64,000 bases of DNA from Stenotrophobium rhamnosiphilum (GTDB taxonomy: Bacteria > Pseudomonadota > Gammaproteobacteria > Nevskiales > Nevskiaceae): NCBI RefSeq assembly GCF_003052265.1, contig NZ_QANS01000002.1, positions 496,001-560,000 of the forward strand. The letters run 5' to 3'. The position numbers and the translations under genes were made by a program. Under the pieces are notes generated by a model, which worked only from the letters and a program-made list of their open reading frames with translations, was not told where the DNA came from and did no database searches. This document shows, in pieces, positions 1 through 64,000 of this stretch. The stretch's first letter is position 1. Each line of letters begins with the position of its first letter.

Positions 1-374
1 CGAAAATAGCCCGCTGCTGTTTCAGGTCCATCAGAAAATTCTTTGTAGGTGTCATACATTTGAATTCGGTAGTTTTCAATTTCGGTCGCTACTGGCAGGC
101 AATCGTAGGAATGGCCCCAAAGTGCTTTTACGAATTTGAAACACGCTATTGCCAAAAGTACAGAGCCACAAGCAAAGCAAACTAAAAAAATAGCCCACAC
201 GAACGGCTGAGACGGTCCACTGAAATTAAGCCGAGAGAAGATATACATCCATCCCCCGACTATGCCGGTCAGTATTGCAAGTGTTAATTGCAGTCTCTGA
301 ATTAGCTTCTCTCTACAATCCAGTTCATGGAAGTAGAGTTTTTCATGGAATACCAAAGTCTTGTCGTCGTCCAT
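1..374 (-). CDS. Partial two-helix membrane protein, hypothetical
   Basis: Read on the minus strand, an ATG at 372-374 opens a frame that stays open to the left edge (about 124 residues visible). The N-terminus is polar and helical (begins MDDDKTLVFHEKLYFHELDC). Two hydrophobic stretches follow, at roughly residues 30-50 and 62-85, separated by a short loop, and then a polar tail. I do not recognise the family; two-helix membrane proteins of this shape are common in genomic islands and some are defence-associated, but nothing here proves that. The gene lies in AT-richer DNA beyond the 3' end of tRNA-Asp, on the same strand as the next small gene (402-749). The C-terminus lies outside the window. 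Confidence 0.6.
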   Translation of the reverse strand, partial: MDDDKTLVFHEKLYFHELDCREKLIQRLQLTLAILTGIVGGWMYIFSRLNFSGPSQPFVWAIFLVCFACGSVLLAIACFKFVKALWGHSYDCLPVATEIENYRIQMYDTYKEFSDGPETAAGYF

Positions 375-401
375 ATTTGTCTAACGCCATCAGACTTATG
401 T

Positions 402-749
402 TTAGAACTGTCGCTTAGGAGCAGTAGCAAGCTTGCATTGGCCGACATCCGTTTTTACATCACCGAGAATATTCGACGTTCTTTTGAAAGACAGGTCTAT
501 ACGGCTAATTTCCATCGAGCTAAATACGACCTTATCGGGAGAAAACACAGCCGGATACTTGCTGGCCGTTCCTAGTTCAGGAATTGAGTAGCTAATAGTG
601 CCGTTCGCCTCATCAGTTACGACATTCCATGTTAGGTCCTTCTGCCCATCCGTCATGGTGCATTCGAGATACACCGGGGCTGCTTCGGCAACAAAGGCGA
701 CAGCTAATAGTATTCCCGCTGTTCCAATCTTGATTATTTTTATACTCAT
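402..749 (-). CDS. Small exported hypothetical protein
   Basis: A 115-residue protein with a clear N-terminal signal peptide: a Lys-containing start, a hydrophobic core around residues 7-20 and an AEAAP-type cleavage region near residue 24. The mature part (about 92 residues) has two cysteines (in LECTM and GQCKL) that could form a disulfide, and is rich in beta-type residues. A purine-rich stretch (AAGGGA) precedes the ATG. I do not recognise the family. It sits between the tRNA-Asp boundary and the partial membrane protein gene, in the same orientation, and both look like island cargo. The function is unknown. Confidence 0.6.
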   Translation of the reverse strand: MSIKIIKIGTAGILLAVAFVAEAAPVYLECTMTDGQKDLTWNVVTDEANGTISYSIPELGTASKYPAVFSPDKVVFSSMEISRIDLSFKRTSNILGDVKTDVGQCKLATAPKRQF

Positions 750-890
750 GCCAATCCCTTCGCTTGTGGAACTACCTGTCGCAGTTTACTTCGACATGAA
801 GGAAACAAAGGGAACACGCCCAAAGAAAGTCGAAGAGCGTCTTTGGTGAATCGCTATTGTGGGATTTTATGTGGGATCAATAGTCGCATA

Positions 891-920
891 AAACAAAAAA
901 GCCCATGTTTCCATGGGCTT
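891..920 (-). terminator. Rho-independent terminator of the tRNA operon
   Basis: Arms AAGCCCATG (899-907) and CATGGGCTT (912-920) form a 9-bp stem with a 4-base loop. On the minus strand the stem is followed by TTTTTTGTTTT (898-888). It lies 12 bases past the CCA end of tRNA-Asp and should end the hupB/tRNA transcript. Confidence 0.8.
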
Positions 921-931
921 ACTTGTATATA

Positions 932-1008
932 TGGCGGAGCGGACGGGACTCGAACCCGCGACCCACGGCGTGACAGGCCGTTATTCTAACCAACTGAACT
1001 ACCGCTCC
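932..1008 (-). tRNA. tRNA-Asp (anticodon GTC)
   Basis: A 77-nt cloverleaf on the minus strand starting GGAGCGGTAG, with acceptor stem GGAGCGG/CCGCTCC, anticodon loop CTGTCAC (anticodon GTC), T-loop GGTTCGAGTCC and an encoded 3' CCA. It is followed directly by a terminator and then by AT-rich DNA carrying unrelated small genes, so its 3' end is a likely integration site for a mobile element lying to the left. Confidence 0.95.
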
Positions 1009-1020
1009 ACATAATCTTGA

Positions 1021-1096
1021 TGGTGGGTGCTGAGGGGCTCGAACCCCCGACATTCGCCTTGTAAGGGCGACGCTCTACCAGCTGAGCTAAGCACCC
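1021..1096 (-). tRNA. tRNA-Val (anticodon TAC)
   Basis: A 76-nt cloverleaf on the minus strand beginning GGGTGCTTAGCTCAGCTGG, with anticodon loop CTTACAA (anticodon TAC), T-arm GGGGGTTCGAGCCCC and an encoded CCA. It lies 12 bases before tRNA-Asp and 37 bases after hupB on the same strand, so it is probably co-transcribed with both. The hupB-tRNA-Val-tRNA-Asp order is familiar from several gammaproteobacteria. Confidence 0.95.
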
Positions 1097-1133
1097 AAAG
1101 GCTGTTGTTTTTGAAACAACCCAACTGAGACAG

Positions 1134-1406
1134 CTATTTTATAGCATCCTTTAAAGCTTTGCCAGCCTTAAATGATGGCGTTTTGCTGGCTTTGATTTTC
1201 AGAGCCGCGCCGGTCTTGGGATTACGGCCCGTGCGAGCTGCACGCTCACGAACCAGAAACGTGCCGAAGCCGACGAGAGAAACCTTGTCTTTCTTCTTAA
1301 GTGCTTTGCCCACTACTTCAAACAACGAGTCAATCGCTTTAGCTGCATCGACCTTGGAGATGTCGGCCTTATCTGCGACTGCAGCAATCAGTTCAGTTTT
1401 ATTCAT
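1134..1406 (-). CDS. hupB: DNA-binding protein HU-beta
   Basis: A 90-residue HU/IHF-family histone-like protein with the full family length. It starts [18 protein letters not shown], has the conserved core VSLVGFGTF around residues 43-51, and carries the DNA-binding beta-arm segment RTGRNPKTG near residues 58-66. HU binds DNA without strong sequence preference, bends it and shapes the nucleoid. A GGGG-type ribosome site lies upstream of the ATG. tRNA-Val and tRNA-Asp follow on the same strand. The lon gene usually found upstream of hupB is not adjacent here; a hydrolase gene is there instead. Confidence 0.95.
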
Positions 1407-1581
1407 CTAACAAATCCCCTAATAAACTTTTTCATTGAAACGAGCTTCCCTACTCGTTTCTAAATGTCATCGACTTTTCTGCGGCAGGGTCATCGCTGAG
1501 CGAAGCCTGCTCTACAAGGAGTGATGGAGTGCGCAGCTTTATATCAAGCGAAAACACGGGGCGTCAACAAGATTTACTGCT

Positions 1582-1722
1582 CTATTTATGACACTTAAAT
1601 TTCGAGCTTCGTGATGGCGATTTTCCTACGCACGGGATGCATTTAAAGGTCGCACTGTCAAGGCCAGAACGCATGACCTTATTGCGATATTTCATACCCA
1701 TATCGCAGCCTCCAAAGCACAT
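1582..1722 (-). CDS. Possible 46-residue Cys-rich protein coupled to the upstream hydrolase
   Basis: The ATG at 1722-1720 shares its A with the TAA stop of the hydrolase gene (a TAATG junction), an arrangement typical of translational coupling. The frame runs 46 codons to TAG at 1584-1582. The peptide begins MCFGGCDMGMKYRNK and ends SSKFKCHK. It has five cysteines, two of them in CIPC, and many Lys/Arg, as in small zinc-binding proteins. I do not recognise a family. The support is the coupling and the protein-like composition only, so this is a candidate gene. Confidence 0.45.
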   Translation of the reverse strand: MCFGGCDMGMKYRNKVMRSGLDSATFKCIPCVGKSPSRSSKFKCHK

Positions 1723-2714
1723 TAGAAAGATCGCGTCTCTCCATGTTTAAAGACCCAAAATTTTTCTGCGTCGACTCCCGCGGCCGCTAATTCGCTCGAC
1801 AACTGCTTCGGTGGCTGGTCGGCTGGCTCCGCTGTTAACTGAAACGTGCCCCAGTGCATCGCCACCGATTGGCGACTCTGTAAGTCTCGGTGAATCTTGA
1901 CCGCCTCACCCGGATCAACGTGCACCGGGCGCATAAACCAGCGCGGCTCATAGGCGCCAATCGGGATCAACGCCAGATCCACCGGCGCAAAGCGCTCGCC
2001 GATATCTGCAAAATCTTTGGAATACCCGGTGTCGCCTGCAAAGAAGATTTTCTTGCCAGCGATCACAACAATAAACCCGCACCACAAGCTGGCATTGCGA
2101 TCGTTTGCACCACGACCTGAGAAATGCTGAACCGGCACGGCACTGATTTTGGTGCCCAGCACTAGCGTGTCCTGCCACCAATCCAACTCAATCACATTAT
2201 TAATGCCACGACGCTTAAACCATTGGGCCAGACCAAGCGCGACAACGAACGTCAGGCGAGGATGATCCTTGGCCAGTCGACGCACTGCCTTCTCATCCAG
2301 ATGGTCATAGTGGTTATGCGAGACCAGCGCGATATCCAAGGACGGCAAGTCTTGATAGCCCATGGCCGGTGGTGCCAGCCGCTTAGGGCCTACCATCGAA
2401 AACGGCGAAGCGCGGTCACTAAATACAGGGTCAGTAATGATATTCAGGCCGGCAATCTGAATCAGGAAGGTCGAATGCCCGATCCAGGTCAGATTGGATT
2501 CGCTGCGATTGGCCTTCAGCATGGCCACATCGGGCCGCAAAACCGTGAAATCGACTTTGGGCAGCTTCAGTAGCAAAAATTCCGGCAACCACTTGATTGC
2601 CTGCATCGCGCCATGGCTTTCTGTGGAGTAGCGATTATGAAAACGGCCGTTGCGGAAATGCGGGCGATCTTCCAAGGGCTTTGTTGATTCGGCCAGTACT
2701 TGATTAGATGACAT
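1722..2714 (-). CDS. Metallo-beta-lactamase-fold hydrolase (NAPE-PLD/UlaG-like)
   Basis: A 330-residue protein with the metal-binding motif HNHYDH at residues 133-138, preceded by GHSTFLIQ, TDPVFSDRASPF and GPKRLAPP. These are landmarks of the N-acyl-phosphatidylethanolamine phospholipase D-like branch of the metallo-beta-lactamase superfamily. Further metal ligands should be the His in VQHFSGRG, the Asp in FFAGDTGYS and the His in MHWGTF. The likely role is a zinc-dependent phosphodiesterase or lipase-type hydrolase; the substrate cannot be read from sequence. I chose the ATG at 2714 over a GTG three codons upstream. A small Cys-rich frame overlaps its stop. It is divergent from cysS. Confidence 0.85.
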   Translation of the reverse strand: MSSNQVLAESTKPLEDRPHFRNGRFHNRYSTESHGAMQAIKWLPEFLLLKLPKVDFTVLRPDVAMLKANRSESNLTWIGHSTFLIQIAGLNIITDPVFSDRASPFSMVGPKRLAPPAMGYQDLPSLDIALVSHNHYDHLDEKAVRRLAKDHPRLTFVVALGLAQWFKRRGINNVIELDWWQDTLVLGTKISAVPVQHFSGRGANDRNASLWCGFIVVIAGKKIFFAGDTGYSKDFADIGERFAPVDLALIPIGAYEPRWFMRPVHVDPGEAVKIHRDLQSRQSVAMHWGTFQLTAEPADQPPKQLSSELAAAGVDAEKFWVFKHGETRSF

Positions 2715-2771
2715 AGAGCTCACTCAGCTATAGAACGACCACAATATTGGGGACCTTACTGGCCGAATCAA
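2684..2771. repeat. 15-bp inverted repeat pair across the hydrolase start
   Basis: TTGATTCGGCCAGTA (2684-2698), inside the first codons of the hydrolase gene, is matched perfectly by its reverse complement at 2757-2771 in the divergent promoter region. Because one arm is coding, this is either a relic of a local inversion/duplication or an operator pair. Confidence 0.6.
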
Positions 2772-2791
2772 TAACAAAACAATGCCCCGTT

Positions 2792-2826
2792 GGATTAATG
2801 AGGCAGCGTAGCTGCCTCATTAATCC
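2792..2826. repeat. Perfect 16-bp hairpin in the cysS leader
   Basis: GGATTAATGAGGCAGC (2792-2807) and GCTGCCTCATTAATCC (2811-2826) are exact reverse complements with a 3-base loop (GTA). The hairpin ends 58 bases before the cysS start codon. No T-run follows on either strand, so it is not a classical terminator. It could be a leader RNA hairpin or an extragenic palindromic repeat. Confidence 0.7.
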
Positions 2827-2884
2827 GGTTGATTTGTGGGGTTTAGGCGCTATGCTGGCGCGGTTTTTCGCCAACGCTATGACC

Positions 2885-4264
2885 ATGCAACTGTACAACA
2901 CCTTAAATAGCCGCAAAGAGCCCTTTACCCCTCAGAGTCCTGATCGGGTGACGATGTATGTCTGCGGCCCCACGGTCTATAGCTATGCCCATATCGGCAA
3001 CTATCGCCCGCCGGTCGTGTTCGACACGCTGGCCCGCGTCCTGCGCCGCCGCTTTGGCCGCGTCGATTACGCACGCAACATTACGGACATCGACGACAAG
3101 ATCAACGCTGCCGCTGCTAAAGAAGGCGTCGACATCAGCGTTATCACCGATCGCTACACCGCCGCGTATCACGCCGACCTGCAGTCACTCGGCGTTGAAC
3201 CGACGACGCATGAACCGCGCGTCACCAAACATTTGCCTCAGATCATCTCGATGATCGAGACCCTGATCAGCGCAGGTCACGCCTACGCAGCTGAAGGCCA
3301 CGTTCTGTTTAACGTGCCGTCGTACCCCGACTACGGCAAGCTCTCCAAGCGCGACACGCGCGAGATGCTCGCTGGTGCACGCGTCGAAGTCGCTCCTTAT
3401 AAGAAGGATCCAGGCGACTTCGTATTGTGGAAGCCTTCATCACCTGAATTGCCGGGCTGGGATTCACCTTGGGGCCGCGGCCGTCCGGGTTGGCATATCG
3501 AATGTTCCGCGATGTCTGAAGCTGTCCTTGGCGAGACCATCGACATTCACGGGGGCGGTCACGATCTGGTTTTCCCGCATCACGAAAACGAAATCGCACA
3601 AAGCACCTGCGCGCATGGCGGCAAAACCTACGCACGCTACTGGATGCACAACGGCTTCGTGAATGTGAATCACGAGAAGATGAGCAAATCCATCGGCAAC
3701 GTGTTGCTGGTGAAAGATTTGCTGCAAACGCTGCCCGGCGAAGTGATTCGCCTCGTGCTGCTCACCGGTCACTATCGCCAGCCGCTGGATTGGACCGATG
3801 AAGTCGCAAGTGATGCGCGCAAGAAACTCGACCGCGTTTACGGTGCGCTGCGTGATCTTGGTGATGTAAAATCTGCTGAAGGCGTCACCGCACCTGACGC
3901 ATTCATTGCCGCACTTGAAGACGATCTCAACACGCCGATGGCTTTGGCAGAATTGTTTGATCTGGTTCGCGCCGCCAACAAAGCCGACAACGATGCTGAC
4001 AAAGCTCGTATCAAAGCGCAGTTATTAGACGCAGGACATTTATTGGGCTTGCTGCAACAGACACCAGCCGCATGGTTTGCAACCGCATCGCCCTCATCGG
4101 CTAGCGGCATCACGCCAGAAGAAATTGAAGTGCTCGTTGCCGCACGCCTCACCGCACGCGCCAACAAGAACTGGGCAGAGTCCGATCGCATTCGCGATGA
4201 GCTCAAAGCCAAAGGCGTTTTGGTGGAAGACTCTAAGGATGGTCAGCGCTGGCGGATGCTGTAA
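2885..4264 (+). CDS. cysS: Cysteinyl-tRNA synthetase
   Basis: A 459-residue class I aminoacyl-tRNA synthetase that charges tRNA-Cys. The signature HIGN is at residues 36-39 and KMSKS at 265-269. Zinc ligands are expected at Cys27 (MYVCGPTVY), the Cys in [11 protein letters not shown], and His and Glu residues in [14 protein letters not shown]. The C-terminal DALR-type and anticodon-binding parts are present. The frame is open 46 codons further upstream, but family members begin right at the MQLYNTL-like strand, so I place the start at 2885 (an in-frame ATG at 2879 is also possible). The upstream extension would cross the leader hairpin. It converges with the WbuC-like gene, 15 bases away. Confidence 0.95.
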
Positions 4265-4279
4265 GCGCAGCGCCATGCA

Positions 4280-4771
4280 CTAAACGGCGTAGCGCTGTCC
4301 CGGCTGCGCCGTTGCTAACCACTTCTGATACGCAGGCACACTCGCCTCGCCTTCTGCTGGCGCCCACGGCGCAAACTGCGTGATGCGCGCCGCATCGTAA
4401 GGACCTTCTTTCACTTCAAAGAACGACGCATGCTCCGTCAGTGGAATGTAGCTGTGCCAAGTCTGCGGCAGCAGCTCCAACGCAATGACCGAGCTATTCG
4501 GCTCGAGACGAAAACGCTCACGCACTGCGCCATCGTCTTCAAAAATAATAATCTCAATAACGCCGCTCAAAGCTAGCGTCATCTCCCACTTGTCCATCTC
4601 ATGGTGACGATGCGGGCGGATGTAAGTGCCGCGACTCATCTGAATGATCAGGCGCTGCACTAAAGACTCAGCGCCTTCGTGAAAATTGAAGTTGGTGCGC
4701 TTGCGCGGACTCGCATCAGCCTGTGCGGCCAAGCCGGTCAATAGATCGTAGGAGATCGTGCGTAAAGTCAT
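4280..4771 (-). CDS. WbuC-family cupin-fold metalloprotein
   Basis: A 163-residue protein with a WbuC-type cupin. The metal-binding motif RPHRHHEMDKWE is followed by a beta-rich second half (SFFEVKEGPYD). WbuC proteins are often linked to polysaccharide or O-antigen loci, but their reaction is not established, and no such locus is visible here. The ATG at 4771 overlaps the stop of tag (ATGA), which fixes the start; ten upstream in-frame codons would run inside tag. It is the last gene of the operon CDF transporter-tag-wbuC and converges on cysS. Confidence 0.8.
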   Translation of the reverse strand: MTLRTISYDLLTGLAAQADASPRKRTNFNFHEGAESLVQRLIIQMSRGTYIRPHRHHEMDKWEMTLALSGVIEIIIFEDDGAVRERFRLEPNSSVIALELLPQTWHSYIPLTEHASFFEVKEGPYDAARITQFAPWAPAEGEASVPAYQKWLATAQPGQRYAV

Positions 4772-5352
4772 TTGCGCTTCCCGCCTAGGCGACCGTAGCA
4801 ATCACAAGTCGTCAGATGGTCGTTGACCATACCCGTCGCCTGCATATAAGCGTAGATGATGGTGCTGCCAACAAACTTGAATCCACGATTGAGCAGATCT
4901 TTGCTGATGCGATCTGACAGTTCAGTCTTCGGCGGCACATCCTTCATCGACTTGAAGTGATTGATGATGGGTTTGTTGTTTACAAACGCCCAATAGTAGG
5001 CCGAGAAACTGCCGAACTCCTGCTGCACTTTGATAAAGGCTTTGGCGTTGGTACGTGCGGACAAGATCTTGAGTTTATTCCGCACAATCGCCGGATTCTC
5101 ACGCAGCTTCTCTAGCTTGGCATCGGTATAGCGCGCGACTTTCTGCACATCAAAACCATCAAACGCTGCGCGATAACCTTCGCGCTTAGCCAAGATCGTG
5201 CTCCACGACAAACCCGCCTGCGCACCTTCAAGAATGAGAAATTCGAATAGCGCGCAGTCATCACGTTGAGGCACGCCCCACTCGTTGTCGTGATAGATAA
5301 TCTCAAGTGGCGTACGGTCTGCCCAAGAGCAGCGAGTAATAACTTTGCTCAT
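4768..5352 (-). CDS. tag: DNA-3-methyladenine glycosylase I
   Basis: A 194-residue Tag enzyme that excises 3-methyladenine from alkylated DNA in base-excision repair. Family hallmarks are CSWAD near the N-terminus (Cys8), YHDNEWG (His21), the FEFLILEGAQAGLSW helix with the catalytic-pocket Glu, and the C-terminal DHLTTCDCY. Cys8, His21 and the C-terminal His/Cys make up the structural zinc site of this family. The start at 5352 (MSKVITRCSW) matches the family; upstream codons would run back into the CDF gene stop. It lies 34 bases after the CDF transporter and overlaps wbuC by 4 bases. Confidence 0.93.
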   Translation of the reverse strand: MSKVITRCSWADRTPLEIIYHDNEWGVPQRDDCALFEFLILEGAQAGLSWSTILAKREGYRAAFDGFDVQKVARYTDAKLEKLRENPAIVRNKLKILSARTNAKAFIKVQQEFGSFSAYYWAFVNNKPIINHFKSMKDVPPKTELSDRISKDLLNRGFKFVGSTIIYAYMQATGMVNDHLTTCDCYGRLGGKRK

Positions 5353-5386
5353 GATGATTTCCAGTTTGAAGCGATTAAACGCTACT

Positions 5387-6301
5387 TTACCGCGACACAC
5401 CTGAACCCAAATGCGTGGCATCCGCATAGGACGCTGGATCTTCGATAGGTTCGATATGCGAGATCGCGCTAACACCCGGCATCAGTTGCGCGAGCCGCGC
5501 TTCGACACTTTCTGCCAACTCGTGCGCTTGTTGCACTGACCACGCGCCCGGCACCAACAAATGAAATGTCACAAATCGACGCGCAGCAGCGCGGCGTGTA
5601 CGGATCGCATGAAATTCAACCGTGCCATCACGAAACTGATTGAGCACTTCTTCGAGAGACTGCAACTCGTCAGCCTGCCATGCGGCATCCATTAATCCAT
5701 CAGCCGACTCACGAAGCAAACGCACGCCAGTCCACAAGATATTGAGCGCAACGGCAATAGCAATGATCGGATCTAGCAAACGCCAGCCTGTGACAGCAAC
5801 GAGCGCAACGCCGATCAGAATGCCAACTGAGGTCCAAACGTCCGTCATCAGGTGATGACTATCCGCTTGCAGCGTGATCGAACGATGCTCACGCCCCGCC
5901 TTGCCCAGAATTCTTGCAACGATCAAATTCACTACGGCCGCGGCGGCTGAAACTGCGAGGCCAATCCATGCCTGCTCCAGCGGTTGTGGATCTAACAGGC
6001 TCGGCACTGCCTGCCAAATAATCAGACCACCCGCAATCAGAATCAGCATGCCTTCAAAGCCGCTGGAAAAATATTCTGCTTTGCTATGGCCGTAAGCGTG
6101 GTCGTCGTCTGGTGGCTGCATCGCAATACGCAGCATCATCAGCGCCATGACGGCACCGCCGAGATTCACTAGTGACTCAAGCGCGTCAGATAACAAGCCG
6201 ACCGAGCCGGTGAGGTGCCACGCCAGCAACTTGAGACCCATGGTCAGAATCGCCGCAGCGATCGACAACCAAGCGTAGCGAGTCAGTGATTGAGCAACCA
6301 T
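5387..6301 (-). CDS. Cation diffusion facilitator transporter
   Basis: A 304-residue CDF-family inner-membrane antiporter expected to export divalent cations (Zn, Fe, Cd or Mn) in exchange for protons. The N-terminal part holds about six helices. The metal-binding signature SDALESLVN is in helix 2 and the conserved DDDHAYGHSKAEYFSS loop follows. A second conserved site, DSHHLMTDVWTSVG, is in helix 5. The C-terminal cytoplasmic domain (about residues 205-290) has the ferredoxin-like CDF dimerisation fold. Metal specificity cannot be read with confidence. It is the first gene of the operon with tag and wbuC. Confidence 0.88.
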   Translation of the reverse strand: MVAQSLTRYAWLSIAAAILTMGLKLLAWHLTGSVGLLSDALESLVNLGGAVMALMMLRIAMQPPDDDHAYGHSKAEYFSSGFEGMLILIAGGLIIWQAVPSLLDPQPLEQAWIGLAVSAAAAVVNLIVARILGKAGREHRSITLQADSHHLMTDVWTSVGILIGVALVAVTGWRLLDPIIAIAVALNILWTGVRLLRESADGLMDAAWQADELQSLEEVLNQFRDGTVEFHAIRTRRAAARRFVTFHLLVPGAWSVQQAHELAESVEARLAQLMPGVSAISHIEPIEDPASYADATHLGSGVSR

Positions 6302-6375
6302 GAAATCTTTAACCGTTGAAGTGAGCGCCCGCCGAGGGCGTTAAGCGGGAGCATACACGGACATCCGCCAGAAAT

Positions 6376-6405
6376 GACAACGCCCCGCGAGTACAGGGCG
6401 CTGTC
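6376..6405 (-). terminator. Possible terminator hairpin after the RND operon
   Basis: GACAACGCCC (6376-6385) pairs with GGGCGCTGTC (6396-6405) with one G-T mismatch and a 10-base loop. It lies just past the RND permease stop. No strong T-run follows on the minus strand, so its efficiency as a terminator is doubtful. Confidence 0.35.
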
Positions 6406-6420
6406 AGTATTCCATCAGAC

Positions 6421-9400
6421 TTAAGCCGGCTTATGAATCTTGAACCAAGCCGCGTACAGCGCTGGCAAGAACAACAAAGTGAGTGCGGTCGCAGCAACCA
6501 AACCACCCATGATCGCTACAGCCATTGGCCCGAAGAATTCGCTGCGTGAAAGCGGAATCATCGCCAATACTGCTGCCAATGCCGTCAGCACGATCGGTCG
6601 CAAACGACGCATCGTTGCATCAGCAATCGCATTGTAAGGATCGTGACCGCCAGAAATGTCCTGTTCGATCTGATCAACCAAGATCACACTGTTACGCATG
6701 ATCATGCCGGACAAGGCAATGGTGCCGAGCATGGCGACAAAGCCGAAAGGTTGGCCGAACAGCAGCATCGTAATGACGACGCCGATGATGCCCAGCGGTG
6801 CCGTCAGTACCACCATCAGCACACGCGAGAAACTACGCAGTTGCAGCATCAGCACCGTAAACACCACGACTACAAACAGTGGCATGCCGGCATTCACCGA
6901 GTCTTGACCCTTGGCGCTTTCTTCAACCGTGCCGCCCGCTTCCAGCAAATAACCCGGGGGAAGCTGCGCGCGAATGGGTGCGAGCGATGGCTCAAGCTGA
7001 GCGGTAATCGCTGCGGCCTGCACCGTGCCGTAAATATCTCCACGGACCGTGATGGTCGGCAAACGGTTACGACGCCAGATGATGCCGTCTTCAAACTCAT
7101 ACTCGAAATGAGCAATCTGATTGAGCGGAATATTGGTGCCATCGGCTCGCGGAATCGCGGTGTTATCCAGATAAGACAAACGCGCGCGCTCATCGGGCGG
7201 GCCACGGAATAACACTTCGATCAACTTGTTCTTCTCACGCAAGAAGGTGATTTGGCCACCGTTGAGTGAGTTGTGCATAAACTGCGAAACGGATTGAGAG
7301 CTAATGCCCAAGGCGCCAGCACGATCTTGATCGATGATCAGACGCACGACCTTGATCTTGTCTTCCCAATCCAAATGCACATTGGCGACATTCGCATTGC
7401 TGCGCACGACGTCTGCAACTTTTCCTGCCAGCTCACGCAGCAACTTGGGATCTTCGCCGCTCACACGCAGCTGAATCGGGTAGCCCACCGGCGGACCATT
7501 CTCAAGACGCAGCACGCGCGTGCGCAGATCAGGGAATTGTTCCGGGAAGATAGCGAGTAAATGTGAACGAATTTTTTCGCGGTCTTCCGAACTCTTTGCC
7601 GTCAATACAAACTGCGCAAAATTATCGGACTGCAATTGCTGATCAATCGGCAGAATGAAGCGTGGCGCGCCGGTACCGATGTAGGCAACATAGTTATCCA
7701 ATCCGGTTTCTTTAGCGAGAATGGCTTCCAAACGCTTGGCTGCAGCATCGCTTGCTTCAAGCGACGCACCTTGGCTCAGCTTCAGATCCACCAGCAGTTC
7801 AAGACGCGTTGATGCTGGAAAATATTGTTGCGGAATAAAAGCAAATCCACCAATAGCCAGCACAAAGCTAAGCGCCGTAACACCAATCACCGTCCAACGA
7901 CGATCAACGCACCAAGCCACTAGCGCTCGGAAACGGCGGTAGAACTTGGTTTGATAAGGATCATGTGATCCCGGTTTTACGCTATCGCCGTGATGACTAG
8001 GCAATAAGCGATAGCCGAGGTAAGGCACAAAAATAACGGCAGCGACCCATGACACTAACAAGGCAATCGTCACCACTTCAAAGATCGAGCGCGTGTATTC
8101 ACCAACGCCAGATTTAGCCGTCGCAATCGGCAGAAAGCCTGCGGCGGTAACGAGCGTGCCAGTCAGCATCGGGAATGCGGTGCTGGAGTAAGCGAAGGCG
8201 GCAGCCTTAACGCGATCCCAGCCCTGCTCCATTTTTACCGCCATCATTTCAATCGCAATAATGGCGTCGTCCACCAGCAAGCCCAGAGCGAGCACCAACG
8301 CACCTAGAGAAATCTTGTGCAGTCCGATGTCGAAATATTTCATCGCTGCAAATGTTATTGCCAACACCAGCGGGATCGTCAGGGCAACGACCAAGCCCGG
8401 GCGATAGCCCAGCGAGAAGAAGCTGACCAACAACACAATCACAACCGCCTCAGCCAAAGAACGAACAAACTCGTTCACGCCGCGCTTAACCGCGCGTGGC
8501 TGATCCGCGACACGATCTAAGGTCAAGCCCAGAGGAAGTTCGGTCTGTATTGCTGCGAACTCAGCGTCTAGTGCTTTACCGAGACGAATGATGTCGCCAC
8601 CCTTGTCCATCGAAACGCCAATCGCCAGCGCTGCATCGCCTTTGAATCTAACGCGCGGTTCCGCAGGGTCGGTATACGTGCGCACTACATGCGCAACGTC
8701 GCCAATTCTCAACGTACGCCCCTTGTAGTTCAGCGGCGCGTTTTCAATATCGTCCAGCGTTTTAAAGGCGCCGGTAGTGCGTAGCGCAATGCTATCTGTA
8801 CTGGTTTGGAAAACGCCTGCAGAAGTTACGCTGTTCTGCTGCTGAATCGTGTCAAAAATTAATTGCGGCGGAATACCCAGCTGCGCGCGCTTGATGTTGT
8901 CGAGGCGAACCTCAATCTTTTCATTCTGCACGCCAAAGAATTCAACCTTTGAGACGTCCTTAATGCGCAGCAAACGCGCGCGAATGGTGTCTCCGTATTC
9001 TTTTAACTCAGCCGGCGTGAAGTCCTTACCGGTTAGCGCATAGATATTGCCGAAGGTGTCGCCGAACTCGTCATTGAAGAAAGGCCCAACGACGCCTTGC
9101 GGCAGATTTTGCTTGATGTCACTAACCTTCTTACGCACCTGATAAAAAGTATCAGGCATATTCGCCAAACCAGAATCTTCGCGTGCCACAAAAAACACTA
9201 GCGATTCGCCGGGTTTGGAATAGCTGCGCAAATAATCGAGCTGCTGGTGTTCTTGCAGCTTTTCTTCGATGCGATCGGTGACCTGTAATTCAACTTGCTC
9301 AGCGCTAGCGCCGGGCCAATAAGTTTTGATCACCATCATGCGGAAGGTGAACGGCGGATCTTCCGATTGCCCCAAATTCAGATACGACCAAACGCCGGCC

Positions 9401-9483
9401 GCGCCGAGCAGGATCATCAAATAAACGACGATGACCCTATTGGCGAGCGCCCACTCCGAGAGATTGAAGCGTCCGGCGCTCAC
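6421..9483 (-). CDS. RND efflux pump, inner-membrane permease (HAE-1 type)
   Basis: A 1020-residue proton-driven RND transporter of the AcrB/TriC class. It has an N-terminal helix (about residues 13-32), a large periplasmic loop, a helix bundle from about 335 with the charge-relay segment LVLALGLLVDDAIIAIEMM, a second periplasmic loop, and a final helix bundle ending in LLFLPALYAAWF. The DD pair in that helix is the expected proton-relay site. The substrates are probably hydrophobic drugs or detergents, not metals, because the HME signature is absent. It overlaps the adaptor gene by 4 bases. No outer-membrane channel gene is nearby, so it presumably uses a TolC encoded elsewhere. Confidence 0.9.
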   Translation of the reverse strand: MSAGRFNLSEWALANRVIVVYLMILLGAAGVWSYLNLGQSEDPPFTFRMMVIKTYWPGASAEQVELQVTDRIEEKLQEHQQLDYLRSYSKPGESLVFFVAREDSGLANMPDTFYQVRKKVSDIKQNLPQGVVGPFFNDEFGDTFGNIYALTGKDFTPAELKEYGDTIRARLLRIKDVSKVEFFGVQNEKIEVRLDNIKRAQLGIPPQLIFDTIQQQNSVTSAGVFQTSTDSIALRTTGAFKTLDDIENAPLNYKGRTLRIGDVAHVVRTYTDPAEPRVRFKGDAALAIGVSMDKGGDIIRLGKALDAEFAAIQTELPLGLTLDRVADQPRAVKRGVNEFVRSLAEAVVIVLLVSFFSLGYRPGLVVALTIPLVLAITFAAMKYFDIGLHKISLGALVLALGLLVDDAIIAIEMMAVKMEQGWDRVKAAAFAYSSTAFPMLTGTLVTAAGFLPIATAKSGVGEYTRSIFEVVTIALLVSWVAAVIFVPYLGYRLLPSHHGDSVKPGSHDPYQTKFYRRFRALVAWCVDRRWTVIGVTALSFVLAIGGFAFIPQQYFPASTRLELLVDLKLSQGASLEASDAAAKRLEAILAKETGLDNYVAYIGTGAPRFILPIDQQLQSDNFAQFVLTAKSSEDREKIRSHLLAIFPEQFPDLRTRVLRLENGPPVGYPIQLRVSGEDPKLLRELAGKVADVVRSNANVANVHLDWEDKIKVVRLIIDQDRAGALGISSQSVSQFMHNSLNGGQITFLREKNKLIEVLFRGPPDERARLSYLDNTAIPRADGTNIPLNQIAHFEYEFEDGIIWRRNRLPTITVRGDIYGTVQAAAITAQLEPSLAPIRAQLPPGYLLEAGGTVEESAKGQDSVNAGMPLFVVVVFTVLMLQLRSFSRVLMVVLTAPLGIIGVVITMLLFGQPFGFVAMLGTIALSGMIMRNSVILVDQIEQDISGGHDPYNAIADATMRRLRPIVLTALAAVLAMIPLSRSEFFGPMAVAIMGGLVAATALTLLFLPALYAAWFKIHKPA

Positions 9484-10586
9484 GACGGTTTAACCTCACG
9501 TGCCCGCTGAATTGGCTTGACCAACTGGCCTTCGCCCAACAACTGCACGCCAGCACTCACCAGCGGCATGCCCGGCTTGAGCGCCCCGCTTACTACCGCA
9601 AAACCTTCAACGTAACGCAGCACCGCCACGGGAACTTTATGCGCCTTGTTATCCGCAGACACTGTCCACACCACAGCCTTGTTATCCACTTGCGCAACTG
9701 CGGACAAAGGCACTTGGTATAAAGAGCCGTCAACTTTGGCGCCCATAAATACAGTCGCCGTCATGCCGAGTTGCACGGCGTCATCGCTGCCAACAATCGT
9801 GACACGTGCTTCATGCGTACGCGTGCTGGGATCAGCCTGCATGTTGATCGTGCGTACACGTGCTTCGTAATACTTGCTGGGGTTGGCCCAAAGCGAGATC
9901 GCCAGTTTCGATGCATTACGCAATGCACTGACGCGTCCTTCTGGCACGCTGATCACAACTTCGCGCGCGTTGTCAGTGGCGAAACGAAATACTGGCTGAC
10001 CTGCAGCGATGACTTGTCCTGCTTCAGCGAGGACGGAGGTGATCAATCCGGATTTAGTCGCCGTCAGCGTGGTGTAACGCATCTGGTTATTGATGACGGC
10101 GTAGTTGGACTTCGCTTGATCGCGACGCGCTTCTGCCAACTCCAGTGTGTTTTGCTTTTGCTCGAACATGGACTTACTGATGAAGCCCTTGCCCAACAAA
10201 TCCTGGTAACGCTGTAGATCAGCCTGCGCCAACTTCACGTCGGCTTCTGCCGCGGTGACAGCAGATTTGGAAGCATCGCTATTGAGTTTGTTGTCTTCCG
10301 GATCAAGCGTCGCCAACACCTGCCCGGCTTTAACCTCGGCACCCGCATCAACACGACGCGTCAGGATTTTTCCGGAGATGCGGAAAGACAAATCCGCTTC
10401 CTCACGCGAATGCACTGAGCCAGGGAATACTTCACCCGATTCTCCGACCATCGCTTGCGCGTGTTCGATCACCACCGGCTTGGCCTGTGGCACCGCCTCC
10501 GGCTTTTTAGAGCACGCGACCAGCAACAGACTGGCAGCGATTGCGGAAATGGGCAGGCTCAGGTGCAAAGGTCGCGGTAACCGCAT
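9480..10586 (-). CDS. RND efflux periplasmic adaptor lipoprotein (HlyD/MFP family)
   Basis: A 368-residue membrane-fusion protein with a lipoprotein signal (lipobox LLVAC, Cys25). It then shows a split lipoyl domain (ISGKILTRRVDAGAEVKAGQ and the later GLITSVLAEAGQVIAAGQ), a coiled-coil hairpin rich in Ala/Gln/Lys around residues 100-165, a beta-barrel domain, and a membrane-proximal end (LKPGMPLVSAGVQLL). It links the permease to an outer-membrane channel. It is the first gene of a two-gene operon and is divergent from a TetR regulator 111 bases away, which probably controls it. Confidence 0.9.
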   Translation of the reverse strand: MRLPRPLHLSLPISAIAASLLLVACSKKPEAVPQAKPVVIEHAQAMVGESGEVFPGSVHSREEADLSFRISGKILTRRVDAGAEVKAGQVLATLDPEDNKLNSDASKSAVTAAEADVKLAQADLQRYQDLLGKGFISKSMFEQKQNTLELAEARRDQAKSNYAVINNQMRYTTLTATKSGLITSVLAEAGQVIAAGQPVFRFATDNAREVVISVPEGRVSALRNASKLAISLWANPSKYYEARVRTINMQADPSTRTHEARVTIVGSDDAVQLGMTATVFMGAKVDGSLYQVPLSAVAQVDNKAVVWTVSADNKAHKVPVAVLRYVEGFAVVSGALKPGMPLVSAGVQLLGEGQLVKPIQRAREVKPS

Positions 10587-10615
10587 GGCGGATTCCTAGG
10601 GGGCTCAAAATCAGT

Positions 10616-10645
10616 TCATATACTATACCGACTGGTTTATTAATG
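10616..10645. promoter_or_regulatory. Candidate TetR operator/divergent promoter
   Basis: Between the RND operon and its TetR neighbour, CTATACCGACTGGTTTATT carries half-sites ACC-N4-GGT within AT-rich flanks. The position and partial dyad suit a TetR-family operator, but the symmetry is imperfect and no box is certain. Confidence 0.3.
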
Positions 10646-10697
10646 TGCGAGGCGTTATGGTGTTAACAATGCCTCACCTACAAATGCCTCATTCCGC

Positions 10698-11324
10698 ATG
10701 AAAAAGTGCCCGCCCAAGCGTGGTCGCCCTAAAGATCCAGACAAGCGTTTGGCGATTCTCGAATCCGCCAAAGAGCTGTTCGTGGAGCAGGGTTATGCGG
10801 GCACCAGCATGGATGCCATTGCCAAGAACGCAGGTGTTTCAAAGCTGACGCTTTATAGTCACTTTGGGCATAAGGAAGACCTGTTTCAGCAGTGCGTCGT
10901 CTCCAAGTGCGAAGAGCATGCGCCAGACGCGCTTTACGATCCCACTAACAATCTGCCGCTGCGTAAGCGCCTGATTAGCATTGGCCAAGCGTTTATTGAA
11001 TTGCTGTTTAGCGAAGAGGCCGTCAAGTTCTATCGCATGATGGCAGGCGAAGCGCGTCAAACCGGCAAACTGGGCCGCTTATTCCACGCCGCAGGTCCGC
11101 AGCGCATGCTGGATCAGTTTGAGGAGTTGCTAGCGGTCGCCGTTCACAATGGCGAATTGGTAATACGCGATCGACAACGAGCAGCCAATCACTATTTCAG
11201 CATGATGCGCGGCGATCACCACATGCGCGTCATCATGGGCGAGAGCAATCCACCCGCCAGTGAACTGCGCGCGCATGTTGCGGATGTGGTCGATGTTTTT
11301 CTCAGCGCGTATCGGCCACGCTGA
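10698..11324 (+). CDS. TetR/AcrR-family transcriptional regulator of the RND pump
   Basis: A 208-residue regulator. A basic N-terminus (KKCPPKRGRPKDPDK) is followed by the TetR helix-turn-helix, roughly residues 15-60, with GTSMDAIAKNAGVSKLTLY and the YSHFGHKEDLF signature. The C-terminal ligand domain resembles the AefR-like type seen with RND pumps. Its divergence from the adaptor-permease operon implies repression of that operon and probably of itself, relieved by a pump substrate. It converges with chpC 33 bases downstream. Confidence 0.87.
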   Translation: MKKCPPKRGRPKDPDKRLAILESAKELFVEQGYAGTSMDAIAKNAGVSKLTLYSHFGHKEDLFQQCVVSKCEEHAPDALYDPTNNLPLRKRLISIGQAFIELLFSEEAVKFYRMMAGEARQTGKLGRLFHAAGPQRMLDQFEELLAVAVHNGELVIRDRQRAANHYFSMMRGDHHMRVIMGESNPPASELRAHVADVVDVFLSAYRPR

Positions 11325-11357
11325 TCTGCAATTGGTGGGTGAAACGTCGGTAGCGAT

Positions 11358-11828
11358 TTAAGCGACGGTTCCCACCACATCAAGGCGCAATAGATCCGCC
11401 TCAATCGTTTCGAGGTCCGGAATCACTGCTTCCTGACTTGCGATACGAACACGCGACAAGGCCAGATCTGCGCGATCGTTCTCGCGCAGTGGCGCGGGAT
11501 TAATTGCAGTGCGATTGAGCGTCACCAAGTGTGGATAGCCTTGCGTGAGCACGCCGATGGCATGCGCTTCCAAGTGCTGACCCACAGAGTGCAGCAACAC
11601 GACGCGTGAACGCCGGGCAGTTTCAGGCAAAGACCCGCCATTCAGTACTTCGAAGCTGATCACCGGCACACGACGGCCATTCGATTCGTAGTTGCCCAGA
11701 AACCATGCTGGCGCGTCCGCTACAGGTCGCACGGTATCGCGCGAAATAACTTCGATGACTGCCGCATTCGGCAACAACAGGGTGTCGCCATCAAGCGGCA
11801 TCAGCACGGCATAAATTTGATCGTTCAT
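11358..11828 (-). CDS. chpC: CheW-like coupling protein ChpC
   Basis: A 156-residue single CheW-domain protein. It shows the SH3-like pattern of CheW (VLMPLDGDTLLLPNAAVIEVI, then WFLGNYESNGRRVPVISFEVL). It lies at the end of the pilG-pilI-chpA operon and overlaps chpA by 4 bases, the position of ChpC in the Pseudomonas twitching chemosensory cluster. ChpC links an additional receptor input to the ChpA kinase. No chpB methylesterase gene lies between chpA and this gene, unlike in Pseudomonas. The assignment rests on context plus domain type. Confidence 0.75.
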   Translation of the reverse strand: MNDQIYAVLMPLDGDTLLLPNAAVIEVISRDTVRPVADAPAWFLGNYESNGRRVPVISFEVLNGGSLPETARRSRVVLLHSVGQHLEAHAIGVLTQGYPHLVTLNRTAINPAPLRENDRADLALSRVRIASQEAVIPDLETIEADLLRLDVVGTVA

Positions 11829-14800
11829 GAGCCTCTGGTCTCCTCAAGCACACCACGCACTTCGGAGATGAGCTGATCTTCCTGGTAAGGCTTGATCAGA
11901 TAACGGTTCACACCAATCTGCATGGCACGCTCACGATGCTTATCGCCTGAACGCGAGGTGATCATGATGATTGGCAAATTGCGTAGACGTTCGTTGTTGC
12001 GAATAAAGGTCGCCACTTCGAAGCCGTCTGCGCGCGGCATTTCGATATCGAGCAATACAGTGACCGGATTTTCGGTCTGCAGCTTGGCCATCGCATCCAG
12101 ACCATCTTTGGCGGTCGATACGCGGTAACCATTCTTGAGCAGCAGACGTTCTGTCACGCGACGAATCGTGATGGAGTCATCCACCACCATGACCAATTCG
12201 CGAGTATCAACTTCCGTGTTCACTGAATCGGCCTTGCCTGCGGCCAATGTAATCAAGGCGCGGCGCGTGCGATCTTGTGTCAGTGCGGGCACATCAAGAA
12301 TCAACACGACGCGACCATCGGCCAGAATCGTGGCACTTGAAACGCCAACCACTGCGCTAATCATCGGACCAACTGCCTTGGAAACCACTTCGCGATTGCC
12401 GAAGAGTGAATCCACTACAACTGCGATACGACGATCCTGCGTGCCCAAGCCTTCGCCGAGGCGAACCAGAATGGCGCTGACTGTCTTGCCTTCTTTCGGA
12501 GCAGCGCGCGATGCGCCGATGAAATCGCCGAGGTAACGCACGCGATACTCATGGCCGCCGTAACCGTAAGTCGGTCCGTTCTCGTCATAGAGCGCATCAA
12601 GCTGTTCACGCGGAATACGCGCGATGCCTTCAATACTCGGTAACGGAATCGCATACATCTCGTTCGATACTGAAACCAGCAACGCTTGCGAGATCGCCAG
12701 ATTCAAAGGCAGACGAATCAGGAAGCGCGCGCCCTTGCCGGTCTCGGAACCAATTTCCAGCGTACCGCCGAGCTGTTTAACTTCCGCAGCAACAACGTCC
12801 ATGCCGATACCACGGCCAGCGTCCTGAGTGAGGCTCTTTGCGGTGGAGAAGCCAGCCTCAAAAATAAACTGTGCGACGTCTTCGTCAGCAACCTGCGCAT
12901 CTGCCGGAATCAAGCCGCGCTTGATCGCCGTTGCACGGATCGCATCAAAGTCGAGACCCTTACCGTCGTCACGCAATTCAACGAGTAGCTGCGTACCTTC
13001 GCGACGCAGCGTCACGCTCACTGTGCCGGTAGCGCCCTTGCCTGCTGCAACGCGTGTCTGCGGATCTTCAATGCCGTGCACAACGGCGTTACGCATCAAG
13101 TGTTCCAGCGGCGCAGTCATGCGCTCCAGAACATTGCGATCGAGTTCGCTTTCGATGCCGACGAACTGTGCTTCAGCCATCTTGCCGTTGTCTTGCGCCG
13201 CCTGTTTAACCACACGCTGCAAGCGCGCGACCTGACGTGAGAACGGCACCATCAGCGTGCGCATCAAACCTTGCTGCACATCAGTGTTAATACGCGCCTG
13301 TTGCAGCAATAACGTTTCCGCTTCGCCAACCAGACCATCCATCGTGGTGTGGAGACTCGACAAGTCGCCGACGGATTCCGATAGCGAGCGTGAGAGTTCC
13401 TGCATACGTGTGTAGCGATCCATTTCGAGTGGATCAAAGTCACCCGCATAACGATCAAGACGATCGTTTGGACCGCGGCCACGCGCTGAAATCTGCGCCT
13501 CGGTTTCCATGTCCATCATGCGCAGCTGTTCGCGAACACGCGTGACGGCCTGCGACATTTCATTGAGCTGCGCTTGCAGTGCGCTGTGTTGTTCTTCTAA
13601 ACGCGAACGATAAATCGAAATTTCGCCCGCTTCGTTGAGCATGTTGTCGAGGCTTTCGACCGGCACACGCGCGGTTTCGCGGCGCAGTGCAGCCAAACCT
13701 GTCTGCTCGCTTTCTGGTTTCCAGAACAGCATTGGATCCCAAACACCGTCGAGCAATGGCGCAAGCGGTGCCGCAAAAACAGCTTCGATAACTTCAGGTA
13801 CTGCGCCCGCAATGACGGATTTTTCGTCATAGGACTCTACTTTAGGCCCGGTCGGTACTGCTCCCGCACCACGCAGACTTGCCGTGTCACCACGCGACAA
13901 CAAGTCGTGCATGTGATGCAAGGTTTCAAGATCAGCCGCAACAGGTTTTAGATCGTTGCTATCTGATGCGCCGCGGACTTCGAAATTATTGATGCGTGTT
14001 TCCATCTCATGGGAAACATCACCCATCGCATCCAAGCCCGCCATGCGTGCACCGCCCTTAAGCGTATGCAGCGCACGTTGCATCTCACGCGCAGGCGCAA
14101 ACTCACGCGGATCGCGCTGCCAGGCGTTAAAGTTTTGCTGCAAGGTTTCAAGCAATTCACTAGCTTCGGCAGAGAAAATCTCAGCCAATTCGTCATCAGC
14201 AGATTGCACAACAGGTGCAGCCGGAATACTTGCGACGTATTCCTGTCTCACAGGCGCAGCGATTGGCTCAACCTGAGGGACAACTTCTTCTACTGTTTCT
14301 AAAGGCTCGACGAAAGACGACTGCGCAGGAGCGGCTGATTCGATATCCGACATCAATGCCGAAACATTCGGAATGCCACCGCGCTCCATCTCAGCCAATA
14401 CACGGTGCAAACCATCGCTAGCCTGATGCAGGCGTGAGAACAAAGCAGCATCCGCCCTGCTCTCGCTCAATGCCGTGGCAACGAGCGATTCCATGTACTG
14501 CGCTACTTCACCCAAACCATTTGAACCAGCGACGCGCGCGCTACCTTTCAGAGTGTGCAGAACACTTTTGACTGCAGCGCCTGACTCAGCGGCAGCGGGA
14601 TTCTTCTCCCATGCCGATGCATAAGCATCAAGGTTCTCTAAGAGTTCACGCGCTTCGCCAATGAAGATCGCTGCCAACTCTTGATCGGCGCTCAGTCCTT
14701 CAGGCGTAATGCTCTCCTCGGTTTCAACAACCGGAGGCATCTCAATAATTTCTTCTTGTACCGACGATGTCGGCGCTGCAAGTTCAGCATGTCCTGACAG

Positions 14801-17782
14801 CGGCAATGCTTCAATTTGTGCAACTAAATCGCTGCCGTCGTTCAGGGCTTTGCCTTCACGATAGGCATCAATCAGCTGATAGAAACCCTCAGCAATATTG
14901 TCGAAAGCTGAGAAGAACCCGGACTCAGGCTTAATCGAATGCGTCGCAACGATTCCCATGCGTACATTCAACGCGCGTCCAGCAATTGCAATCGAACTGC
15001 ACTGCGACATCAAAGCCGCGCCCAACAAGGTATGACTCAGCGCCTTGATCTCGCCTGCACCTTGCAGGTTCTCCGGCGCATGCGCCCAAGCCTTGGCGGT
15101 TTCTTCGATCTTTTGCACCAGATCGAAAGCTTCGCTAGAGAAAATCTCGGCAAGCTGGCGATCAGCCGTTGCTTGTCGCGCCTGCTCAGGAACTTCCGCT
15201 TGCAAGGCTTGGATGCGTTCCAACCACGGCGCTAAATCTTGCGATGAAGCGGCCGGTGTTCCGATCGCATCAACCCAACGACGTAACGTTTGCTCAGCGT
15301 CTTCAATCAACACCAATGCAGCACGCGGCAATTCAAGCCCAGCGCCACGCGCAGAATCCAAATAAGTTTCTAGCGCACCAGACAATTCGCTGATTGATGG
15401 CGAATGAACGATATGTGCCGCACCACGAAGCGTGTGGAAGGAACGAACAACTTCGTCTTCAACCGCAAACCATTCGAAGCTACGGTTTTGCTGTTCAAGC
15501 CAATGCGTAACCGCTTCTAGCTTCTCGCGTGCGTCTTCGCGGAAGATGGCCGTCATGTCCAGTTCTTCTGCGTCTTGCGCGCCGCGTCCTTCAGCAAGGT
15601 TGCTGGCACGCTCGATCAAAGCCTGCAGTGCAGGATCTGGCGCTGCATTATTGCGGAAGCTTTCAATCAAGCCCGGCAACATCGCCACCGCATCAACAAT
15701 CGCATCGACAACAACCGCGCCCGCAGGCACTGAACCGTCGAGGCAGCGATTGAGCAGACTTTCAACCGCCCAACCAAAGTCACCAATCTGTTGCGCACCG
15801 ACCATACGGCCGGAGCCTTTCAAGGTGTGGAATGCGCGACGAACCGTCGTCAGCGTATCCATGTCTTGTGCATCACGACGCAGACGCGGCAATGCGCTGT
15901 CGAGCGTGCTGAGCACTTCGCTGGCTTCTTCAAGGAAGATGCCGCGAATTTCCGGATCAACGTCTTCAGCAGCCACAACCACCGGCGCTGATTTAATGAC
16001 TGCGACGGGAGCGACGGGAACAACTAGCTCTGGTTGTTCAAGCACCAGTTCCAATTCTTCAAGTTCGGGTACGGCTGGAGCTTCTTCAACCACATTCAAC
16101 TGACCCACATAGTGGGCCATGCTATCCAGCATCGGCTCAACATTGGGCACGTGATCGCGAATCGCTTCGATATAAAACTCAATCGCGGCAATGGCATCAG
16201 CAAAACGTTCGGCAAGTCCTTGTGTGTCGCGCAATTGCGCAAACGCAGGGCTCAGTACGTAGTGCTCAAGCGCGCTTATCAGTTCCACAGCGCGGTTGTT
16301 CTGCAGTACATCAAAACCAGCAATAATTTCTCTGAGCAGACGCTGTGCGTCGCTAGGCGGTTCGCTTTCGTTGCCGCGAATGTAAGCATCAACAGATGAC
16401 TTAATACGCGCCAAGTTGACTAAGGATTCGCGCAACAACGCTGCGGTACCTTCAGCTAAATCGCGGCTATGCGGAATGCCCTTATCTACTTCAGAAACAC
16501 CGCCAGCGCCTTTTTTACTGCGGACAATCTGACTGAACAGCGCATCTTCCAGACTGTGTTCAACTTGCAGAATTGACGTGGCAATGTCCATCCACAAATT
16601 GCTGGAACTGGCGTCGGCTTCCAAGCTCTCTAAGAGTTTGACTTGATTGCCAACAACACGTTGCAACGCTGGCAGACCCAAGGTCGCGAGCGTGTTGGCA
16701 ATGCGCTGCAATCTGTTGCGCGTTTCTTCCAAGCCTATTCCGGCTTTGCCGCCGGAGCGCACGGATAAATCGATGCTGTCTTTAACTTGTGTGAAGTCGC
16801 GTCGAATTTCATCGGCGACGCGGGTCAACAAACCAATGCCAGGCCCACGAATTCGTATACGACGCTGCTCAATCTGCTCAGTGGTAGGCAGATGACTATT
16901 AAGTCTGAACAATTTACGCAGCGTGGTTACGCGTGGCCCTTGTCCGCTGGAGCGCGCGACAAAGAACAGCAACTGATAATTCAGATCGGCCAACTTGGCG
17001 GCGGCCGCAGCTTCGCCTTCATCAACCAGCGCGCGAATCTGTTGCGCGGTAGCGCCCATCGCACGCTTCAGATCCATTGAATCTTCAAGCGTACGCGTCA
17101 GCAAAGCTTCAACAACGGCAGCAACCGTGCGCCAGAGTTGGTGGATCGATGCATTTGTGGATTGCGCGGCGATTTGCTCGGCAATCTTGCCAATGCGACC
17201 TAAAGACGCATTGACGTCAACATTATTTTTCAGCCAGTTCAACATCGAAGCTTGGAACACTGGCAATAATTTGCGCGCCTCACCAGCCGCGTCGCCCACC
17301 ATCGCCGTCCCAGGCAACAGTGGCTTGCCGTGATCGAAAGCGTTGAGCTGTGCACTAAACAGTTCCAGCTCAGTGACCAGCGTTTTGCCACGAGACAATC
17401 GCAGTTCGCTAAGAATCGGCTGCAGCACGATGACGCAATCATCCATGCCGGAGGACAAGGCATCGATGTAATCGGAAACCTGCACAGTCGCGCCGAGCAG
17501 TGCCGAATAGGCAGGCTCTAATTCTTGGATACGACCCTGCATGATCTCGTGCAGAACCGTCTTCATTTCCTCAGCGACAGTGGCCACGCCGAAGCACTGA
17601 ATCATGCTGGCCGTGCCGCGCACCGTATGCAGTTCTACTAAAGCCTGCTGCAGCGGCAACACATCTTCGGGATTTTCAATGTGGTATTCGATGAGCGTGC
17701 GCGCACGCGTCAGACTGTGATCGAATTCCGAACGAACCCAATGTAAGCCGCTATTAAATGTCGCAGTTTGATCGAAATTCAT
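11825..17782 (-). CDS. chpA: Hybrid chemotaxis kinase ChpA/PilL with multiple Hpt domains
   Basis: A 1985-residue CheA-type kinase of the type IV pilus chemosensory system. Phosphorylatable His motifs are visible at about residues 52 (HTVRGTA), 652 (HTLKGSG), 783 (HTLRGAA), 917 (HTLLGAA), 1076 (HTLKGSA) and 1236 (HTLKGGA), giving six Hpt modules plus degenerate repeats in between. The CheA dimerisation and ATPase region follows (EHLMRNAVVHGIEDP, LRDDGKGLDF, GRGIGMDVV), then a CheW domain (ISQALLVSVSNEMYAIPLP) and a C-terminal receiver (VMVVDDSITIRRV, LLDIEMPRADG, IKPYQ). It would phosphorylate PilG and PilH and control pilus motors and second-messenger levels. It overlaps pilI and chpC by 4 bases each. 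Confidence 0.93.
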   Translation of the reverse strand: MNFDQTATFNSGLHWVRSEFDHSLTRARTLIEYHIENPEDVLPLQQALVELHTVRGTASMIQCFGVATVAEEMKTVLHEIMQGRIQELEPAYSALLGATVQVSDYIDALSSGMDDCVIVLQPILSELRLSRGKTLVTELELFSAQLNAFDHGKPLLPGTAMVGDAAGEARKLLPVFQASMLNWLKNNVDVNASLGRIGKIAEQIAAQSTNASIHQLWRTVAAVVEALLTRTLEDSMDLKRAMGATAQQIRALVDEGEAAAAAKLADLNYQLLFFVARSSGQGPRVTTLRKLFRLNSHLPTTEQIEQRRIRIRGPGIGLLTRVADEIRRDFTQVKDSIDLSVRSGGKAGIGLEETRNRLQRIANTLATLGLPALQRVVGNQVKLLESLEADASSSNLWMDIATSILQVEHSLEDALFSQIVRSKKGAGGVSEVDKGIPHSRDLAEGTAALLRESLVNLARIKSSVDAYIRGNESEPPSDAQRLLREIIAGFDVLQNNRAVELISALEHYVLSPAFAQLRDTQGLAERFADAIAAIEFYIEAIRDHVPNVEPMLDSMAHYVGQLNVVEEAPAVPELEELELVLEQPELVVPVAPVAVIKSAPVVVAAEDVDPEIRGIFLEEASEVLSTLDSALPRLRRDAQDMDTLTTVRRAFHTLKGSGRMVGAQQIGDFGWAVESLLNRCLDGSVPAGAVVVDAIVDAVAMLPGLIESFRNNAAPDPALQALIERASNLAEGRGAQDAEELDMTAIFREDAREKLEAVTHWLEQQNRSFEWFAVEDEVVRSFHTLRGAAHIVHSPSISELSGALETYLDSARGAGLELPRAALVLIEDAEQTLRRWVDAIGTPAASSQDLAPWLERIQALQAEVPEQARQATADRQLAEIFSSEAFDLVQKIEETAKAWAHAPENLQGAGEIKALSHTLLGAALMSQCSSIAIAGRALNVRMGIVATHSIKPESGFFSAFDNIAEGFYQLIDAYREGKALNDGSDLVAQIEALPLSGHAELAAPTSSVQEEIIEMPPVVETEESITPEGLSADQELAAIFIGEARELLENLDAYASAWEKNPAAAESGAAVKSVLHTLKGSARVAGSNGLGEVAQYMESLVATALSESRADAALFSRLHQASDGLHRVLAEMERGGIPNVSALMSDIESAAPAQSSFVEPLETVEEVVPQVEPIAAPVRQEYVASIPAAPVVQSADDELAEIFSAEASELLETLQQNFNAWQRDPREFAPAREMQRALHTLKGGARMAGLDAMGDVSHEMETRINNFEVRGASDSNDLKPVAADLETLHHMHDLLSRGDTASLRGAGAVPTGPKVESYDEKSVIAGAVPEVIEAVFAAPLAPLLDGVWDPMLFWKPESEQTGLAALRRETARVPVESLDNMLNEAGEISIYRSRLEEQHSALQAQLNEMSQAVTRVREQLRMMDMETEAQISARGRGPNDRLDRYAGDFDPLEMDRYTRMQELSRSLSESVGDLSSLHTTMDGLVGEAETLLLQQARINTDVQQGLMRTLMVPFSRQVARLQRVVKQAAQDNGKMAEAQFVGIESELDRNVLERMTAPLEHLMRNAVVHGIEDPQTRVAAGKGATGTVSVTLRREGTQLLVELRDDGKGLDFDAIRATAIKRGLIPADAQVADEDVAQFIFEAGFSTAKSLTQDAGRGIGMDVVAAEVKQLGGTLEIGSETGKGARFLIRLPLNLAISQALLVSVSNEMYAIPLPSIEGIARIPREQLDALYDENGPTYGYGGHEYRVRYLGDFIGASRAAPKEGKTVSAILVRLGEGLGTQDRRIAVVVDSLFGNREVVSKAVGPMISAVVGVSSATILADGRVVLILDVPALTQDRTRRALITLAAGKADSVNTEVDTRELVMVVDDSITIRRVTERLLLKNGYRVSTAKDGLDAMAKLQTENPVTVLLDIEMPRADGFEVATFIRNNERLRNLPIIMITSRSGDKHRERAMQIGVNRYLIKPYQEDQLISEVRGVLEETRGS

Positions 17783-18327
17783 AGGCCGGCATGCTTGAAG
17801 TTGTCGCTACCCGCGACCTTGTGCAGGCTGAGAGCCAACCACGGTTGGCCATCACGTACGAATGCGCTCAATAAATAGGGTGCGAAGCTGCCGGCGCCGC
17901 CGACGATTTCACGTCGTTGTTCGTTGGAAACAAACTGGCGATGGCCTGCAACTTCGTCAACGAGAAATCCCGCTGGAAAACGTTCTGAGTTAAAAACCAA
18001 CACGCGCTGAGTGCGTTGCTGATCGAGCGGCGGCATTCCGAGAAACTGGCGAAGATCAATAATCGTGAGCAAAGAGCCGCGGACGTTAGCAACGCCCAGC
18101 AACCATGCACGCACATTCGGCACGCGCGTCATACGCGGAGGCACAATCACTTCGCGCACTTCATCACGCGGCGCGACCAGCCACACATCATTAATGCGGA
18201 ATCCTAGGCCGCCCCAAGTCTGGGCTTCGCCTGCAGCGACGTCGAGACGCGCCGCACGCATGCGCGCTTCCAGCCGCAACAATTGCTCAAAGGGATCGTC
18301 TCGCAACGCTCGTAGTTCTGCGCTCAT
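17779..18327 (-). CDS. pilI: CheW-like coupling protein PilI
   Basis: A 182-residue CheW-domain protein. After a helical N-terminal segment, the domain includes GGLGFRINDVWLVAPRDEV, the conserved RAWLLGVANVRGSLLTIIDL and FLVDEVAGHRQF. PilI couples the PilJ receptor to the ChpA kinase. It lies 14 bases after pilG and overlaps chpA by 4 bases, so the three genes form one operon. In Pseudomonas pilH stands between pilG and pilI; here pilH is about 6.5 kb away. Confidence 0.88.
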   Translation of the reverse strand: MSAELRALRDDPFEQLLRLEARMRAARLDVAAGEAQTWGGLGFRINDVWLVAPRDEVREVIVPPRMTRVPNVRAWLLGVANVRGSLLTIIDLRQFLGMPPLDQQRTQRVLVFNSERFPAGFLVDEVAGHRQFVSNEQRREIVGGAGSFAPYLLSAFVRDGQPWLALSLHKVAGSDNFKHAGL

Positions 18328-18341
18328 AGGGGCAGAGGCAA

Positions 18342-18728
18342 CTATTTCTTAGCGTGAGCTTTCACCGCGCCAATCAGTTCATCTTTCGTGAACGGTTTGG
18401 TGAGGTATTCATCGGAGCCGACTATGCGGCCGCGCGCGCGATCAAATAATCCGTCTTTGGACGACAGCATGATGACCGGCGTCTTAGAGAAACGTGGATT
18501 ACCTTTGATCAGTGCGCAAGCCTGATAACCATCCAGACGCGGCATCATGATGTCGATAAAAATAATATCTGGCTGATGATCGGCAATCTTGCCGAGCGCC
18601 TCAAAGCCATCTTGGGCTGTAATAACGACATAACCCTCGCGCGTTAGCAGCGTCTCCGCGGTACGTCGGATCGTCTGACTATCGTCGATGACCATGACTT
18701 TTGCTGAGTCCTGGTTTTGTGTGGACAC
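18342..18728 (-). CDS. pilG: Twitching-motility response regulator PilG
   Basis: A 128-residue single-domain CheY-like receiver with an extended N-terminus. It shows VMVIDDSQTIRRTAETLL (acidic pair and switch region), the phospho-acceptor Asp in DIIFIDIMMPRLDGYQ, VIMLSSKDGLFD and the conserved Lys in YLTKPF. The long match to Pseudomonas PilG around the receiver signature (RRTAETLL, MMPRLDGYQ, SSKDGLFD, GRIVGSD) separates it from PilH. PilG is phosphorylated by ChpA and promotes pilus extension. It is the first gene of the pilG-pilI-chpA-chpC operon and divergent from gshA. Confidence 0.92.
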   Translation of the reverse strand: MSTQNQDSAKVMVIDDSQTIRRTAETLLTREGYVVITAQDGFEALGKIADHQPDIIFIDIMMPRLDGYQACALIKGNPRFSKTPVIMLSSKDGLFDRARGRIVGSDEYLTKPFTKDELIGAVKAHAKK

Positions 18729-18865
18729 CTTACCCCCTACTAATTCTGTGATCCGCTTTTTTATAGAGTGTTTTGTAACACAGTCCTTGATTAATGCCTA
18801 TCCGCCCAAAGCTTACGTCGCCTTACCGTTGCGCTACCATGCGCACCACAACATAAGGCGAACCT

Positions 18866-20161
18866 ATGCAAAGTCCCGTTCCCCACCTTGTTACTGCACA
18901 AAGCGGGCCACTGCTAAAGCTGGAATCCACCCTGCTCGCAAAAGCCGCCGACATCGAAGCTTGGTTCCGTTCGCAGTGGCTTAAAACCTCGCCGCCGTTC
19001 TACAGCTCGGTAGATTTGCGCAACGCTGGATTCAAGCTCGCACCGGTCGATACCAACCTCTTCCCCGGCGGCTTCAACAATCTCAATCCTGCATTTGAGG
19101 CCTTGTGCATCCACGCCTTGCAGACCTCGATTGCCCGCGTTTGCCCCACCGCAAAAGGAATTTTGCTGGTGCCGGAAAACCACACGCGCAACAAGTTCTA
19201 CTTGGAAAACGTGGCGACGCTGTTCAGCCTGATTCAAAAAGCCGGTTATCGCGTACACATCGGCACGCTGATTCCTGACATTACGGAACCGACCGAAATC
19301 ACGCTGGAGATCTCCGGCCGCAAATTGCTGCTGGAACCGATCACCCGCGACGCTGGTTACGTGTCCGTCGGCGGCTTCACGCCCTGCTCGATTCTGCTGA
19401 ATAACGATCTGTCATCCGGCATCCCGGCAATTCTTGAAGATCTGGAGCAGGACATCATCCCGCCAATGGGTCTGGGCTGGCATGCGCGCACCAAATCGAG
19501 TCATTTCGGCTTCTACCGCGATGTCGCCAAAGAGTTTGGCGAACACATCGGCATTGATCCTTGGCTGGTCGACCCACTGTTCCGCAACTGCGGCCAGATC
19601 AACTTCGCCAAACGCGAAGGCGAAGAGTGTCTCGCCTCCAATGTCGAAATGCTTTTGGAAGACATCAAAGCCAAATATGACGAGTACGGCATCACCGACG
19701 AGCCTTTCGTCATCATCAAATCCGAAGCCGGCACCTACGGCATGGGCGTGATGACGGCGCGCAGCGTCGACGACGTCCGCAATATGAACCGCAAAGCGCG
19801 CACTCATATGAGTAGCGCCAAAGAAGGCAACGAAGTCAGCGGCGCCATCATTCAAGAAGGCGTCCACACCACCGAAAAGCTGGGCGAAGATCAAGCCACC
19901 GCCGAACCCGTGGTTTACATGATCGACCAGTTCGTCGTCGGCGGCTTCTATCGCCTCAACAGTCAGCGCGGCGCGCAAGAAAACCTCAATGCACCCGGCA
20001 TGCGCTTTGAACCGCTGGCCTTTGAAACGCCTTGCACGCATCCAGACCCGAATTGCGGGCCAGATGATCGCCCCAATCGTTTCTATGCTTATGGTGTTGT
20101 CGCCCGTCTTGCAGCGTTAGCCGCAGCGCGCGAAATTGAAGCTGAAGCAAAAGGCAACTGA
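18866..20161 (+). CDS. gshA: Glutamate-cysteine ligase
   Basis: A 431-residue protein of the proteobacterial GshA family found next to gshB in many beta- and some gammaproteobacteria, distinct in sequence from the E. coli enzyme. Family landmarks seen are FYSSVDLRNAGFKLAPVDTN, FPGGFNNL, PENHTRN, the ATP-binding-like FVIIKSEAGTYGMGVM, and YMIDQFVVGGFYRLN. It joins L-glutamate and L-cysteine with ATP to form gamma-glutamylcysteine, the first step of glutathione synthesis. It ends one base before gshB, so the two steps are co-transcribed. pilG diverges upstream. Confidence 0.9.
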   Translation: MQSPVPHLVTAQSGPLLKLESTLLAKAADIEAWFRSQWLKTSPPFYSSVDLRNAGFKLAPVDTNLFPGGFNNLNPAFEALCIHALQTSIARVCPTAKGILLVPENHTRNKFYLENVATLFSLIQKAGYRVHIGTLIPDITEPTEITLEISGRKLLLEPITRDAGYVSVGGFTPCSILLNNDLSSGIPAILEDLEQDIIPPMGLGWHARTKSSHFGFYRDVAKEFGEHIGIDPWLVDPLFRNCGQINFAKREGEECLASNVEMLLEDIKAKYDEYGITDEPFVIIKSEAGTYGMGVMTARSVDDVRNMNRKARTHMSSAKEGNEVSGAIIQEGVHTTEKLGEDQATAEPVVYMIDQFVVGGFYRLNSQRGAQENLNAPGMRFEPLAFETPCTHPDPNCGPDDRPNRFYAYGVVARLAALAAAREIEAEAKGN

Positions 20162-20162
20162 A

Positions 20163-21128
20163 ATGAGCGCACCTCAAAAGCGCCTTGGGGTCGTCATGGA
20201 CCCCATCGACCACATCAAGCCTTATAAGGACACAACGCTGGCTTTGATGTTGGCGGCGCAGAAGCGCGGCTGGTCACTGCATTATCTGGAAATGCAGGAT
20301 TTATCCCTGCGTGATGGCGTTGCCATGGGTCGCACACGTCCCGTGAAAGTTTTTGACGATACCCAACACTGGTTCGAATTCACTGGCGAAGCGGAAACCA
20401 TCAAGCTCGGCGAGCTCGATGCGATTCTGATGCGCAAAGATCCGCCGTTTGATCTGGAATACGTCACCGCGACGTACATTCTGGAACGCGCTGAAGATCA
20501 GGGCGCACTCGTCGCCAACAAGCCGCGCAGCCTGCGCGACTGCAACGAGAAAATGTTCACCGCTTGGTTCTCGCAGTGCACACCACCAACCTTGTTCTCA
20601 CGCGACATGGCGACCTTGCGCGCCTTCCACGCAGAACATAACGATGTCATCTATAAGCCAGTCGATGGCATGGGTGGCGCAGGCATTTTCCGCGTTGGCG
20701 CGGATGGCATGAATCTCGGCGCTGTACTCGAAGCGCTCACCAACAACGGCCAAACCACCATCGTGGCGCAGCGCTATTTGCCTGCGATCAAGGATGGCGA
20801 CAAGCGCATCCTGATGGTGGATGGCGAGCCTGTTCCTTACTGTCTTGCACGCGTACCGATGGCTGGCGAAACCCGCGGCAATCTCGCGGCAGGTGGCAGC
20901 GGCCGTCCGCAACCGCTAACCGATCACGATCGCTGGATCGCCGCACAAGTGGGCCCGCGTCTCAAAGAACTCGGCCTGCTGTTTGTGGGTCTCGATGTGA
21001 TTGGCGAACACCTCACCGAAATCAACGTCACCTCGCCGACCTGCGCACGCGAAATCGACAAGGCTTACGGCACTGATATCGGCGGCCAGTTAATCGCTGC
21101 AATCGAAGCACGCCTCACTAAGCGCTAA
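20163..21128 (+). CDS. gshB: Glutathione synthetase
   Basis: A 321-residue ATP-grasp ligase that adds glycine to gamma-glutamylcysteine. The N-terminal substrate domain begins GVVMDPIDHIKPYKDTT. The ATP-grasp part has VIYKPVDGMGGAGIFRV, VAQRYLPAIKDGDKRILMV, RGNLAAGGSG and the C-terminal FVGLDVIGEHLTEINVTSPT. The start at 20163 follows the gshA stop by one base; nine in-frame codons upstream would overlap gshA. Linkage gshB-yqgE-ruvX is typical of gammaproteobacteria. Confidence 0.95.
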   Translation: MSAPQKRLGVVMDPIDHIKPYKDTTLALMLAAQKRGWSLHYLEMQDLSLRDGVAMGRTRPVKVFDDTQHWFEFTGEAETIKLGELDAILMRKDPPFDLEYVTATYILERAEDQGALVANKPRSLRDCNEKMFTAWFSQCTPPTLFSRDMATLRAFHAEHNDVIYKPVDGMGGAGIFRVGADGMNLGAVLEALTNNGQTTIVAQRYLPAIKDGDKRILMVDGEPVPYCLARVPMAGETRGNLAAGGSGRPQPLTDHDRWIAAQVGPRLKELGLLFVGLDVIGEHLTEINVTSPTCAREIDKAYGTDIGGQLIAAIEARLTKR

Positions 21129-21138
21129 AGGCCACATA

Positions 21139-21164
21139 GCACCTGCGCTTTTCTGCGCAGGTGC
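21139..21164 (+). terminator. Hairpin after gshB
   Basis: GCACCTGCGC (21139-21148) pairs perfectly with GCGCAGGTGC (21155-21164) over a 6-base loop, 10 bases past the gshB stop. There is no T-run, so it may be a weak terminator or an mRNA 3'-end stabiliser. Confidence 0.4.
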
Positions 21165-21204
21165 AGCCAACAAACTGCGCGTAAATTTCTCCGTACCTCA
21201 ATGC

Positions 21205-21229
21205 TTTGTGACCGTCTGTCGGTCACAAA
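21205..21229. promoter_or_regulatory. Palindrome upstream of yqgE
   Basis: TTTGTGACCG (21205-21214) and CGGTCACAAA (21220-21229) are perfect reverse complements around a 5-base spacer. The dyad ends 36 bases before the chosen yqgE start. It contains TGTGA and TCACA half-sites, but with 11 bases between them rather than the 6 of a CRP site, so it is more likely another operator or an RNA hairpin. Confidence 0.5.
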
Positions 21230-21265
21230 CTTGTAACGCCCGCAATGTCGCTGGATACTCGACCC

Positions 21266-21826
21266 ATGGCCACAGAATCCCAATTCAAGAATCAATTTCT
21301 GGTCGCCATGCCGGGACTGGAGGACGAAAACTTCGATCACTCCGTTACCCTCATGTGCGAACACAGCGACGACGGCGCAATCGGCCTCGTCATCAACCGT
21401 CCGATTGAGCTCACATTCAGCGAAATGATGGGCCAGATGGGCTTTGAATTTAATGCCGAGGACGCCGAGCGCCAGATTTTCTGGGGCGGTCCGGTGCAAC
21501 CCGAACGCGGCTTTGTCGTACATCGCCAGCCCGCCAACTGGGAATCCTGCATGCAGGTTGCGGACAATCTCTACATCACCACCTCGCGCGATATCTTGCG
21601 CGCGATTGGTCTTGGCGAAGGGCCCAAGGAATATTTCATCGCTCTCGGCTATGCCGGTTGGAGTGCGGGTCAGCTTGAAACCGAAATCATGAACAACTCT
21701 TGGCTGAATACGCCAATTGATCAGGCGATTCTGTTTCACACACCTGCACGTGACCGTTGGCAATCTGCCACGCGCTTACTTGGAATCGACGTCACCCAGA
21801 TTTCGACTGGCGCCGGCCACGCGTGA
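21266..21826 (+). CDS. yqgE: YqgE/AlgH family protein
   Basis: A 186-residue protein of the YqgE/AlgH (DUF179) family: QFLVAMPGLEDENFDHSV, VTLMCEHSDDGAIGLVINRP, FWGGPVQPERGFVVH and the C-terminal GYAGWSAGQLETEI. Its biochemical function is not settled; in pseudomonads AlgH is linked to regulation. The start is uncertain: an in-frame ATG seven codons upstream (21245) lies closer to the palindrome, but 21266 fits the family better. Its stop overlaps the GTG of ruvX, so the pair is coupled. Confidence 0.85.
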   Translation: MATESQFKNQFLVAMPGLEDENFDHSVTLMCEHSDDGAIGLVINRPIELTFSEMMGQMGFEFNAEDAERQIFWGGPVQPERGFVVHRQPANWESCMQVADNLYITTSRDILRAIGLGEGPKEYFIALGYAGWSAGQLETEIMNNSWLNTPIDQAILFHTPARDRWQSATRLLGIDVTQISTGAGHA

Positions 21827-22239
21827 GTAGTGTTTACCTCGCCTTTGACTATGGCGAAAAACGAATTGGCGCAGCCATTGGGGATGATCTAACGGGCAGC
21901 GCACGTCCACTGCCCACGCTGGCGACCGGTGATTGGGCCGCCATCGAGAAACTCATTAACGAATGGCGCCCCGCTGCGCTGATTGTCGGCATGCCGCTGA
22001 ACGAAGATGGCAGCGATCAGCTCATCACCACACTGACACGCAAATTTATCCGCCAGATTGAAGGGCGCATTAAGTTGCCGGTGCATACCAGCGACGAACG
22101 TTTTTCCTCGCGCGCTGCCGACAATATTCTGCGAGACGCCCGCGCCAGCGGCCAGATGACGCGCCGCGTACGCAAAGGTGATCGTGATGGTCAGGCTGCA
22201 AGAGTGATCCTTGAACAGTGGCTACGCGAGCGTTGCTAG
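21823..22239 (+). CDS. ruvX: Putative pre-16S rRNA nuclease / Holliday-junction resolvase-like YqgF
   Basis: A 138-residue YqgF-fold (RNase H-like) protein: LAFDYGEKRIGAAIGD with the first catalytic Asp, LIVGMPLNEDGS, VHTSDERFSS with the conserved Glu, and a C-terminal RDGQAARVILEQWL with the last Asp. YqgF family members process the 5' end of 16S rRNA precursors. The start is a GTG at 21823 overlapping the yqgE stop (GTGA); it yields the family N-terminus MSSVYLAFDYG directly. pyrR, which follows in Pseudomonas, is absent; a 595-base intergenic region precedes pyrB. Confidence 0.88.
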   Translation: MSSVYLAFDYGEKRIGAAIGDDLTGSARPLPTLATGDWAAIEKLINEWRPAALIVGMPLNEDGSDQLITTLTRKFIRQIEGRIKLPVHTSDERFSSRAADNILRDARASGQMTRRVRKGDRDGQAARVILEQWLRERC

Positions 22240-22265
22240 TCCGGCGTCATTATTGATGGCCTGTG

Positions 22266-22700
22266 CGCCGCCTTGCGGCGTGGCTACTGCCTGAGCTGAT
22301 TGAGATGACGTGTTTCGCGCTATGGCGCGAGTTACCTTTCTTTGCTGGTGCACCAACAGTAGGCGCCTCTAGGCGAAGAAACGTAACCCAAAGAAAGCAC
22401 CTTTAGAAGCAAAACTACTTGTGTCTTTCAGCTTTTAGCGCACAAACGTTTTCTGGTTGCTATTTCCGGTGCGAGGAAAAAGTGCCGCTATCACTTTTTA
22501 CATGCTTGGGAATAGAGTCAGTTGTCGTGATGACCATTCGCTCAAATAACAGCAAGAGTGGCTTTGCTTTTAGAAACGTTTTCTTTGGTGACTTTCTTTG
22601 ACGTTAATCAAAGAAAGTTACCCGGTCAGAGGCATGCTCTGACCAGCGCGGAACACACAACATCAAAGAAAAACAGGAAGAGTTACGCCGCAAGGCGGCG
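22266..22700. repeat. Composite inverted-repeat region, no gene seen
   Basis: The 595 bases from 22240 to 22834 hold no convincing gene. Instead there are repeated palindromic pieces: CGCCGCCTTGCGGCG at 22266-22280 with its exact reverse complement at 22686-22700, GTTACCTTTCTTTG at 22331-22344 against CAAAGAAAGTTACC at 22609-22622, and a GGTCAGAG...CTCTGACC hairpin near 22624-22645. CTTTCTTTG/CAAAGAAAG modules of this kind are scattered in Xanthomonadales-type genomes. The pyrB promoter must lie at the right-hand end. Confidence 0.6.
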
Positions 22701-22834
22701 AACAGGCCCATCAACGGAAAGACAGGGCGGGCAAAACACAGATCCCTCGGCATGCTCGAAATGTCAGGAATTACTCTAAATTACGCCATCCCCCTCGTAA
22801 GACGAGCTCAAGCTAGGCATAATGCCCGCCTAGA

Positions 22835-23845
22835 ATGACCTCAAATATCCAGCTCGACAGCAGCGGCCGTCTCAAACATCTGCTCACCCTCGAAGGTTTG
22901 AGCAAGCCCCTCATTCTTCAGATTCTCGACCAGGCCGCGGCATTCGCCGACGCCACTCAAGGTCGCGACAAGAAATTGGATCACCTGCGCGGTCGCACGG
23001 TCATCAATCTCTTCTTCGAAGCCAGCACCCGCACACGCACCACGTTTGAACTGGCCGCCACGCGCCTCTCAGCTGACGTGCTGAATCTGCAAGTCGCCGC
23101 TTCCAGCACCAGCAAGGGCGAAACCCTGCTCGACACGCTGAAGACTTTGGAAGCGATGCAGGCGGACATGTTCGTGATCCGTCACGACGCCTCCGGCGCT
23201 GCGCACTTCTTTGCAGAACACGCTGCACCGGGCGTTGCGATTCTCAACGCTGGCGACGGCCGCCACGCACACCCGACGCAGGGTTTGCTGGACATGTACA
23301 CGATTCGCAAAGCCAAGGGCGACTTCAGCAAGCTCAAGGTTGCGATTGTCGGCGACGTCGTTCACTCGCGCGTCGCACGCTCCAATATTCACGCACTGCG
23401 CACGCTCGGCGCTAAAGAAATCCGCGTCGTCGCGCCACCAACGCTGGTGCCAGCAGGCATTGAGCAAATGGGCGTCAAGGTTTTCCATTCGCTCGAAGCC
23501 GGTCTTGATGGCGTCGACGTAGTGATCCTGCTGCGCCTGCAAAAAGAACGCATGCTCGGCGCCTTTCTGCCTTCGATGTCGGAATTCCACCGCGACTTTG
23601 GCCTGACTAAAGCTCGCATCAAACATCTGAAGCCTGACGCCATCATCATGCATCCGGGCCCGATCAATCGCGGCGTCGAGATCGAAGGTGATGTGGCTTA
23701 CGGCCCACGCTCGCTGATTCTGCAGCAGGTCAGTCACGGCATCGCGGTGCGCATGGCGGTGATGGCGATGATCCTCGGACGCGAACCCGAAACTGAAGTC
23801 GCCCCCAAAACAAAAACTAAAAAATCAGCGAGGGCCGCACGATGA
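22835..23845 (+). CDS. pyrB: Aspartate carbamoyltransferase catalytic subunit
   Basis: A 336-residue ATCase that condenses carbamoyl phosphate with aspartate, the committed step of pyrimidine synthesis. The carbamoyl-phosphate loop STRTRTTFE starts at Ser64. [11 protein letters not shown] and the late [19 protein letters not shown] segments are also present. The N-terminus is about 20 residues longer than E. coli PyrB, as in the dodecameric pseudomonad type that works with a pseudo-dihydroorotase. A Lys-rich tail ([12 protein letters not shown]) is unusual. It overlaps the next gene by 4 bases. Confidence 0.95.
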
Positions 23846-25140
23846 GCAAGACTGCGACCAATGCTGATTCGTTGCTGATTGAATCCGCTCGTCTGCTCGA
23901 TCCCGCCAGCGGCCTCGACGCCACCGGCTTCCTCGGCATTCGCGACGGCAAGATTGCTTATGTCGGCAAGACGCGTCCCAAAGATAAATACGCTAAGTCC
24001 ATCGACGCCAAAGGCCTCTGGCTAATGCCGGGCTTGGTTGATCTGGCCGCACGCTTCCGCGAACCGGGGCTGACCACCAAAGCAACCATCGTCACTGAAA
24101 CACGCGCGGCACAGGCCGGCGGCATCACTGCGGTTGTGTTGCCACCTGACACCAGCCCTGTGATTGATTCCCCTGCGGTGGTTGACCGTATCCGTGGCAA
24201 AGCCTTGGCTGCAGGCGGCTTAGACATTCATATGCTCGGCGCGCTGACCAAGGGTCTGGCGGGTGAAGCGCTGGCTGAAATGAGCTCGCTGAAACAAGCC
24301 GGCTGCATTGGCGTCAGCAACGCCGCATTTGGTTTGCGTGACTCACTGATGGGCCGCCGCGCGCTTGAATACGCACAGGGCCTTGGCTTGACCGTTCATG
24401 TGTTTCCTCAGAATCCAGCACTCGCCAATGGCGGCTGCGCGCACGAAGGCCCAGTCGCCACTCGCCTGGGCCTGCTACCAATCCCTGAAGCCGCCGAAGT
24501 TTCAGCGATTCGCTTCTGGATCACGCTGGTTGAAGACACCGGCGCCAGCGTCCACTTTGGCCGCCTCTCGACCGCACGTGGTGCAGCGCTGGTTGAAGCC
24601 GCACAAAAACGGGGCCTGCCAGTCACCGCAGACGTCGCCGCGCACCAACTTTTCCTGATCGACACCGACGTGGAAGGCTTCAACGCCATGTGCCACGTGA
24701 TTCCGCCACTGCGCTCCGCTGATGACCGCGATGCCCTGCGCGCAGCGGTGAAGCGCGGCGTGATCGGCGCGATCTGCTCCGATCACCAGCCTCACGAGGC
24801 AGACGCCAAGACCAATCCCTTCCCGCTCACCGAGCCGGGCATCAGCGGACTGGAAACCTTGCTACCCCTGACGCTGCGTCTGGTGCACGAGAAAATACTG
24901 ACGCCGCTACAAGCAGCTGAGCGCCTCAGCGGCACACCCGCCAAGATCGCGGGCATTGCGGCAGGCACGCTGAGCGTCGGCCAATCGGCTGATCTGGTAC
25001 TGATAAACCCCAATACCCGCTGGACCCTGCAGGCAGATGCCCTGCTGAGCAACGGTCACAACACGCCATTTGCGGGCAGCGCCTTTACCGGTCAGGTCCA
25101 GAAGACCTTGTACCGCGGACGCACGGTTTACAACCAATAA
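23842..25140 (+). CDS. pyrC': Dihydroorotase-like protein, probably non-catalytic (PyrC')
   Basis: A 432-residue amidohydrolase-fold protein related to dihydroorotase. The metal-binding HxH of active enzymes (as in DxHVHLRxPG) is replaced here: [11 protein letters not shown] retains REPG but has Ala and Phe in place of both His. Later ligand positions are also altered ([20 protein letters not shown]), while [12 protein letters not shown] is kept. In Pseudomonas such PyrC' proteins lack dihydroorotase activity and are needed for assembly of PyrB. The ATGA overlap with pyrB supports the same structural role. An active dihydroorotase should be encoded elsewhere. Confidence 0.88.
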
Positions 25141-25251
25141 CCTTCCGTACCCTTGCAGTTGGCACGCTTGGTGTATATTTCAAGGTGTTGCGGTTTTCCA
25201 TATAAAACGTGCCCATTTAGGGTGCGGTAAAACGACTAGGGGATTCAAAGC

Positions 25252-25617
25252 ATGGCTCGCATTATGGTGGTGGACGATTCGCCCACCGATGTGCAGAACT
25301 TGAAGAATATTTTGTCCAAAGCTGGCTACGCTGTGGTTGAAGCCAGTAGCGGGCTCGATGCGATTGCACGCATCAAACAAGAAAAACCAGACTGCGTGAT
25401 CATGGATGTGGTCATGCCTGGCGTGAACGGCTTTCAAGCCACGCGCACGCTCAGCAAAGATCCGGCAACCGCACACATTCCTGTGCTGGTAATCAGTAGT
25501 AAAAATCAAGAAACCGATCGTGTATGGGCGCTGCGTCAGGGCGCACGTGACTACATCGTCAAGCCGGTGAAGGAAGCCGACCTCATCGCAAAAATTAAAG
25601 CAGCGATTGGCGGTTGA
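25252..25617 (+). CDS. pilH: Twitching-motility response regulator PilH
   Basis: A 121-residue CheY-like receiver with essentially no tail: IMVVDDSPTDVQNLKNIL, phospho-acceptor Asp in CVIMDVVMPGVNGFQATR, VISSKNQETDRVWALRQGA and DYIVKPV. The VMPGVNGFQATR and ETDRVWALRQGARDY segments are those of PilH. PilH acts with or against PilG in the ChpA system and favours pilus retraction or acts as a phosphate sink. It is followed 35 bases later by pilJ. Its location after pyrC' and away from pilG is unusual. Confidence 0.9.
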   Translation: MARIMVVDDSPTDVQNLKNILSKAGYAVVEASSGLDAIARIKQEKPDCVIMDVVMPGVNGFQATRTLSKDPATAHIPVLVISSKNQETDRVWALRQGARDYIVKPVKEADLIAKIKAAIGG

Positions 25618-25652
25618 TTTCGCCGCGCTGTAATTAGGGGAGCAAAGGGAAT

Positions 25653-27620
25653 ATGGCCGAAATAAACAGGGCCGCTATAGATACGCGACGTAATTTTACG
25701 TTGCTCGGCATAGCAATCGCGTTAATCGTTATCGCCATCGGCGGCTTTTACTATTACCAGTCCACCAGCAGCCGCAATCAAACGTGGATTTCACTGGTAC
25801 GCACGATCAACGCCAACGTTACCAGCGTTGCCAAGGCTGGCTCTGATGCCGCTTTTGGCATCGTGCCTGACTTCCGCGTAATTGCAGATAACACCAACGA
25901 TTTTGACGACACGATCAAAGCGCTGCGTGAAGGCGACTCTGATTCCGGCATTAAAAAGATGCCAAGCAATGTGCAGGCTGAAGTTGATGCTGTCGCCAAC
26001 GCATGGAAAAAAATGCATGGCGGTATCGACAAAGTTTTGAAGGGTGAAGTGTCGTATCAGCGCACGATCACCAACATCTCAACCATCAGCACTGCCGCAA
26101 CCAGCATCTCAAAAACCTACGGCGATATTGCTGACCGTTTGAATCAACAAGGCGGCGCAGCTGCGCTTATCGTTGCCAACCAGATCGCACGTCTGGAACG
26201 CATGCAGGCAGCAGCACAACGCGTCGTTCATCAAGGCCGTGATGCAGAAGTAGCTGCAGCAGAAGTCGACAAAGAAGTTAAAGCCTTCTTGCGTGGTCAG
26301 CGCTCCATCTCGATTGATGGCGCAACCGACAAACAAATCAACGACACCTTCTCAGCTGTTCCGGCTGCTTCGGAAGGCATCGTCAACGACGCACCAGAAA
26401 TCGCGAAACTCCAGCAATCTGCTGCTGTACTCCAAGGCGACAGCACTGAAGTGCTCGCCGCAGGCAACACGCTAGAACAAGCGCTGCTCGATACGCTGTC
26501 GATTCCGAAAGCACTGCCTTACATCAGCCTTGGCGCTTCAGGCATGGCGTTGTTGCTGATCATTACCTTCGTTTACTTGTCGATGAAGGCACTGCGCGAA
26601 CGCAATAGCAGAACCGAAGAGCGCGACGCTAAACAGCAGCAAGCTATTCTTGGTTTGCTCGACGAAATTACCAACCTTGCAGACGGCGACCTCACGGTTG
26701 ACGTTACGGTGACAGAAGACTTTACCGGCGCCATCGCCGACTCTTTCAACTACACCGTCGGCAACATGCGTAATCTCGTCGGTACGATCAACACGACGTC
26801 AGTAGATATCGGTGCAGCTGCTAGCGAAACGCAGCAGGTTGCGCTGAAGATGAACGAAGCTTCGGAACGTCAGGCTCGCGAAATCTCCGCAGTAACCAAC
26901 ACCATCGCTGCAACGTCGCAGTCACTTCAACAAGTGGCCGCAAGCGCTGAGAAGCTCGCACAACAGGCGCAGAACTCAGTGCAGGTTGCACACAACGGCG
27001 CTGAAACCGTGGGTCGTACGATTCAAGGTATGGCTGCGCTACGTGAACAGATTCAAGATACGTCCAAGCGCATCAAGCGCCTCGGTGAATCTTCACAAGA
27101 AATCGGCAACATCATCGAATTCATTAACGATATCGCCGAACAAACCAACACCCTCGCCCTCAATGCATCGATTCAGGCTGCGATGGCAGGCGAACAGGGC
27201 CGCGGCTTCGCGGTGGTTGCTGACGAAGTTCAGCGACTCGCTGAACGTGCTGCTAACGCAACGCGTCAGATTGAAAATCTGGTTAAGACGATTCAGGCCG
27301 ACACCAACGAGGCGATCATCTCGATGGAGCGCTCAACCACCAACGTGGTCAGCGGTGCAAAGTCAGCTGAAGAAGCCGGTCAGGCACTGACCAAGATCGA
27401 AACCTCGTCTCAGGAACTGTCACGACTGATTCAAGAAATCTCGGTTTCTGCCCGCAGCCAGTCTGCCGCTTCGACCAAGATTGCCGGCACGATGCAGGTC
27501 ATTCGAGAAATTGCCGTGCAGACCTCCGGGTCAGCCGGTCAAACCGCCAACGCCGTAGGTGAACTCAACACGCTGTCGGAAAAACTGCGCGAATCAGTGG
27601 CAGGCTTCAAACTGCCTTAA
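25653..27620 (+). CDS. pilJ: Type IV pilus methyl-accepting chemotaxis receptor PilJ
   Basis: A 655-residue receptor. The first membrane helix is at about residues 15-34 ([18 protein letters not shown]). A periplasmic region with PilJ-type repeats spans about 35-285, and the second helix is at about 288-312 ([19 protein letters not shown]). A HAMP-like linker and the long cytoplasmic coiled coil follow, with the signalling tip [20 protein letters not shown] in the position of the classical EQTNLLALNAAIEAARAG. Many Glu/Gln pairs flank the tip as possible methylation sites. PilJ feeds pilus or surface signals to ChpA through PilI. pilK, the CheR-type methyltransferase normally next, is absent; a terminator follows. 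Confidence 0.92.
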
Positions 27621-27643
27621 TTGCTGCAGAAAACTTTACTTTC

Positions 27644-27672
27644 GAGGCCGCTCTATGCGGCCTCGTTTGTTT
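27644..27672 (+). terminator. Rho-independent terminator after pilJ
   Basis: GAGGCCGC (27644-27651) and GCGGCCTC (27657-27664) form an 8-bp stem with loop TCTAT, followed by GTTTGTTTT. It begins 24 bases past the pilJ stop and ends the pilH-pilJ transcript. Confidence 0.85.
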
Positions 27673-27734
27673 TATATCGGTTAATTATTTATTAATTGAC
27701 TATATTTAAAAACAGCAAAACGCGCTAAATTAGT

Positions 27735-27872
27735 CCCTTTGAGGGAGGTTCCCCCTCCCTACGTCATTGTCTCTAAAGGCCAATACTTTGAGGGGCTTGC
27801 CTCCATCCCCCCCCCTCTTTATCCTTGCGCACCCTGCCGCTGTCGCAGAACCAAATTCTTTTACACTTTGAG
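27735..27872 (+). other. pckA leader with repeated TTTGAGG elements
   Basis: The leader has three CTTTGAGG-type elements (starting about 27738, 27787 and 27865). The last is the ribosome-binding site of pckA (GAGG, 8 bases before ATG), and ACTTTGAGG occurs exactly twice. The first lies in a hairpin (GGGAGG/CCTCCC, 27742-27759). A run of eight C (27808-27815) follows the second. These could compete for ribosomes or fold alternately, but no known riboswitch is recognisable. Confidence 0.35.
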
Positions 27873-27880
27873 GACGCTCA

Positions 27881-29533
27881 ATGACCTTCCAGGCCGATCT
27901 TGAAAAGCTTTTTGGACTGAAAAACGTTACCTATAAGTACAACCTGTCCAAGGAAGAGCTTTTTCACGAAGCGATCGCTAACGACAAAGGCCGCGTTCGC
28001 CGCGGCGGTCCGAGCAACGAACAGAAAGCGTTTCCAACCAAACTGGGCGTAAAAGGCCCGTTGGTTTATTACACCGACCCGGATTGCACCGGTCGCCGCA
28101 CGAAAGACACCTTCGCCGTTAAATGGCCAGAAGTAGCTGACGAGATCTGGTTTAAGGCCGACCTCAGCCCGTATGACCCAACCGCTTATGAGGGCCTCCT
28201 CAAGCGCGTAATCCAACACCTTAACGATAAGAAAGCTTCGCTCTACGTTAAAGACGTGTTCATGGGCAGCGACGAAGACTTCGCCGTCCCTTACCGTTTT
28301 GTTGGCGAATACGCCACGCACGCCGCCTTCGTCGACAACATGTTCCCGAAAAATCTGGAAGGCGTGAAAGATGTTGATGCACGTCGCTGGACGATGATCA
28401 ACGTGCCGAGCTTTGAATGCGTTCCAGAACGCGATGGCAGCCGCTCAGAAGCCGCTGTGATCATCGACGCTCGCAACAAGATTTGCTTGGTTGCTGGCCG
28501 CGCCGACTACTGCGGCGTTAACAAGAAAACCATCTTCACCGTCGGCAACTACCTGCTGCCGAAAGAAGGCCGTCTGTCGATGCATTGCTCGGCCAACGTT
28601 GGAGCCAAGAACGACGGCGCGATCCTGTTCGGCCTCTCCGGCACTGGCAAGACCACGCTCTCCGCTGACGCTTCACGCAAGCTGATTGGCGACGACGAAA
28701 TCATTTGGTCGGATAACGGCCTGTGCAACCTCGAAGGCGGCTGCTACGCCAAGCTGATCAACCTCGACAAGGCCGCTGAGCCTGTCATCGCTGAAGCCAT
28801 GAGCAAAGCGGGTTGCATCATCGAAAACGTTCCGCCTCTGCCTGGCAAGACGATGGCTGAGTGCCACCCCGACGAGCTCGATCTGAACGACGACTCGATT
28901 GCTGAAAACACGCGTCTGTCTTACCCGTTGGAAGTTGTGCCTAACGTCATGCCTAAGGGCCGCGGTCCGCATCCGCAGACCATCGTGCTGCTCACCGCTG
29001 ACGCATACGGCGTGCTGCCACCGATCTCGATCCTTGAGCCTAAGGACGTGATGTATCACTTCGTCTCCGGCTTCACTGCACGCGTTGCAGGTACCGAAGT
29101 GGGCGTGACCGAACCGCAGCCAACGTTCTCGGCTTGCTTCGGCGGCCCGTTCATGGCGCACCGTCCTAACGTTTACGCTGAACTGCTCGCTAAGAAGATG
29201 GAGCAGAACAAGGCTCGTTGCATTCTGCTCAACACCGGCTGGTCTGGCGGCAAGTACGGCGTCGGCAAGCGTATGTCACTCAAAGTGACCCGCGCCCTGC
29301 TTAACGCTGCATTGAATGGCGAACTGGATTCAGTGGAGACCGAGAAGCTGCCTATTCTCAATCTCACGATTCCTAAGTCCTGCCCGAACGTCGACAGCGG
29401 CATTCTCAACCCACGCAACACCTGGGCTGACAAGGCTGAATACGACGTCACGGCAACCAAGCTGCGCGATGCTTTCCGCGAAAACTTCCAGAAGAAGGGC
29501 TTCGCAAGCTTCGGCATCGAAGAACGTATCTAA
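27881..29533 (+). CDS. pckA: Phosphoenolpyruvate carboxykinase (ATP)
   Basis: A 550-residue ATP-dependent PEPCK that converts oxaloacetate to phosphoenolpyruvate in gluconeogenesis. The P-loop GLSGTGKT lies at residues 251-258, followed by the metal/kinase-2 motif LIGDDEIIWSDNG and EGGCYAKLI. The oxaloacetate-side segment VGEYATHAAFVDNMF and the catalytic Lys in GVNKKTIFTVGNYLLP are also present. The length is normal for the family. It is a single-gene unit between the pilJ terminator and its own terminator. Regulation is unknown, though the leader has repeated SD-like elements. Confidence 0.96.
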   Translation: MTFQADLEKLFGLKNVTYKYNLSKEELFHEAIANDKGRVRRGGPSNEQKAFPTKLGVKGPLVYYTDPDCTGRRTKDTFAVKWPEVADEIWFKADLSPYDPTAYEGLLKRVIQHLNDKKASLYVKDVFMGSDEDFAVPYRFVGEYATHAAFVDNMFPKNLEGVKDVDARRWTMINVPSFECVPERDGSRSEAAVIIDARNKICLVAGRADYCGVNKKTIFTVGNYLLPKEGRLSMHCSANVGAKNDGAILFGLSGTGKTTLSADASRKLIGDDEIIWSDNGLCNLEGGCYAKLINLDKAAEPVIAEAMSKAGCIIENVPPLPGKTMAECHPDELDLNDDSIAENTRLSYPLEVVPNVMPKGRGPHPQTIVLLTADAYGVLPPISILEPKDVMYHFVSGFTARVAGTEVGVTEPQPTFSACFGGPFMAHRPNVYAELLAKKMEQNKARCILLNTGWSGGKYGVGKRMSLKVTRALLNAALNGELDSVETEKLPILNLTIPKSCPNVDSGILNPRNTWADKAEYDVTATKLRDAFRENFQKKGFASFGIEERI

Positions 29534-29551
29534 GCTTTAAGCGGTCAAACA

Positions 29552-29589
29552 AAGCGGTTGTCGACCTAGATGTCGGCAACCGCTTTTTC
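29552..29589 (+). terminator. Rho-independent terminator after pckA
   Basis: AAGCGGTTG (29552-29560) and CAACCGCTT (29577-29585) form a 9-bp stem with a 16-base loop, followed by a T-run (TTTTT with the stem end). It lies 19 bases past the pckA stop. Confidence 0.8.
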
Positions 29590-29626
29590 GTTTAGTGTTG
29601 TCTTACACAACTAGAGCGCCTGAATC

Positions 29627-30229
29627 ATGTCCACTCTTTCACGCACCCTCATTGCGATTGCCTTGGCCCTGCCCGCATTCGCTCACGCTGCCGATGACAG
29701 CAGCACTGGCAAGCCCATGCTGACTCGCGGAGAAGTTGAACAATGCGTTGCAGATCGCAACGACGTTGTCGCTCGTAATGAAGCCTTGTCCTTGCAGAAA
29801 GTGCAGATCGATGCGCGTGGCGATGCGCTGATTCAAAACGAATCCCGCATGAAAGACGCACAGAATTCGCTCAAGCCTGATCTCGCTCAGTTGCAAGAAC
29901 ATCAAGACGAACTCAAGCGCCGCACCAACGATATGGCCGCATACTTTGAGCAAGCCACCGTCGTTAAAAAACTCAGCGCTGCTTACAAAGATCGCGTTGA
30001 TCGCTACAACGCCGATGTGCGCGCACATCAGGTCTTGCTTGATCAATACAACATCGATGCCGACGCGCTGAACAAGCAACTCGACGCATTAGAGGTCAAG
30101 GCGCGCAGCGTCGACAAACGCTGCGTCAACAAGCCAGCTAAGCGCGCAGATATTAATGCGGTCAAATCAGCGAACGAAGAAAAACCACGTACGACAGTGC
30201 TGTCACCCGAGACTCGCGTTCTGCCATGA
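29627..30229 (+). CDS. Exported coiled-coil hypothetical protein
   Basis: A 200-residue protein with a signal peptide (SRTLIAIALALPAFAHAAD, cleavage about residue 22). The mature part is strongly helical with heptad-like spacing of Leu/Ala and many charged residues (about residues 45-165), suggesting a periplasmic coiled coil. It has two Cys (EQCVAD and KRCVNK) that could bridge the two ends of the helical region. I do not recognise a named family. Its stop overlaps the next gene (ATGA), so the two are translationally coupled, although their functions look unrelated. Confidence 0.75.
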   Translation: MSTLSRTLIAIALALPAFAHAADDSSTGKPMLTRGEVEQCVADRNDVVARNEALSLQKVQIDARGDALIQNESRMKDAQNSLKPDLAQLQEHQDELKRRTNDMAAYFEQATVVKKLSAAYKDRVDRYNADVRAHQVLLDQYNIDADALNKQLDALEVKARSVDKRCVNKPAKRADINAVKSANEEKPRTTVLSPETRVLP

Positions 30230-30852
30230 ATGTAAATCGCATTTTCTGCATCGGCAAAAACTACGCCGATCACGTTGCTGAACTCGCTCATCTGGGTCAC
30301 GCCGCAGATGGTGACTGCGTCATCTTCATGAAGCCCACTTCGAGCATTGTCGAAGAAGGCCAAAAGATTCACCTGCCCCGCAACAAAGGCAGCATTCATT
30401 TCGAAGCAGAAATGGTCGTCACACTCACCGGCGGCGGCGAAGATATTCCCGTTGAAGATGCACTTGGCTCCGTAGCCGGAATAACGCTCGGCCTTGATCT
30501 GACACTGCGTGATTTACAAACGCAGCTCAAACAAAAAGGCGCGCCGTGGGAAATCGCCAAAGCATTTGATGGCGCCGCACCGCTGGGCGATTTCAAACCA
30601 TATCTTGAACAAGACCTGCAGAACTTTGAGTTCACCTGCCACATCAACGGCACACTGCGTCAACACGGTTTCACCAAGAACATGCTCTACAGCGTGGCAC
30701 GTCAGATCAGCATCCTCAGCCAAACCTGGGCGCTGGAACCGGGCGACATCATCTACACCGGCACACCTGCAGGCGTAGGCCCGCTCGTACCAGGCGATCA
30801 CGTTGTGCTGCACAGCCCGGGCATTGGCCGTTTTGAGTGGCACTGCGCCTGA
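30226..30852 (+). CDS. Fumarylacetoacetate hydrolase family protein
   Basis: A 208-residue FAH-superfamily protein of the short, single-domain type (YcgM/FAHD1-like). Hallmarks are IFCIGKNYADHVAEL, FMKPTSSIV, the metal-binding HFEAEMVV, GITLGLDLTLRDLQ, and TPAGVGPLVPGD at the end. FAHD1-like enzymes act as acylpyruvate hydrolases or oxaloacetate decarboxylases/tautomerases; which one applies cannot be told from sequence. Proximity to pckA hints at oxaloacetate metabolism, but that is inference. It overlaps the preceding exported coiled-coil gene by 4 bases. Confidence 0.85.
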   Translation: MNVNRIFCIGKNYADHVAELAHLGHAADGDCVIFMKPTSSIVEEGQKIHLPRNKGSIHFEAEMVVTLTGGGEDIPVEDALGSVAGITLGLDLTLRDLQTQLKQKGAPWEIAKAFDGAAPLGDFKPYLEQDLQNFEFTCHINGTLRQHGFTKNMLYSVARQISILSQTWALEPGDIIYTGTPAGVGPLVPGDHVVLHSPGIGRFEWHCA

Positions 30853-30940
30853 TTTCACCCCATCGGCGTTGGAATCTTTATGCCGGCTTTACCTGTAGCC
30901 ACATAGCCGCCAAGATGCGGCTACTACTCAGGGGAGCACC

Positions 30941-31798
30941 ATGGCTACAAGCCTCATCATCACCACACTGCTGCCGTTGTCGCTGTTCATCATCATGTCC
31001 GGACTCGGGCTTGCGCTAACAGTCGGTGATTTCAAACGCGTCGCGCTGTATCCCAAAGGCGCAACGATTGGCTTGATCAATCTTATTTTGCTGTCGCCAC
31101 TCCTCGGCTTTTTAATCGCCAAATTATTTGGGCTCACCGCAGCCCTCGCAGTCGGCATGGTGTTGCTAGGCGCATCACCCGGCGGCACCACCGCCAATAT
31201 GCTCACGCATCTTGCACGTGGCGACACCGCACTCTCTGTAACGATGACAGCGCTCTCCAGTCTCGCCGCAGTCATCACCACGCCGATCTTCCTCGCACTC
31301 GCCAGCGCTCACTTTTTAGCGGGCGACGAAGCATTGAAGTTGGATATGGGCCCCATCGTGGTGAAGGTGTTATTGATCACGCTGCTGCCACTCTCCATCG
31401 GCATGGCAATCCGCGCATTTGCACCCGCATTTGCACTACGCATTGAACCAGTCGCAAAGAAAATAGCCACCGTATTTTTTATCGGCGTCGTGTTTGTTGT
31501 GCTCGGCAGCGAATATGAAGAGATCGGCCAACACATCGGCGTTATTGGTCCTGCCGTACTCACGCTAAATATTCTAGCGATGACCATCAGCTACCAAATC
31601 GCACGCATCGCAAAACTAGACAGCAAACAATCCACCGCCATCGCCATCGAACTCGGCGTACACAACACCACACTCGCAATGGCAGTCGGCGCAATGGTCG
31701 CGCCTGAACTCATCGTGCCTGCGGCGGTGTATGGCGTGTTTATGTTTTTTACTGCCGGCGTGTTTGCGAAGATCATGCATCGTAAAAATTCGTTATGA
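30941..31798 (+). CDS. Bile acid:sodium symporter family (BASS) transporter
   Basis: A 285-residue inner-membrane protein with eight to ten hydrophobic helices. It has the BASS-family segments GLALTVGDFKRVALYPKG near the start, LLGASPGGTTANMLTHLA in the middle (a sodium-binding type motif), and AIELGVHNTTLAMAVGA near the end. Bacterial BASS proteins import organic anions, pantoate or other carboxylates with sodium; the substrate here is unknown. A GGGGAG ribosome site precedes the ATG. It overlaps the next gene by 4 bases (ATGA). Confidence 0.88.
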   Translation: MATSLIITTLLPLSLFIIMSGLGLALTVGDFKRVALYPKGATIGLINLILLSPLLGFLIAKLFGLTAALAVGMVLLGASPGGTTANMLTHLARGDTALSVTMTALSSLAAVITTPIFLALASAHFLAGDEALKLDMGPIVVKVLLITLLPLSIGMAIRAFAPAFALRIEPVAKKIATVFFIGVVFVVLGSEYEEIGQHIGVIGPAVLTLNILAMTISYQIARIAKLDSKQSTAIAIELGVHNTTLAMAVGAMVAPELIVPAAVYGVFMFFTAGVFAKIMHRKNSL

Positions 31799-32271
31799 AC
31801 AGATATCTGCTCCTATGCATCGCCTGCATCTCCTGCACAGAAGTGGCAGAGTCAGGACTAACAGCTCAGTCATATGGCCGTATTCAATTCGGCCAACCGT
31901 TGGCAACCGCTGAAAAAATACTTGATGAAAAAATCGTGATGGCTGCTAACAGTGATCCAGCTTGTCACTACGTTTCATTTGCCGCCTACCCCAACGTTCG
32001 TTTCATGGTTGAAAACGGAGTTGTAACTCGCGGCGAGCTTCAAGCAGGACAATCGCTTGGAGTTGGAATCGCGGATTCCTTAGAGTCAGCAAAGGCCAAA
32101 CATCCGGATGTCTACATCCAGCCGCATAAGTACGATCCAAATGGGCATTACCTGATTCTAAAAAGTAGTGATGCAAAGTTTGCCGTGGTTATGGAAGAAG
32201 CTGGAGGAAAAATTACAAAAATTCGCGGGGGCATTGAGCCATCCGTCGAATATGTAGAGGGCTGCCTATAA
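31795..32271 (+). CDS. Exported hypothetical protein
   Basis: A 158-residue protein with a short hydrophobic N-terminus (YLLLCIACISC) that is a signal peptide, possibly of lipoprotein type. The mature part includes FGQPLATAEKILDE, SLGVGIADSLESAKA and VEYVEGCL with a C-terminal Cys; the pattern resembles small periplasmic proteins built of repeated beta-alpha units. I do not recognise a named family. It is coupled to the symporter gene by a 4-base overlap and might assist it. Codon use is slightly AT-richer than its neighbours. Confidence 0.7.
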   Translation: MNRYLLLCIACISCTEVAESGLTAQSYGRIQFGQPLATAEKILDEKIVMAANSDPACHYVSFAAYPNVRFMVENGVVTRGELQAGQSLGVGIADSLESAKAKHPDVYIQPHKYDPNGHYLILKSSDAKFAVVMEEAGGKITKIRGGIEPSVEYVEGCL

Positions 32272-32420
32272 ACCCGAACCAGTGCTGTCGCTAAGGCCCA
32301 AAAGAACTTGGCTCGCATTCATTTCTTCACCGTTCAATAAAAAGCAAAACTGCACATATCTGAATACCGCTCCCGACGCTCGGGAAATCCGTTTGTAAAA
32401 ACGCACCGGAGGTAGATCAA

Positions 32421-33368
32421 ATGCGCACTGACTTCCCGAAGCAGAAAGCAGGCGTTCTCTACATGACCGAAGGGGGTCAAGAGACCGAGATCATGTTCAA
32501 GTTTGGGCATGATCTTCCGCAGTTCGCGATGTATTCCTTGCTCGACAAACCGCAGGCACTCGCCGAACTTAAAGCTATGTACTGCCGATATCTGGACGCA
32601 TCAGCGAAACATGGTTTTGTGGCATTGATGGGTGGACTGGACTATCGCGCCAGTCCCGATTGGGGTTCATTGCTGGGGTACTCGCGAGAAGCTTTGGCTG
32701 AGACCCAGCATCGATGCATCGATTTTCTTCGGGATGTTGCGAAGCCATACGTCGATCAACTTCCGGGCATTAGTTATGTGGGCATCGTGGGCCCCAGAGG
32801 CGACGCGTATTCGCTGAATCAAACGATCACGGCTGAGAGCGCGGAGGATTATCACAGCGTGCAGTTGGAAACGCTGAGTAAAGCTGGCGTTGATCTTGTA
32901 AGCGCAATGACGTTCAACAACATCCCGGAGGCCGTTGGCCTATCGCGCGCAGCAGCTCGCGTCGGACTGCCATTGGCCTTGTCCTTTACGCTGGATAGCA
33001 CTTGCTGTCTCAAATCTGGCCCCAGCCTTAAAGAAGCGATTGAAGCAGTTGATACACAGGCCGGCGATGCAAAGCCCACGTTCTACGGCATCAACTGTTC
33101 ACATCCTTTCGAATTTGAACCTGCGATTGAGCCAGGCGCGTGGTTTCAACGTGTACGCAGCCTGCGCCCTAATGCCGCAAAGATGGATAAAATTTCGCTA
33201 TGCCAGTTGGGCCATCTCGAAGAAGGCGATCCGAAAGAACTTGGCGAATTGATGGGCGATATTGCAAAGCGATATCCGCACATTGATATCTGGGGCGGCT
33301 GTTGCGGAACGTGGGAAACGCATCTTGATGAAATCGCCCGCAACGTACGAATGGCACACACGTCGTAA
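32421..33368 (+). CDS. Homocysteine S-methyltransferase family protein
   Basis: A 315-residue protein of the BHMT/MmuM-type family, in which a zinc-bound thiol is methylated. Visible family features are TEGGQETEIMF near residue 16, ALMGGLDYRASPDWG, GIVGPRGDAY, and the zinc-site cysteines in GINCSHP and WGGCCGTW. The methyl donor (S-methylmethionine, betaine or another) cannot be decided. An AGGAGGT-like stretch (CCGGAGGTAG) lies about 9 bases upstream of the ATG. It is a single gene ended by a terminator shared with the convergent acylase gene. Confidence 0.85.
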   Translation: MRTDFPKQKAGVLYMTEGGQETEIMFKFGHDLPQFAMYSLLDKPQALAELKAMYCRYLDASAKHGFVALMGGLDYRASPDWGSLLGYSREALAETQHRCIDFLRDVAKPYVDQLPGISYVGIVGPRGDAYSLNQTITAESAEDYHSVQLETLSKAGVDLVSAMTFNNIPEAVGLSRAAARVGLPLALSFTLDSTCCLKSGPSLKEAIEAVDTQAGDAKPTFYGINCSHPFEFEPAIEPGAWFQRVRSLRPNAAKMDKISLCQLGHLEEGDPKELGELMGDIAKRYPHIDIWGGCCGTWETHLDEIARNVRMAHTS

Positions 33369-33398
33369 GTATTGAAGATCAACCGAAGCACCCTAATA

Positions 33399-33428
33399 AA
33401 AAGCCCCGCAATGCGGGGCTTTTTATTT
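33399..33428. terminator. Bidirectional terminator
   Basis: AAAAGCCCCGCA and TGCGGGGCTTTT are complementary arms around a very short loop (33399-33423), with A-rich sequence before and T-rich sequence after. It can end both the methyltransferase gene (plus) and the acylase gene (minus). Confidence 0.85.
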
Positions 33429-33437
33429 AAACAATGA

Positions 33438-36281
33438 TCAAGGCTTCTCGTAGCCTGCGTGATGCACCCATGAACCGCGATCTTCGTAAGGCATGGTCAC
33501 GCAACTCGTACCGGGAATCGTGTCAGACCCCGGGCCAATCACACCTGAGAGCGAGCACAGTTTTGAGCGCGGATGGATGCGAGTGGACTTGGGCAAATCA
33601 GCTACCGTCATCGCGACATTTCCGTTGTACTGTTTAGATAAAGCCTGCAGCGTGCGATCCAGTGCTGCGCGCAAGATGACATCACGCGAGCGACCGCCGG
33701 TGTAATCACGACGCACTGCAAGACCCGACGTCGATGGCTTGAGAATACGCAAGATCAAGTTGTCCATCACGCTTTGATCGAACACATGACTGCCAACACC
33801 TGACACGCGACCAAACACTGTCAGCCCTGCTTCTGCGTTGGGATTGTTCGGATCCGGATCAGGCACGCCGCTATCGATGACATTATCTTTGAGCGGAAGG
33901 AACAGTTCTTCACGGATGGCATCCACATACGCACCGAAGATGGTTGCACCCGGGCCGTCTTTGACTGATGGATTGCTGATGTCGTAATCAGGGCCAAACG
34001 CATCACCATTCCAAGTCAGCATGGTATCCAGCGCAGCTTTCTGAACATCACTCAGCGTTGCAGCATTTGCACTACGGAATGCTTTCAACACCGGCAGATA
34101 TTCGCGCGCACGATGATCGTGAATGCCGTGATGACGATCGATTTCTTTCAGATCATCAAAGGTCCAGTCGCTGCGTGTAGCCAGCTTGTCGAGAATCGAC
34201 GTTACGCGCTGACCTGCACCACCGGGGCGTGAAGTATTGCCAAGGCCTTCGCCATCCAGCCAACCAAATGCAGGCTTGGTATTCCAGTTGGCGACATAGC
34301 CTTCCGGCGGATCAACTACATGCGGCAGTTCTTTGAATGACAGATTGCTACCGAAGTCGTACTCGCCCGTACCCGGACTTGGCAGACGCATATCCGTATC
34401 GCCGCTGCGGCGTGGGAACAAGCCAGGATGGTAATAAGCGATGTGTCCGTCACGCGTTGCGACGGTTACGTTTTCGTTCCACGTGAGCTTGCTTGCACCA
34501 GCGACGAAATCTTTAAAGCTCTTCGCCTTGTTCCACTCGCGCAGACCTTCAATGGTTTCGATCTCTCGTTGCCACATTGCAAATTGCAGCGAACGCGCCA
34601 AGCCACGCGCATCATCACGCGCCACAACCGGGCCGTGCACAGTTCGGCATATTTTTTTCGTGGTGTTGAAAAGAGGCGGAGCTGCGGGAATGCCGGAAGC
34701 AGAGACGCGGAAGTTCACCGTCTCGCTGCGGCAGCTCATGTCTTTCCACACGCCTTTATGAAAATACTGATCCGCCGCGCAAGTGCCCGCAGTCTGCTGC
34801 GCAGTCGAGCAGATGGTTTCGATGAAGGAGTCGATCGTCTTGCTATAGCCCGTGGTCAGACCCCAAGCGATGTCGTTGTTGTATCCAATGCCGACCACTG
34901 GCAGGCCCGGCACCGAGCTGCCACGTGCGTGGTAATCGCCGCTATGAATTTCATATTCCACCAACAAGAGCGGATAGCTGTAACCAAGCTGAGGGCCGCT
35001 GACCATCAGCGTGCCACCGTCGCGTGTGCGTGAAGAGCCGATGGCATAAGCCATAGAACCACCGTGCAAATGCGCACGCAGATCAATCAATGCTTTCACT
35101 AGGTCTTGCACAATTTTCTGCGCTGCAGCCGCTTTGCGCAGCGCCTTTGCTGCTTTTGCTGTGGCCTTCTTCGCCTGCATGAGAGGCTTGGAGATCACCT
35201 CGCTTGCACCGCGATCCAGACTAACCGCACCGGTGACAGTGCCCAGCTCAGCGCAGGGCGAAGGCATTGCAGCGTGGCCGGTGCCATCGCCTTTCCAAAC
35301 GGTGTCTGGCAAAGCCATCGCCCAGTCGGCCATGTTGTTAAAAACAGTTTCGCGCGTGCCGCTGCTTGGCGCGTTTTGGTTAGAGAACTTTGCTGTCGAT
35401 GCAGGAATCGTCGCGATCGCTTTCGGATCTTCCAGCCACACCATGTCTTGGAATGCCTGCTTGGCCGCACTGGCGCTGCCGTATTCCGCTTGCAGCTGTT
35501 GCAGCATCTTGATGTTGAGGAATTCGTTGCCGCCCTCGCTGGCTACAAAGCGCGTGATGTAGACACCAGCGGCGAGTACGTCCGTTACGCTGAACGGCTC
35601 TGGAATTGAAGTCAGCAGCGCATATTCAGCAGGCAGAATCGTCGGATCGGTCAGCGCTTTGGTGCGCAACGCGTTGGCACCATCAACGTAACCCTGCACA
35701 GCATCTTTGGCGTCTTGCGACAGGCCGTTGAATATCGCGAGATATTCCTCTTCGGTATACGTCGTTGTGCGCGTGGCGATATCACCCGCAACGCCGCCAC
35801 AGCCTGTGAGCTCGGCGAATGTGCCGCGCCCCATGCGACGCACTGCATCCATCAAAAACAGACGGTCATGCGCAATCGCATAGCCCACACCAAACCAGAG
35901 ATCGCGCACATTAGGTGCATAAACAATCGGCACGCCGTAGCTGTCGCGATAAATCTCGATGCCAGCTTTCGGCACTTCTGCTGTTCCGGGCTTGGTGACT
36001 AATACGCCGGGCTTGGACTGGAAGTTCCAGTACATCTCGCGCTGGTCGTCCACATGAGCGCCGTAATCGCCGGGATTACCTGTCGCCAGGCCCAGCGCCT
36101 GCCCTACCACGTTGAATAAGCCAGATTGACCGGGTGGCAGCGCAGTCTCTGCCTTGAGCGCCAGTTCGCTGGCAGGCGTGCCGCCACCACCGCCACCGCC
36201 ATTCACGCCATCAGAGCGGCTACACGCACCCAGTGACGCAAGCAGTGCGGTCAGCAACAAAGTCCGCTTTAGTGTGTTCAT
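33438..36281 (-). CDS. Penicillin acylase family lipoprotein (Ntn hydrolase)
   Basis: A 947-residue member of the penicillin amidase/acyl-homoserine-lactone acylase family, with a lipoprotein signal (lipobox LGAC) followed by a Gly-rich linker. The alpha chain contains GIEIYRDSYGVPIVYAPN and GVGYAIAHDRLFLMDAVRRMGRG-type segments. The predicted autoproteolytic cleavage is before Ser409 in HGGSMAYAIG, which becomes the beta-chain nucleophile. A Lys/Ala-rich helix (QAKKATAKAAKALRKAAAAQ) sits just before the cleavage site as the spacer peptide. Substrates could be beta-lactams, acyl-homoserine lactones or other amides. A GGGG ribosome site 9 bases upstream favours the ATG at 36281 over one at 36290. 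Confidence 0.88.
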   Translation of the reverse strand: MNTLKRTLLLTALLASLGACSRSDGVNGGGGGGGTPASELALKAETALPPGQSGLFNVVGQALGLATGNPGDYGAHVDDQREMYWNFQSKPGVLVTKPGTAEVPKAGIEIYRDSYGVPIVYAPNVRDLWFGVGYAIAHDRLFLMDAVRRMGRGTFAELTGCGGVAGDIATRTTTYTEEEYLAIFNGLSQDAKDAVQGYVDGANALRTKALTDPTILPAEYALLTSIPEPFSVTDVLAAGVYITRFVASEGGNEFLNIKMLQQLQAEYGSASAAKQAFQDMVWLEDPKAIATIPASTAKFSNQNAPSSGTRETVFNNMADWAMALPDTVWKGDGTGHAAMPSPCAELGTVTGAVSLDRGASEVISKPLMQAKKATAKAAKALRKAAAAQKIVQDLVKALIDLRAHLHGGSMAYAIGSSRTRDGGTLMVSGPQLGYSYPLLLVEYEIHSGDYHARGSSVPGLPVVGIGYNNDIAWGLTTGYSKTIDSFIETICSTAQQTAGTCAADQYFHKGVWKDMSCRSETVNFRVSASGIPAAPPLFNTTKKICRTVHGPVVARDDARGLARSLQFAMWQREIETIEGLREWNKAKSFKDFVAGASKLTWNENVTVATRDGHIAYYHPGLFPRRSGDTDMRLPSPGTGEYDFGSNLSFKELPHVVDPPEGYVANWNTKPAFGWLDGEGLGNTSRPGGAGQRVTSILDKLATRSDWTFDDLKEIDRHHGIHDHRAREYLPVLKAFRSANAATLSDVQKAALDTMLTWNGDAFGPDYDISNPSVKDGPGATIFGAYVDAIREELFLPLKDNVIDSGVPDPDPNNPNAEAGLTVFGRVSGVGSHVFDQSVMDNLILRILKPSTSGLAVRRDYTGGRSRDVILRAALDRTLQALSKQYNGNVAMTVADLPKSTRIHPRSKLCSLSGVIGPGSDTIPGTSCVTMPYEDRGSWVHHAGYEKP

Positions 36282-36385
36282 TGCCTGCATCCCCTTTAGC
36301 TTTTTATTTAGACCGGAAGGATACCCAATAAGCCGACAGGGGCACGGTGGTAGGATTTACCCAGTCATTTCCTTAGAGCCTCCCC

Positions 36386-36856
36386 ATGAGCAAACCCAAT
36401 CTCGCCCTGTCGCTGTGGAAGAAACTGTCGAAGAAACCCGGCGGCAAGTGGTTTTTCTCGCTGCTAATCAGCCGCCGTGCGCCTTATTTCTCCAGTATCA
36501 GAGCAACGTTTGAAGAATTGCGCCCGGGTTATTGCGAGGTCACTGCGCCAAAACGCCGCGCCGTCACCAATCACATCGGCACCTTTCATGCGATCGCCAT
36601 GTGCAATATGGCGGAACTTGCTGGCGGCATGATGACCGAGGTCAGCGTGCCTTCAACGCATCGCTGGATTCCAAAAGGCATGACGGTGGAATACCTGAAG
36701 AAAGGTGAAACCAGTTTGCGCGCCATTGCTGAGCTGGATCCAATGCCCACGTTCGGCGCTGCTACTGAATTGCCAGTCACGGTCAATGTTTACGATACGC
36801 AGAAGCAGCTCGTGTTCCGCGCCGTGATCAATATGTGGATCAGCCCGAAAAAATAG
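36386..36856 (+). CDS. Hotdog-fold thioesterase-like protein (DUF4442)
   Basis: A 156-residue protein with a hotdog-fold pattern: a long helix NHIGTFHAIAMCNMAELAGG packed against strands (CEVTAPKRRAV, MTVEYLKKGETSLRAIAEL, ELPVTVNVYDTQKQLVFRA). It fits the DUF4442/YiiD-C group of acyl-CoA thioesterase-like proteins; activity and substrate are unproven. It is divergent from the acylase gene and is followed 8 bases later by a lipoprotein gene and then a panE-like gene, forming a likely three-gene operon. Confidence 0.8.
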   Translation: MSKPNLALSLWKKLSKKPGGKWFFSLLISRRAPYFSSIRATFEELRPGYCEVTAPKRRAVTNHIGTFHAIAMCNMAELAGGMMTEVSVPSTHRWIPKGMTVEYLKKGETSLRAIAELDPMPTFGAATELPVTVNVYDTQKQLVFRAVINMWISPKK

Positions 36857-36864
36857 GCGCTCCG

Positions 36865-37422
36865 ATGACTCCTCGCAAACTAGTGCCTGTCATCACGCTG
36901 CTCACGCTGCTTGCTGGGTGTCAGTCGTCGCTGTCTGCTGCAGATGAATCGAACACATCTGCTACAGCGCGTGTTGCGCCAACGCCCTGCGCTGGAAATT
37001 TTGCACAGCGCGCGGGCACGCTCACACTTGCGAACACGAAAGTCCCCACGGACATCAACGACAACAAAGATAACCCGCTGTACTTTGCTAATAAGATCAA
37101 CGTCAGCAAACCACTGCTAGAGCTCGCACGCCTTTCGCATCTTGAAAATGGCTGGAGTTCTTTTGCCTTGAGCATTCAATCGCAAGGTGCCAAAACGATT
37201 TCTGTCCACATCTCCAAAGCAACGCTGCCGAGCGGAACAGAAATCTGGCTGTGTGCACCCGATGGTCTACAAAACGAAGGCCCATACAGCAACGCCATCG
37301 GCGGTGATGTGTGGACGCCCGTCGTAGCGGGCGATGTGGTTTGGCTTGATGTGCTGGTGCCCACTGCAAAAGAAACCGCATTTAAAGCGACACTCGCAGA
37401 AGTGTTTGGAGGCTTTCGCTAA
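36865..37422 (+). CDS. Hypothetical lipoprotein
   Basis: A 185-residue protein with a lipoprotein signal (lipobox LLAGC at about residues 13-17). It has a Ser/Thr-rich linker after the Cys and then a beta-rich domain (WSSFALSIQSQGAKTISVHI, TEIWLCAPDG). I recognise no named family. The start at 36865 gives the lipoprotein signal at the N-terminus. Its stop overlaps the panE-like start codon (TAATG), so the genes are coupled. Confidence 0.7.
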   Translation: MTPRKLVPVITLLTLLAGCQSSLSAADESNTSATARVAPTPCAGNFAQRAGTLTLANTKVPTDINDNKDNPLYFANKINVSKPLLELARLSHLENGWSSFALSIQSQGAKTISVHISKATLPSGTEIWLCAPDGLQNEGPYSNAIGGDVWTPVVAGDVVWLDVLVPTAKETAFKATLAEVFGGFR

Positions 37423-38435
37423 TGATTCTGTTAATTGGCCCTGGTGCCGTCGGCACCATCCTTGCCACGCATTTGATGGCCGCAAAGAAAGAGCCCTTGC
37501 GACTCTACGTGCGCGAAAAATATCTGTCAGCAATGCAGGCCTTGCCGCAGCTACAGATGGATTACATGACGCAACGCGCGCCATTGATTGCAGCAAAGCC
37601 AGAACTCACCACATCACTCGATCTGACCGGCGTGGATTACATTTTTCTCTGCGTGAAGTTTCCTGATCTTGATGCGCTGCTCTCGCAACTGCCGCCGATT
37701 CCAACCAACTGCACACTAGTCTCCACACTCAATGGCATCGCACCGCTGCGTTTGATCAAAGAGCGTTTGCCAAACGCCAAACTCGTACCGATGTCGGTGA
37801 TGTTTAACGGTCAGTTACCCGCGCCACTTCACGCAAAGATCACCACCAAGGCACAGGTGCTGATTGGCTCTGACGACTCTCGCTTGCTTAGCTGTTTTGA
37901 AGGTAGCGGTTTGCAAGCACTCCGTGCCGAAGGCGAATCTGCAGTGTGGGGAAAACTGCTGATCAATTTAGCCAATGCCGTCTGCGCAATCACACACACC
38001 ACTTTTCGTGATCTGCTGTCACAGCGGGATATGCGCGCAATCTATGTCGCCGTGCTCGACGAAGCAGTAGCGCTGCTCGAACTCTCAAACATTCCCTACC
38101 AACTGCTGGTGCCGCTGCCTTATCCGGCGTATCGAAAATTCATTCTCCACGGCGGCCCGCTGCCATGGTGGGTGGCGAAGATTAAAAATGGTTTGAAAGA
38201 CGGCGCGTATCCGTCGATGGTGTCGGACATCGAACAGCAACGTCGCACCGAAGTTGATCAGCTCAATGGCGAGATCATTCTGCTCGCCAAGCAACGCGAT
38301 ATGCGGGCGCCGATCAGTGCGAGAATCGTGGAGTTGGTGAAGGCGATAGAAGGTCAGGCGAATCCTGTATACCTCTCACCTAAAGAACTACGTTTGCGTC
38401 TTGGGATCGAATCGCAACTTAGGCTAAACGCGTAA
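37422..38435 (+). CDS. 2-dehydropantoate 2-reductase family protein
   Basis: A 337-residue PanE/ApbA-type NADPH-dependent reductase. The dinucleotide motif is IGPGAVGTILATHL at the N-terminus. STLNGIAPLRLI has the conserved Asn, and WGKLLINLANAVCAITHTTF provides the catalytic Lys and Asn helix. The C-terminal ApbA domain is complete. The classical role is reduction of ketopantoate to pantoate in coenzyme A synthesis. Several paralogues of this family have other substrates, so I give no gene symbol. It is last in the operon after the DUF4442 and lipoprotein genes. Confidence 0.82.
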   Translation: MILLIGPGAVGTILATHLMAAKKEPLRLYVREKYLSAMQALPQLQMDYMTQRAPLIAAKPELTTSLDLTGVDYIFLCVKFPDLDALLSQLPPIPTNCTLVSTLNGIAPLRLIKERLPNAKLVPMSVMFNGQLPAPLHAKITTKAQVLIGSDDSRLLSCFEGSGLQALRAEGESAVWGKLLINLANAVCAITHTTFRDLLSQRDMRAIYVAVLDEAVALLELSNIPYQLLVPLPYPAYRKFILHGGPLPWWVAKIKNGLKDGAYPSMVSDIEQQRRTEVDQLNGEIILLAKQRDMRAPISARIVELVKAIEGQANPVYLSPKELRLRLGIESQLRLNA

Positions 38436-38436
38436 A

Positions 38437-38605
38437 GGCGGGATACTCCCGCCCTACGTCAGCGCCTACTCTTGTGTCATTCCGAACGCAGTGAGGAATC
38501 TTGCTGTTGAAAGGCGAGATCCCTCGCGATGCTCGGGATGACATCATCACGCGAATGACAAATATGGTTGCAACACCGGCTTCTGTAGGGCGGGAGCATC
38601 CCGCC
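38437..38605. repeat. Nested palindromic extragenic repeats
   Basis: Outer arms at 38437-38457 and 38585-38605 (GGCGGGATACTCCCGCCCTAC and its complement) match at 20 of 21 positions. Inside lies a second inverted pair of the TGTCATTCCGAAC...CGGGATGACA type (about 38475-38552). Both arm types are common extragenic repeats, and related copies occur at 46132 and 44082. Confidence 0.7.
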
Positions 38606-38612
38606 TTCCGCG

Positions 38613-38795
38613 TTATCTGGACTTAGGCCCCAGAAACAGCCAGATGACGAATCCCAGCACAGGCAACAGCGCAATCAGCAGAATCCAGCCGACCTTGCCG
38701 CCAGTCGAGGCGCCGCTCTGCACAATGCTGACCACGGCCCAGATCACCAGCGCCAGGTGAATAATTCCCCAAAAACCGTTGACGTGTAAGGACAC
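38613..38795 (-). CDS. PLD nuclease N-terminal domain membrane protein
   Basis: A 60-residue protein with two membrane helices (FWGIIHLALVIWAVVSIVQS and VGWILLIALLPVLGFVIWLF) ending GPKSR. This is the stand-alone PLDc_N module seen at the start of cardiolipin synthases and as small membrane proteins. An AGGAG ribosome site lies upstream (minus strand). The role is unknown. Confidence 0.8.
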   Translation of the reverse strand: MSLHVNGFWGIIHLALVIWAVVSIVQSGASTGGKVGWILLIALLPVLGFVIWLFLGPKSR

Positions 38796-38869
38796 AGCAG
38801 GACTCCTGTCTTAAATATTACAAGCCGCATATTAGCCCACGCGGCCTCGTAGTCAGTCACAATTACCGC

Positions 38870-40348
38870 ATGAAACTGACACTCGATAATCTGCGGATTA
38901 ACAACCGCTTTGCAAGTCTGCCCGAGGATTATTTCTCACGCGTGCAGCCAACGCCGTTGCCGTCGCCCAAGTTGCTGCATTTCAATACCGACGCGGCCGC
39001 GTTGATTGATCTTGATCCAGCACAGGCACAGCGCTCTGAGTTTGCAGAAATCTTTAGTGGCAGTCGCCCGCTCCCCGGTGCAGATCCAGTGGCGATGCTC
39101 TACGCCGGACATCAGTTCGGCAGTTGGGTGTCGCAGTTGGGGGATGGTCGCGCCATCTTGCTGGCGCAAGTGCGCAATGCCAAAGGCGAGAGTTGGGATA
39201 TGCAACTCAAAGGCGCAGGCCCAACGCCTTACTCACGTGGCTCCGATGGCCGCGCAGTATTGCGTTCAACTGTTCGCGAATATCTTTGCAGCGAAGCAAT
39301 GCACGGTTTAGGTATTCCGACCACGCGCGCACTCAGCATTGTCACCAGCCCGCAGTTAGTGCGGCGCGAAACGATGGAGACCACCGCTGTAGTCTGTCGC
39401 ATGGCACCAAGTCATGTGCGCTTCGGCAGTTTCGAAGTGTTTTACTACCGTGAGCAGTACGAAAAACTGAAGCCACTTGCCGACCATGTAATCGCCGAAC
39501 ATTTCCCACAACATGTTGGGGACTATGTTGGCTGGCTTACCGAAGTCATCGAGCGCACCGCGCGCTTGATGGCGCAGTGGCAATGCGTCGGCTTTTGTCA
39601 CGGCGTGATGAACACCGACAATATGAGCATCTTGGGCCTGACGCTGGATTACGGCCCTTTTGGTTTTCTCGACGCCTTCGATGCTGGCCACATTTGCAAT
39701 CACACGGACGAAGGCGGTCGCTACGCTTACGACAAACAGCCGAGCATCGGTCATTGGAATGTCTCGCGCTTGCTGCAGGCCACTCTGCCCTTGCTGAATG
39801 AAGACACCGAAAAAGCAGTGCCGATTGCGCAGGGCATTCTTGACTGCTTTGGTCCGGCCTATGCCAATGCGGTGACCGCTGGTTGGCGCGCCAAGATCGG
39901 ACTTCGTGAAGCGCAGGACAAAGATCCTGAGCTAATCAACGCTTTGCTCAATCTCATGCATCGCGGCAAATCAGACTTCACAAGAACATTCCGCAATCTC
40001 TCACTCCTGCGCACAGATACCGATGAGCCTGCAGCAGGTGTACGCGATGAGATTTCTGACATCGCCGCATTTGACGCTTGGGTGGTCGACTACCGCGCGC
40101 GCCTACGTAGCGAGCAATCCAACGACGCTGATCGCGCCATTCGCATGAACGCAGTCAATCCAAAATATGTTCTGCGCAATCATCTTGCACAGCGCGCGAT
40201 TGAAGCTGCACAGACTGGCAACGCTTCAGAAATTGAAACGCTGATGACGCTGCTGCGTCGCCCCTACGATGAGCACCCGCAATTCGAAGCCTATGCCGCC
40301 GAGCCACCACCGGAAGCACGGCATATCGAAGTGAGTTGTTCCTCTTAA
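38870..40348 (+). CDS. selO: Protein adenylyltransferase SelO (YdiU)
   Basis: A 492-residue pseudokinase-fold enzyme that transfers AMP from ATP to Ser/Thr/Tyr of target proteins in the redox-stress response. Family segments are LYAGHQFGSWVSQLGDGRA, the ATP-binding KGAGPTPYSRGSDGRAVLRS, REYLCSEAMHGLGIPTTRAL, and the active-site NTDNMSILGLTLDYGPFGFLD. The tail ends CSS, with Cys at the place where eukaryotic SelO has selenocysteine. The length is normal. It is a single gene followed by the tandem GST-fold gene. Confidence 0.93.
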   Translation: MKLTLDNLRINNRFASLPEDYFSRVQPTPLPSPKLLHFNTDAAALIDLDPAQAQRSEFAEIFSGSRPLPGADPVAMLYAGHQFGSWVSQLGDGRAILLAQVRNAKGESWDMQLKGAGPTPYSRGSDGRAVLRSTVREYLCSEAMHGLGIPTTRALSIVTSPQLVRRETMETTAVVCRMAPSHVRFGSFEVFYYREQYEKLKPLADHVIAEHFPQHVGDYVGWLTEVIERTARLMAQWQCVGFCHGVMNTDNMSILGLTLDYGPFGFLDAFDAGHICNHTDEGGRYAYDKQPSIGHWNVSRLLQATLPLLNEDTEKAVPIAQGILDCFGPAYANAVTAGWRAKIGLREAQDKDPELINALLNLMHRGKSDFTRTFRNLSLLRTDTDEPAAGVRDEISDIAAFDAWVVDYRARLRSEQSNDADRAIRMNAVNPKYVLRNHLAQRAIEAAQTGNASEIETLMTLLRRPYDEHPQFEAYAAEPPPEARHIEVSCSS

Positions 40349-40403
40349 ATTTTCTGGGCGCATTTGACGGATAATGCGCTCGTACTCCACGGATGGGTTT
40401 TCC

Positions 40404-41177
40404 ATGTCCCGCACACTTGATGTCACCACTTCGGTACTCGCCAGCCAGCTTCGCGGATGGCGCGGCAGCATGGTTCAAAAACCGGCGCGCAAGCAGCCTG
40501 AACAGCCACTACAGCTTTACGAATTCGAAGCGAGCCCCTATTGCCGCCTCGTGCGTGAACGTCTGACTGAGCTTGATCTCGACGTCATGATTTATCCCTG
40601 CCCTCAAGGCGGCAAGCGCTTTCGCCCAACGGTGAAAAAGCTTGGCGGCAAGCAGCAGTATCCGTTCATGGTGGATCCGAATACCGGCACATCGCTGTAT
40701 GAGTCTTACGACATCATTCGTTATCTCAACGAAACCTATGAAGGCAAGGTGCGGAACCCCACCGGACTGCGTCGCAAACTTGCAGTCGGCATGGGCTTAG
40801 CGGCAACACTGAGTCGCGCAATGCTTGGCCTGCGTGGATTCAAAGCACGCACTTCAAATTCGCCAGAAAAACCGCTGGAGCTCTACAGCTTTGAGGCCAG
40901 CCCTTTCTCGCGCTTGGTGCGCGAAGTACTGTGCGAACTGGAACTGCCCTACCTGCTGCACAGCACGGGCAAAGCACGCATGAGTGACATCGGTCCGCCA
41001 GAGATGCGCGACAAGATTTTCAAAGGCCCTAAAGGCACGAGCCGCAATCGTAAATTTCTTGAAGAGCACACCGGACAAGTGCAAGTGCCGTACTTGATCG
41101 ATCCCAACACCGATGTCGAGATGTATGAGTCGGCCAAGATCATTGCCTATCTCGAAAACGTTTACGCAGCCAAGTAA
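40404..41177 (+). CDS. Tandem GST-N/glutaredoxin-like domain protein
   Basis: A 257-residue protein made of two copies of a thioredoxin-fold GST N-terminal domain. Copy 1 (about residues 38-120) has LYEFEASPYCRLVRERL and ends SLYESYDIIRYLNETY. Copy 2 (about 163-256) has LYSFEASPFSRLVREVL and ends EMYESAKIIAYLENVY. The active-site position is SPYC in copy 1 but SPFS in copy 2, so only the first copy keeps its Cys. A Leu/Ala-rich linker joins them, and the C-terminal helical GST domain is missing. The start at 40404 gives the shortest plausible N-terminus. It is likely a glutathione-linked redox protein; the exact role is unknown. Confidence 0.8.
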   Translation: MSRTLDVTTSVLASQLRGWRGSMVQKPARKQPEQPLQLYEFEASPYCRLVRERLTELDLDVMIYPCPQGGKRFRPTVKKLGGKQQYPFMVDPNTGTSLYESYDIIRYLNETYEGKVRNPTGLRRKLAVGMGLAATLSRAMLGLRGFKARTSNSPEKPLELYSFEASPFSRLVREVLCELELPYLLHSTGKARMSDIGPPEMRDKIFKGPKGTSRNRKFLEEHTGQVQVPYLIDPNTDVEMYESAKIIAYLENVYAAK

Positions 41178-41186
41178 AAACGATCC

Positions 41187-41825
41187 ATGCTGGTCACGCC
41201 GTTCGCATTATTTCTGACTGTCGCCACCGCTCATCTTCTTTGCGTGATGAGCCCTGGCCCTGATCTGGCGATGATCACGCGGCAGACGCTGGCCTATGGC
41301 CGCAGCGCGGGCATTTGGACCGCACTGGGCATTGGTAGCGGCATCAGCTTTCATGTGGCGTGGGCGATGTTTGGCATGGGTTGGATGATTGAACATTTCC
41401 CCATGCTGCTCGACGTGCTGCGTTACGGCGGCGCGCTGTTTTTGATTTATATGGGCAGCCAAGCGATTCGCGCAAAAGCATCCGTCACTGACAGCAGTAA
41501 TGACCAGCGCGCGGAACCCGGTAGCGCCGCGCATCTGTATGGCATTGGCGTGCTGACCAATGTGCTCAATCCCAAGGCGATGCTGTTCTTCATGGCACTG
41601 TGTTCAGCGGTGATCACAGCAGACACGCCTGTGTGGCTACGTCTCTCCTTGGGCCTGTGGATGGTCGTCTCAACTGCCGCATGGTTCAGCATGGTGAGCA
41701 TCACGCTGGGACATCCACGCGTTCGTCAGCGCTTGATCAAGTATGGCTATCTGATAGACCGCGCAATGGGTGCGATACTGCTCGCACTCGGCATCGGCAT
41801 GATTTTGAGTGGGCTACTGCACTAA
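41187..41825 (+). CDS. LysE-family amino-acid/metabolite exporter
   Basis: A 212-residue inner-membrane protein with about six helices. The RhtB/LysE signature is near the N-terminus (MSPGPDLAMITRQTLAYGRSAG), with LTNVLNPKAMLFFMAL in the middle and DRAMGAILLALGIGMI at the end. The family exports amino acids and homoserine-lactone-type compounds; the substrate cannot be inferred. It starts 9 bases after the tandem GST-fold gene and may be co-transcribed with it. Confidence 0.88.
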   Translation: MLVTPFALFLTVATAHLLCVMSPGPDLAMITRQTLAYGRSAGIWTALGIGSGISFHVAWAMFGMGWMIEHFPMLLDVLRYGGALFLIYMGSQAIRAKASVTDSSNDQRAEPGSAAHLYGIGVLTNVLNPKAMLFFMALCSAVITADTPVWLRLSLGLWMVVSTAAWFSMVSITLGHPRVRQRLIKYGYLIDRAMGAILLALGIGMILSGLLH

Positions 41826-41857
41826 GTCGCAGCCACTGACATAAAGAGGAAATCTCC

Positions 41858-42778
41858 ATGGGCGTCCGCATCAACGAAGTTTCTTTTGAAAGCCACAGCA
41901 CAGGCATTCGCGCTGGCCACTATGTTCCCGCCAACGATGCCATGCGCAGCTCACGCGGCGTACCTTGCATCGTCATGGGTCATGGCTTGGGTGGCACGCG
42001 TACTGCGGGGCTTGATCCGTTTGCACAACGATTCGCTGAAGCAGGCTTCCACGTTTTGGTGTTCGACTATCGTGGATTTGGAAAAAGCGATGGCACGCCG
42101 CGACAAGTGGTTTCTGTGTCAATGCAGTTGGAAGACTGGGCAAGTGCGATTGATTTCGCGCGGCGCATTCCGGATGTCGATGGAACACGCATCGCCACGT
42201 GGGGCAGCTCGTTCTCTGGCTCGCATGCGGTTGCATCAGCAGTCGCCGACGGCAAGATCGCAGCCGTTAGCGCGCAAGGCGCAATGATGGATGGCGTCGC
42301 ATCGCTGTTTAATCTGATTCGCCAATGCGGTGTTGTTGCCGCATCAAAGCTGACGGCTTACGGCATTGCCGATGCCGTTCGCAGTGGCCTTGGAATGGGC
42401 CGTGTCACGATGCCTGTTGTTGGTCTGCCGGGCGAAACTGCCGCACTGACGACGCCAGACTCCAAGCCCGGGTATCTGCGCATCACGCCGCCTGATTGGA
42501 AAAACGAAATCAGCACCAGTTGGGCACTAACGCTTGCGATGTATCGCCCTAACAAAATGACGCCACGCCTGCCCTGCCCAGCGTTGTTCTGCATTGCGAC
42601 TAAAGACGTCGTTGTGCCGCCATCAGCGATGGAAGACGGTGCACGTCGCGCACCAGACAAAGTTGAAGTGAAGCGCTACGACGCAGGTCACTTTGATATT
42701 TATGTGCCGCCGATGTTTGATCAGGTTTCGCGTGATCAAACCGAATTCTTCGTTCGCGTACTCAAGCCTATTCAATAA
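41858..42778 (+). CDS. Alpha/beta hydrolase
   Basis: A 306-residue alpha/beta-hydrolase fold protein. The oxyanion-hole segment is GHGLGGTRTAGLDPF, and FDYRGFGKSDGTPR follows. The nucleophile elbow WGSSFSGSHA is of the GxSxSG type seen in bacterial dienelactone-hydrolase-like and X-Pro peptidase-like enzymes. The acid is expected in CIATKDVVVPPSAM and the His in YDAGHFDIY near the C-terminus. The natural substrate is unknown. An AGAGGAA ribosome site lies upstream. A long palindromic repeat follows its stop. Confidence 0.85.
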   Translation: MGVRINEVSFESHSTGIRAGHYVPANDAMRSSRGVPCIVMGHGLGGTRTAGLDPFAQRFAEAGFHVLVFDYRGFGKSDGTPRQVVSVSMQLEDWASAIDFARRIPDVDGTRIATWGSSFSGSHAVASAVADGKIAAVSAQGAMMDGVASLFNLIRQCGVVAASKLTAYGIADAVRSGLGMGRVTMPVVGLPGETAALTTPDSKPGYLRITPPDWKNEISTSWALTLAMYRPNKMTPRLPCPALFCIATKDVVVPPSAMEDGARRAPDKVEVKRYDAGHFDIYVPPMFDQVSRDQTEFFVRVLKPIQ

Positions 42779-42792
42779 AATATTTCATAGCC

Positions 42793-42848
42793 TGTAGGAG
42801 CGCCTCTTAGGCGCGATGGCTCAATCGCGCCTAAGAGGCGCTCCTACA
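42793..42848. repeat. Perfect 25-bp hairpin repeat (TGTAGGAGCG type)
   Basis: The arms at 42793-42817 and 42824-42848 are exact reverse complements, starting TGTAGGAGCGCCTCTTAGG, around loop GGCTCA. TGTAGGAGCG palindromes are a known class of dispersed repeat in pseudomonads and xanthomonads. The element lies between the hydrolase and arsC and could end or stabilise transcripts. Confidence 0.85.
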
Positions 42849-42878
42849 ATGACAGCGCATATTTCGGAATTTTGTTCC

Positions 42879-43229
42879 ATGAAAAACACGATCTATCACA
42901 ACCCACGCTGCTCCAAGAGCCGCGAGACATTGAAGCTCCTGCAAGAGCATGGCGCTGACGTTGCCATCGTCGAATATCTTGGCCAGCCGCCAAGCAAAGA
43001 TGAGCTGCGCAAGATCTGCAAACTTCTAGGCAAGAAGCCATTGGATTTAGTGCGCACCAAAGAAGAACTCTTCAGCGAACTCGGCCTGTCTGTCGACAAT
43101 GGCTATAGCGATGATGAGTGGCTTGAAGTGTTGGCGCGTAATCCGAAACTGATGGAACGGCCTATTGTTGTTTATGGCGGCAAAGCGGCCATTGGACGAC
43201 CACCAGAAGACGTGCTCGCCATCCTGTAG
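42879..43229 (+). CDS. arsC: Glutaredoxin-dependent arsenate reductase
   Basis: A 116-residue ArsC-fold protein with the catalytic Cys11 in HNPRCSKSRETL, LGKKPLDLVRTKEELF, and the RPIVVYGGKAAIGRPPE segment carrying the conserved arginines. This set marks the glutaredoxin-type arsenate reductase family, reducing As(V) to As(III). An in-frame extension of 21 codons upstream would run through the palindromic repeat, so I use the ATG at 42879. The stop codon TAG is contributed by the next repeat element (43225-43290). No other ars gene is near. Confidence 0.88.
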   Translation: MKNTIYHNPRCSKSRETLKLLQEHGADVAIVEYLGQPPSKDELRKICKLLGKKPLDLVRTKEELFSELGLSVDNGYSDDEWLEVLARNPKLMERPIVVYGGKAAIGRPPEDVLAIL

Positions 43230-43290
43230 CCCGGGTGAAACCCGGGACACACTTTCGCCAATAAAAAACCCGGGTTGCACCCGGGCTACA
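43225..43290. repeat. Inverted repeat overlapping the arsC stop (TAGCCCGGG type)
   Basis: TGTAGCCCGGGTG (43225-43237) and CACCCGGGCTACA (43278-43290) are perfect complements, with further CCCGGG copies inside. The left arm supplies the TAG stop of arsC. TAGCCCGGG palindromes are widespread extragenic repeats in related bacteria. A degenerate TGTCACTCCGAACG element follows at about 43301-43373. Confidence 0.75.
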
Positions 43291-43391
43291 AAAATAGGTG
43301 TCACTCCGAACGCAGCAAGAAATTGTTCGTGTCCATCACAACGCGAGGTTGCTGGCTACATTCGGAGCGACGAAAGCGAAAGCAATAAGAC

Positions 43392-43976
43392 TTAATGAAA
43401 AGCGCGCTGGCGCATAAAACCAATAAAACGATCCAGCTCGCAGTTCGTAATTTCCGTATCCGCGCCTTCCGGCGCATTTGTTCCGTGATAGCTGCTCACC
43501 AGTGACTGCGAGTAGCTGCCAGCGCCAACGCGCAGGTCTTGGAACGTACCCATGCGTAGCACACGTAACTGCATACCAAACATACGTTGCAGTCTCGCGA
43601 CTTGCAGGTCATCGCTGCCGTAACTAAAGCGTAATTGACTCAAATTGCGCGTCAAAGCTTTGAAATCTTCGCCCTGCTTATCCGCAAGATGGACCGCGAC
43701 ATAACGCAGCGCCATCCACAGCTGCGCCCAGGATTCGAACCAGCAAGCCAGTTCACGGCCTCCGGTTGCTGGCGATGACAGCGTAATCCCCACCGGAAAC
43801 TCGCGAGGGTCACGATCGGCGGCGCGGTTGAGAAAGCGCAGCGCTTCGTCAGCATTGCGAATCTGCGTCCAACCCGGTTCCAGCAGCTCAGCAAAAACCA
43901 AAGGCTGCTGAGCCGCAGCTGGCTTCTTGGCGGGAACAACGGTCAGCGTCAGCTTGGGGGCAATGCTTAAGTTCAT
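43392..43976 (-). CDS. Hypothetical protein
   Basis: A 194-residue soluble protein without signal peptide or membrane helices. Features: a basic Pro/Ala-rich N-terminal stretch (about residues 10-25), then an alpha/beta region (EPGWTQIRNADEALRFLNRA, WFESWAQLWMALRYVAVHLA) and a C-terminal EITNCELDRFIGFMRQ. I recognise no family. The upstream region holds a TGACG-type palindrome and then rdgC on the same strand, so it may be expressed from its own promoter. The function is unknown. Confidence 0.65.
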   Translation of the reverse strand: MNLSIAPKLTLTVVPAKKPAAAQQPLVFAELLEPGWTQIRNADEALRFLNRAADRDPREFPVGITLSSPATGGRELACWFESWAQLWMALRYVAVHLADKQGEDFKALTRNLSQLRFSYGSDDLQVARLQRMFGMQLRVLRMGTFQDLRVGAGSYSQSLVSSYHGTNAPEGADTEITNCELDRFIGFMRQRAFH

Positions 43977-44081
43977 GTCTAGGCTCCATTAAGGTCCGGT
44001 TTTCACCGTGCGCAGCCATTGTGCGCAGCCCACTGGCTCACTGAATGAGCCTGCATGAAATTAATTTAAAATTCGTACTTT

Positions 44082-44109
44082 CGTCATCCCCGCGAAGGCG
44101 GGAATGACG
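44082..44109. repeat. Short palindromic repeat after rdgC
   Basis: CGTCATCCCCGC (44082-44093) and GCGGGAATGACG (44098-44109) pair with one mismatch around loop GAAG. It is an extragenic repeat of the CGTCATTCCCGCG kind located 7 bases past the rdgC stop, and could serve as a transcript end. Confidence 0.6.
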
Positions 44110-44116
44110 GCATGAC

Positions 44117-45013
44117 TTATTTCTCTTCACCACCCAGTGCTTCAACTAGGTCCGACAACAACTTGCTGAACTCGCCCGTCATCAAAGCAAAGTCCGCATC
44201 AAACTGTTCTTCAGGATTCTGCGACTGATCGCCTTCGCGATTCTTGTCGATATCGAGGAAGCGCACGCGCTTCACTTGATGTTGTTCGTGCAGTACCAGC
44301 GAGATGCGCTCGTTCCAGTTGAGGCCAAGTTTGGTCGCAACCTTGCCATCGTTGATATGAGTCACAACATCCTTGCCGCCAAGATCGTGACGCACATAGC
44401 GCACAGTCGGCTTGCTCTCGTCAGCACCGCGCAGTTCGCAGTCTTGATCAATGATGAAACGACCCGGCGCATCGCTACCTGCGAGCCAGCCACTCATTGC
44501 CGTAATCGGCGAGAGCTTGGTGGTCAGCAGGCTGATTGGAAATTCGCCCAAGGTATTACGCAATTGCTCGGTGAGTTCTTCAGCCTTGCCTGCGGATGCA
44601 GCGTCGACAACCAACCAACCATCATTCGGCGACAACCAAGCGCGTGTTGAGCGACGGCGTGAGAACGCACGTGGCAACAACTCCGCCATGATCTGTTCTT
44701 TCAGATCACGCATTTGTTTCTTACCGACTTTATAACCCTGCTGCTTCTCGAGTTTTTCAGCGCGCTCCAAAGCGGTTTGATTGATCACGGCCGCAGGCAG
44801 AATTTTCTGCTCCACACCGAGTGCAATCAAAAGGTTCTTGCCATGTGAAGCCACCAACTGCTGATCACCGCGCGGCGAGACCCAGCCACGGCTCGTGGTG
44901 CTCATGCCCGTGCAAGGCTGCAAGGGGTGTTTGGCCAATATCTCCTCGAGCGTGCCCGCAGGCATCAACCACTTAGGAGGGAGGCGATAAATTTGGAGGT
45001 TCTTGAACCACAT
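44117..45013 (-). CDS. rdgC: Recombination-associated protein RdgC
   Basis: A 298-residue RdgC protein, a ring-forming DNA-binding protein that modulates RecA and replication-fork recombination. Family features are the start MWFKNLQIYRL, GWVSPRG, GKNLLIALGVEQKILPA, the KVGKKQMRDLKEQI segment, AWLSPNDGWLVVDAAS and VRYVRHDLGGKDVV. The length fits the family. It is a single gene on the minus strand, downstream of the WYL regulator and separated from it by a terminator. Confidence 0.94.
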   Translation of the reverse strand: MWFKNLQIYRLPPKWLMPAGTLEEILAKHPLQPCTGMSTTSRGWVSPRGDQQLVASHGKNLLIALGVEQKILPAAVINQTALERAEKLEKQQGYKVGKKQMRDLKEQIMAELLPRAFSRRRSTRAWLSPNDGWLVVDAASAGKAEELTEQLRNTLGEFPISLLTTKLSPITAMSGWLAGSDAPGRFIIDQDCELRGADESKPTVRYVRHDLGGKDVVTHINDGKVATKLGLNWNERISLVLHEQHQVKRVRFLDIDKNREGDQSQNPEEQFDADFALMTGEFSKLLSDLVEALGGEEK

Positions 45014-45041
45014 GGCGTTGTTCTTTTACGTTGCTTAGAGA

Positions 45042-45072
45042 AACGAAAAGGCCAATCCGAAGATTGGCCTTT
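45042..45072 (-). terminator. Rho-independent terminator of the WYL regulator gene
   Basis: AAAGGCCAATC (45047-45057) and GATTGGCCTTT (45062-45072) form an 11-bp stem. On the minus strand the stem is followed by a TCGTTTC stretch after a T-rich end. It lies 37 bases past the regulator stop and upstream of rdgC. Confidence 0.7.
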
Positions 45073-45108
45073 GACGGCGTTACGAATCATACCAGCGGCT
45101 GCTCCGAA

Positions 45109-46089
45109 CTAGTCGCTAATAACTTTATTTTCGCTGAGATAGGCCTTGAGTCTTGACAAGAGTTTGTCGCGTAAGGGCTTGGGCGCGATCACTTCGACTT
45201 CGGGCACATGGCGCAAGATGTCCATCACCAGTTCACGGTCGTCGCTATAGGGTAGTTCCAAGGTGTAACGACCTTGTTTGTCGAACGTGCCCTTCTGCAG
45301 CGGATGCCAAGTTTCACGCTTAACCCAGCGTGCGCGCTCAGGCGTAAAGCGTAGCTTGGCGACCTGTGTCGCCACACCAGAGAAAATTCCATAGGACGAA
45401 CCGAGTGCGTGATCCAGCTCTTCATCAGGCACTTCTTTTGCTGCTTGATCCAAAGTTTTAACAGACTGAATTTCTTCCACCGCAAAACTGCGTATGCCTT
45501 TGCGTAGATGGCACCAAGCATCGAGATACCAGTTCTCGCGGTAGTGCACGAGACGTTGCGGCGACACATCGCGCTCACTCGTCTCACCAGCGCCGCGTGC
45601 GTAGTAGCGAATGTGCAAACGCTTGCGCTGCAACACTGCCTGAGAGATTTGTCCAAAGTCATCATGCTCTAGCGCACGATGTCCTGGGCTAATCACGCGA
45701 ATGCGTTTTTTAACTTCAGCGGCGCTATTGCCTTCGCCATCCAATAATTTTTCGACGCGGTTCAATACGGGAGCGACGGCGCTATCGAGCACACGCTCGC
45801 CCATGCCGGAGATCAGCGAATGCATCGCCAACAATGCGTGGATTTCGTCTGCGTTGAACCAGAGGCCCGGCAAGGCATAACGCGGTGCGGCTACAGGTTG
45901 ATCAAAGCGATAACCGCCCTGCTCTGCGTCCCAGATGATGGGCGCTTCAAGACGATCACGCAGGTATTCAAGATCGCGCTTGAAAGTCGCCAGCGAGATT
46001 TCTAATTCATCTTGAATTTCTGCACGCGTGACGAGACGCTTTTCGTGCAGTTTGCGGATGATGCGTTGAAAGCGTTCGGTGCGGTCCAT
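45109..46089 (-). CDS. WYL-domain transcriptional regulator (YafY type)
   Basis: A 326-residue regulator with an N-terminal winged HTH (residues 1-60: RIIRKLHEKRLVTRAEIQDE and SLATFKRDLEYLRDRL). A WYL domain (about residues 130-210) has the signature ENWYLDAWCHLRKGIRSF, and a WCX domain lies at the C-terminus. WYL domains bind small ligands or nucleic acids, and such regulators often respond to DNA damage or to single-stranded DNA. The start at 46089 (MDRTERFQRI) matches the family; upstream in-frame codons are probably not used. rdgC lies downstream, which suits a recombination-related role, but that is inference. Confidence 0.85.
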   Translation of the reverse strand: MDRTERFQRIIRKLHEKRLVTRAEIQDELEISLATFKRDLEYLRDRLEAPIIWDAEQGGYRFDQPVAAPRYALPGLWFNADEIHALLAMHSLISGMGERVLDSAVAPVLNRVEKLLDGEGNSAAEVKKRIRVISPGHRALEHDDFGQISQAVLQRKRLHIRYYARGAGETSERDVSPQRLVHYRENWYLDAWCHLRKGIRSFAVEEIQSVKTLDQAAKEVPDEELDHALGSSYGIFSGVATQVAKLRFTPERARWVKRETWHPLQKGTFDKQGRYTLELPYSDDRELVMDILRHVPEVEVIAPKPLRDKLLSRLKAYLSENKVISD

Positions 46090-46131
46090 GGAGGGATTAT
46101 CGTATGGACTGACCCATGGCACGCAAGCCCT

Positions 46132-46220
46132 TTGTCATCCCGAGCGCAGCGAGGGATCTCGCTTTAATTCTTTATCAGAATGCGCAACAGCAAGATTCCT
46201 CGCTACGCTCGGAATGACAA
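46132..46220. repeat. Imperfect inverted extragenic repeat (TGTCATCCCGAGC type)
   Basis: The left arm 46132-46159 and right arm 46193-46220 are complementary at about 25 of 28 positions. They are of the same class as the inner pair at 38475-38552 and the degenerate copy at 43301. The element lies between two minus-strand regulator genes. Confidence 0.7.
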
Positions 46221-46239
46221 GGGGTGGTACAGAATTTCC

Positions 46240-46869
46240 TTATGGCGCTTTAGCGAGCGCGCGCCACAACATTTCAAACAACTGATTGGCGTGCTTGGTC
46301 ACCGGCTCTTTCTGACCACGGTGGATGTACATCTGCACCAAACGGCCCGTGACGCCGAAGATGTAATCGAGCAAGAACTTCTCGTCGACTTCATCATTCA
46401 AAACGCCCTTCGCACGCCCTTCGCGCAACACCTTCAGAAAGGTGCCGAACAGAATCGGATTCGAGTAGTTGTCCTGTTTGCGCCATGTGTTGACGTAAAC
46501 CGAGCTCATCATCATCTGCGCGACTTTGGGATTGTGCTCAAAGAAATCCAGCGTCACCCAGAACACCTTGCGAAAACGCTCCTTGATGTCCTCGATGCCC
46601 TGCAGGTGATCGATCATGCGCACGGCCAGCTTGCTGAGCCATGCATCCAGACTGGAGAACAGCAGCGCTTCTTTGCTGCCGTAGTACTTGTAGATGGTCT
46701 GAAGACTGACATTGGCTGCACGCGCAATCTCAATCAAACCAACGCGATGAAACTCACGATCAGCAAAGACATCGAGCACCGCCTGCTCAATGCGTTCGCG
46801 TGTTTCTGGGTCCAACTGGCCCCGATCCCCCATTACCGCCGCCGTTTTAGAAACTGTTTTGGCGTTCAT
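46240..46869 (-). CDS. TetR-family regulator of the beta-oxidation operon
   Basis: A 209-residue TetR-type protein. The HTH (about residues 24-70) contains FHRVGLIEIARAANVSLQTIYKYYGSKEAL split around the recognition helix SLQTIYKYY. The C-terminal domain (VFWVTLDFFEHNPKVAQMMM) probably binds an acyl-CoA or fatty acid. It is divergent from the thiolase-FadJ-acyl-CoA dehydrogenase operon, with a strong dyad between them, so it most likely represses that operon and itself. Confidence 0.85.
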   Translation of the reverse strand: MNAKTVSKTAAVMGDRGQLDPETRERIEQAVLDVFADREFHRVGLIEIARAANVSLQTIYKYYGSKEALLFSSLDAWLSKLAVRMIDHLQGIEDIKERFRKVFWVTLDFFEHNPKVAQMMMSSVYVNTWRKQDNYSNPILFGTFLKVLREGRAKGVLNDEVDEKFLLDYIFGVTGRLVQMYIHRGQKEPVTKHANQLFEMLWRALAKAP

Positions 46870-46981
46870 AAGTAATTTTTGTTACTCCCTTGTGGTCAAA
46901 TTACACAACTTGCTGGCCGGAAAACTCATTGACGCTAGTGTTCACTGTGCTTATGCTCCGGCGGCCTTGAATTTAACCGAT

Positions 46982-47009
46982 GCGTAACCAAGTTTTCCAA
47001 CTTGTACGC
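46982..47009. promoter_or_regulatory. Candidate operator for the divergent TetR regulator
   Basis: CAAGTT (46989-46994), spacer TTCC and AACTTG (46999-47004) form a perfect inner dyad. Outer GCGTA (46982-46986) and TACGC (47005-47009) extend it with a two-base offset. It lies 73 bases before the thiolase start and 113 bases from the regulator start. The length and symmetry suit a TetR dimer. Confidence 0.55.
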
Positions 47010-47081
47010 GCTCGCCTACAAACCCAAGCAATACCAACGTATGGTAATTTACCTTACCAATAGTTGCAACAGAGGATAGTC

Positions 47082-48290
47082 ATGACAGAAGCGTTTATTT
47101 ACGACGCCGTACGCACCCCGCGCGGCAAGGGCAAGAAGGACGGCAGCCTGCATCAGGTGACCCCGATCCATCTCGTCGCCAACCTGCTGTGGGCTCTTCA
47201 AGCTCGCAACAAGAATCTCGACACCTCGCTGGTCGATGACCTCGTCCTTGGTTGCGTTACGCCTGTTGGCGAACAAGGCGCTGACCTTGCTCGCGTTGCT
47301 GTGTTGTATGCGCAGTGGGCTGAAAGCGTTGCCGGCGTGACGCAGTCGCGCTTCTGCGCTTCGGGTTTGGAATCCGTCAACATCGCTGCACAGAAAATCG
47401 GCTCGGGTTTTGAAGACCTCGTCGTTGCTGGCGGCGTTGAAAGCATGTCGCGTTGGGCCATGGGCTCAGACGGCGGCGCATGGGCAATGGACCCACGCGT
47501 GAATCAGATGACCGGCTTCGCACCACAAGGCATCGGCGCTGACACGATCGCTACGCTGGAAGGTTTCTCGCGTCAGGACGTCGACGCATTTGCACTCGCC
47601 TCGCAGCAGAAAGCTGCCAGAGCTCGCGCTGAAGGCCGCTTCGCCAAATCGCTGATCCCGGTTAAAGACCTCAACGGCATGACCGTTCTGGATCACGACG
47701 AATTCATCCGCGCGGATGCAACGTTGGAAGGCCTCGGTTTGTTGAAGCCTTCGTTCGAACAGATGGGTCAGATGGGCTTCGACGCTACTGCCCTGCGCAA
47801 ATACACCACGCTGGAAAAGATCAACCACGTGCACCACGCTGGCAACAGCTCGGGCATCGTTGATGGCGCTGCACTGATGCTGATCGGCAACAAGAAAATC
47901 GGCAAGAAACTCGGCCTGACGCCACGCGCACGCATCGTGCAGACGGCAGTGATCGGTTCCGAACCAACGATCATGCTCACCGGCATCGGCCCTGCTTCGA
48001 AGAAAGCATTGGCACGCGCTGGCATGACCGCGAAGAACATTGATCTGTTCGAAATCAACGAAGCGTTTGCCGCAGTTGTGATGCGCGCACAGCGTGATCT
48101 TGATATCGACCCAGCACTCGTCAACGTCAATGGCGGCTCTATCGCCATGGGCCATCCGCTCGGTGCAACTGGCTGCGCCATTCTCGGCACGCTGCTCGAT
48201 GAAATGGAACGCACCAATAAGCAGGTTGGTCTTGCCTCACTGTGCGTAGGCGCAGGTATGGGCATCGCAACGATTATCGAACGTGTGTGA
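47082..48290 (+). CDS. Acetyl-CoA C-acyltransferase (thiolase, FadA/FadI type)
   Basis: A 402-residue thiolase that cleaves 3-ketoacyl-CoA with CoA in the last step of beta-oxidation. The nucleophilic Cys92 is in SRFCASGLE. The C-terminal active-site segments are [17 protein letters not shown] (His) and SLCVGAGMG (second Cys). [10 protein letters not shown] is also present. The start at 47082 follows an AGAGGA ribosome site; six in-frame codons upstream are not needed. It is first in the operon with the FadJ-like and acyl-CoA dehydrogenase genes. Confidence 0.92.
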
Positions 48291-48354
48291 ACGTAACGTT
48301 CACGTCGAACGCGCCTAAGCGCGCACTGACAAACAATAGAATAAGGAAGCACAC

Positions 48355-50490
48355 ATGACCGCAGTTAAATACGATCAAGGCGCTGACGGCATCGTCACGC
48401 TGACACTAGACCTCCCGGGTCGCCCGATGAACGTGTTGCACCCGGACCTGACGAACCCACTCAGCGATGCGATCACGCGCATTGCAGAAGACAAGAACGT
48501 CAAAGGCGTCATCCTCACCTCCGGCAAGAAAGAATTCCTTGCTGGCGCTGACATTGATGGCGTTGTGCAAATCACTGATCCAGCCGTTGCATTTGAACTC
48601 GCAGAACAGTTCAAGAAATTGCTGCGTCGCATGGAGAAGCTCGGCCGCCCGGTTGTTGCTGCACTCAATGGCACAGCTCTCGGCGGCGGCTTGGAACTCG
48701 CGCTGGCTTGTAACTATCGCGTTGCAATTAACAATCCGAAGACGCAGTTCGGCTTGCCTGAAGTGAAGCTCGGCCTGTTGCCAGGCGGCGGCGGCACTCA
48801 GCGTTTGCCACGTTTGATCGGCATTCAGCCTTCCTTGCCTCTGATGCTTGAAGGCAAGACGCTGAACCCAGAAAAAGCCAAGCAAGCAGGCCTCATTCAC
48901 GAAGTAGCCGCAGATGCGGACGACATGTTCGCCAAAGCGCGCGCATGGATTGTCGCAAACCCGAACGCCGTCCAGCCTTGGGACGACAAGAAGTTCAAAT
49001 GGCCGGGTGGCGACTCCAAGAGCCCAGCGAATGCACAGGTCTGGGCGATTGCGCCTTCGATGGCCAGCGCCAAGAGCTACGGCAACTACCCTGCGATCAC
49101 CAACATCATGTCCTGCGTGTTCGAAGGCGGCATCGTCGACTTCGACACCGGCTGCGAAGTTGAATCGCGTTACTTCGCGAACCTCGTGACCTCGCAGGTC
49201 AGCAAGAACATGATCGGCACGCTGTGGTTCCAGCTCAACGCTATCAACAAGGGCAGCTCACGTCCGCAAGGCATTGAGAAGTCGACGGTGAAGAAAGTCG
49301 GCATCCTCGGCGCCGGCATGATGGGCGCAGGCATTGCTTACTCGTCCGCCAAGGTTGGCATCGAAGTTGTGCTGCTCGACTCGACGCAAGAAGCTGCTGA
49401 CAAGGGCAAAGCCTACTCAGCAAATCTGCTCGACAAGGACATCAAGAAAGGCCGTCAGACTGCGGAAGGTAAAGACGCTTTCCTCGCTCGCATCAAAGCC
49501 ACCACCAGCTACGAAGATCTCAGCGGCGCTGACCTGATCATCGAAGCTGTATTCGAAGATCGCACGATCAAAGCAGACGTGACCAAGAAGGCTGAAGCCA
49601 TCATTGGCAAAGACGCCGTATTCGCATCCAACACTTCAACGCTGCCAATCTCTGGCCTTGCCGAAGCGAGCGAACGTCCGAAAAACTTCATCGGCCTGCA
49701 CTTCTTCTCGCCTGTCGACAAGATGCCGTTGGTCGAAATCATCAAGGGCAAGAAGACGTCCGCAGAAACGCTGGCACGTGGTTTTGACTACGTTCAGCAG
49801 ATCAAAAAGACGCCTATCGTCGTCAACGATTCACGTGGTTTCTACACCTCACGCTGCTTCGCCACCTACCCCATGGAGGGTATGACGTTGCTGGCCGAAG
49901 GGCAGCATCCTCGCTCTATCGAAATGGCAGGTCTGCAGGCAGGCATGCCGGTGGGTCCGCTCGCCGTTCAAGACGAAGTGTCACTGTCGCTGTCGCTGCA
50001 CGTGCTGACGCAGACGCGCAAAGACTACGCAGCAGAAGGCAAGACCGTCGCTGAACATCCGGGCGTCGCTGTCGTTGAAAAGATGTGCAATGAACTCAAG
50101 CGTCCGGGCAAAAAAGCTGGCGCTGGTTTCTATGACTATCCAGTCGGTGGTCAGAAGCATCTGTGGTCCGGTCTGGCTCAGGCATTCCCGCTTCAAGCGC
50201 AGTTGCCACAGCAAGAACTGATCGATCGCATGATGTTTGCGCAGGCCAACGAAGCTGCCAAGTGCTACGCCGAAGGCGTGGTCGAAGCAGTCGGCGACAC
50301 CAACATCGGTTCGATCTTTGGTTGGGGCTTTGCACCACACCAAGGCGGCGCGCTGCAGTACATCAATGCTTATGGCCTTGAAAAGTTTGTGAACCGCTCG
50401 AAAGAGTTGGCAAAGAAATACGGCGAGCGTTTCAAGCCCGCTGCAATACTCGTAAAGATGGCTAAAGAAGGATCTACGTTCAATGCTTAA
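48355..50490 (+). CDS. Multifunctional enoyl-CoA hydratase / 3-hydroxyacyl-CoA dehydrogenase (FadJ-like)
   Basis: A 711-residue fusion. The N-terminal crotonase domain (about 1-190) has ALGGGLELALACNYRVA and GLPEVKLGLLPGGGGTQRLP with the two catalytic glutamates. The dehydrogenase domain (about 310-490) has the NAD motif VGILGAGMMGAGIAYSSAKV and GLHFFSPVDKMPLVEII with the catalytic His. A C-terminal 3HCDH helical domain ends the protein. It hydrates trans-2-enoyl-CoA and oxidises the product. It overlaps the acyl-CoA dehydrogenase gene by 8 bases. The FadJ rather than FadB label is by likeness and pairing with a separate thiolase upstream. Confidence 0.92.
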   Translation: MTAVKYDQGADGIVTLTLDLPGRPMNVLHPDLTNPLSDAITRIAEDKNVKGVILTSGKKEFLAGADIDGVVQITDPAVAFELAEQFKKLLRRMEKLGRPVVAALNGTALGGGLELALACNYRVAINNPKTQFGLPEVKLGLLPGGGGTQRLPRLIGIQPSLPLMLEGKTLNPEKAKQAGLIHEVAADADDMFAKARAWIVANPNAVQPWDDKKFKWPGGDSKSPANAQVWAIAPSMASAKSYGNYPAITNIMSCVFEGGIVDFDTGCEVESRYFANLVTSQVSKNMIGTLWFQLNAINKGSSRPQGIEKSTVKKVGILGAGMMGAGIAYSSAKVGIEVVLLDSTQEAADKGKAYSANLLDKDIKKGRQTAEGKDAFLARIKATTSYEDLSGADLIIEAVFEDRTIKADVTKKAEAIIGKDAVFASNTSTLPISGLAEASERPKNFIGLHFFSPVDKMPLVEIIKGKKTSAETLARGFDYVQQIKKTPIVVNDSRGFYTSRCFATYPMEGMTLLAEGQHPRSIEMAGLQAGMPVGPLAVQDEVSLSLSLHVLTQTRKDYAAEGKTVAEHPGVAVVEKMCNELKRPGKKAGAGFYDYPVGGQKHLWSGLAQAFPLQAQLPQQELIDRMMFAQANEAAKCYAEGVVEAVGDTNIGSIFGWGFAPHQGGALQYINAYGLEKFVNRSKELAKKYGERFKPAAILVKMAKEGSTFNA

Positions 50491-51640
50491 CGCACTACTC
50501 GCCCAGGGCAGCTACGTCACCGACGAGCTGACCATGTTTCAGGAAACTGCACGTCGCTTCATGCAGACCGAAGTTGCACCTAACGTTCTGCGTTGGGATG
50601 AAGAAGGCTGCGTTGATCGCGACCTGTGGACCAAAGCCGGCGAACTCGGCCTGCTCTGCCCGAGCATCCCGTCCGAATACGGCGGCGGTGACGGCAACTT
50701 TGCATTCGAAAAAGTTCTAATCGAAGAACAAGCCAAGGCGGGTTGCAGCGCTTGGGGTCTGTCGCTGCACAACGGCATCGTCGCGCATTACATCCTGCAC
50801 TACGGCACCGAAGAGCAGAAGAAAGAGTGGCTGCCTAAACTCGCTACCGGCGAACACGTTGGCGCAATCGCAATGACCGAACCAGGCACTGGCTCGGATC
50901 TTCAAAGCGTTCGCACCACCGCGATTGCTGATGGCGACGAATACGTCCTCAACGGCTCGAAGGTGTTCATCACCAACGGTCAGCAGGCTGGCTTGATCAT
51001 TGTTGTGGTCAAAACCGACACCGCCGAAAAAGCCAAAGGCATTTCGCTGGTTGTAGTTGAGCCTGACAAGGTCACCGGATTCCGTCGTGGCCGTAACCTT
51101 GAGAAGGTTGGCATGCACGGTCAGGACACTTCGGAATTGTTCTTCGAGAACGTCCGCATTCCAAAGTCCAACCTGCTCGGCAAAAACGAAGGTCAGGGCT
51201 TTATGCAGCTCATGCAGCAGTTGCCGCAGGAGCGTTTGATTGTTGCACTGGCTGGCGTTGCTGCGATTGAACTCGCACTCGACATGACCACGCAGTACTG
51301 CAAAGACCGCAAGGCCTTTGGTCGCAGCATCATTGATTTCCAGAACACCCGCTTCAAACTTGCCGAGGCTCGCACCGAAGCAACGCTGGCTCGCGTATTC
51401 GTGGAAAAGTGCACCGAGTTGTTGCTGATCAAAAAACTCGACGCAGCGACCGCCGCAATGTCCAAGTACTGGATCACCGACAAGCAGTTCGAGATCATCG
51501 ACCTCTGCCTGCAGTTGCACGGTGGCTACGGCTATATGAACGAGTACCCGATCTCACGCCTCTGGCGCGATTCACGCGTGCAGCGCATTTATGGCGGTAC
51601 GAACGAGATCATGAAGGAACTGATTGGGCGCTTCCTCTAA
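50483..51640 (+). CDS. Long-chain-type acyl-CoA dehydrogenase
   Basis: A 385-residue flavoprotein making the first double bond in beta-oxidation. FAD/substrate motifs are AMTEPGTGSDLQSVRTTA, LNGSKVFITNGQQAGLIIVV and the C-terminal QLHGGYGYMNEYPISRLWRD. The usual C-terminal catalytic Glu is Gly here (YGGTNEIM), as in long-chain and isovaleryl enzymes, which use a Glu from another helix. Glu250 in LPQERL sits where mammalian long-chain dehydrogenase has it. It is the last gene of the operon and overlaps the preceding gene by 8 bases. Confidence 0.92.
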   Translation: MLNALLAQGSYVTDELTMFQETARRFMQTEVAPNVLRWDEEGCVDRDLWTKAGELGLLCPSIPSEYGGGDGNFAFEKVLIEEQAKAGCSAWGLSLHNGIVAHYILHYGTEEQKKEWLPKLATGEHVGAIAMTEPGTGSDLQSVRTTAIADGDEYVLNGSKVFITNGQQAGLIIVVVKTDTAEKAKGISLVVVEPDKVTGFRRGRNLEKVGMHGQDTSELFFENVRIPKSNLLGKNEGQGFMQLMQQLPQERLIVALAGVAAIELALDMTTQYCKDRKAFGRSIIDFQNTRFKLAEARTEATLARVFVEKCTELLLIKKLDAATAAMSKYWITDKQFEIIDLCLQLHGGYGYMNEYPISRLWRDSRVQRIYGGTNEIMKELIGRFL

Positions 51641-51669
51641 TAAGAAGAGTGCGCAAGAGGAGAACAAAG

Positions 51670-51704
51670 AACCCGCCGTGGGCAATTACGGCGGGTTTCT
51701 TTGT
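51670..51704 (+). terminator. Rho-independent terminator of the beta-oxidation operon
   Basis: AACCCGCCGT (51670-51679) and ACGGCGGGTT (51688-51697) form a 10-bp stem followed by TCTTTGTT. It lies 29 bases past the dehydrogenase stop. Confidence 0.8.
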
Positions 51705-51748
51705 TAAGTTTGGCCGTTTCCACTGAATCCTCTGATACGCTAATACCC

Positions 51749-52165
51749 GTGAAACGCAATCCCACCCTACAGCGCATCCTTCTGGCCTTAATGGCCGGGA
51801 CGCTGCTGTTTACGCAAATCATGGGTTTGCACCACCACATGCACAGTGACATCAGCGACACCGCTCATCCTGCGTCGATTGAGCTGCACTTTGCTGATGC
51901 GGGCTTGCACAACAATGAACACCACGACGCGGCGAGCACGGGCCATGCAACGCACGGTGATGTCGAGATCAACGCTGTCGACAATGCGCTTGCCAAGATC
52001 AAAGTAAATCTTTTGCCGTCCGGCTTGTTAATGCTGGTGATGTTGCTGCTTTTTGTACGCAGACCGAAAAACATTCCACGCGTAAAAGATTTCGATGCAC
52101 CGCGTCTGCAACATCCCTTCACACTTCACCCGCCTGCCAACGGGCCTCCCGGACTTCTCTCCTAG
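51749..52165 (+). CDS. His-rich membrane protein at the head of the czc operon
   Basis: A 138-residue protein with an N-terminal membrane helix or signal (ILLALMAGTLLFTQIMG) and a His/Asp-rich periplasmic segment (GLHHHMHSDISDTAHP, HNNEHHDAASTGHATHGD). A second membrane helix follows (LLPSGLLMLVMLLLFV), then a Pro-rich tail. The clustered His residues suggest metal binding in the periplasm, in the place where CzcI-type proteins occur in other czc operons. Likely start: GTG at 51749, because an upstream TTG in frame lies within the preceding terminator. I could not assign a named family. Confidence 0.65.
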   Translation: MKRNPTLQRILLALMAGTLLFTQIMGLHHHMHSDISDTAHPASIELHFADAGLHNNEHHDAASTGHATHGDVEINAVDNALAKIKVNLLPSGLLMLVMLLLFVRRPKNIPRVKDFDAPRLQHPFTLHPPANGPPGLLS

Positions 52166-52255
52166 TCCACTCAAGCGCAGCCGCATCGCGGCCTGCCTTG
52201 CCTAGCCGCATTTGCGGCGCCGCACTCATCTAAAGAGTGCTGTTGGAGAAAACCC

Positions 52256-53536
52256 TTGTCTTTGTTTCGATTTTTTATTGCAGCCGCCTGCGTGCTGCTC
52301 ACTCCTGTGGTGTTGGCGGATCAATCCGCTACGTCATTCCCTGCGCTTAGCCTTCAACAGGCTGTTGCGCTCACACTCGAGCGCAATCCTGATCTTGCGC
52401 AGTTCGCTTTTCAGCTCAAAGCCAAATCGACACGTGTTGATGCTGCTGATTTAAAGCCTGCGCCAGAACTCAATGTTCAGCTCGAAAACTTTTTAGGCAC
52501 AGGCCGCACACGCGGAGCGACTGGCCTTGAAGCAACCTTTGCACTCTCACAAGTTATTGAACTGGGCAATCAACGCCAACGCCGCGTTGAACTGGCCCGC
52601 ACAGGAATCGACAGCGTCGATATCGCGCGCAAGTCAGCACAACTGGATGTGCTTGCTGAAGTCTCGCGCCGCTACATCCATGTCGCCTCCGATCAAGAAC
52701 AGTTGCGTCTCACCGAACTGGCGACACAGCTCGCTGAGAAAACCGTCAACGAAGTGCGGCGTCGCGTAAAAGCAGCGAAGTCGCCAGAGGTGGAACTGCA
52801 CCGCGCCAGCATTGTGCTCACTCGCGCCGAAGTGGAGCAGGAACATGCTGAACACGAACTGCTGACCTCGCGCAGGAAACTGGCGGCGATGTGGGGCTCG
52901 CGTGAAGTCAAGTTTGGCGAAGTGCGCGCTCAGTTGTTTGAACTACCGCAGATCGCTGACTTTGAAGTGCTAACGACGCAGTTGGCATCAAGCCCAGACT
53001 TTCTACGCTTTGCTACCGAAGCCCGGCAACGCGATGCAGAGGTACAACTCGCCAAAGCAAAGGCCAGTTCACATTACACGGTTTCGGCTGGCCTGCGCCG
53101 TTTGCAAGACAGCGACGACACCGCATTTGTAGCGGGATTCACTATGCCGTTGTTTGGCCGCAAGCAGGCTCAGCCCGCAATTGCGGAAGCACAAGCACTT
53201 CGCGAAGGCGTGGACGTTGAATCAGCCGCAGCAAAGCTCAAAGCAGAAACCAGTTTGTTCGAGTTGGTGCAAGAGCTAAAGCACTCCATCACTGAAGCTG
53301 AAACCCTGCGCGACAAGGTTCTGCCGAAGATGGAAGAAGCACTCAAGGCAACCGAATACGCCTATCAGCGCGGACGCTATGGCTATCTGGAATGGGTTGA
53401 TGCGCAACGCGAGCGCGTCGCGGTGCAGCGTGCATTGATTGAGTCCGCGGCCAACGCCCATTTATTCCATACCGAAATTGAGCGCCTCACTGCTGCGCCT
53501 ATTTCTGACAACGCGACAGATCGCCATGCTGAATAA
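52256..53536 (+). CDS. czcC: Outer-membrane channel of a heavy-metal RND pump (CzcC family)
   Basis: A 426-residue TolC-like outer membrane factor. The signal peptide (FFIAAACVLLTPVVLAD) is followed by two repeats of long helices characteristic of the family (LSLQQAVALTLERNPDLAQF at about residue 31; later RYGYLEWVDAQRERVAVQRA). The start is a TTG at 52256, supported by GGAG seven bases upstream and by the signal peptide starting right there. It forms the exit duct for metal ions pumped by CzcB/CzcA. Gene order His-rich protein, C, B, A. Confidence 0.87.
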   Translation: MSLFRFFIAAACVLLTPVVLADQSATSFPALSLQQAVALTLERNPDLAQFAFQLKAKSTRVDAADLKPAPELNVQLENFLGTGRTRGATGLEATFALSQVIELGNQRQRRVELARTGIDSVDIARKSAQLDVLAEVSRRYIHVASDQEQLRLTELATQLAEKTVNEVRRRVKAAKSPEVELHRASIVLTRAEVEQEHAEHELLTSRRKLAAMWGSREVKFGEVRAQLFELPQIADFEVLTTQLASSPDFLRFATEARQRDAEVQLAKAKASSHYTVSAGLRRLQDSDDTAFVAGFTMPLFGRKQAQPAIAEAQALREGVDVESAAAKLKAETSLFELVQELKHSITEAETLRDKVLPKMEEALKATEYAYQRGRYGYLEWVDAQRERVAVQRALIESAANAHLFHTEIERLTAAPISDNATDRHAE

Positions 53537-53573
53537 AGCCTGCGCAGTTCGCCCACAACATTCGAGCGCCATC

Positions 53574-57966
<4,393 letters not shown>

Positions 57967-57980
57967 CTCTTGACCCAATA

Positions 57981-58016
57981 AAAAACCCGCCATGGATAAC
58001 CATGGCGGGTTTTTTA
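57981..58016. terminator. Bidirectional terminator after czcA
   Basis: AAAAACCCGCCATG (57981-57994) and CATGGCGGGTTTTT (58001-58014) form a 14-bp stem with a 6-base loop, T-rich on both sides when read in either direction. It can serve both czcA and the convergent outer-membrane protein gene. Confidence 0.9.
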
Positions 58017-58037
58017 TTACCAACAGAACAGCAACGA

Positions 58038-58586
58038 TTAGAAGTTGAACTGTACCGTTGCAGCAATATTATCTACGTGAGTCGAATCCAAACGGAAGCG
58101 CTCGTATTCAGCACGCAAATCGATATTGTCAGCCAGTTGGAAGCGCACGCCACCGCCCCAAGTAAAGTCAGTGCCGGTTTCGTTTGCGCTGAGGTTGTTA
58201 AATCGATTGTCGGTCTTCCAACGGATCGCGCCCGCTTTAGCATAAGGCGTCACGAAAATACCTGTTGGAATATCGAGAACAAGTCCGGCGGTCCAGCCCG
58301 TAGCCTTCACGCGATCGCTGTTGCGATTGGCTGCACCGAAGTCAATGTACTGTCCTTCGATTGAGATCACCGGATTCAATTTGATACCGGCCTGTGCTTT
58401 CCAGGAAACACGATTTTCTTCAATGTCGTCGTCATTATTGGTGAAATCTTCACCGTTGATTCGGCCTGCGCCGATACCGCCACCAATATAGACCTGCGGC
58501 TGAACCGGTTCTGCAAATGCGCTAACTGAAACTGCGCTAAGAGCGATCAGTAATGTGCCGGGGATTACATGCTTGATAAGTCTCAT
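58038..58586 (-). CDS. Outer-membrane beta-barrel protein (OmpA-like transmembrane domain)
   Basis: A 182-residue protein with a signal peptide (LIALSAVSVSAFAEP, cleavage about residue 26). An eight-strand beta-barrel pattern of alternating residues follows: VYIGGGIGAGRI, KAQAGIKLNPVISIEGQYIDF, GWTAGLVLDIP, VTPYAKAGAIRW, TWGGGVRFQLADNIDLRAEYE. The C-terminal signature ends AATVQFNF with a terminal Phe, the usual outer-membrane sorting signal. There is no peptidoglycan-binding domain. The start at 58586 follows an AGGAG ribosome site; a 20-codon extension is not supported. Confidence 0.82.
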   Translation of the reverse strand: MRLIKHVIPGTLLIALSAVSVSAFAEPVQPQVYIGGGIGAGRINGEDFTNNDDDIEENRVSWKAQAGIKLNPVISIEGQYIDFGAANRNSDRVKATGWTAGLVLDIPTGIFVTPYAKAGAIRWKTDNRFNNLSANETGTDFTWGGGVRFQLADNIDLRAEYERFRLDSTHVDNIAATVQFNF

Positions 58587-58885
58587 GAGAAAAGCTCCTG
58601 AAGGGCTAGATAAAAAATGGGGATGAGTCTTTAAGTCCCATCGCATGCGGAGAATCTCCTACCGATCAATCTCTTTTCTGTGCGGTGGCATACACAGTGG
58701 AAAATTTCATCTCTATTCCTACAATCTTTGTGGAAATATTCGAGTAAATATTTCAACAAAGAATTTTTTTACATTTCCTATGCGTGACAGCGTACCGACC
58801 ATGAATTACTCAATCGTTAAGGTTTGCCGGTCAATTAATCCCGGGTATCTCGCAATTTCGCGAGTCGTGGGGTTCAGAGGTCACC
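58587..58885. promoter_or_regulatory. AT-rich divergent intergenic region with a half-site of the GTRCG motif
   Basis: No gene is seen in these 299 bases. The right part contains ATGCG-N6-CGTACCGACC (58780-58800), whose CGTACCGAC is identical to nine bases of the site upstream of the ferritin-like gene (59675-59683). Its spacing (6 rather than 4) is off, so it is at best a degenerate site, 85 bases before the first gene of the csbD operon. The segment 58737-58772 is strongly AT-rich and may hold the promoters. Confidence 0.4.
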
Positions 58886-59095
58886 ATGAACAAAACGATT
58901 GAACAGCGCGCTGGAAACAGCACTGACAAGTCTCCTTCGAAGTCTCAGGATATTGGGACTGACAAGGTTGCACCAGAAGTAACGCAGCCAAGCAAGACAC
59001 CTGAAGTCACTCCGACTCCAGTGATTCCAGAAATCATTAACCCAGTCTCACCTACACCAGGTGAAAGCAAACCAATTTTGGAGAAGAACTCATGA
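58886..59095 (+). CDS. Small Pro-rich hypothetical protein in the csbD operon
   Basis: A 69-residue hydrophilic, low-complexity protein with no signal peptide. The second half is a Pro/Thr/Val repeat-like stretch (TPEVTPTPVIPEI) and no Cys or Trp is present; it is probably disordered. A GAGG ribosome site precedes the ATG, and its stop overlaps the csbD start (ATGA), which supports real translation. The role is unknown; stress-protective disordered proteins are sometimes found in such settings. Confidence 0.6.
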   Translation: MNKTIEQRAGNSTDKSPSKSQDIGTDKVAPEVTQPSKTPEVTPTPVIPEIINPVSPTPGESKPILEKNS

Positions 59096-59298
59096 GTATC
59101 CCAAGCGTTGACGAAATTAAAGGTAAGTGGAAACAGCAAGTGGGCGCCGCCAAGATCGCTTGGGGCAAGCTGACCGAAGACGAACTGCTAAAGCTGGAAG
59201 GTCATCAGCAGAAGCTGGCAGGCCTCGTACAGGAACGCTACGCCGTTACGCGTGACGAAGCTGAAAAACAGGTCAAGACTTTCTTCGAGAAGAATTAA
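59092..59298 (+). CDS. CsbD-family general stress protein
   Basis: A 68-residue CsbD/YjbJ (UPF0337) protein: DEIKGKWKQQVGAAKIAWGK, LTEDELLKLEGHQQKLAGLV, and a charged C-terminal helix ending FFEKN. These small helical proteins are abundant under general stress in many bacteria; their mechanism is unknown. It overlaps the preceding Pro-rich gene by 4 bases. Confidence 0.9.
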   Translation: MSIPSVDEIKGKWKQQVGAAKIAWGKLTEDELLKLEGHQQKLAGLVQERYAVTRDEAEKQVKTFFEKN

Positions 59299-59423
59299 GA
59301 TTTAAGCAGCAAGCCATGGTCACCGTTGTTCCGTCCAAAGCTAGCAACGCGTGGCCATGGTTGCGCCTGAACTATTAGTACAACGTCTATTTATTTGTCG
59401 AAGAGTAGTTCAAAAGAATGATC

Positions 59424-59455
59424 GCGCAGTCGTTATATCGATCTGCGCTTTTTAT
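59424..59455 (+). terminator. Weak terminator-like hairpin after csbD
   Basis: GCGCAG (59424-59429) and CTGCGC (59443-59448) with a 13-base loop are followed by TTTTTATT. It is 126 bases past csbD and 24 bases before the next small gene, so it could end the csbD transcript. The stem is short. Confidence 0.35.
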
Positions 59456-59478
59456 TGACGATCAGCAGGAGAATTCAC

Positions 59479-59652
59479 ATGTCATTCGCAATCTACCTCA
59501 CCGGCGTTGCCATATTTTTAGGTGGCCTCGTATACGGTGCGATTCTGCTCAATGTTCCGCACCAATGGATTTTTGTCGGCGCTATCATCTTGCTGGGCTT
59601 ATCGATCATCACCGGCGTCAAGGTCACACGACAGAAAGATCCGACAAGTTGA
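59479..59652 (+). CDS. Small two-helix membrane protein
   Basis: A 57-residue protein with two membrane helices (AIYLTGVAIFLGGLVYGAIL and WIFVGAIILLGLSIITGVKV) and a short basic tail (TRQKDPTS). An AGGAG ribosome site lies eight bases before the ATG at 59479. The family is not certain; it is like many small stress-induced membrane proteins. It stands alone between csbD and the ferritin-like gene. Confidence 0.72.
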   Translation: MSFAIYLTGVAIFLGGLVYGAILLNVPHQWIFVGAIILLGLSIITGVKVTRQKDPTS

Positions 59653-59665
59653 GTTAGATCCTAAT

Positions 59666-59679
59666 GTGCGACGACGTAC
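59666..59679. promoter_or_regulatory. Candidate Fnr-type palindrome upstream of the ferritin-like gene (GTGCG-N4-CGTAC)
   Basis: GTGCG (59666-59670), spacer ACGA, CGTAC (59675-59679), followed by CGACAG. The right edge lies 57 bases before the ferritin-like start codon. It shares the 5-4-5 layout and consensus with the sites at 62150, 62217 and 62485. Confidence 0.5.
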
Positions 59680-59735
59680 CGACAGCGTTTTAGCCTAACG
59701 CCAATATTGAGTCTCCAATCTCACTGGCGTTGATC

Positions 59736-60287
59736 ATGAACACAAGCACAAAACCCGCGCTCACTGATATCAAGACCATTCGTGAACAGGCGCGTAGAAA
59801 CATTGAAGAAGGCGCTGTAACTTCTGGCTACTCGGCTAATCGAGAAGTCGTCATCAAACAACTGAATGATGCGCTCGCGACGGAAATAGTCTGCGTACTG
59901 CGCTACCGGCGCCATCACTTCATGGCACGTGGCATTCATGCTCAGGCCATCGCTGCCGAATTCCTGGTCCACTCAAATGAAGAGCAAGGCCATGCAGACA
60001 TGATTGCTGAACGTATTGTTCAGCTCGGTGGCGATCCGGATTTTTCTCCAGAAAGCCTCACGGTGCGCAGCCATGCCGAATACATCGCTGCTACCAACCT
60101 GTCCGACATGATCAAGGAAAATCTCATAGCCGAGCGCATTGCCATCGACAGCTATCGAGAACTGATCCAGTACATCGGCACAGAAGATCCAACCACCAGC
60201 CAAATGCTGAAGGGCATCCTCGCCGTGGAAGAAAAGCACGCAGACGAGCTGGCTGACTTGTTGGTGGATTTACCCAGCAAGGTTTAA
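59736..60287 (+). CDS. Bacterioferritin-like ferritin-domain protein
   Basis: A 183-residue four-helix protein of the ferritin superfamily. Iron-site residues are in helices ALATEIVCVLRYRRHHFMA (Glu), SNEEQGHADMIAERI (Glu, His), LIAERIAIDSYRELI (Glu) and AVEEKHADELADLLV (Glu, His), i.e. a complete diiron centre. It is longer at the N-terminus than classical bacterioferritin. Such proteins store iron or detoxify peroxide during stress. A TTG two codons upstream is less likely than the ATG at 59736. A GTGCG palindrome lies upstream. Confidence 0.85.
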   Translation: MNTSTKPALTDIKTIREQARRNIEEGAVTSGYSANREVVIKQLNDALATEIVCVLRYRRHHFMARGIHAQAIAAEFLVHSNEEQGHADMIAERIVQLGGDPDFSPESLTVRSHAEYIAATNLSDMIKENLIAERIAIDSYRELIQYIGTEDPTTSQMLKGILAVEEKHADELADLLVDLPSKV

Positions 60288-60294
60288 TCGTCCA

Positions 60295-60329
60295 AGAAAA
60301 AACCCGTTGTCGCATGGGCGCAACGGGTT
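60295..60329 (-). terminator. Rho-independent terminator on the minus strand
   Basis: AACCCGTTG (60301-60309) and CAACGGGTT (60321-60329) form a 9-bp stem. On the minus strand it is followed by a run of T (60300-60295). It ends either the Crp/Fnr transcript from 60501 or the candidate small RNA just upstream. Confidence 0.8.
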
Positions 60330-60425
60330 AAATGTGAATCCGGTTGAACCATCGCATCTGGGGGAGACCCGAATTGGTTCCAGGGGGAGACGGATTCTGA
60401 GTGATTAGCTCAGAGTTCAGGCTAT
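60297..60425 (-). ncRNA. Candidate small RNA with two C-rich loops
   Basis: Read on the minus strand, a 5' hairpin (TCTGAG/CTCAGA, about 60415-60394) is followed by an outer stem GAATCCG/CGGATTC (60397-60391 with 60342-60336). This encloses an inner stem GAACCA/TGGTTC (60380-60375 with 60351-60346). The motif TCTCCCCC occurs twice, once in the bulge and once in the inner loop (60390-60383 and 60367-60360). A rho-independent terminator ends the element. Unpaired C-rich motifs of this kind pair with G-rich ribosome sites in known small RNAs, such as those of xanthomonads and Neisseria. It could also be the 3' UTR of the Crp/Fnr gene at 60501. No promoter is certain. Confidence 0.5.
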
Positions 60426-60500
60426 GCCCTTTAAAACGACCGCTCTGTTCGGCACCCAACATATAAGAAAATAATTGCTCGGCCATTCTCTAGGATATTT

Positions 60501-61208
60501 TCAGGAGAATAGCTGGGCGTAATCTTGCTTGGCTTCACCGTAGCACTCGCAAGAGGCAGCTTCTAAGCCCTTGCGATTGATGATGCTGATCGCTCCACGG
60601 CTATAGCTGATGAGCTGCTTACGCTGCAGGCCACCGGCAGCGATAGTTACCGCGCTCCGGCGAACCCCCAACATGTCCGCCAGAAAGTTATGCGTAAGAT
60701 GAAATTGCTCTGCATGCGAGCGGTCATGCGTTTCCAATAGCCAACGTGCCAGTCTCGCATCTACCTCGTGGAAGCGTGTACAAGCCGCGCTCTGCGAAAG
60801 CTGCGCCATCAACACAAACAGATAGCGTCCAATGATTTTTTGAAGCGCAGGACTTTGCTGCATTTCTTTTCGGAGTTGCACCGCAGACAAGCGCAATGCA
60901 TCTCCTGCACCCTGCACCTTGCTTTGCAAGGGCACGGTGTTAACACCCAGTATCATCGTGGCGCCCAACATTCCTTCGTTGCCGATCAGTCCCATTTCCA
61001 AAGGCGGATGCTTTTGTACTGTGGCAACCAGAGAGAGAAATCCGTTTAATGGAAAGTAAACATGACGGTAAGCTTCGCCCGGCTCACACAGCACGGTTCC
61101 AAATTCCAAGTTCACGGGTTCGCAACGCTCAAATACCCGGCGCCGCTCTTTTGATGGCAAAGCACTGATCAAACGATTTGTAACAGATGGCGGTATTGCA
61201 ACTGGCAC
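60501..61208 (-). CDS. Crp/Fnr-family transcriptional regulator (paralogue 1)
   Basis: A 235-residue regulator. The N-terminal cyclic-nucleotide-binding-type beta-roll (about residues 20-125: GTVLCEPGEAYRHVYFPLNG, MGLIGNEGMLGATMILGV) lacks the Cys cluster of Fnr and the canonical cAMP pocket. A dimer helix follows, then an HTH_CRP domain whose recognition region is MLGVRRSAVTIAAGGLQ. This differs from Crp (RETVGR) and Fnr (ETISR). The signal sensed is unknown. A nearby paralogue at 61340 is about equally long and shares FPxxxxxSL, GxEGxxGxxxxxG and CECYGxAK-type end motifs. Confidence 0.87.
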   Translation of the reverse strand: MPVAIPPSVTNRLISALPSKERRRVFERCEPVNLEFGTVLCEPGEAYRHVYFPLNGFLSLVATVQKHPPLEMGLIGNEGMLGATMILGVNTVPLQSKVQGAGDALRLSAVQLRKEMQQSPALQKIIGRYLFVLMAQLSQSAACTRFHEVDARLARWLLETHDRSHAEQFHLTHNFLADMLGVRRSAVTIAAGGLQRKQLISYSRGAISIINRKGLEAASCECYGEAKQDYAQLFS

Positions 61209-61301
61209 ATCATTTCTCCGCAGCGGAGGAAAGCCGAAGCAATGGCACGGGATAGAAGCTGAAACTGTCCCGATCCCTCAGTATGCAGGTTCTGTAGCAA
61301 A

Positions 61302-61329
61302 GTGCTCTGTGCGTTAAACCCCAGAGCAC
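61302..61329 (-). terminator. Hairpin between the two Crp/Fnr genes
   Basis: GTGCTCTG (61302-61309) and CAGAGCAC (61322-61329) are perfect complements around a 12-base loop, 11 bases beyond the stop of the upstream paralogue. A short TTTGC follows on the minus strand. It may separate the two transcription units partially. Confidence 0.45.
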
Positions 61330-61339
61330 CCGGGCTCTC

Positions 61340-62077
61340 TCAAGCTATTGACGCATTCGCAGAAGTAAGGGTGTAAGGAAGTAGACGATCCGTCTCTTTC
61401 TTAACCACTGCGTAGCACTCGCAACTTAGCTTCTCGAGCTTCGGCCGATCCAGCACTGTGATTTGTCCACGGCTATATTCGATGACGCCGAGTTTCTGTA
61501 GTTTTCCTGCGGCGTCAGTGACGCCTTCTCTGCGCACACCAAGCATGTTGGCGATCAACTCTTGAGTCATCGTGAGTTGATTGGTCGGTAGGCGATCCAA
61601 AGACAGCAACAGCCAGCGGCACAACTGCTGATCAACAGAGTGATGTCGATTACAGACTGCGGTTTGCGCCATCTGCGTGATGAGTGCCTGCGTATAACGC
61701 AGCATTAGTAGCAACATCTCGCCATGACGATTGAATTCATCTTTGAGTCGCTGCCCTAACAAGCGATAAGCAAAGCCCGCGCTCTGCACAATCGCGCGAC
61801 TCGGCGTGCTCTCGCCGCCCATAAATAGTGCGACGCCAATGAGTCCTTCATGACCGACGACAGAAATTTCTGCTGAAGCACCGCTCTCCATCACATAAAG
61901 CAAAGAGATGATGGAATCGGTAGGAAAATAAACGTGCCGCATCGCGTCGCCGGATTCATACAAAACCTTGCCCAATGGCATCTCGACTAGCTCAAGGTGC
62001 GGTAACAAACGCGTTTGCACTTCAGCTGGCAAAGCAGCCAAGAGACGGTTTTGATGCGGATTATGCGAATGGGGCAT
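61340..62077 (-). CDS. Crp/Fnr-family transcriptional regulator (paralogue 2)
   Basis: A 245-residue regulator with the same build as its neighbour: beta-roll (PLGKVLYESGDAMRHVYFPT, EISVVGHEGLIGVALFMGG), dimer helix, and HTH_CRP with recognition region MLGVRREGVTDAAGKLQ, ending KLSCECYAVVKKETDRLL. No Fe-S cysteines of Fnr are seen at the N-terminus. A long palindrome (62146-62167) lies 69 bases upstream of its start, which suggests autoregulation or cross-regulation by paralogue 1. It is divergent from a small membrane-protein gene. Confidence 0.87.
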   Translation of the reverse strand: MPHSHNPHQNRLLAALPAEVQTRLLPHLELVEMPLGKVLYESGDAMRHVYFPTDSIISLLYVMESGASAEISVVGHEGLIGVALFMGGESTPSRAIVQSAGFAYRLLGQRLKDEFNRHGEMLLLMLRYTQALITQMAQTAVCNRHHSVDQQLCRWLLLSLDRLPTNQLTMTQELIANMLGVRREGVTDAAGKLQKLGVIEYSRGQITVLDRPKLEKLSCECYAVVKKETDRLLPYTLTSANASIA

Positions 62078-62145
62078 TTAGGAGCTGCTCAAAAGGGGTG
62101 GAACAAGACCACCAAGAGAGCAGCATACTCTCACCATACTTCTCT

Positions 62146-62167
62146 ATATGTACGATGCCGTACATAT
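62146..62167. promoter_or_regulatory. Palindrome upstream of Crp/Fnr paralogue 2 (GTACG-N4-CGTAC)
   Basis: ATATGTACG (62146-62154), spacer ATGC and CGTACATAT (62159-62167) form a perfect 9-bp dyad. The inner GTACG-N4-CGTAC has the same geometry and the same ATGC spacer as the site at 62217. Confidence 0.6.
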
Positions 62168-62216
62168 CTTTCTTGTGCCGGCCATATAAGGCTTAGCAAG
62201 CATTCGGACCGCTTAG

Positions 62217-62230
62217 GTGCGATGCCGCAC
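62217..62230. promoter_or_regulatory. Palindrome upstream of the 48-residue membrane-protein gene (GTGCG-N4-CGCAC)
   Basis: GTGCG (62217-62221), spacer ATGC and CGCAC (62226-62230), followed by AGACCCT, lie 68 bases before the start codon at 62299. The flanking CGCACAGACC matches CGTACAGACC at 62494-62503. Confidence 0.55.
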
Positions 62231-62298
62231 AGACCCTCGCTTCCAGTCTGGCCCACTCTAAATGCTCTAACAAACTTTAAATATTCGGAGAGCTCAAC

Positions 62299-62445
62299 AT
62301 GCTCGCAACAATCGCTATCGTATTACTCGTTCTGTGGGCACTAGGCATGGTGTCTTCCTACACGATCGGTGGATTCATCCATATTCTTTTGGTCGTGGCC
62401 ATTATCGTCGTCCTTATTCGCGTCATCCAAGGCCGAAGAATCTGA
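62299..62445 (+). CDS. Small membrane protein of the lmo0937 family
   Basis: A 48-residue protein (MLATIAIVLLVLWALG, then GGFIHILLVVAIIVVLIRV, ending QGRRI). It has two membrane helices separated by the SSYTIGGFIH turn, which is the pattern of the lmo0937 family of small membrane proteins. A GGAG ribosome site lies nine bases before the ATG. Function unknown; such proteins are typically induced by envelope or desiccation stress. Confidence 0.8.
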   Translation: MLATIAIVLLVLWALGMVSSYTIGGFIHILLVVAIIVVLIRVIQGRRI

Positions 62446-62451
62446 TGTAAA

Positions 62452-62498
62452 GCGCCGTACGTTTTTGATCGCACAGCGATTAACGTACGGCGCCGTAC
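62452..62498. promoter_or_regulatory. Hairpin and GTACG-N4-CGTAC palindrome upstream of a small gene
   Basis: GCGCCGTACGTT (62452-62463) and AACGTACGGCGC (62482-62493) are perfect 12-bp arms around an 18-base loop. Overlapping the right arm, GTACG (62485-62489), spacer GCGC and CGTAC (62494-62498) form the fourth copy of the regulatory dyad. It lies 57 bases before the next start codon. Confidence 0.55.
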
Positions 62499-62555
62499 AG
62501 ACCTTGCCCTGAACAATACGCATCATGGACACGGCCACATTTTTAGGAGCCCGTC

Positions 62556-62765
62556 ATGAATCAGAGCAAACATCCAACTGCCGTAAATAACTCACCGAAG
62601 CAGCACATGGCGGTCAATATGTCCGCAAGTGAAATTATCGAAGGCATGTTTAGCGTTTGGCCAAAATCCGAGCCAGTTGAATCAAAACAAGAAGTGCCGA
62701 CCTCGACCGCCGCTAAAGGCGATGACGATGTCATGAGTACACCGGCCAAGAAAACCAGGCCGTGA
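62556..62765 (+). CDS. Small hydrophilic hypothetical protein
   Basis: A 69-residue protein without signal or membrane helix, rich in Ser, Thr, Pro, Lys and Glu, with one ordered-looking segment (NMSASEIIEGMFSVWP). An AGGAG ribosome site lies six bases before the ATG. It is preceded by a GTACG palindrome in the same layout as the ferritin-like and membrane-protein genes, so it is probably a member of the same regulon. I recognise no family. Confidence 0.6.
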   Translation: MNQSKHPTAVNNSPKQHMAVNMSASEIIEGMFSVWPKSEPVESKQEVPTSTAAKGDDDVMSTPAKKTRP

Positions 62766-62783
62766 GCGCCACGTTTAATGCGG

Positions 62784-63251
62784 TTATTCCGACGCCTGCT
62801 CTACACACCGCTGCATGTTCGCCTCACCACCGCCCTTCACTGCTAGCAATAGATCGACGCTGTTTTTAGCAGTGGGCTCTTCGCGTTGGAATCCACGCTC
62901 GCCACAGGAAAACATGCCAGCGAACCTTCCACACATTCTTGCTTCTCGAAGCGCACTCTGGCATCGACGCCGGTTGCTTGCGTCCAGAGCAGATGTTTCG
63001 GCTTTATTGGCTCGCAGCACTTTTTGCACGCGTTGGCCTTCAGCATGAGAGTCCATTCTGTTTTGCTTACGGCTCCACGTCGTGGCCGATCGCTCATCAG
63101 GCTGAAACTTGGCCAATTTTGCTTCAATGTTTGGACAAGGGTTGTTTTGAAAAGTCAGTTGACCTTGATGATCGACACAGCGATGAATCGGTCCGGCATG
63201 CGCAATTGCGCAAGATCCCATCAACAACAACGTGAGCGTGTATTTCATCAT
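62784..63251 (-). CDS. Exported DUF4124-like hypothetical protein
   Basis: A 155-residue protein with a signal peptide (LTLLLMGSCAIAHAGP). A DUF4124-like N-terminal module follows: HRCVDHQGQLTFQNNPCP has the two Cys spaced as in this family. The rest is a charged, helical region with additional Cys (RRCQSAL, RMCGRFAGMFSCGERGF, QRCVEQ). The function is unknown; the family is periplasmic. It is convergent with the small gene at 62556. Confidence 0.75.
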   Translation of the reverse strand: MMKYTLTLLLMGSCAIAHAGPIHRCVDHQGQLTFQNNPCPNIEAKLAKFQPDERSATTWSRKQNRMDSHAEGQRVQKVLRANKAETSALDASNRRRCQSALREARMCGRFAGMFSCGERGFQREEPTAKNSVDLLLAVKGGGEANMQRCVEQASE

Positions 63252-63650
63252 GCATTCAAATTACCGAATGCGCGTATAGATATCCGTGCGCCAGCGTTCT
63301 TAAGGCGTAATTTATTTTCTTGTGCTCCGCTTGCTGTCTGCCTAATTTTTGCAGGATGCTCTGATCAATCTACCCAATACGCAGGCATCTGGAAGAATCG
63401 CTGCGATGATTATTGGGGCGTGCAGATAAAGCCCGCTGATGATGGACTTTATTCAGTGACTTTCTGTGGCTTGTCAGGTTGTCTGGAGCCAGGTGATTGG
63501 CTGTTGAATACTGCGATCGTGGATGATCCCGTCTATAAGGTGATTTCACCCACCCAGATTCGCATCACACGCGGCACTCACCCACCGCTTACTTATATTC
63601 GTTGTAGCCAAAATCCGGATTGGGCCACGTTCAGCATGGACGTCAGATAG
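63198..63650 (+). CDS. Hypothetical lipoprotein, start uncertain
   Basis: The C-terminal 110 residues look like a real small lipoprotein: a hydrophobic stretch with a lipobox-like LIFAGC (residues about 45-50) is followed by YAGIWKNRCDDYW, CGLSGCLEPGDWLL and a Cys-containing tail (five Cys after the lipobox). No ATG, GTG or TTG lies in frame close before the signal; the nearest in-frame ATG is 63198, which overlaps the start of the minus-strand gene by 54 bases and makes an unusually long basic n-region. The true start may be a rare codon, or the 5' end may be damaged. Confidence 0.5.
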   Translation: MRNCARSHQQQRERVFHHAFKLPNARIDIRAPAFLRRNLFSCAPLAVCLIFAGCSDQSTQYAGIWKNRCDDYWGVQIKPADDGLYSVTFCGLSGCLEPGDWLLNTAIVDDPVYKVISPTQIRITRGTHPPLTYIRCSQNPDWATFSMDVR

Positions 63651-63923
63651 CTAGGGCTCGTACTGTCTGAGAAATATTTCTTCTTCTTTGCTCAACGCAC
63701 AAAGACACCATGGACGCGGTGTCACTGCGGTTTCAAATACCCTATAGATTAATGCTACCGGCGTTGAAGTCTTAGTCAGATCTTCCGATTTAATCGCATC
63801 AGCATTCGCTTCGGAAACTGCTGTCGGCCTCGCGATCTGAGGTGAATGTTCTTGCGCCTGTGCAAGAACAGAAATACTAAAAATAATGCCCGCTGTGACT
63901 TTTGAGACTTGGAGCAGAGTCAT
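63651..63923 (-). CDS. Small exported hypothetical protein
   Basis: A 90-residue protein with a signal peptide (VTAGIIFSISVLAQAQ, cleavage about residue 23). The mature part is short, with a CLCAL pair of Cys near the C-terminus. No known family. It converges on the preceding lipoprotein gene with no gap between the stops. Confidence 0.55.
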   Translation of the reverse strand: MTLLQVSKVTAGIIFSISVLAQAQEHSPQIARPTAVSEANADAIKSEDLTKTSTPVALIYRVFETAVTPRPWCLCALSKEEEIFLRQYEP

Positions 63924-63938
63924 TGTGAGCTTCTCTGC

Positions 63939-64000
63939 TCAATGCGCCATAGCTTGCGCAATGCTGTAGGCACTGCCGGCTGCGAGTATCAAACCCACAA
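63939..64000 (-). CDS. C-terminal end of a possible membrane protein (partial)
   Basis: On the minus strand an open frame enters from the right edge and ends at TGA (63941-63939). The visible residues (GLILAAGSAYSIAQAMAH) look like the end of a membrane helix. Only 19 codons are seen, so this is tentative. Confidence 0.35.
   Translation of the reverse strand, partial: VGLILAAGSAYSIAQAMAH

What the first reader, a model, noticed from the sequence alone, without database searches (positions are those of the whole stretch)
60297..60425. Candidate small RNA with two CUCCCCC loops and its own terminator
On the minus strand, nested complementary segments (GAATCCG/CGGATTC enclosing GAACCA/TGGTTC) hold two TCTCCCCC copies in unpaired places, a further hairpin lies 5', and a rho-independent terminator lies 3'. 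C-rich single-stranded loops are a feature of trans-acting small RNAs that block G-rich ribosome sites. Its place between a ferritin-like gene and a Crp/Fnr gene suggests a link to the same stress response. A 3' UTR origin from the Crp/Fnr mRNA is possible.
Basis: partly seen in the sequence, partly recalled or inferred. Interest (0 to 1): 0.65.

Follow-up and report, generated by a model that had tools for sequence, protein, structure and literature searches.

The report
Stress-regulator-linked C-rich small RNA
Next to a stress-type regulator gene lies a gene for a short folded RNA, found again in several relatives with matched base changes and with the same regulator-type binding site in front of it, so it is probably a small regulatory RNA not yet named, switched on by that kind of regulator.

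Summary
The minus-strand RNA (about 60412 to 60297, 116 nt) has a 5' hairpin, a 7-bp outer stem, an inner stem, two TCTCCCCC tracts and a terminator. Reading beside related regulator genes and covariance models together gave 18 members, mostly in Nevskiaceae. In 16 aligned members 88.8% of cells pair and 23 of 28 pairs change on both sides; C-tracts are mostly unpaired (0.80 against 0.30).

In 16 a -10-like hexamer starts exactly 19 nt after it, putting its centre near -41.5, as at Crp/Fnr class II promoters. The same motif precedes the window's ferritin-like gene and second Crp/Fnr gene.

Best reading: a new sRNA family with its own Crp/Fnr-type promoter, part of a stress regulon, probably repressing mRNAs with G-rich ribosome sites as Xanthomonas sX13 does. 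It is not sX13: this genome has a separate sX13-like RNA beside polA. Expression, activation and targets are unproven, and the window copy alone scores weakly with models built without it.

The parts
60297..60412 (-). proposed sRNA gene, about 116 nt (start inferred from promoter spacing, end from the terminator)
   Evidence: fold z -4.74; model R2, built without it, ranks it first in the 64 kb window, E 6.8e-5
60444..60461 (-). operator palindrome TGTTGGGTGCCGAACAGA (1 mismatch to TGTnCGnnnnCGnACAGA), centre about -41.5 from the inferred start
60419..60424 (-). -10-like hexamer TAGCCT, starting 19 nt after the operator
   Evidence: A2 and T6 invariant in the promoter alignments
60398..60412 (-). 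5' hairpin TGAG-7-CTCA
   Evidence: MFE and centroid
60391..60397 (-). outer stem P1, 5' arm GAATCCG
60336..60342 (-). outer stem P1, 3' arm CGGATTC
60383..60390 (-). C-rich tract 1 (TCTCCCCC) in the bulge between P1 and P2
   Evidence: unpaired in the fold
60360..60367 (-). C-rich tract 2 (TCTCCCCC) at the apical loop
   Evidence: its C bases form the loop
60297..60329 (-). intrinsic terminator with U6
   Evidence: helix 4, 97.4% of cells paired
60501..61208 (-). Crp/Fnr-family regulator gene upstream of the sRNA; orthologues precede the sRNA in several relatives
   Evidence: PF13545 E 4.1e-14
59739..60287 (+). ferritin-like (Dps/bacterioferritin-type) gene, convergent
   Evidence: PF00210 E 5.4e-30; one search matches are below NCBIfam cut-offs
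59665..59682 (+). same operator before the ferritin-like gene; hexamer CAATAT at 59702-59707
62147..62164 (-). same operator before the second Crp/Fnr gene (61340-62077); hexamer TATGCT 19 nt on
62484..62501 (+). same operator before a 69-aa ORF (62556-62765); hexamer CATCAT 19 nt on

Best explanation
The locus encodes an independently transcribed small RNA of about 116 nt, a member of a family that Rfam 15 does not hold. A Crp/Fnr-family regulator (the adjacent gene or one of its paralogues) binds the palindrome centred near -41.5 and activates transcription by the class II mode, together with the ferritin-like gene and other stress genes that carry the same site. The RNA ends at its own terminator and exposes two UCUCCCCC tracts, which pair with G-rich sequences at ribosome-binding sites and repress those mRNAs. 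Shown by sequence: the conserved fold with covariation, the mostly unpaired C-tracts (predicted), the terminator, and the operator with near-fixed -10 spacing. Inferred: the transcript, activation by this regulator, and target repression.
For: Fold: z -4.74. Homology: R2, built from 8 sequences without the window, ranks the feature first in the window, E 6.8e-5, next hit 0.081. Covariation: 16 aligned members, 88.8% of cells paired, 23 of 28 pairs with two-sided changes, 0 of 500 shuffles as high; sliding the partners gives 27 to 43%; on a sequence-only MAFFT alignment of 8 members 89.6% and 14 of 28. C-tracts: unpaired probability 0.80 against 0.30 elsewhere and 0.53 in shuffles. Promoter: motif at 0 to 2 mismatches upstream of 18 of 18, hexamer with A2 and T6 at offset 19 in 16 of 18, no other offset above 4 of 18. 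The motif goes with this regulator type: in 80 named Crp/Fnr loci 181 matches in 69 loci against 5 for the reversed pattern, hexamer at offset 19 in 74 of 181, next best 31 at offset 18; in the own genome 39 matches against 15 for the control, 10 of the 39 within about 6 kb at the end of the window. Co-occurrence: sRNA in 10 of 35 family genomes with a Crp/Fnr match and 0 of 23 without (p 0.0035, relatedness ignored).
Against: No RNA data. R1 (3 sequences) did not find the window feature. Its R2 score, 21.9 bits, lies in the range of hits without the motif: G045 31.8, G005 31.6, an own-genome hit 23.8; in the whole-genome R2 search it was not listed at all (150 of 566 candidates scored). R3 finds it at 64.8 bits but was trained on it. 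Six members (G024, G026, G061b, G071, L190, window) scored weakly when first found and were accepted partly for their motif or Crp/Fnr neighbour, so 18 of 18 is partly circular. C-tract number in the loops is not above dinucleotide shuffles (25 against 23.7, P 0.38); exposure beats 95% of shuffles in only 5 of 18 members, not in the window copy (0.13). The adjacent Crp/Fnr gene itself has only a 3-mismatch site upstream (61306-61323). The only held genome of the same genus has neither a match to the regulator nor a member.
Confidence: 0.74

Rival explanations
1. The RNA is the 3' UTR of the Crp/Fnr mRNA: the stem-loops end and stabilise that mRNA, and any small RNA is a processing product.
For: It lies directly downstream of the Crp/Fnr stop codon here and in L034, L039, L042, L043, L178, L190, L244, and its terminator would also end read-through from that gene.
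Against: All 18 members have an operator, and 16 a -10 hexamer at fixed spacing, between the upstream gene and the RNA. For L112, L136 and L262 no Crp/Fnr ORF was seen directly upstream.
Confidence: 0.12
2. A cis-antisense RNA to the 3' end of the convergent ferritin-like mRNA.
For: The genes converge, and the plus strand has no U-tract after the shared stem, so ferritin transcripts could run into the sRNA region.
Against: The convergent ferritin-like gene is not kept: in the Nevskia-type loci L109, L111 and L130 a different ORF, alike in all three, follows on the same strand, while fold and C-tracts are kept.
Confidence: 0.05
3. A small coding gene rather than a regulatory RNA.
For: A 52-aa ORF spans 60328-60486.
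Against: That ORF starts upstream of the inferred transcription start. The longest ORFs starting inside the 18 members share no position, length or visible sequence in the part printed, and the base changes preserve pairs.
Confidence: 0.02
4. The RNA is real and regulated as proposed but acts by titrating a protein or another RNA, not by blocking ribosome sites (not exclusive of the first half of the best explanation).
For: Repeated single-stranded tracts can serve as sponges (general knowledge); the C-tracts vary in length between members.
Against: sX13 with C-rich loops represses through G-rich motifs (PMC3771888, abstract and passages); GGGGGAGA 2 to 10 bases before ATG has 8 matches in the own genome against 0 for the reversed and 2 for a permuted pattern.
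Confidence: 0.2

Closest known systems
sX13 (RF02232) of Xanthomonadaceae
   Same: Short, terminated RNA with C-rich single-stranded tracts; in sX13 these repress mRNAs with G-rich motifs near the start codon (PMC3771888, abstract and passages).
   Different: No sX13 match here up to E 10. sX13 has three hairpins with C-rich apical loops and lies downstream of polA (same paper); this RNA has a bulged long hairpin and a Crp/Fnr-type promoter. The own genome has a separate anti-hemB/sX13-like RNA next to polA (L149).
anti-hemB (RF02837) and Betaproteobacteria toxic sRNA (RF02278)
   Same: Toxic sRNAs of Burkholderia have CU-rich unpaired stretches and two hairpins (PMC5688073, passages); both Rfam models end in a terminator-like hairpin with U-run; weak scores here, 19.0 and 19.9 bits.
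   Different: Far below the gathering scores of 49.5 and 50; the aligned part is mainly the terminator and a few C-tract bases.
sRNAs under Crp/Fnr-family control (FnrS, AniS, PhrS: recalled; NsrR1 beside NtcA, a CRP/FNR protein: start of an abstract in the listing)
   Same: An sRNA placed under, or studied beside, a Crp/Fnr-family regulator.
   Different: The operator here (TGTnCGnnnnCGnACA) differs from the recalled FNR/ANR site TTGAT-N4-ATCAA and Crp site TGTGA-N6-TCACA; no sequence kinship was tested beyond Rfam.

Membership tests
sX13 (RF02232) | covariance model score at or above gathering (50 bits) | tested here: not met
   not among the matches up to E 10
sX13 (RF02232) | location downstream of polA | tested here: not met
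   lies downstream of a Crp/Fnr gene; the polA-linked candidate of this genome is L149, 35.9 of 50 bits to sX13
sX13 (RF02232) | C-rich single-stranded tracts | tested here: met
   two TCTCCCCC tracts, predicted unpaired probability 0.85
sX13 (RF02232) | represses mRNAs with G-rich motifs | not testable with these tools
   only candidate sites listed
anti-hemB (RF02837) / Betaproteobacteria toxic sRNA (RF02278) | gathering score | tested here: not met
   19.0 of 49.5 and 19.9 of 50 bits
Crp/Fnr-activated sRNA (functional class) | operator centred near -41.5 from the start, like the family's sites elsewhere | tested here: met
   the start itself is inferred from the hexamer, not measured
Crp/Fnr-activated sRNA (functional class) | expression depends on the regulator | not testable with these tools
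   co-occurrence only: 10 of 35 against 0 of 23 genomes
trans-encoded sRNA | discrete terminated transcript with conserved, covarying structure | tested here: inconclusive
   structure and terminator met; transcript not testable

The most novel reading that the evidence does not exclude
A regulator and sRNA module: a Crp/Fnr subfamily with its own operator TGTnCGnnnnCGnACA activates both stress proteins and a C-rich sRNA. That sRNA carries the same UCUCCCCC seed as the polA-linked sX13-like RNA of the same genome, so stress adds a second, inducible RNA onto the same set of G-rich ribosome sites.
Probability: 0.3. Interest if true: 0.65.

Novelty: new variant of a known kind. Interest (0 to 1): 0.55.

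Why it matters
If right, it adds an unnamed sRNA family with a working covariance model and a predicted upstream regulator in Nevskiaceae and a few other Gammaproteobacteria. It also gives a predicted operator and a first list of controlled genes for a Crp/Fnr subfamily that occurs with many paralogues beside ferritin-like, OsmC-like and small membrane proteins, so that its signal and role can be tested through one reporter.

Tried and rejected
DNA search with the 161-bp region: 2 of 61 genomes, one being the own genome; so covariance models were used. A first genome-contig scan with the single Crp/Fnr protein found nothing; an alignment gave 454 relatives, of which 80 were kept. RF02278 as a search family matched 55 of 61 relatives at E up to 1, none over its cut-off, and 8 of 14 control genomes, so it was dropped as noise.

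Model hits not counted as members: 18 of 21 inspected hits (14 without any motif match up to 3 mismatches; L148, L163 and L167 with 3 mismatches; L164 with 2 mismatches but at -15, without promoter layout). L149 is among the 18: a C-rich RNA of another family. In one search, 14 of 15 inspected genome hits had no motif and were not counted, nor were 4 named ones (L252 and L237 without motif, L220 with 3 mismatches, L206 with 1 mismatch but only 16.6 bits). Of the 49 matches, the lower-scoring ones without a stored locus were not all inspected. In one search, L113 (G006, R1 E 7.9e-5), L116, L117, L131 and L132 had no motif. The class-wide search scored 9 candidates per genome and missed the own locus, so its 1 of 369 is a lower bound. 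protein 4 (window 62301-62444) was read out of frame; the right protein was scanned. The target search gives 8 matches at 7 places, 5 before an ORF of at least 70 aa; the number is small, L149 shares the seed, and G-rich sites are ordinary ribosome sites.

Literature. Searches returned 0 papers; for the others only the listed rows were seen (20 of 3,287; 67: 3 of 3; 69: 11 of 11; 79: 10 of 9,360; 86: 8 of 21; 87: 10 of 121; 89: 5 of 201; 92: 8 of 83), and none of those titles is about this RNA. RedB, another CRP/FNR protein, has a non-palindromic site (PMC9603854, passages), so it was not pursued. Subscription papers are not in the library.

Full report
What is there. Folded from the likely start, 60412, the RNA forms a 5' hairpin, a 7-bp outer stem P1 enclosing an inner stem P2, and a bulged 12-bp terminator stem with U6; energy -42.5 kcal/mol, z -4.74, 0 of 200 shuffles as stable. 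One TCTCCCCC sits in the long 5' bulge between P1 and P2, the other at the apical loop. The core without the terminator is unremarkable alone (z -1.99) and the other strand also folds (z -3.56), so the case rests on comparison. Rfam has nothing above gathering for this region.

Where it lies. The RNA follows a Crp/Fnr-family gene (60501-61208) and converges with a ferritin-like gene (59739-60287). I therefore take the window's family to be Nevskiaceae (Gammaproteobacteria; Nevskia soli looked up); the genus was not identified.

Homologues. Reading downstream of orthologous Crp/Fnr genes gave four clear counterparts, in G026, G061, G067 and G070. Model R1, from three of them, found G070b, G070c and G036 at E 1.8e-17 or better in 58 family genomes, and G071 and G061b only weakly (0.005 and 0.019), accepted for their motif and, for G071, its Crp/Fnr neighbour. 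R2, from eight sequences without the window, ranked the window feature first in the 64 kb (E 6.8e-5) and found members in G060 (another family of the order), G077 and, weakly, G024; in Methylohalomonas lacus (L244), two MAGs (L178, L190) and the named record of G026 (L180), that is 5 of 80 Crp/Fnr loci at E below 1e-4, L226 being G061 again; and in G407, in another family of the class. R3 added G073. In all I count 18 members. In one search, 14 hits of 41 bits or more fall in 11 of 100 genomes, 13 of them in R3's training set; the next hit is at 31.4 bits.

Covariation. On 16 members 88.8% of 421 cells pair, 23 of 28 pairs have a change on both sides, and the score 0.471 exceeds all 500 shuffles; sliding the partners by 1 to 3 columns drops pairing to 27-43%. 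That alignment was fitted to the model. On a sequence-only MAFFT alignment of eight members (structure derived from it, which favours it over slid versions) the figures are 89.6%, 14 of 28, sliding 27-43%; one measure, further pair types, is reached by 12 of 500 shuffles. P1 and the terminator carry the signal; P2 is variable.

The C-tracts. Unpaired probability over C-tract bases averages 0.80 against 0.30 for other bases of the same RNAs and 0.53 for C-tracts in shuffled sequences; all 18 members exceed their shuffled mean, but only 5 of 18 exceed 95% of their 40 shuffles, and the window copy does not (0.13). The number of CTCC/CCCC tracts in the loop region, 25, is what dinucleotide shuffles give (23.7, P 0.38), though above mononucleotide shuffles (16.2, 0 of 1000); one member, G061b, has none by that definition.

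The promoter. Upstream of each RNA lies TGTnCGnnnnCGnACAGA with 0 to 2 mismatches (18 of 18). In 16 of 18 a hexamer with A at position 2 and T at position 6 begins exactly 19 nt after it; the best other offset has 4 of 18. In the two exceptions, G061b and L178, the hexamer read by eye starts one base later. MAFFT placed six promoters and eleven (nine members, the ferritin-like gene and the second Crp/Fnr gene) with no gap between palindrome and hexamer. Counting back from the hexamer, the centre is near -41.5, the class II position of Crp/Fnr activators (established knowledge, recalled). Circularity: six members (G024, G026, G061b, G071, L190, window) scored weakly when first found and were accepted partly on motif or neighbour. 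The cleaner test is the strong hits of models that contain no promoter: R1, G070b, G070c and G036; R2 at 36.7 bits or more, G060, G077, G407, L244 and L178; R3, G073: 9 of 9 have the motif. That threshold was set afterwards: R2 hits at 31.8 (G045) and 31.6 bits (G005) lack the motif, and the window's own 21.9 bits lies below them.

The motif goes with this regulator type. In 80 named Crp/Fnr loci it occurs 181 times (palindromes can count on both strands) in 69 loci, the reversed pattern 5 times; the hexamer sits at offset 19 in 74 of 181, next best offset 18 with 31. In the own genome there are 39 matches with at most one mismatch against 15 for the control; 10 of the 39 fall within about 6 kb at the end of the window and just beyond. 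Of 30 sites read (of 39), 11 have the hexamer at 19; among them are sites before two Crp/Fnr genes, the ferritin-like gene, the sRNA, an OsmC-like protein (PF02566), an FGase-like protein (PF05013, below cut-off) and small proteins; some of the 11 are the reverse strand of another site or lie in a reading frame. A DUF5670 small protein follows a site without that spacing. The adjacent Crp/Fnr gene itself has only a 3-mismatch candidate at 61306-61323. The sRNA (41 bits or more) occurs in 10 of 35 family genomes with a Crp/Fnr match and 0 of 23 without (p 0.0035, ignoring relatedness).

How it most likely works. Shown by sequence: conserved fold, predicted unpaired C-tracts, terminator, operator and spacing. 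Inferred: a Crp/Fnr protein, responding to an unknown signal, activates the RNA with the stress genes; the RNA pairs through UCUCCCCC with GGGGGAGA at ribosome sites. In the own genome GGGGGAGA stands 2 to 10 bases before ATG in 8 matches at 7 places, against 0 for the reversed pattern and 2 for a permuted one. Five places precede an ORF of at least 70 aa: a 464-aa protein with a lipoprotein-like start, a DUF4266 protein, an S15-peptidase-like protein, a WS/DGAT acyltransferase and an SDR enzyme. By eye, the WS/DGAT leader matches 12 bases of tract 2 and its flanks and the SDR leader 11 bases of tract 1 and its flank. This is suggestive only, since the sites were chosen for complementarity.

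Comparison. sX13 works with C-rich loops on G-rich motifs and lies downstream of polA (PMC3771888, abstract and passages). The own genome has an RNA next to a DNA polymerase I gene with C-rich loops, including GGTCTCCCCCTGAT around the terminator loop: L149, 44.3 of 49.5 bits to anti-hemB and 35.9 of 50 to sX13, both below gathering. The window RNA matches neither family at gathering, so it may work like sX13 but is not sX13. I found no paper on it in the listings seen (Tried and rejected).

Verdict. A real, conserved sRNA gene with a Crp/Fnr-type promoter is likely; its targets are a hypothesis. A new family of a known kind, of moderate interest.

Noticed in passing
L149 (own genome G000:C16:54082-54177, +): A second C-rich terminated RNA next to polA, similar to anti-hemB (44.3 of 49.5 bits) and to sX13 (35.9 of 50 bits), below both gathering scores; it hints that these two Rfam families are related and that such RNAs extend to this family.
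   Followed up: partly
window 58677-62501: Operator-like palindromes with at most one mismatch at 58677 (-), 59665 (+), 60444 (-), 62147/62149, 62216 (+) and 62484 (+), in a stretch with CsbD-like, ferritin-like, OmpA-like and small proteins; more sites lie just beyond the window (own contig C15, 560166 and 560675).
   Followed up: partly
own genome G000: Seven matches to the Crp/Fnr protein in one genome, several with the same operator within about 200 bases upstream, suggesting mutual or self regulation among paralogues.
   Followed up: partly
L109:1818-2171, L130:656-1015, L111:943-1323: In these Nevskia-type loci the sRNA is followed by alike small ORFs (starting MIR.H) of unknown function; in L226 a second operator with hexamer TATCTT lies downstream of the sRNA.
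   Followed up: no
G070 (L111, L130, L136): One genome carries three members of the sRNA family, each with its own operator.
   Followed up: partly
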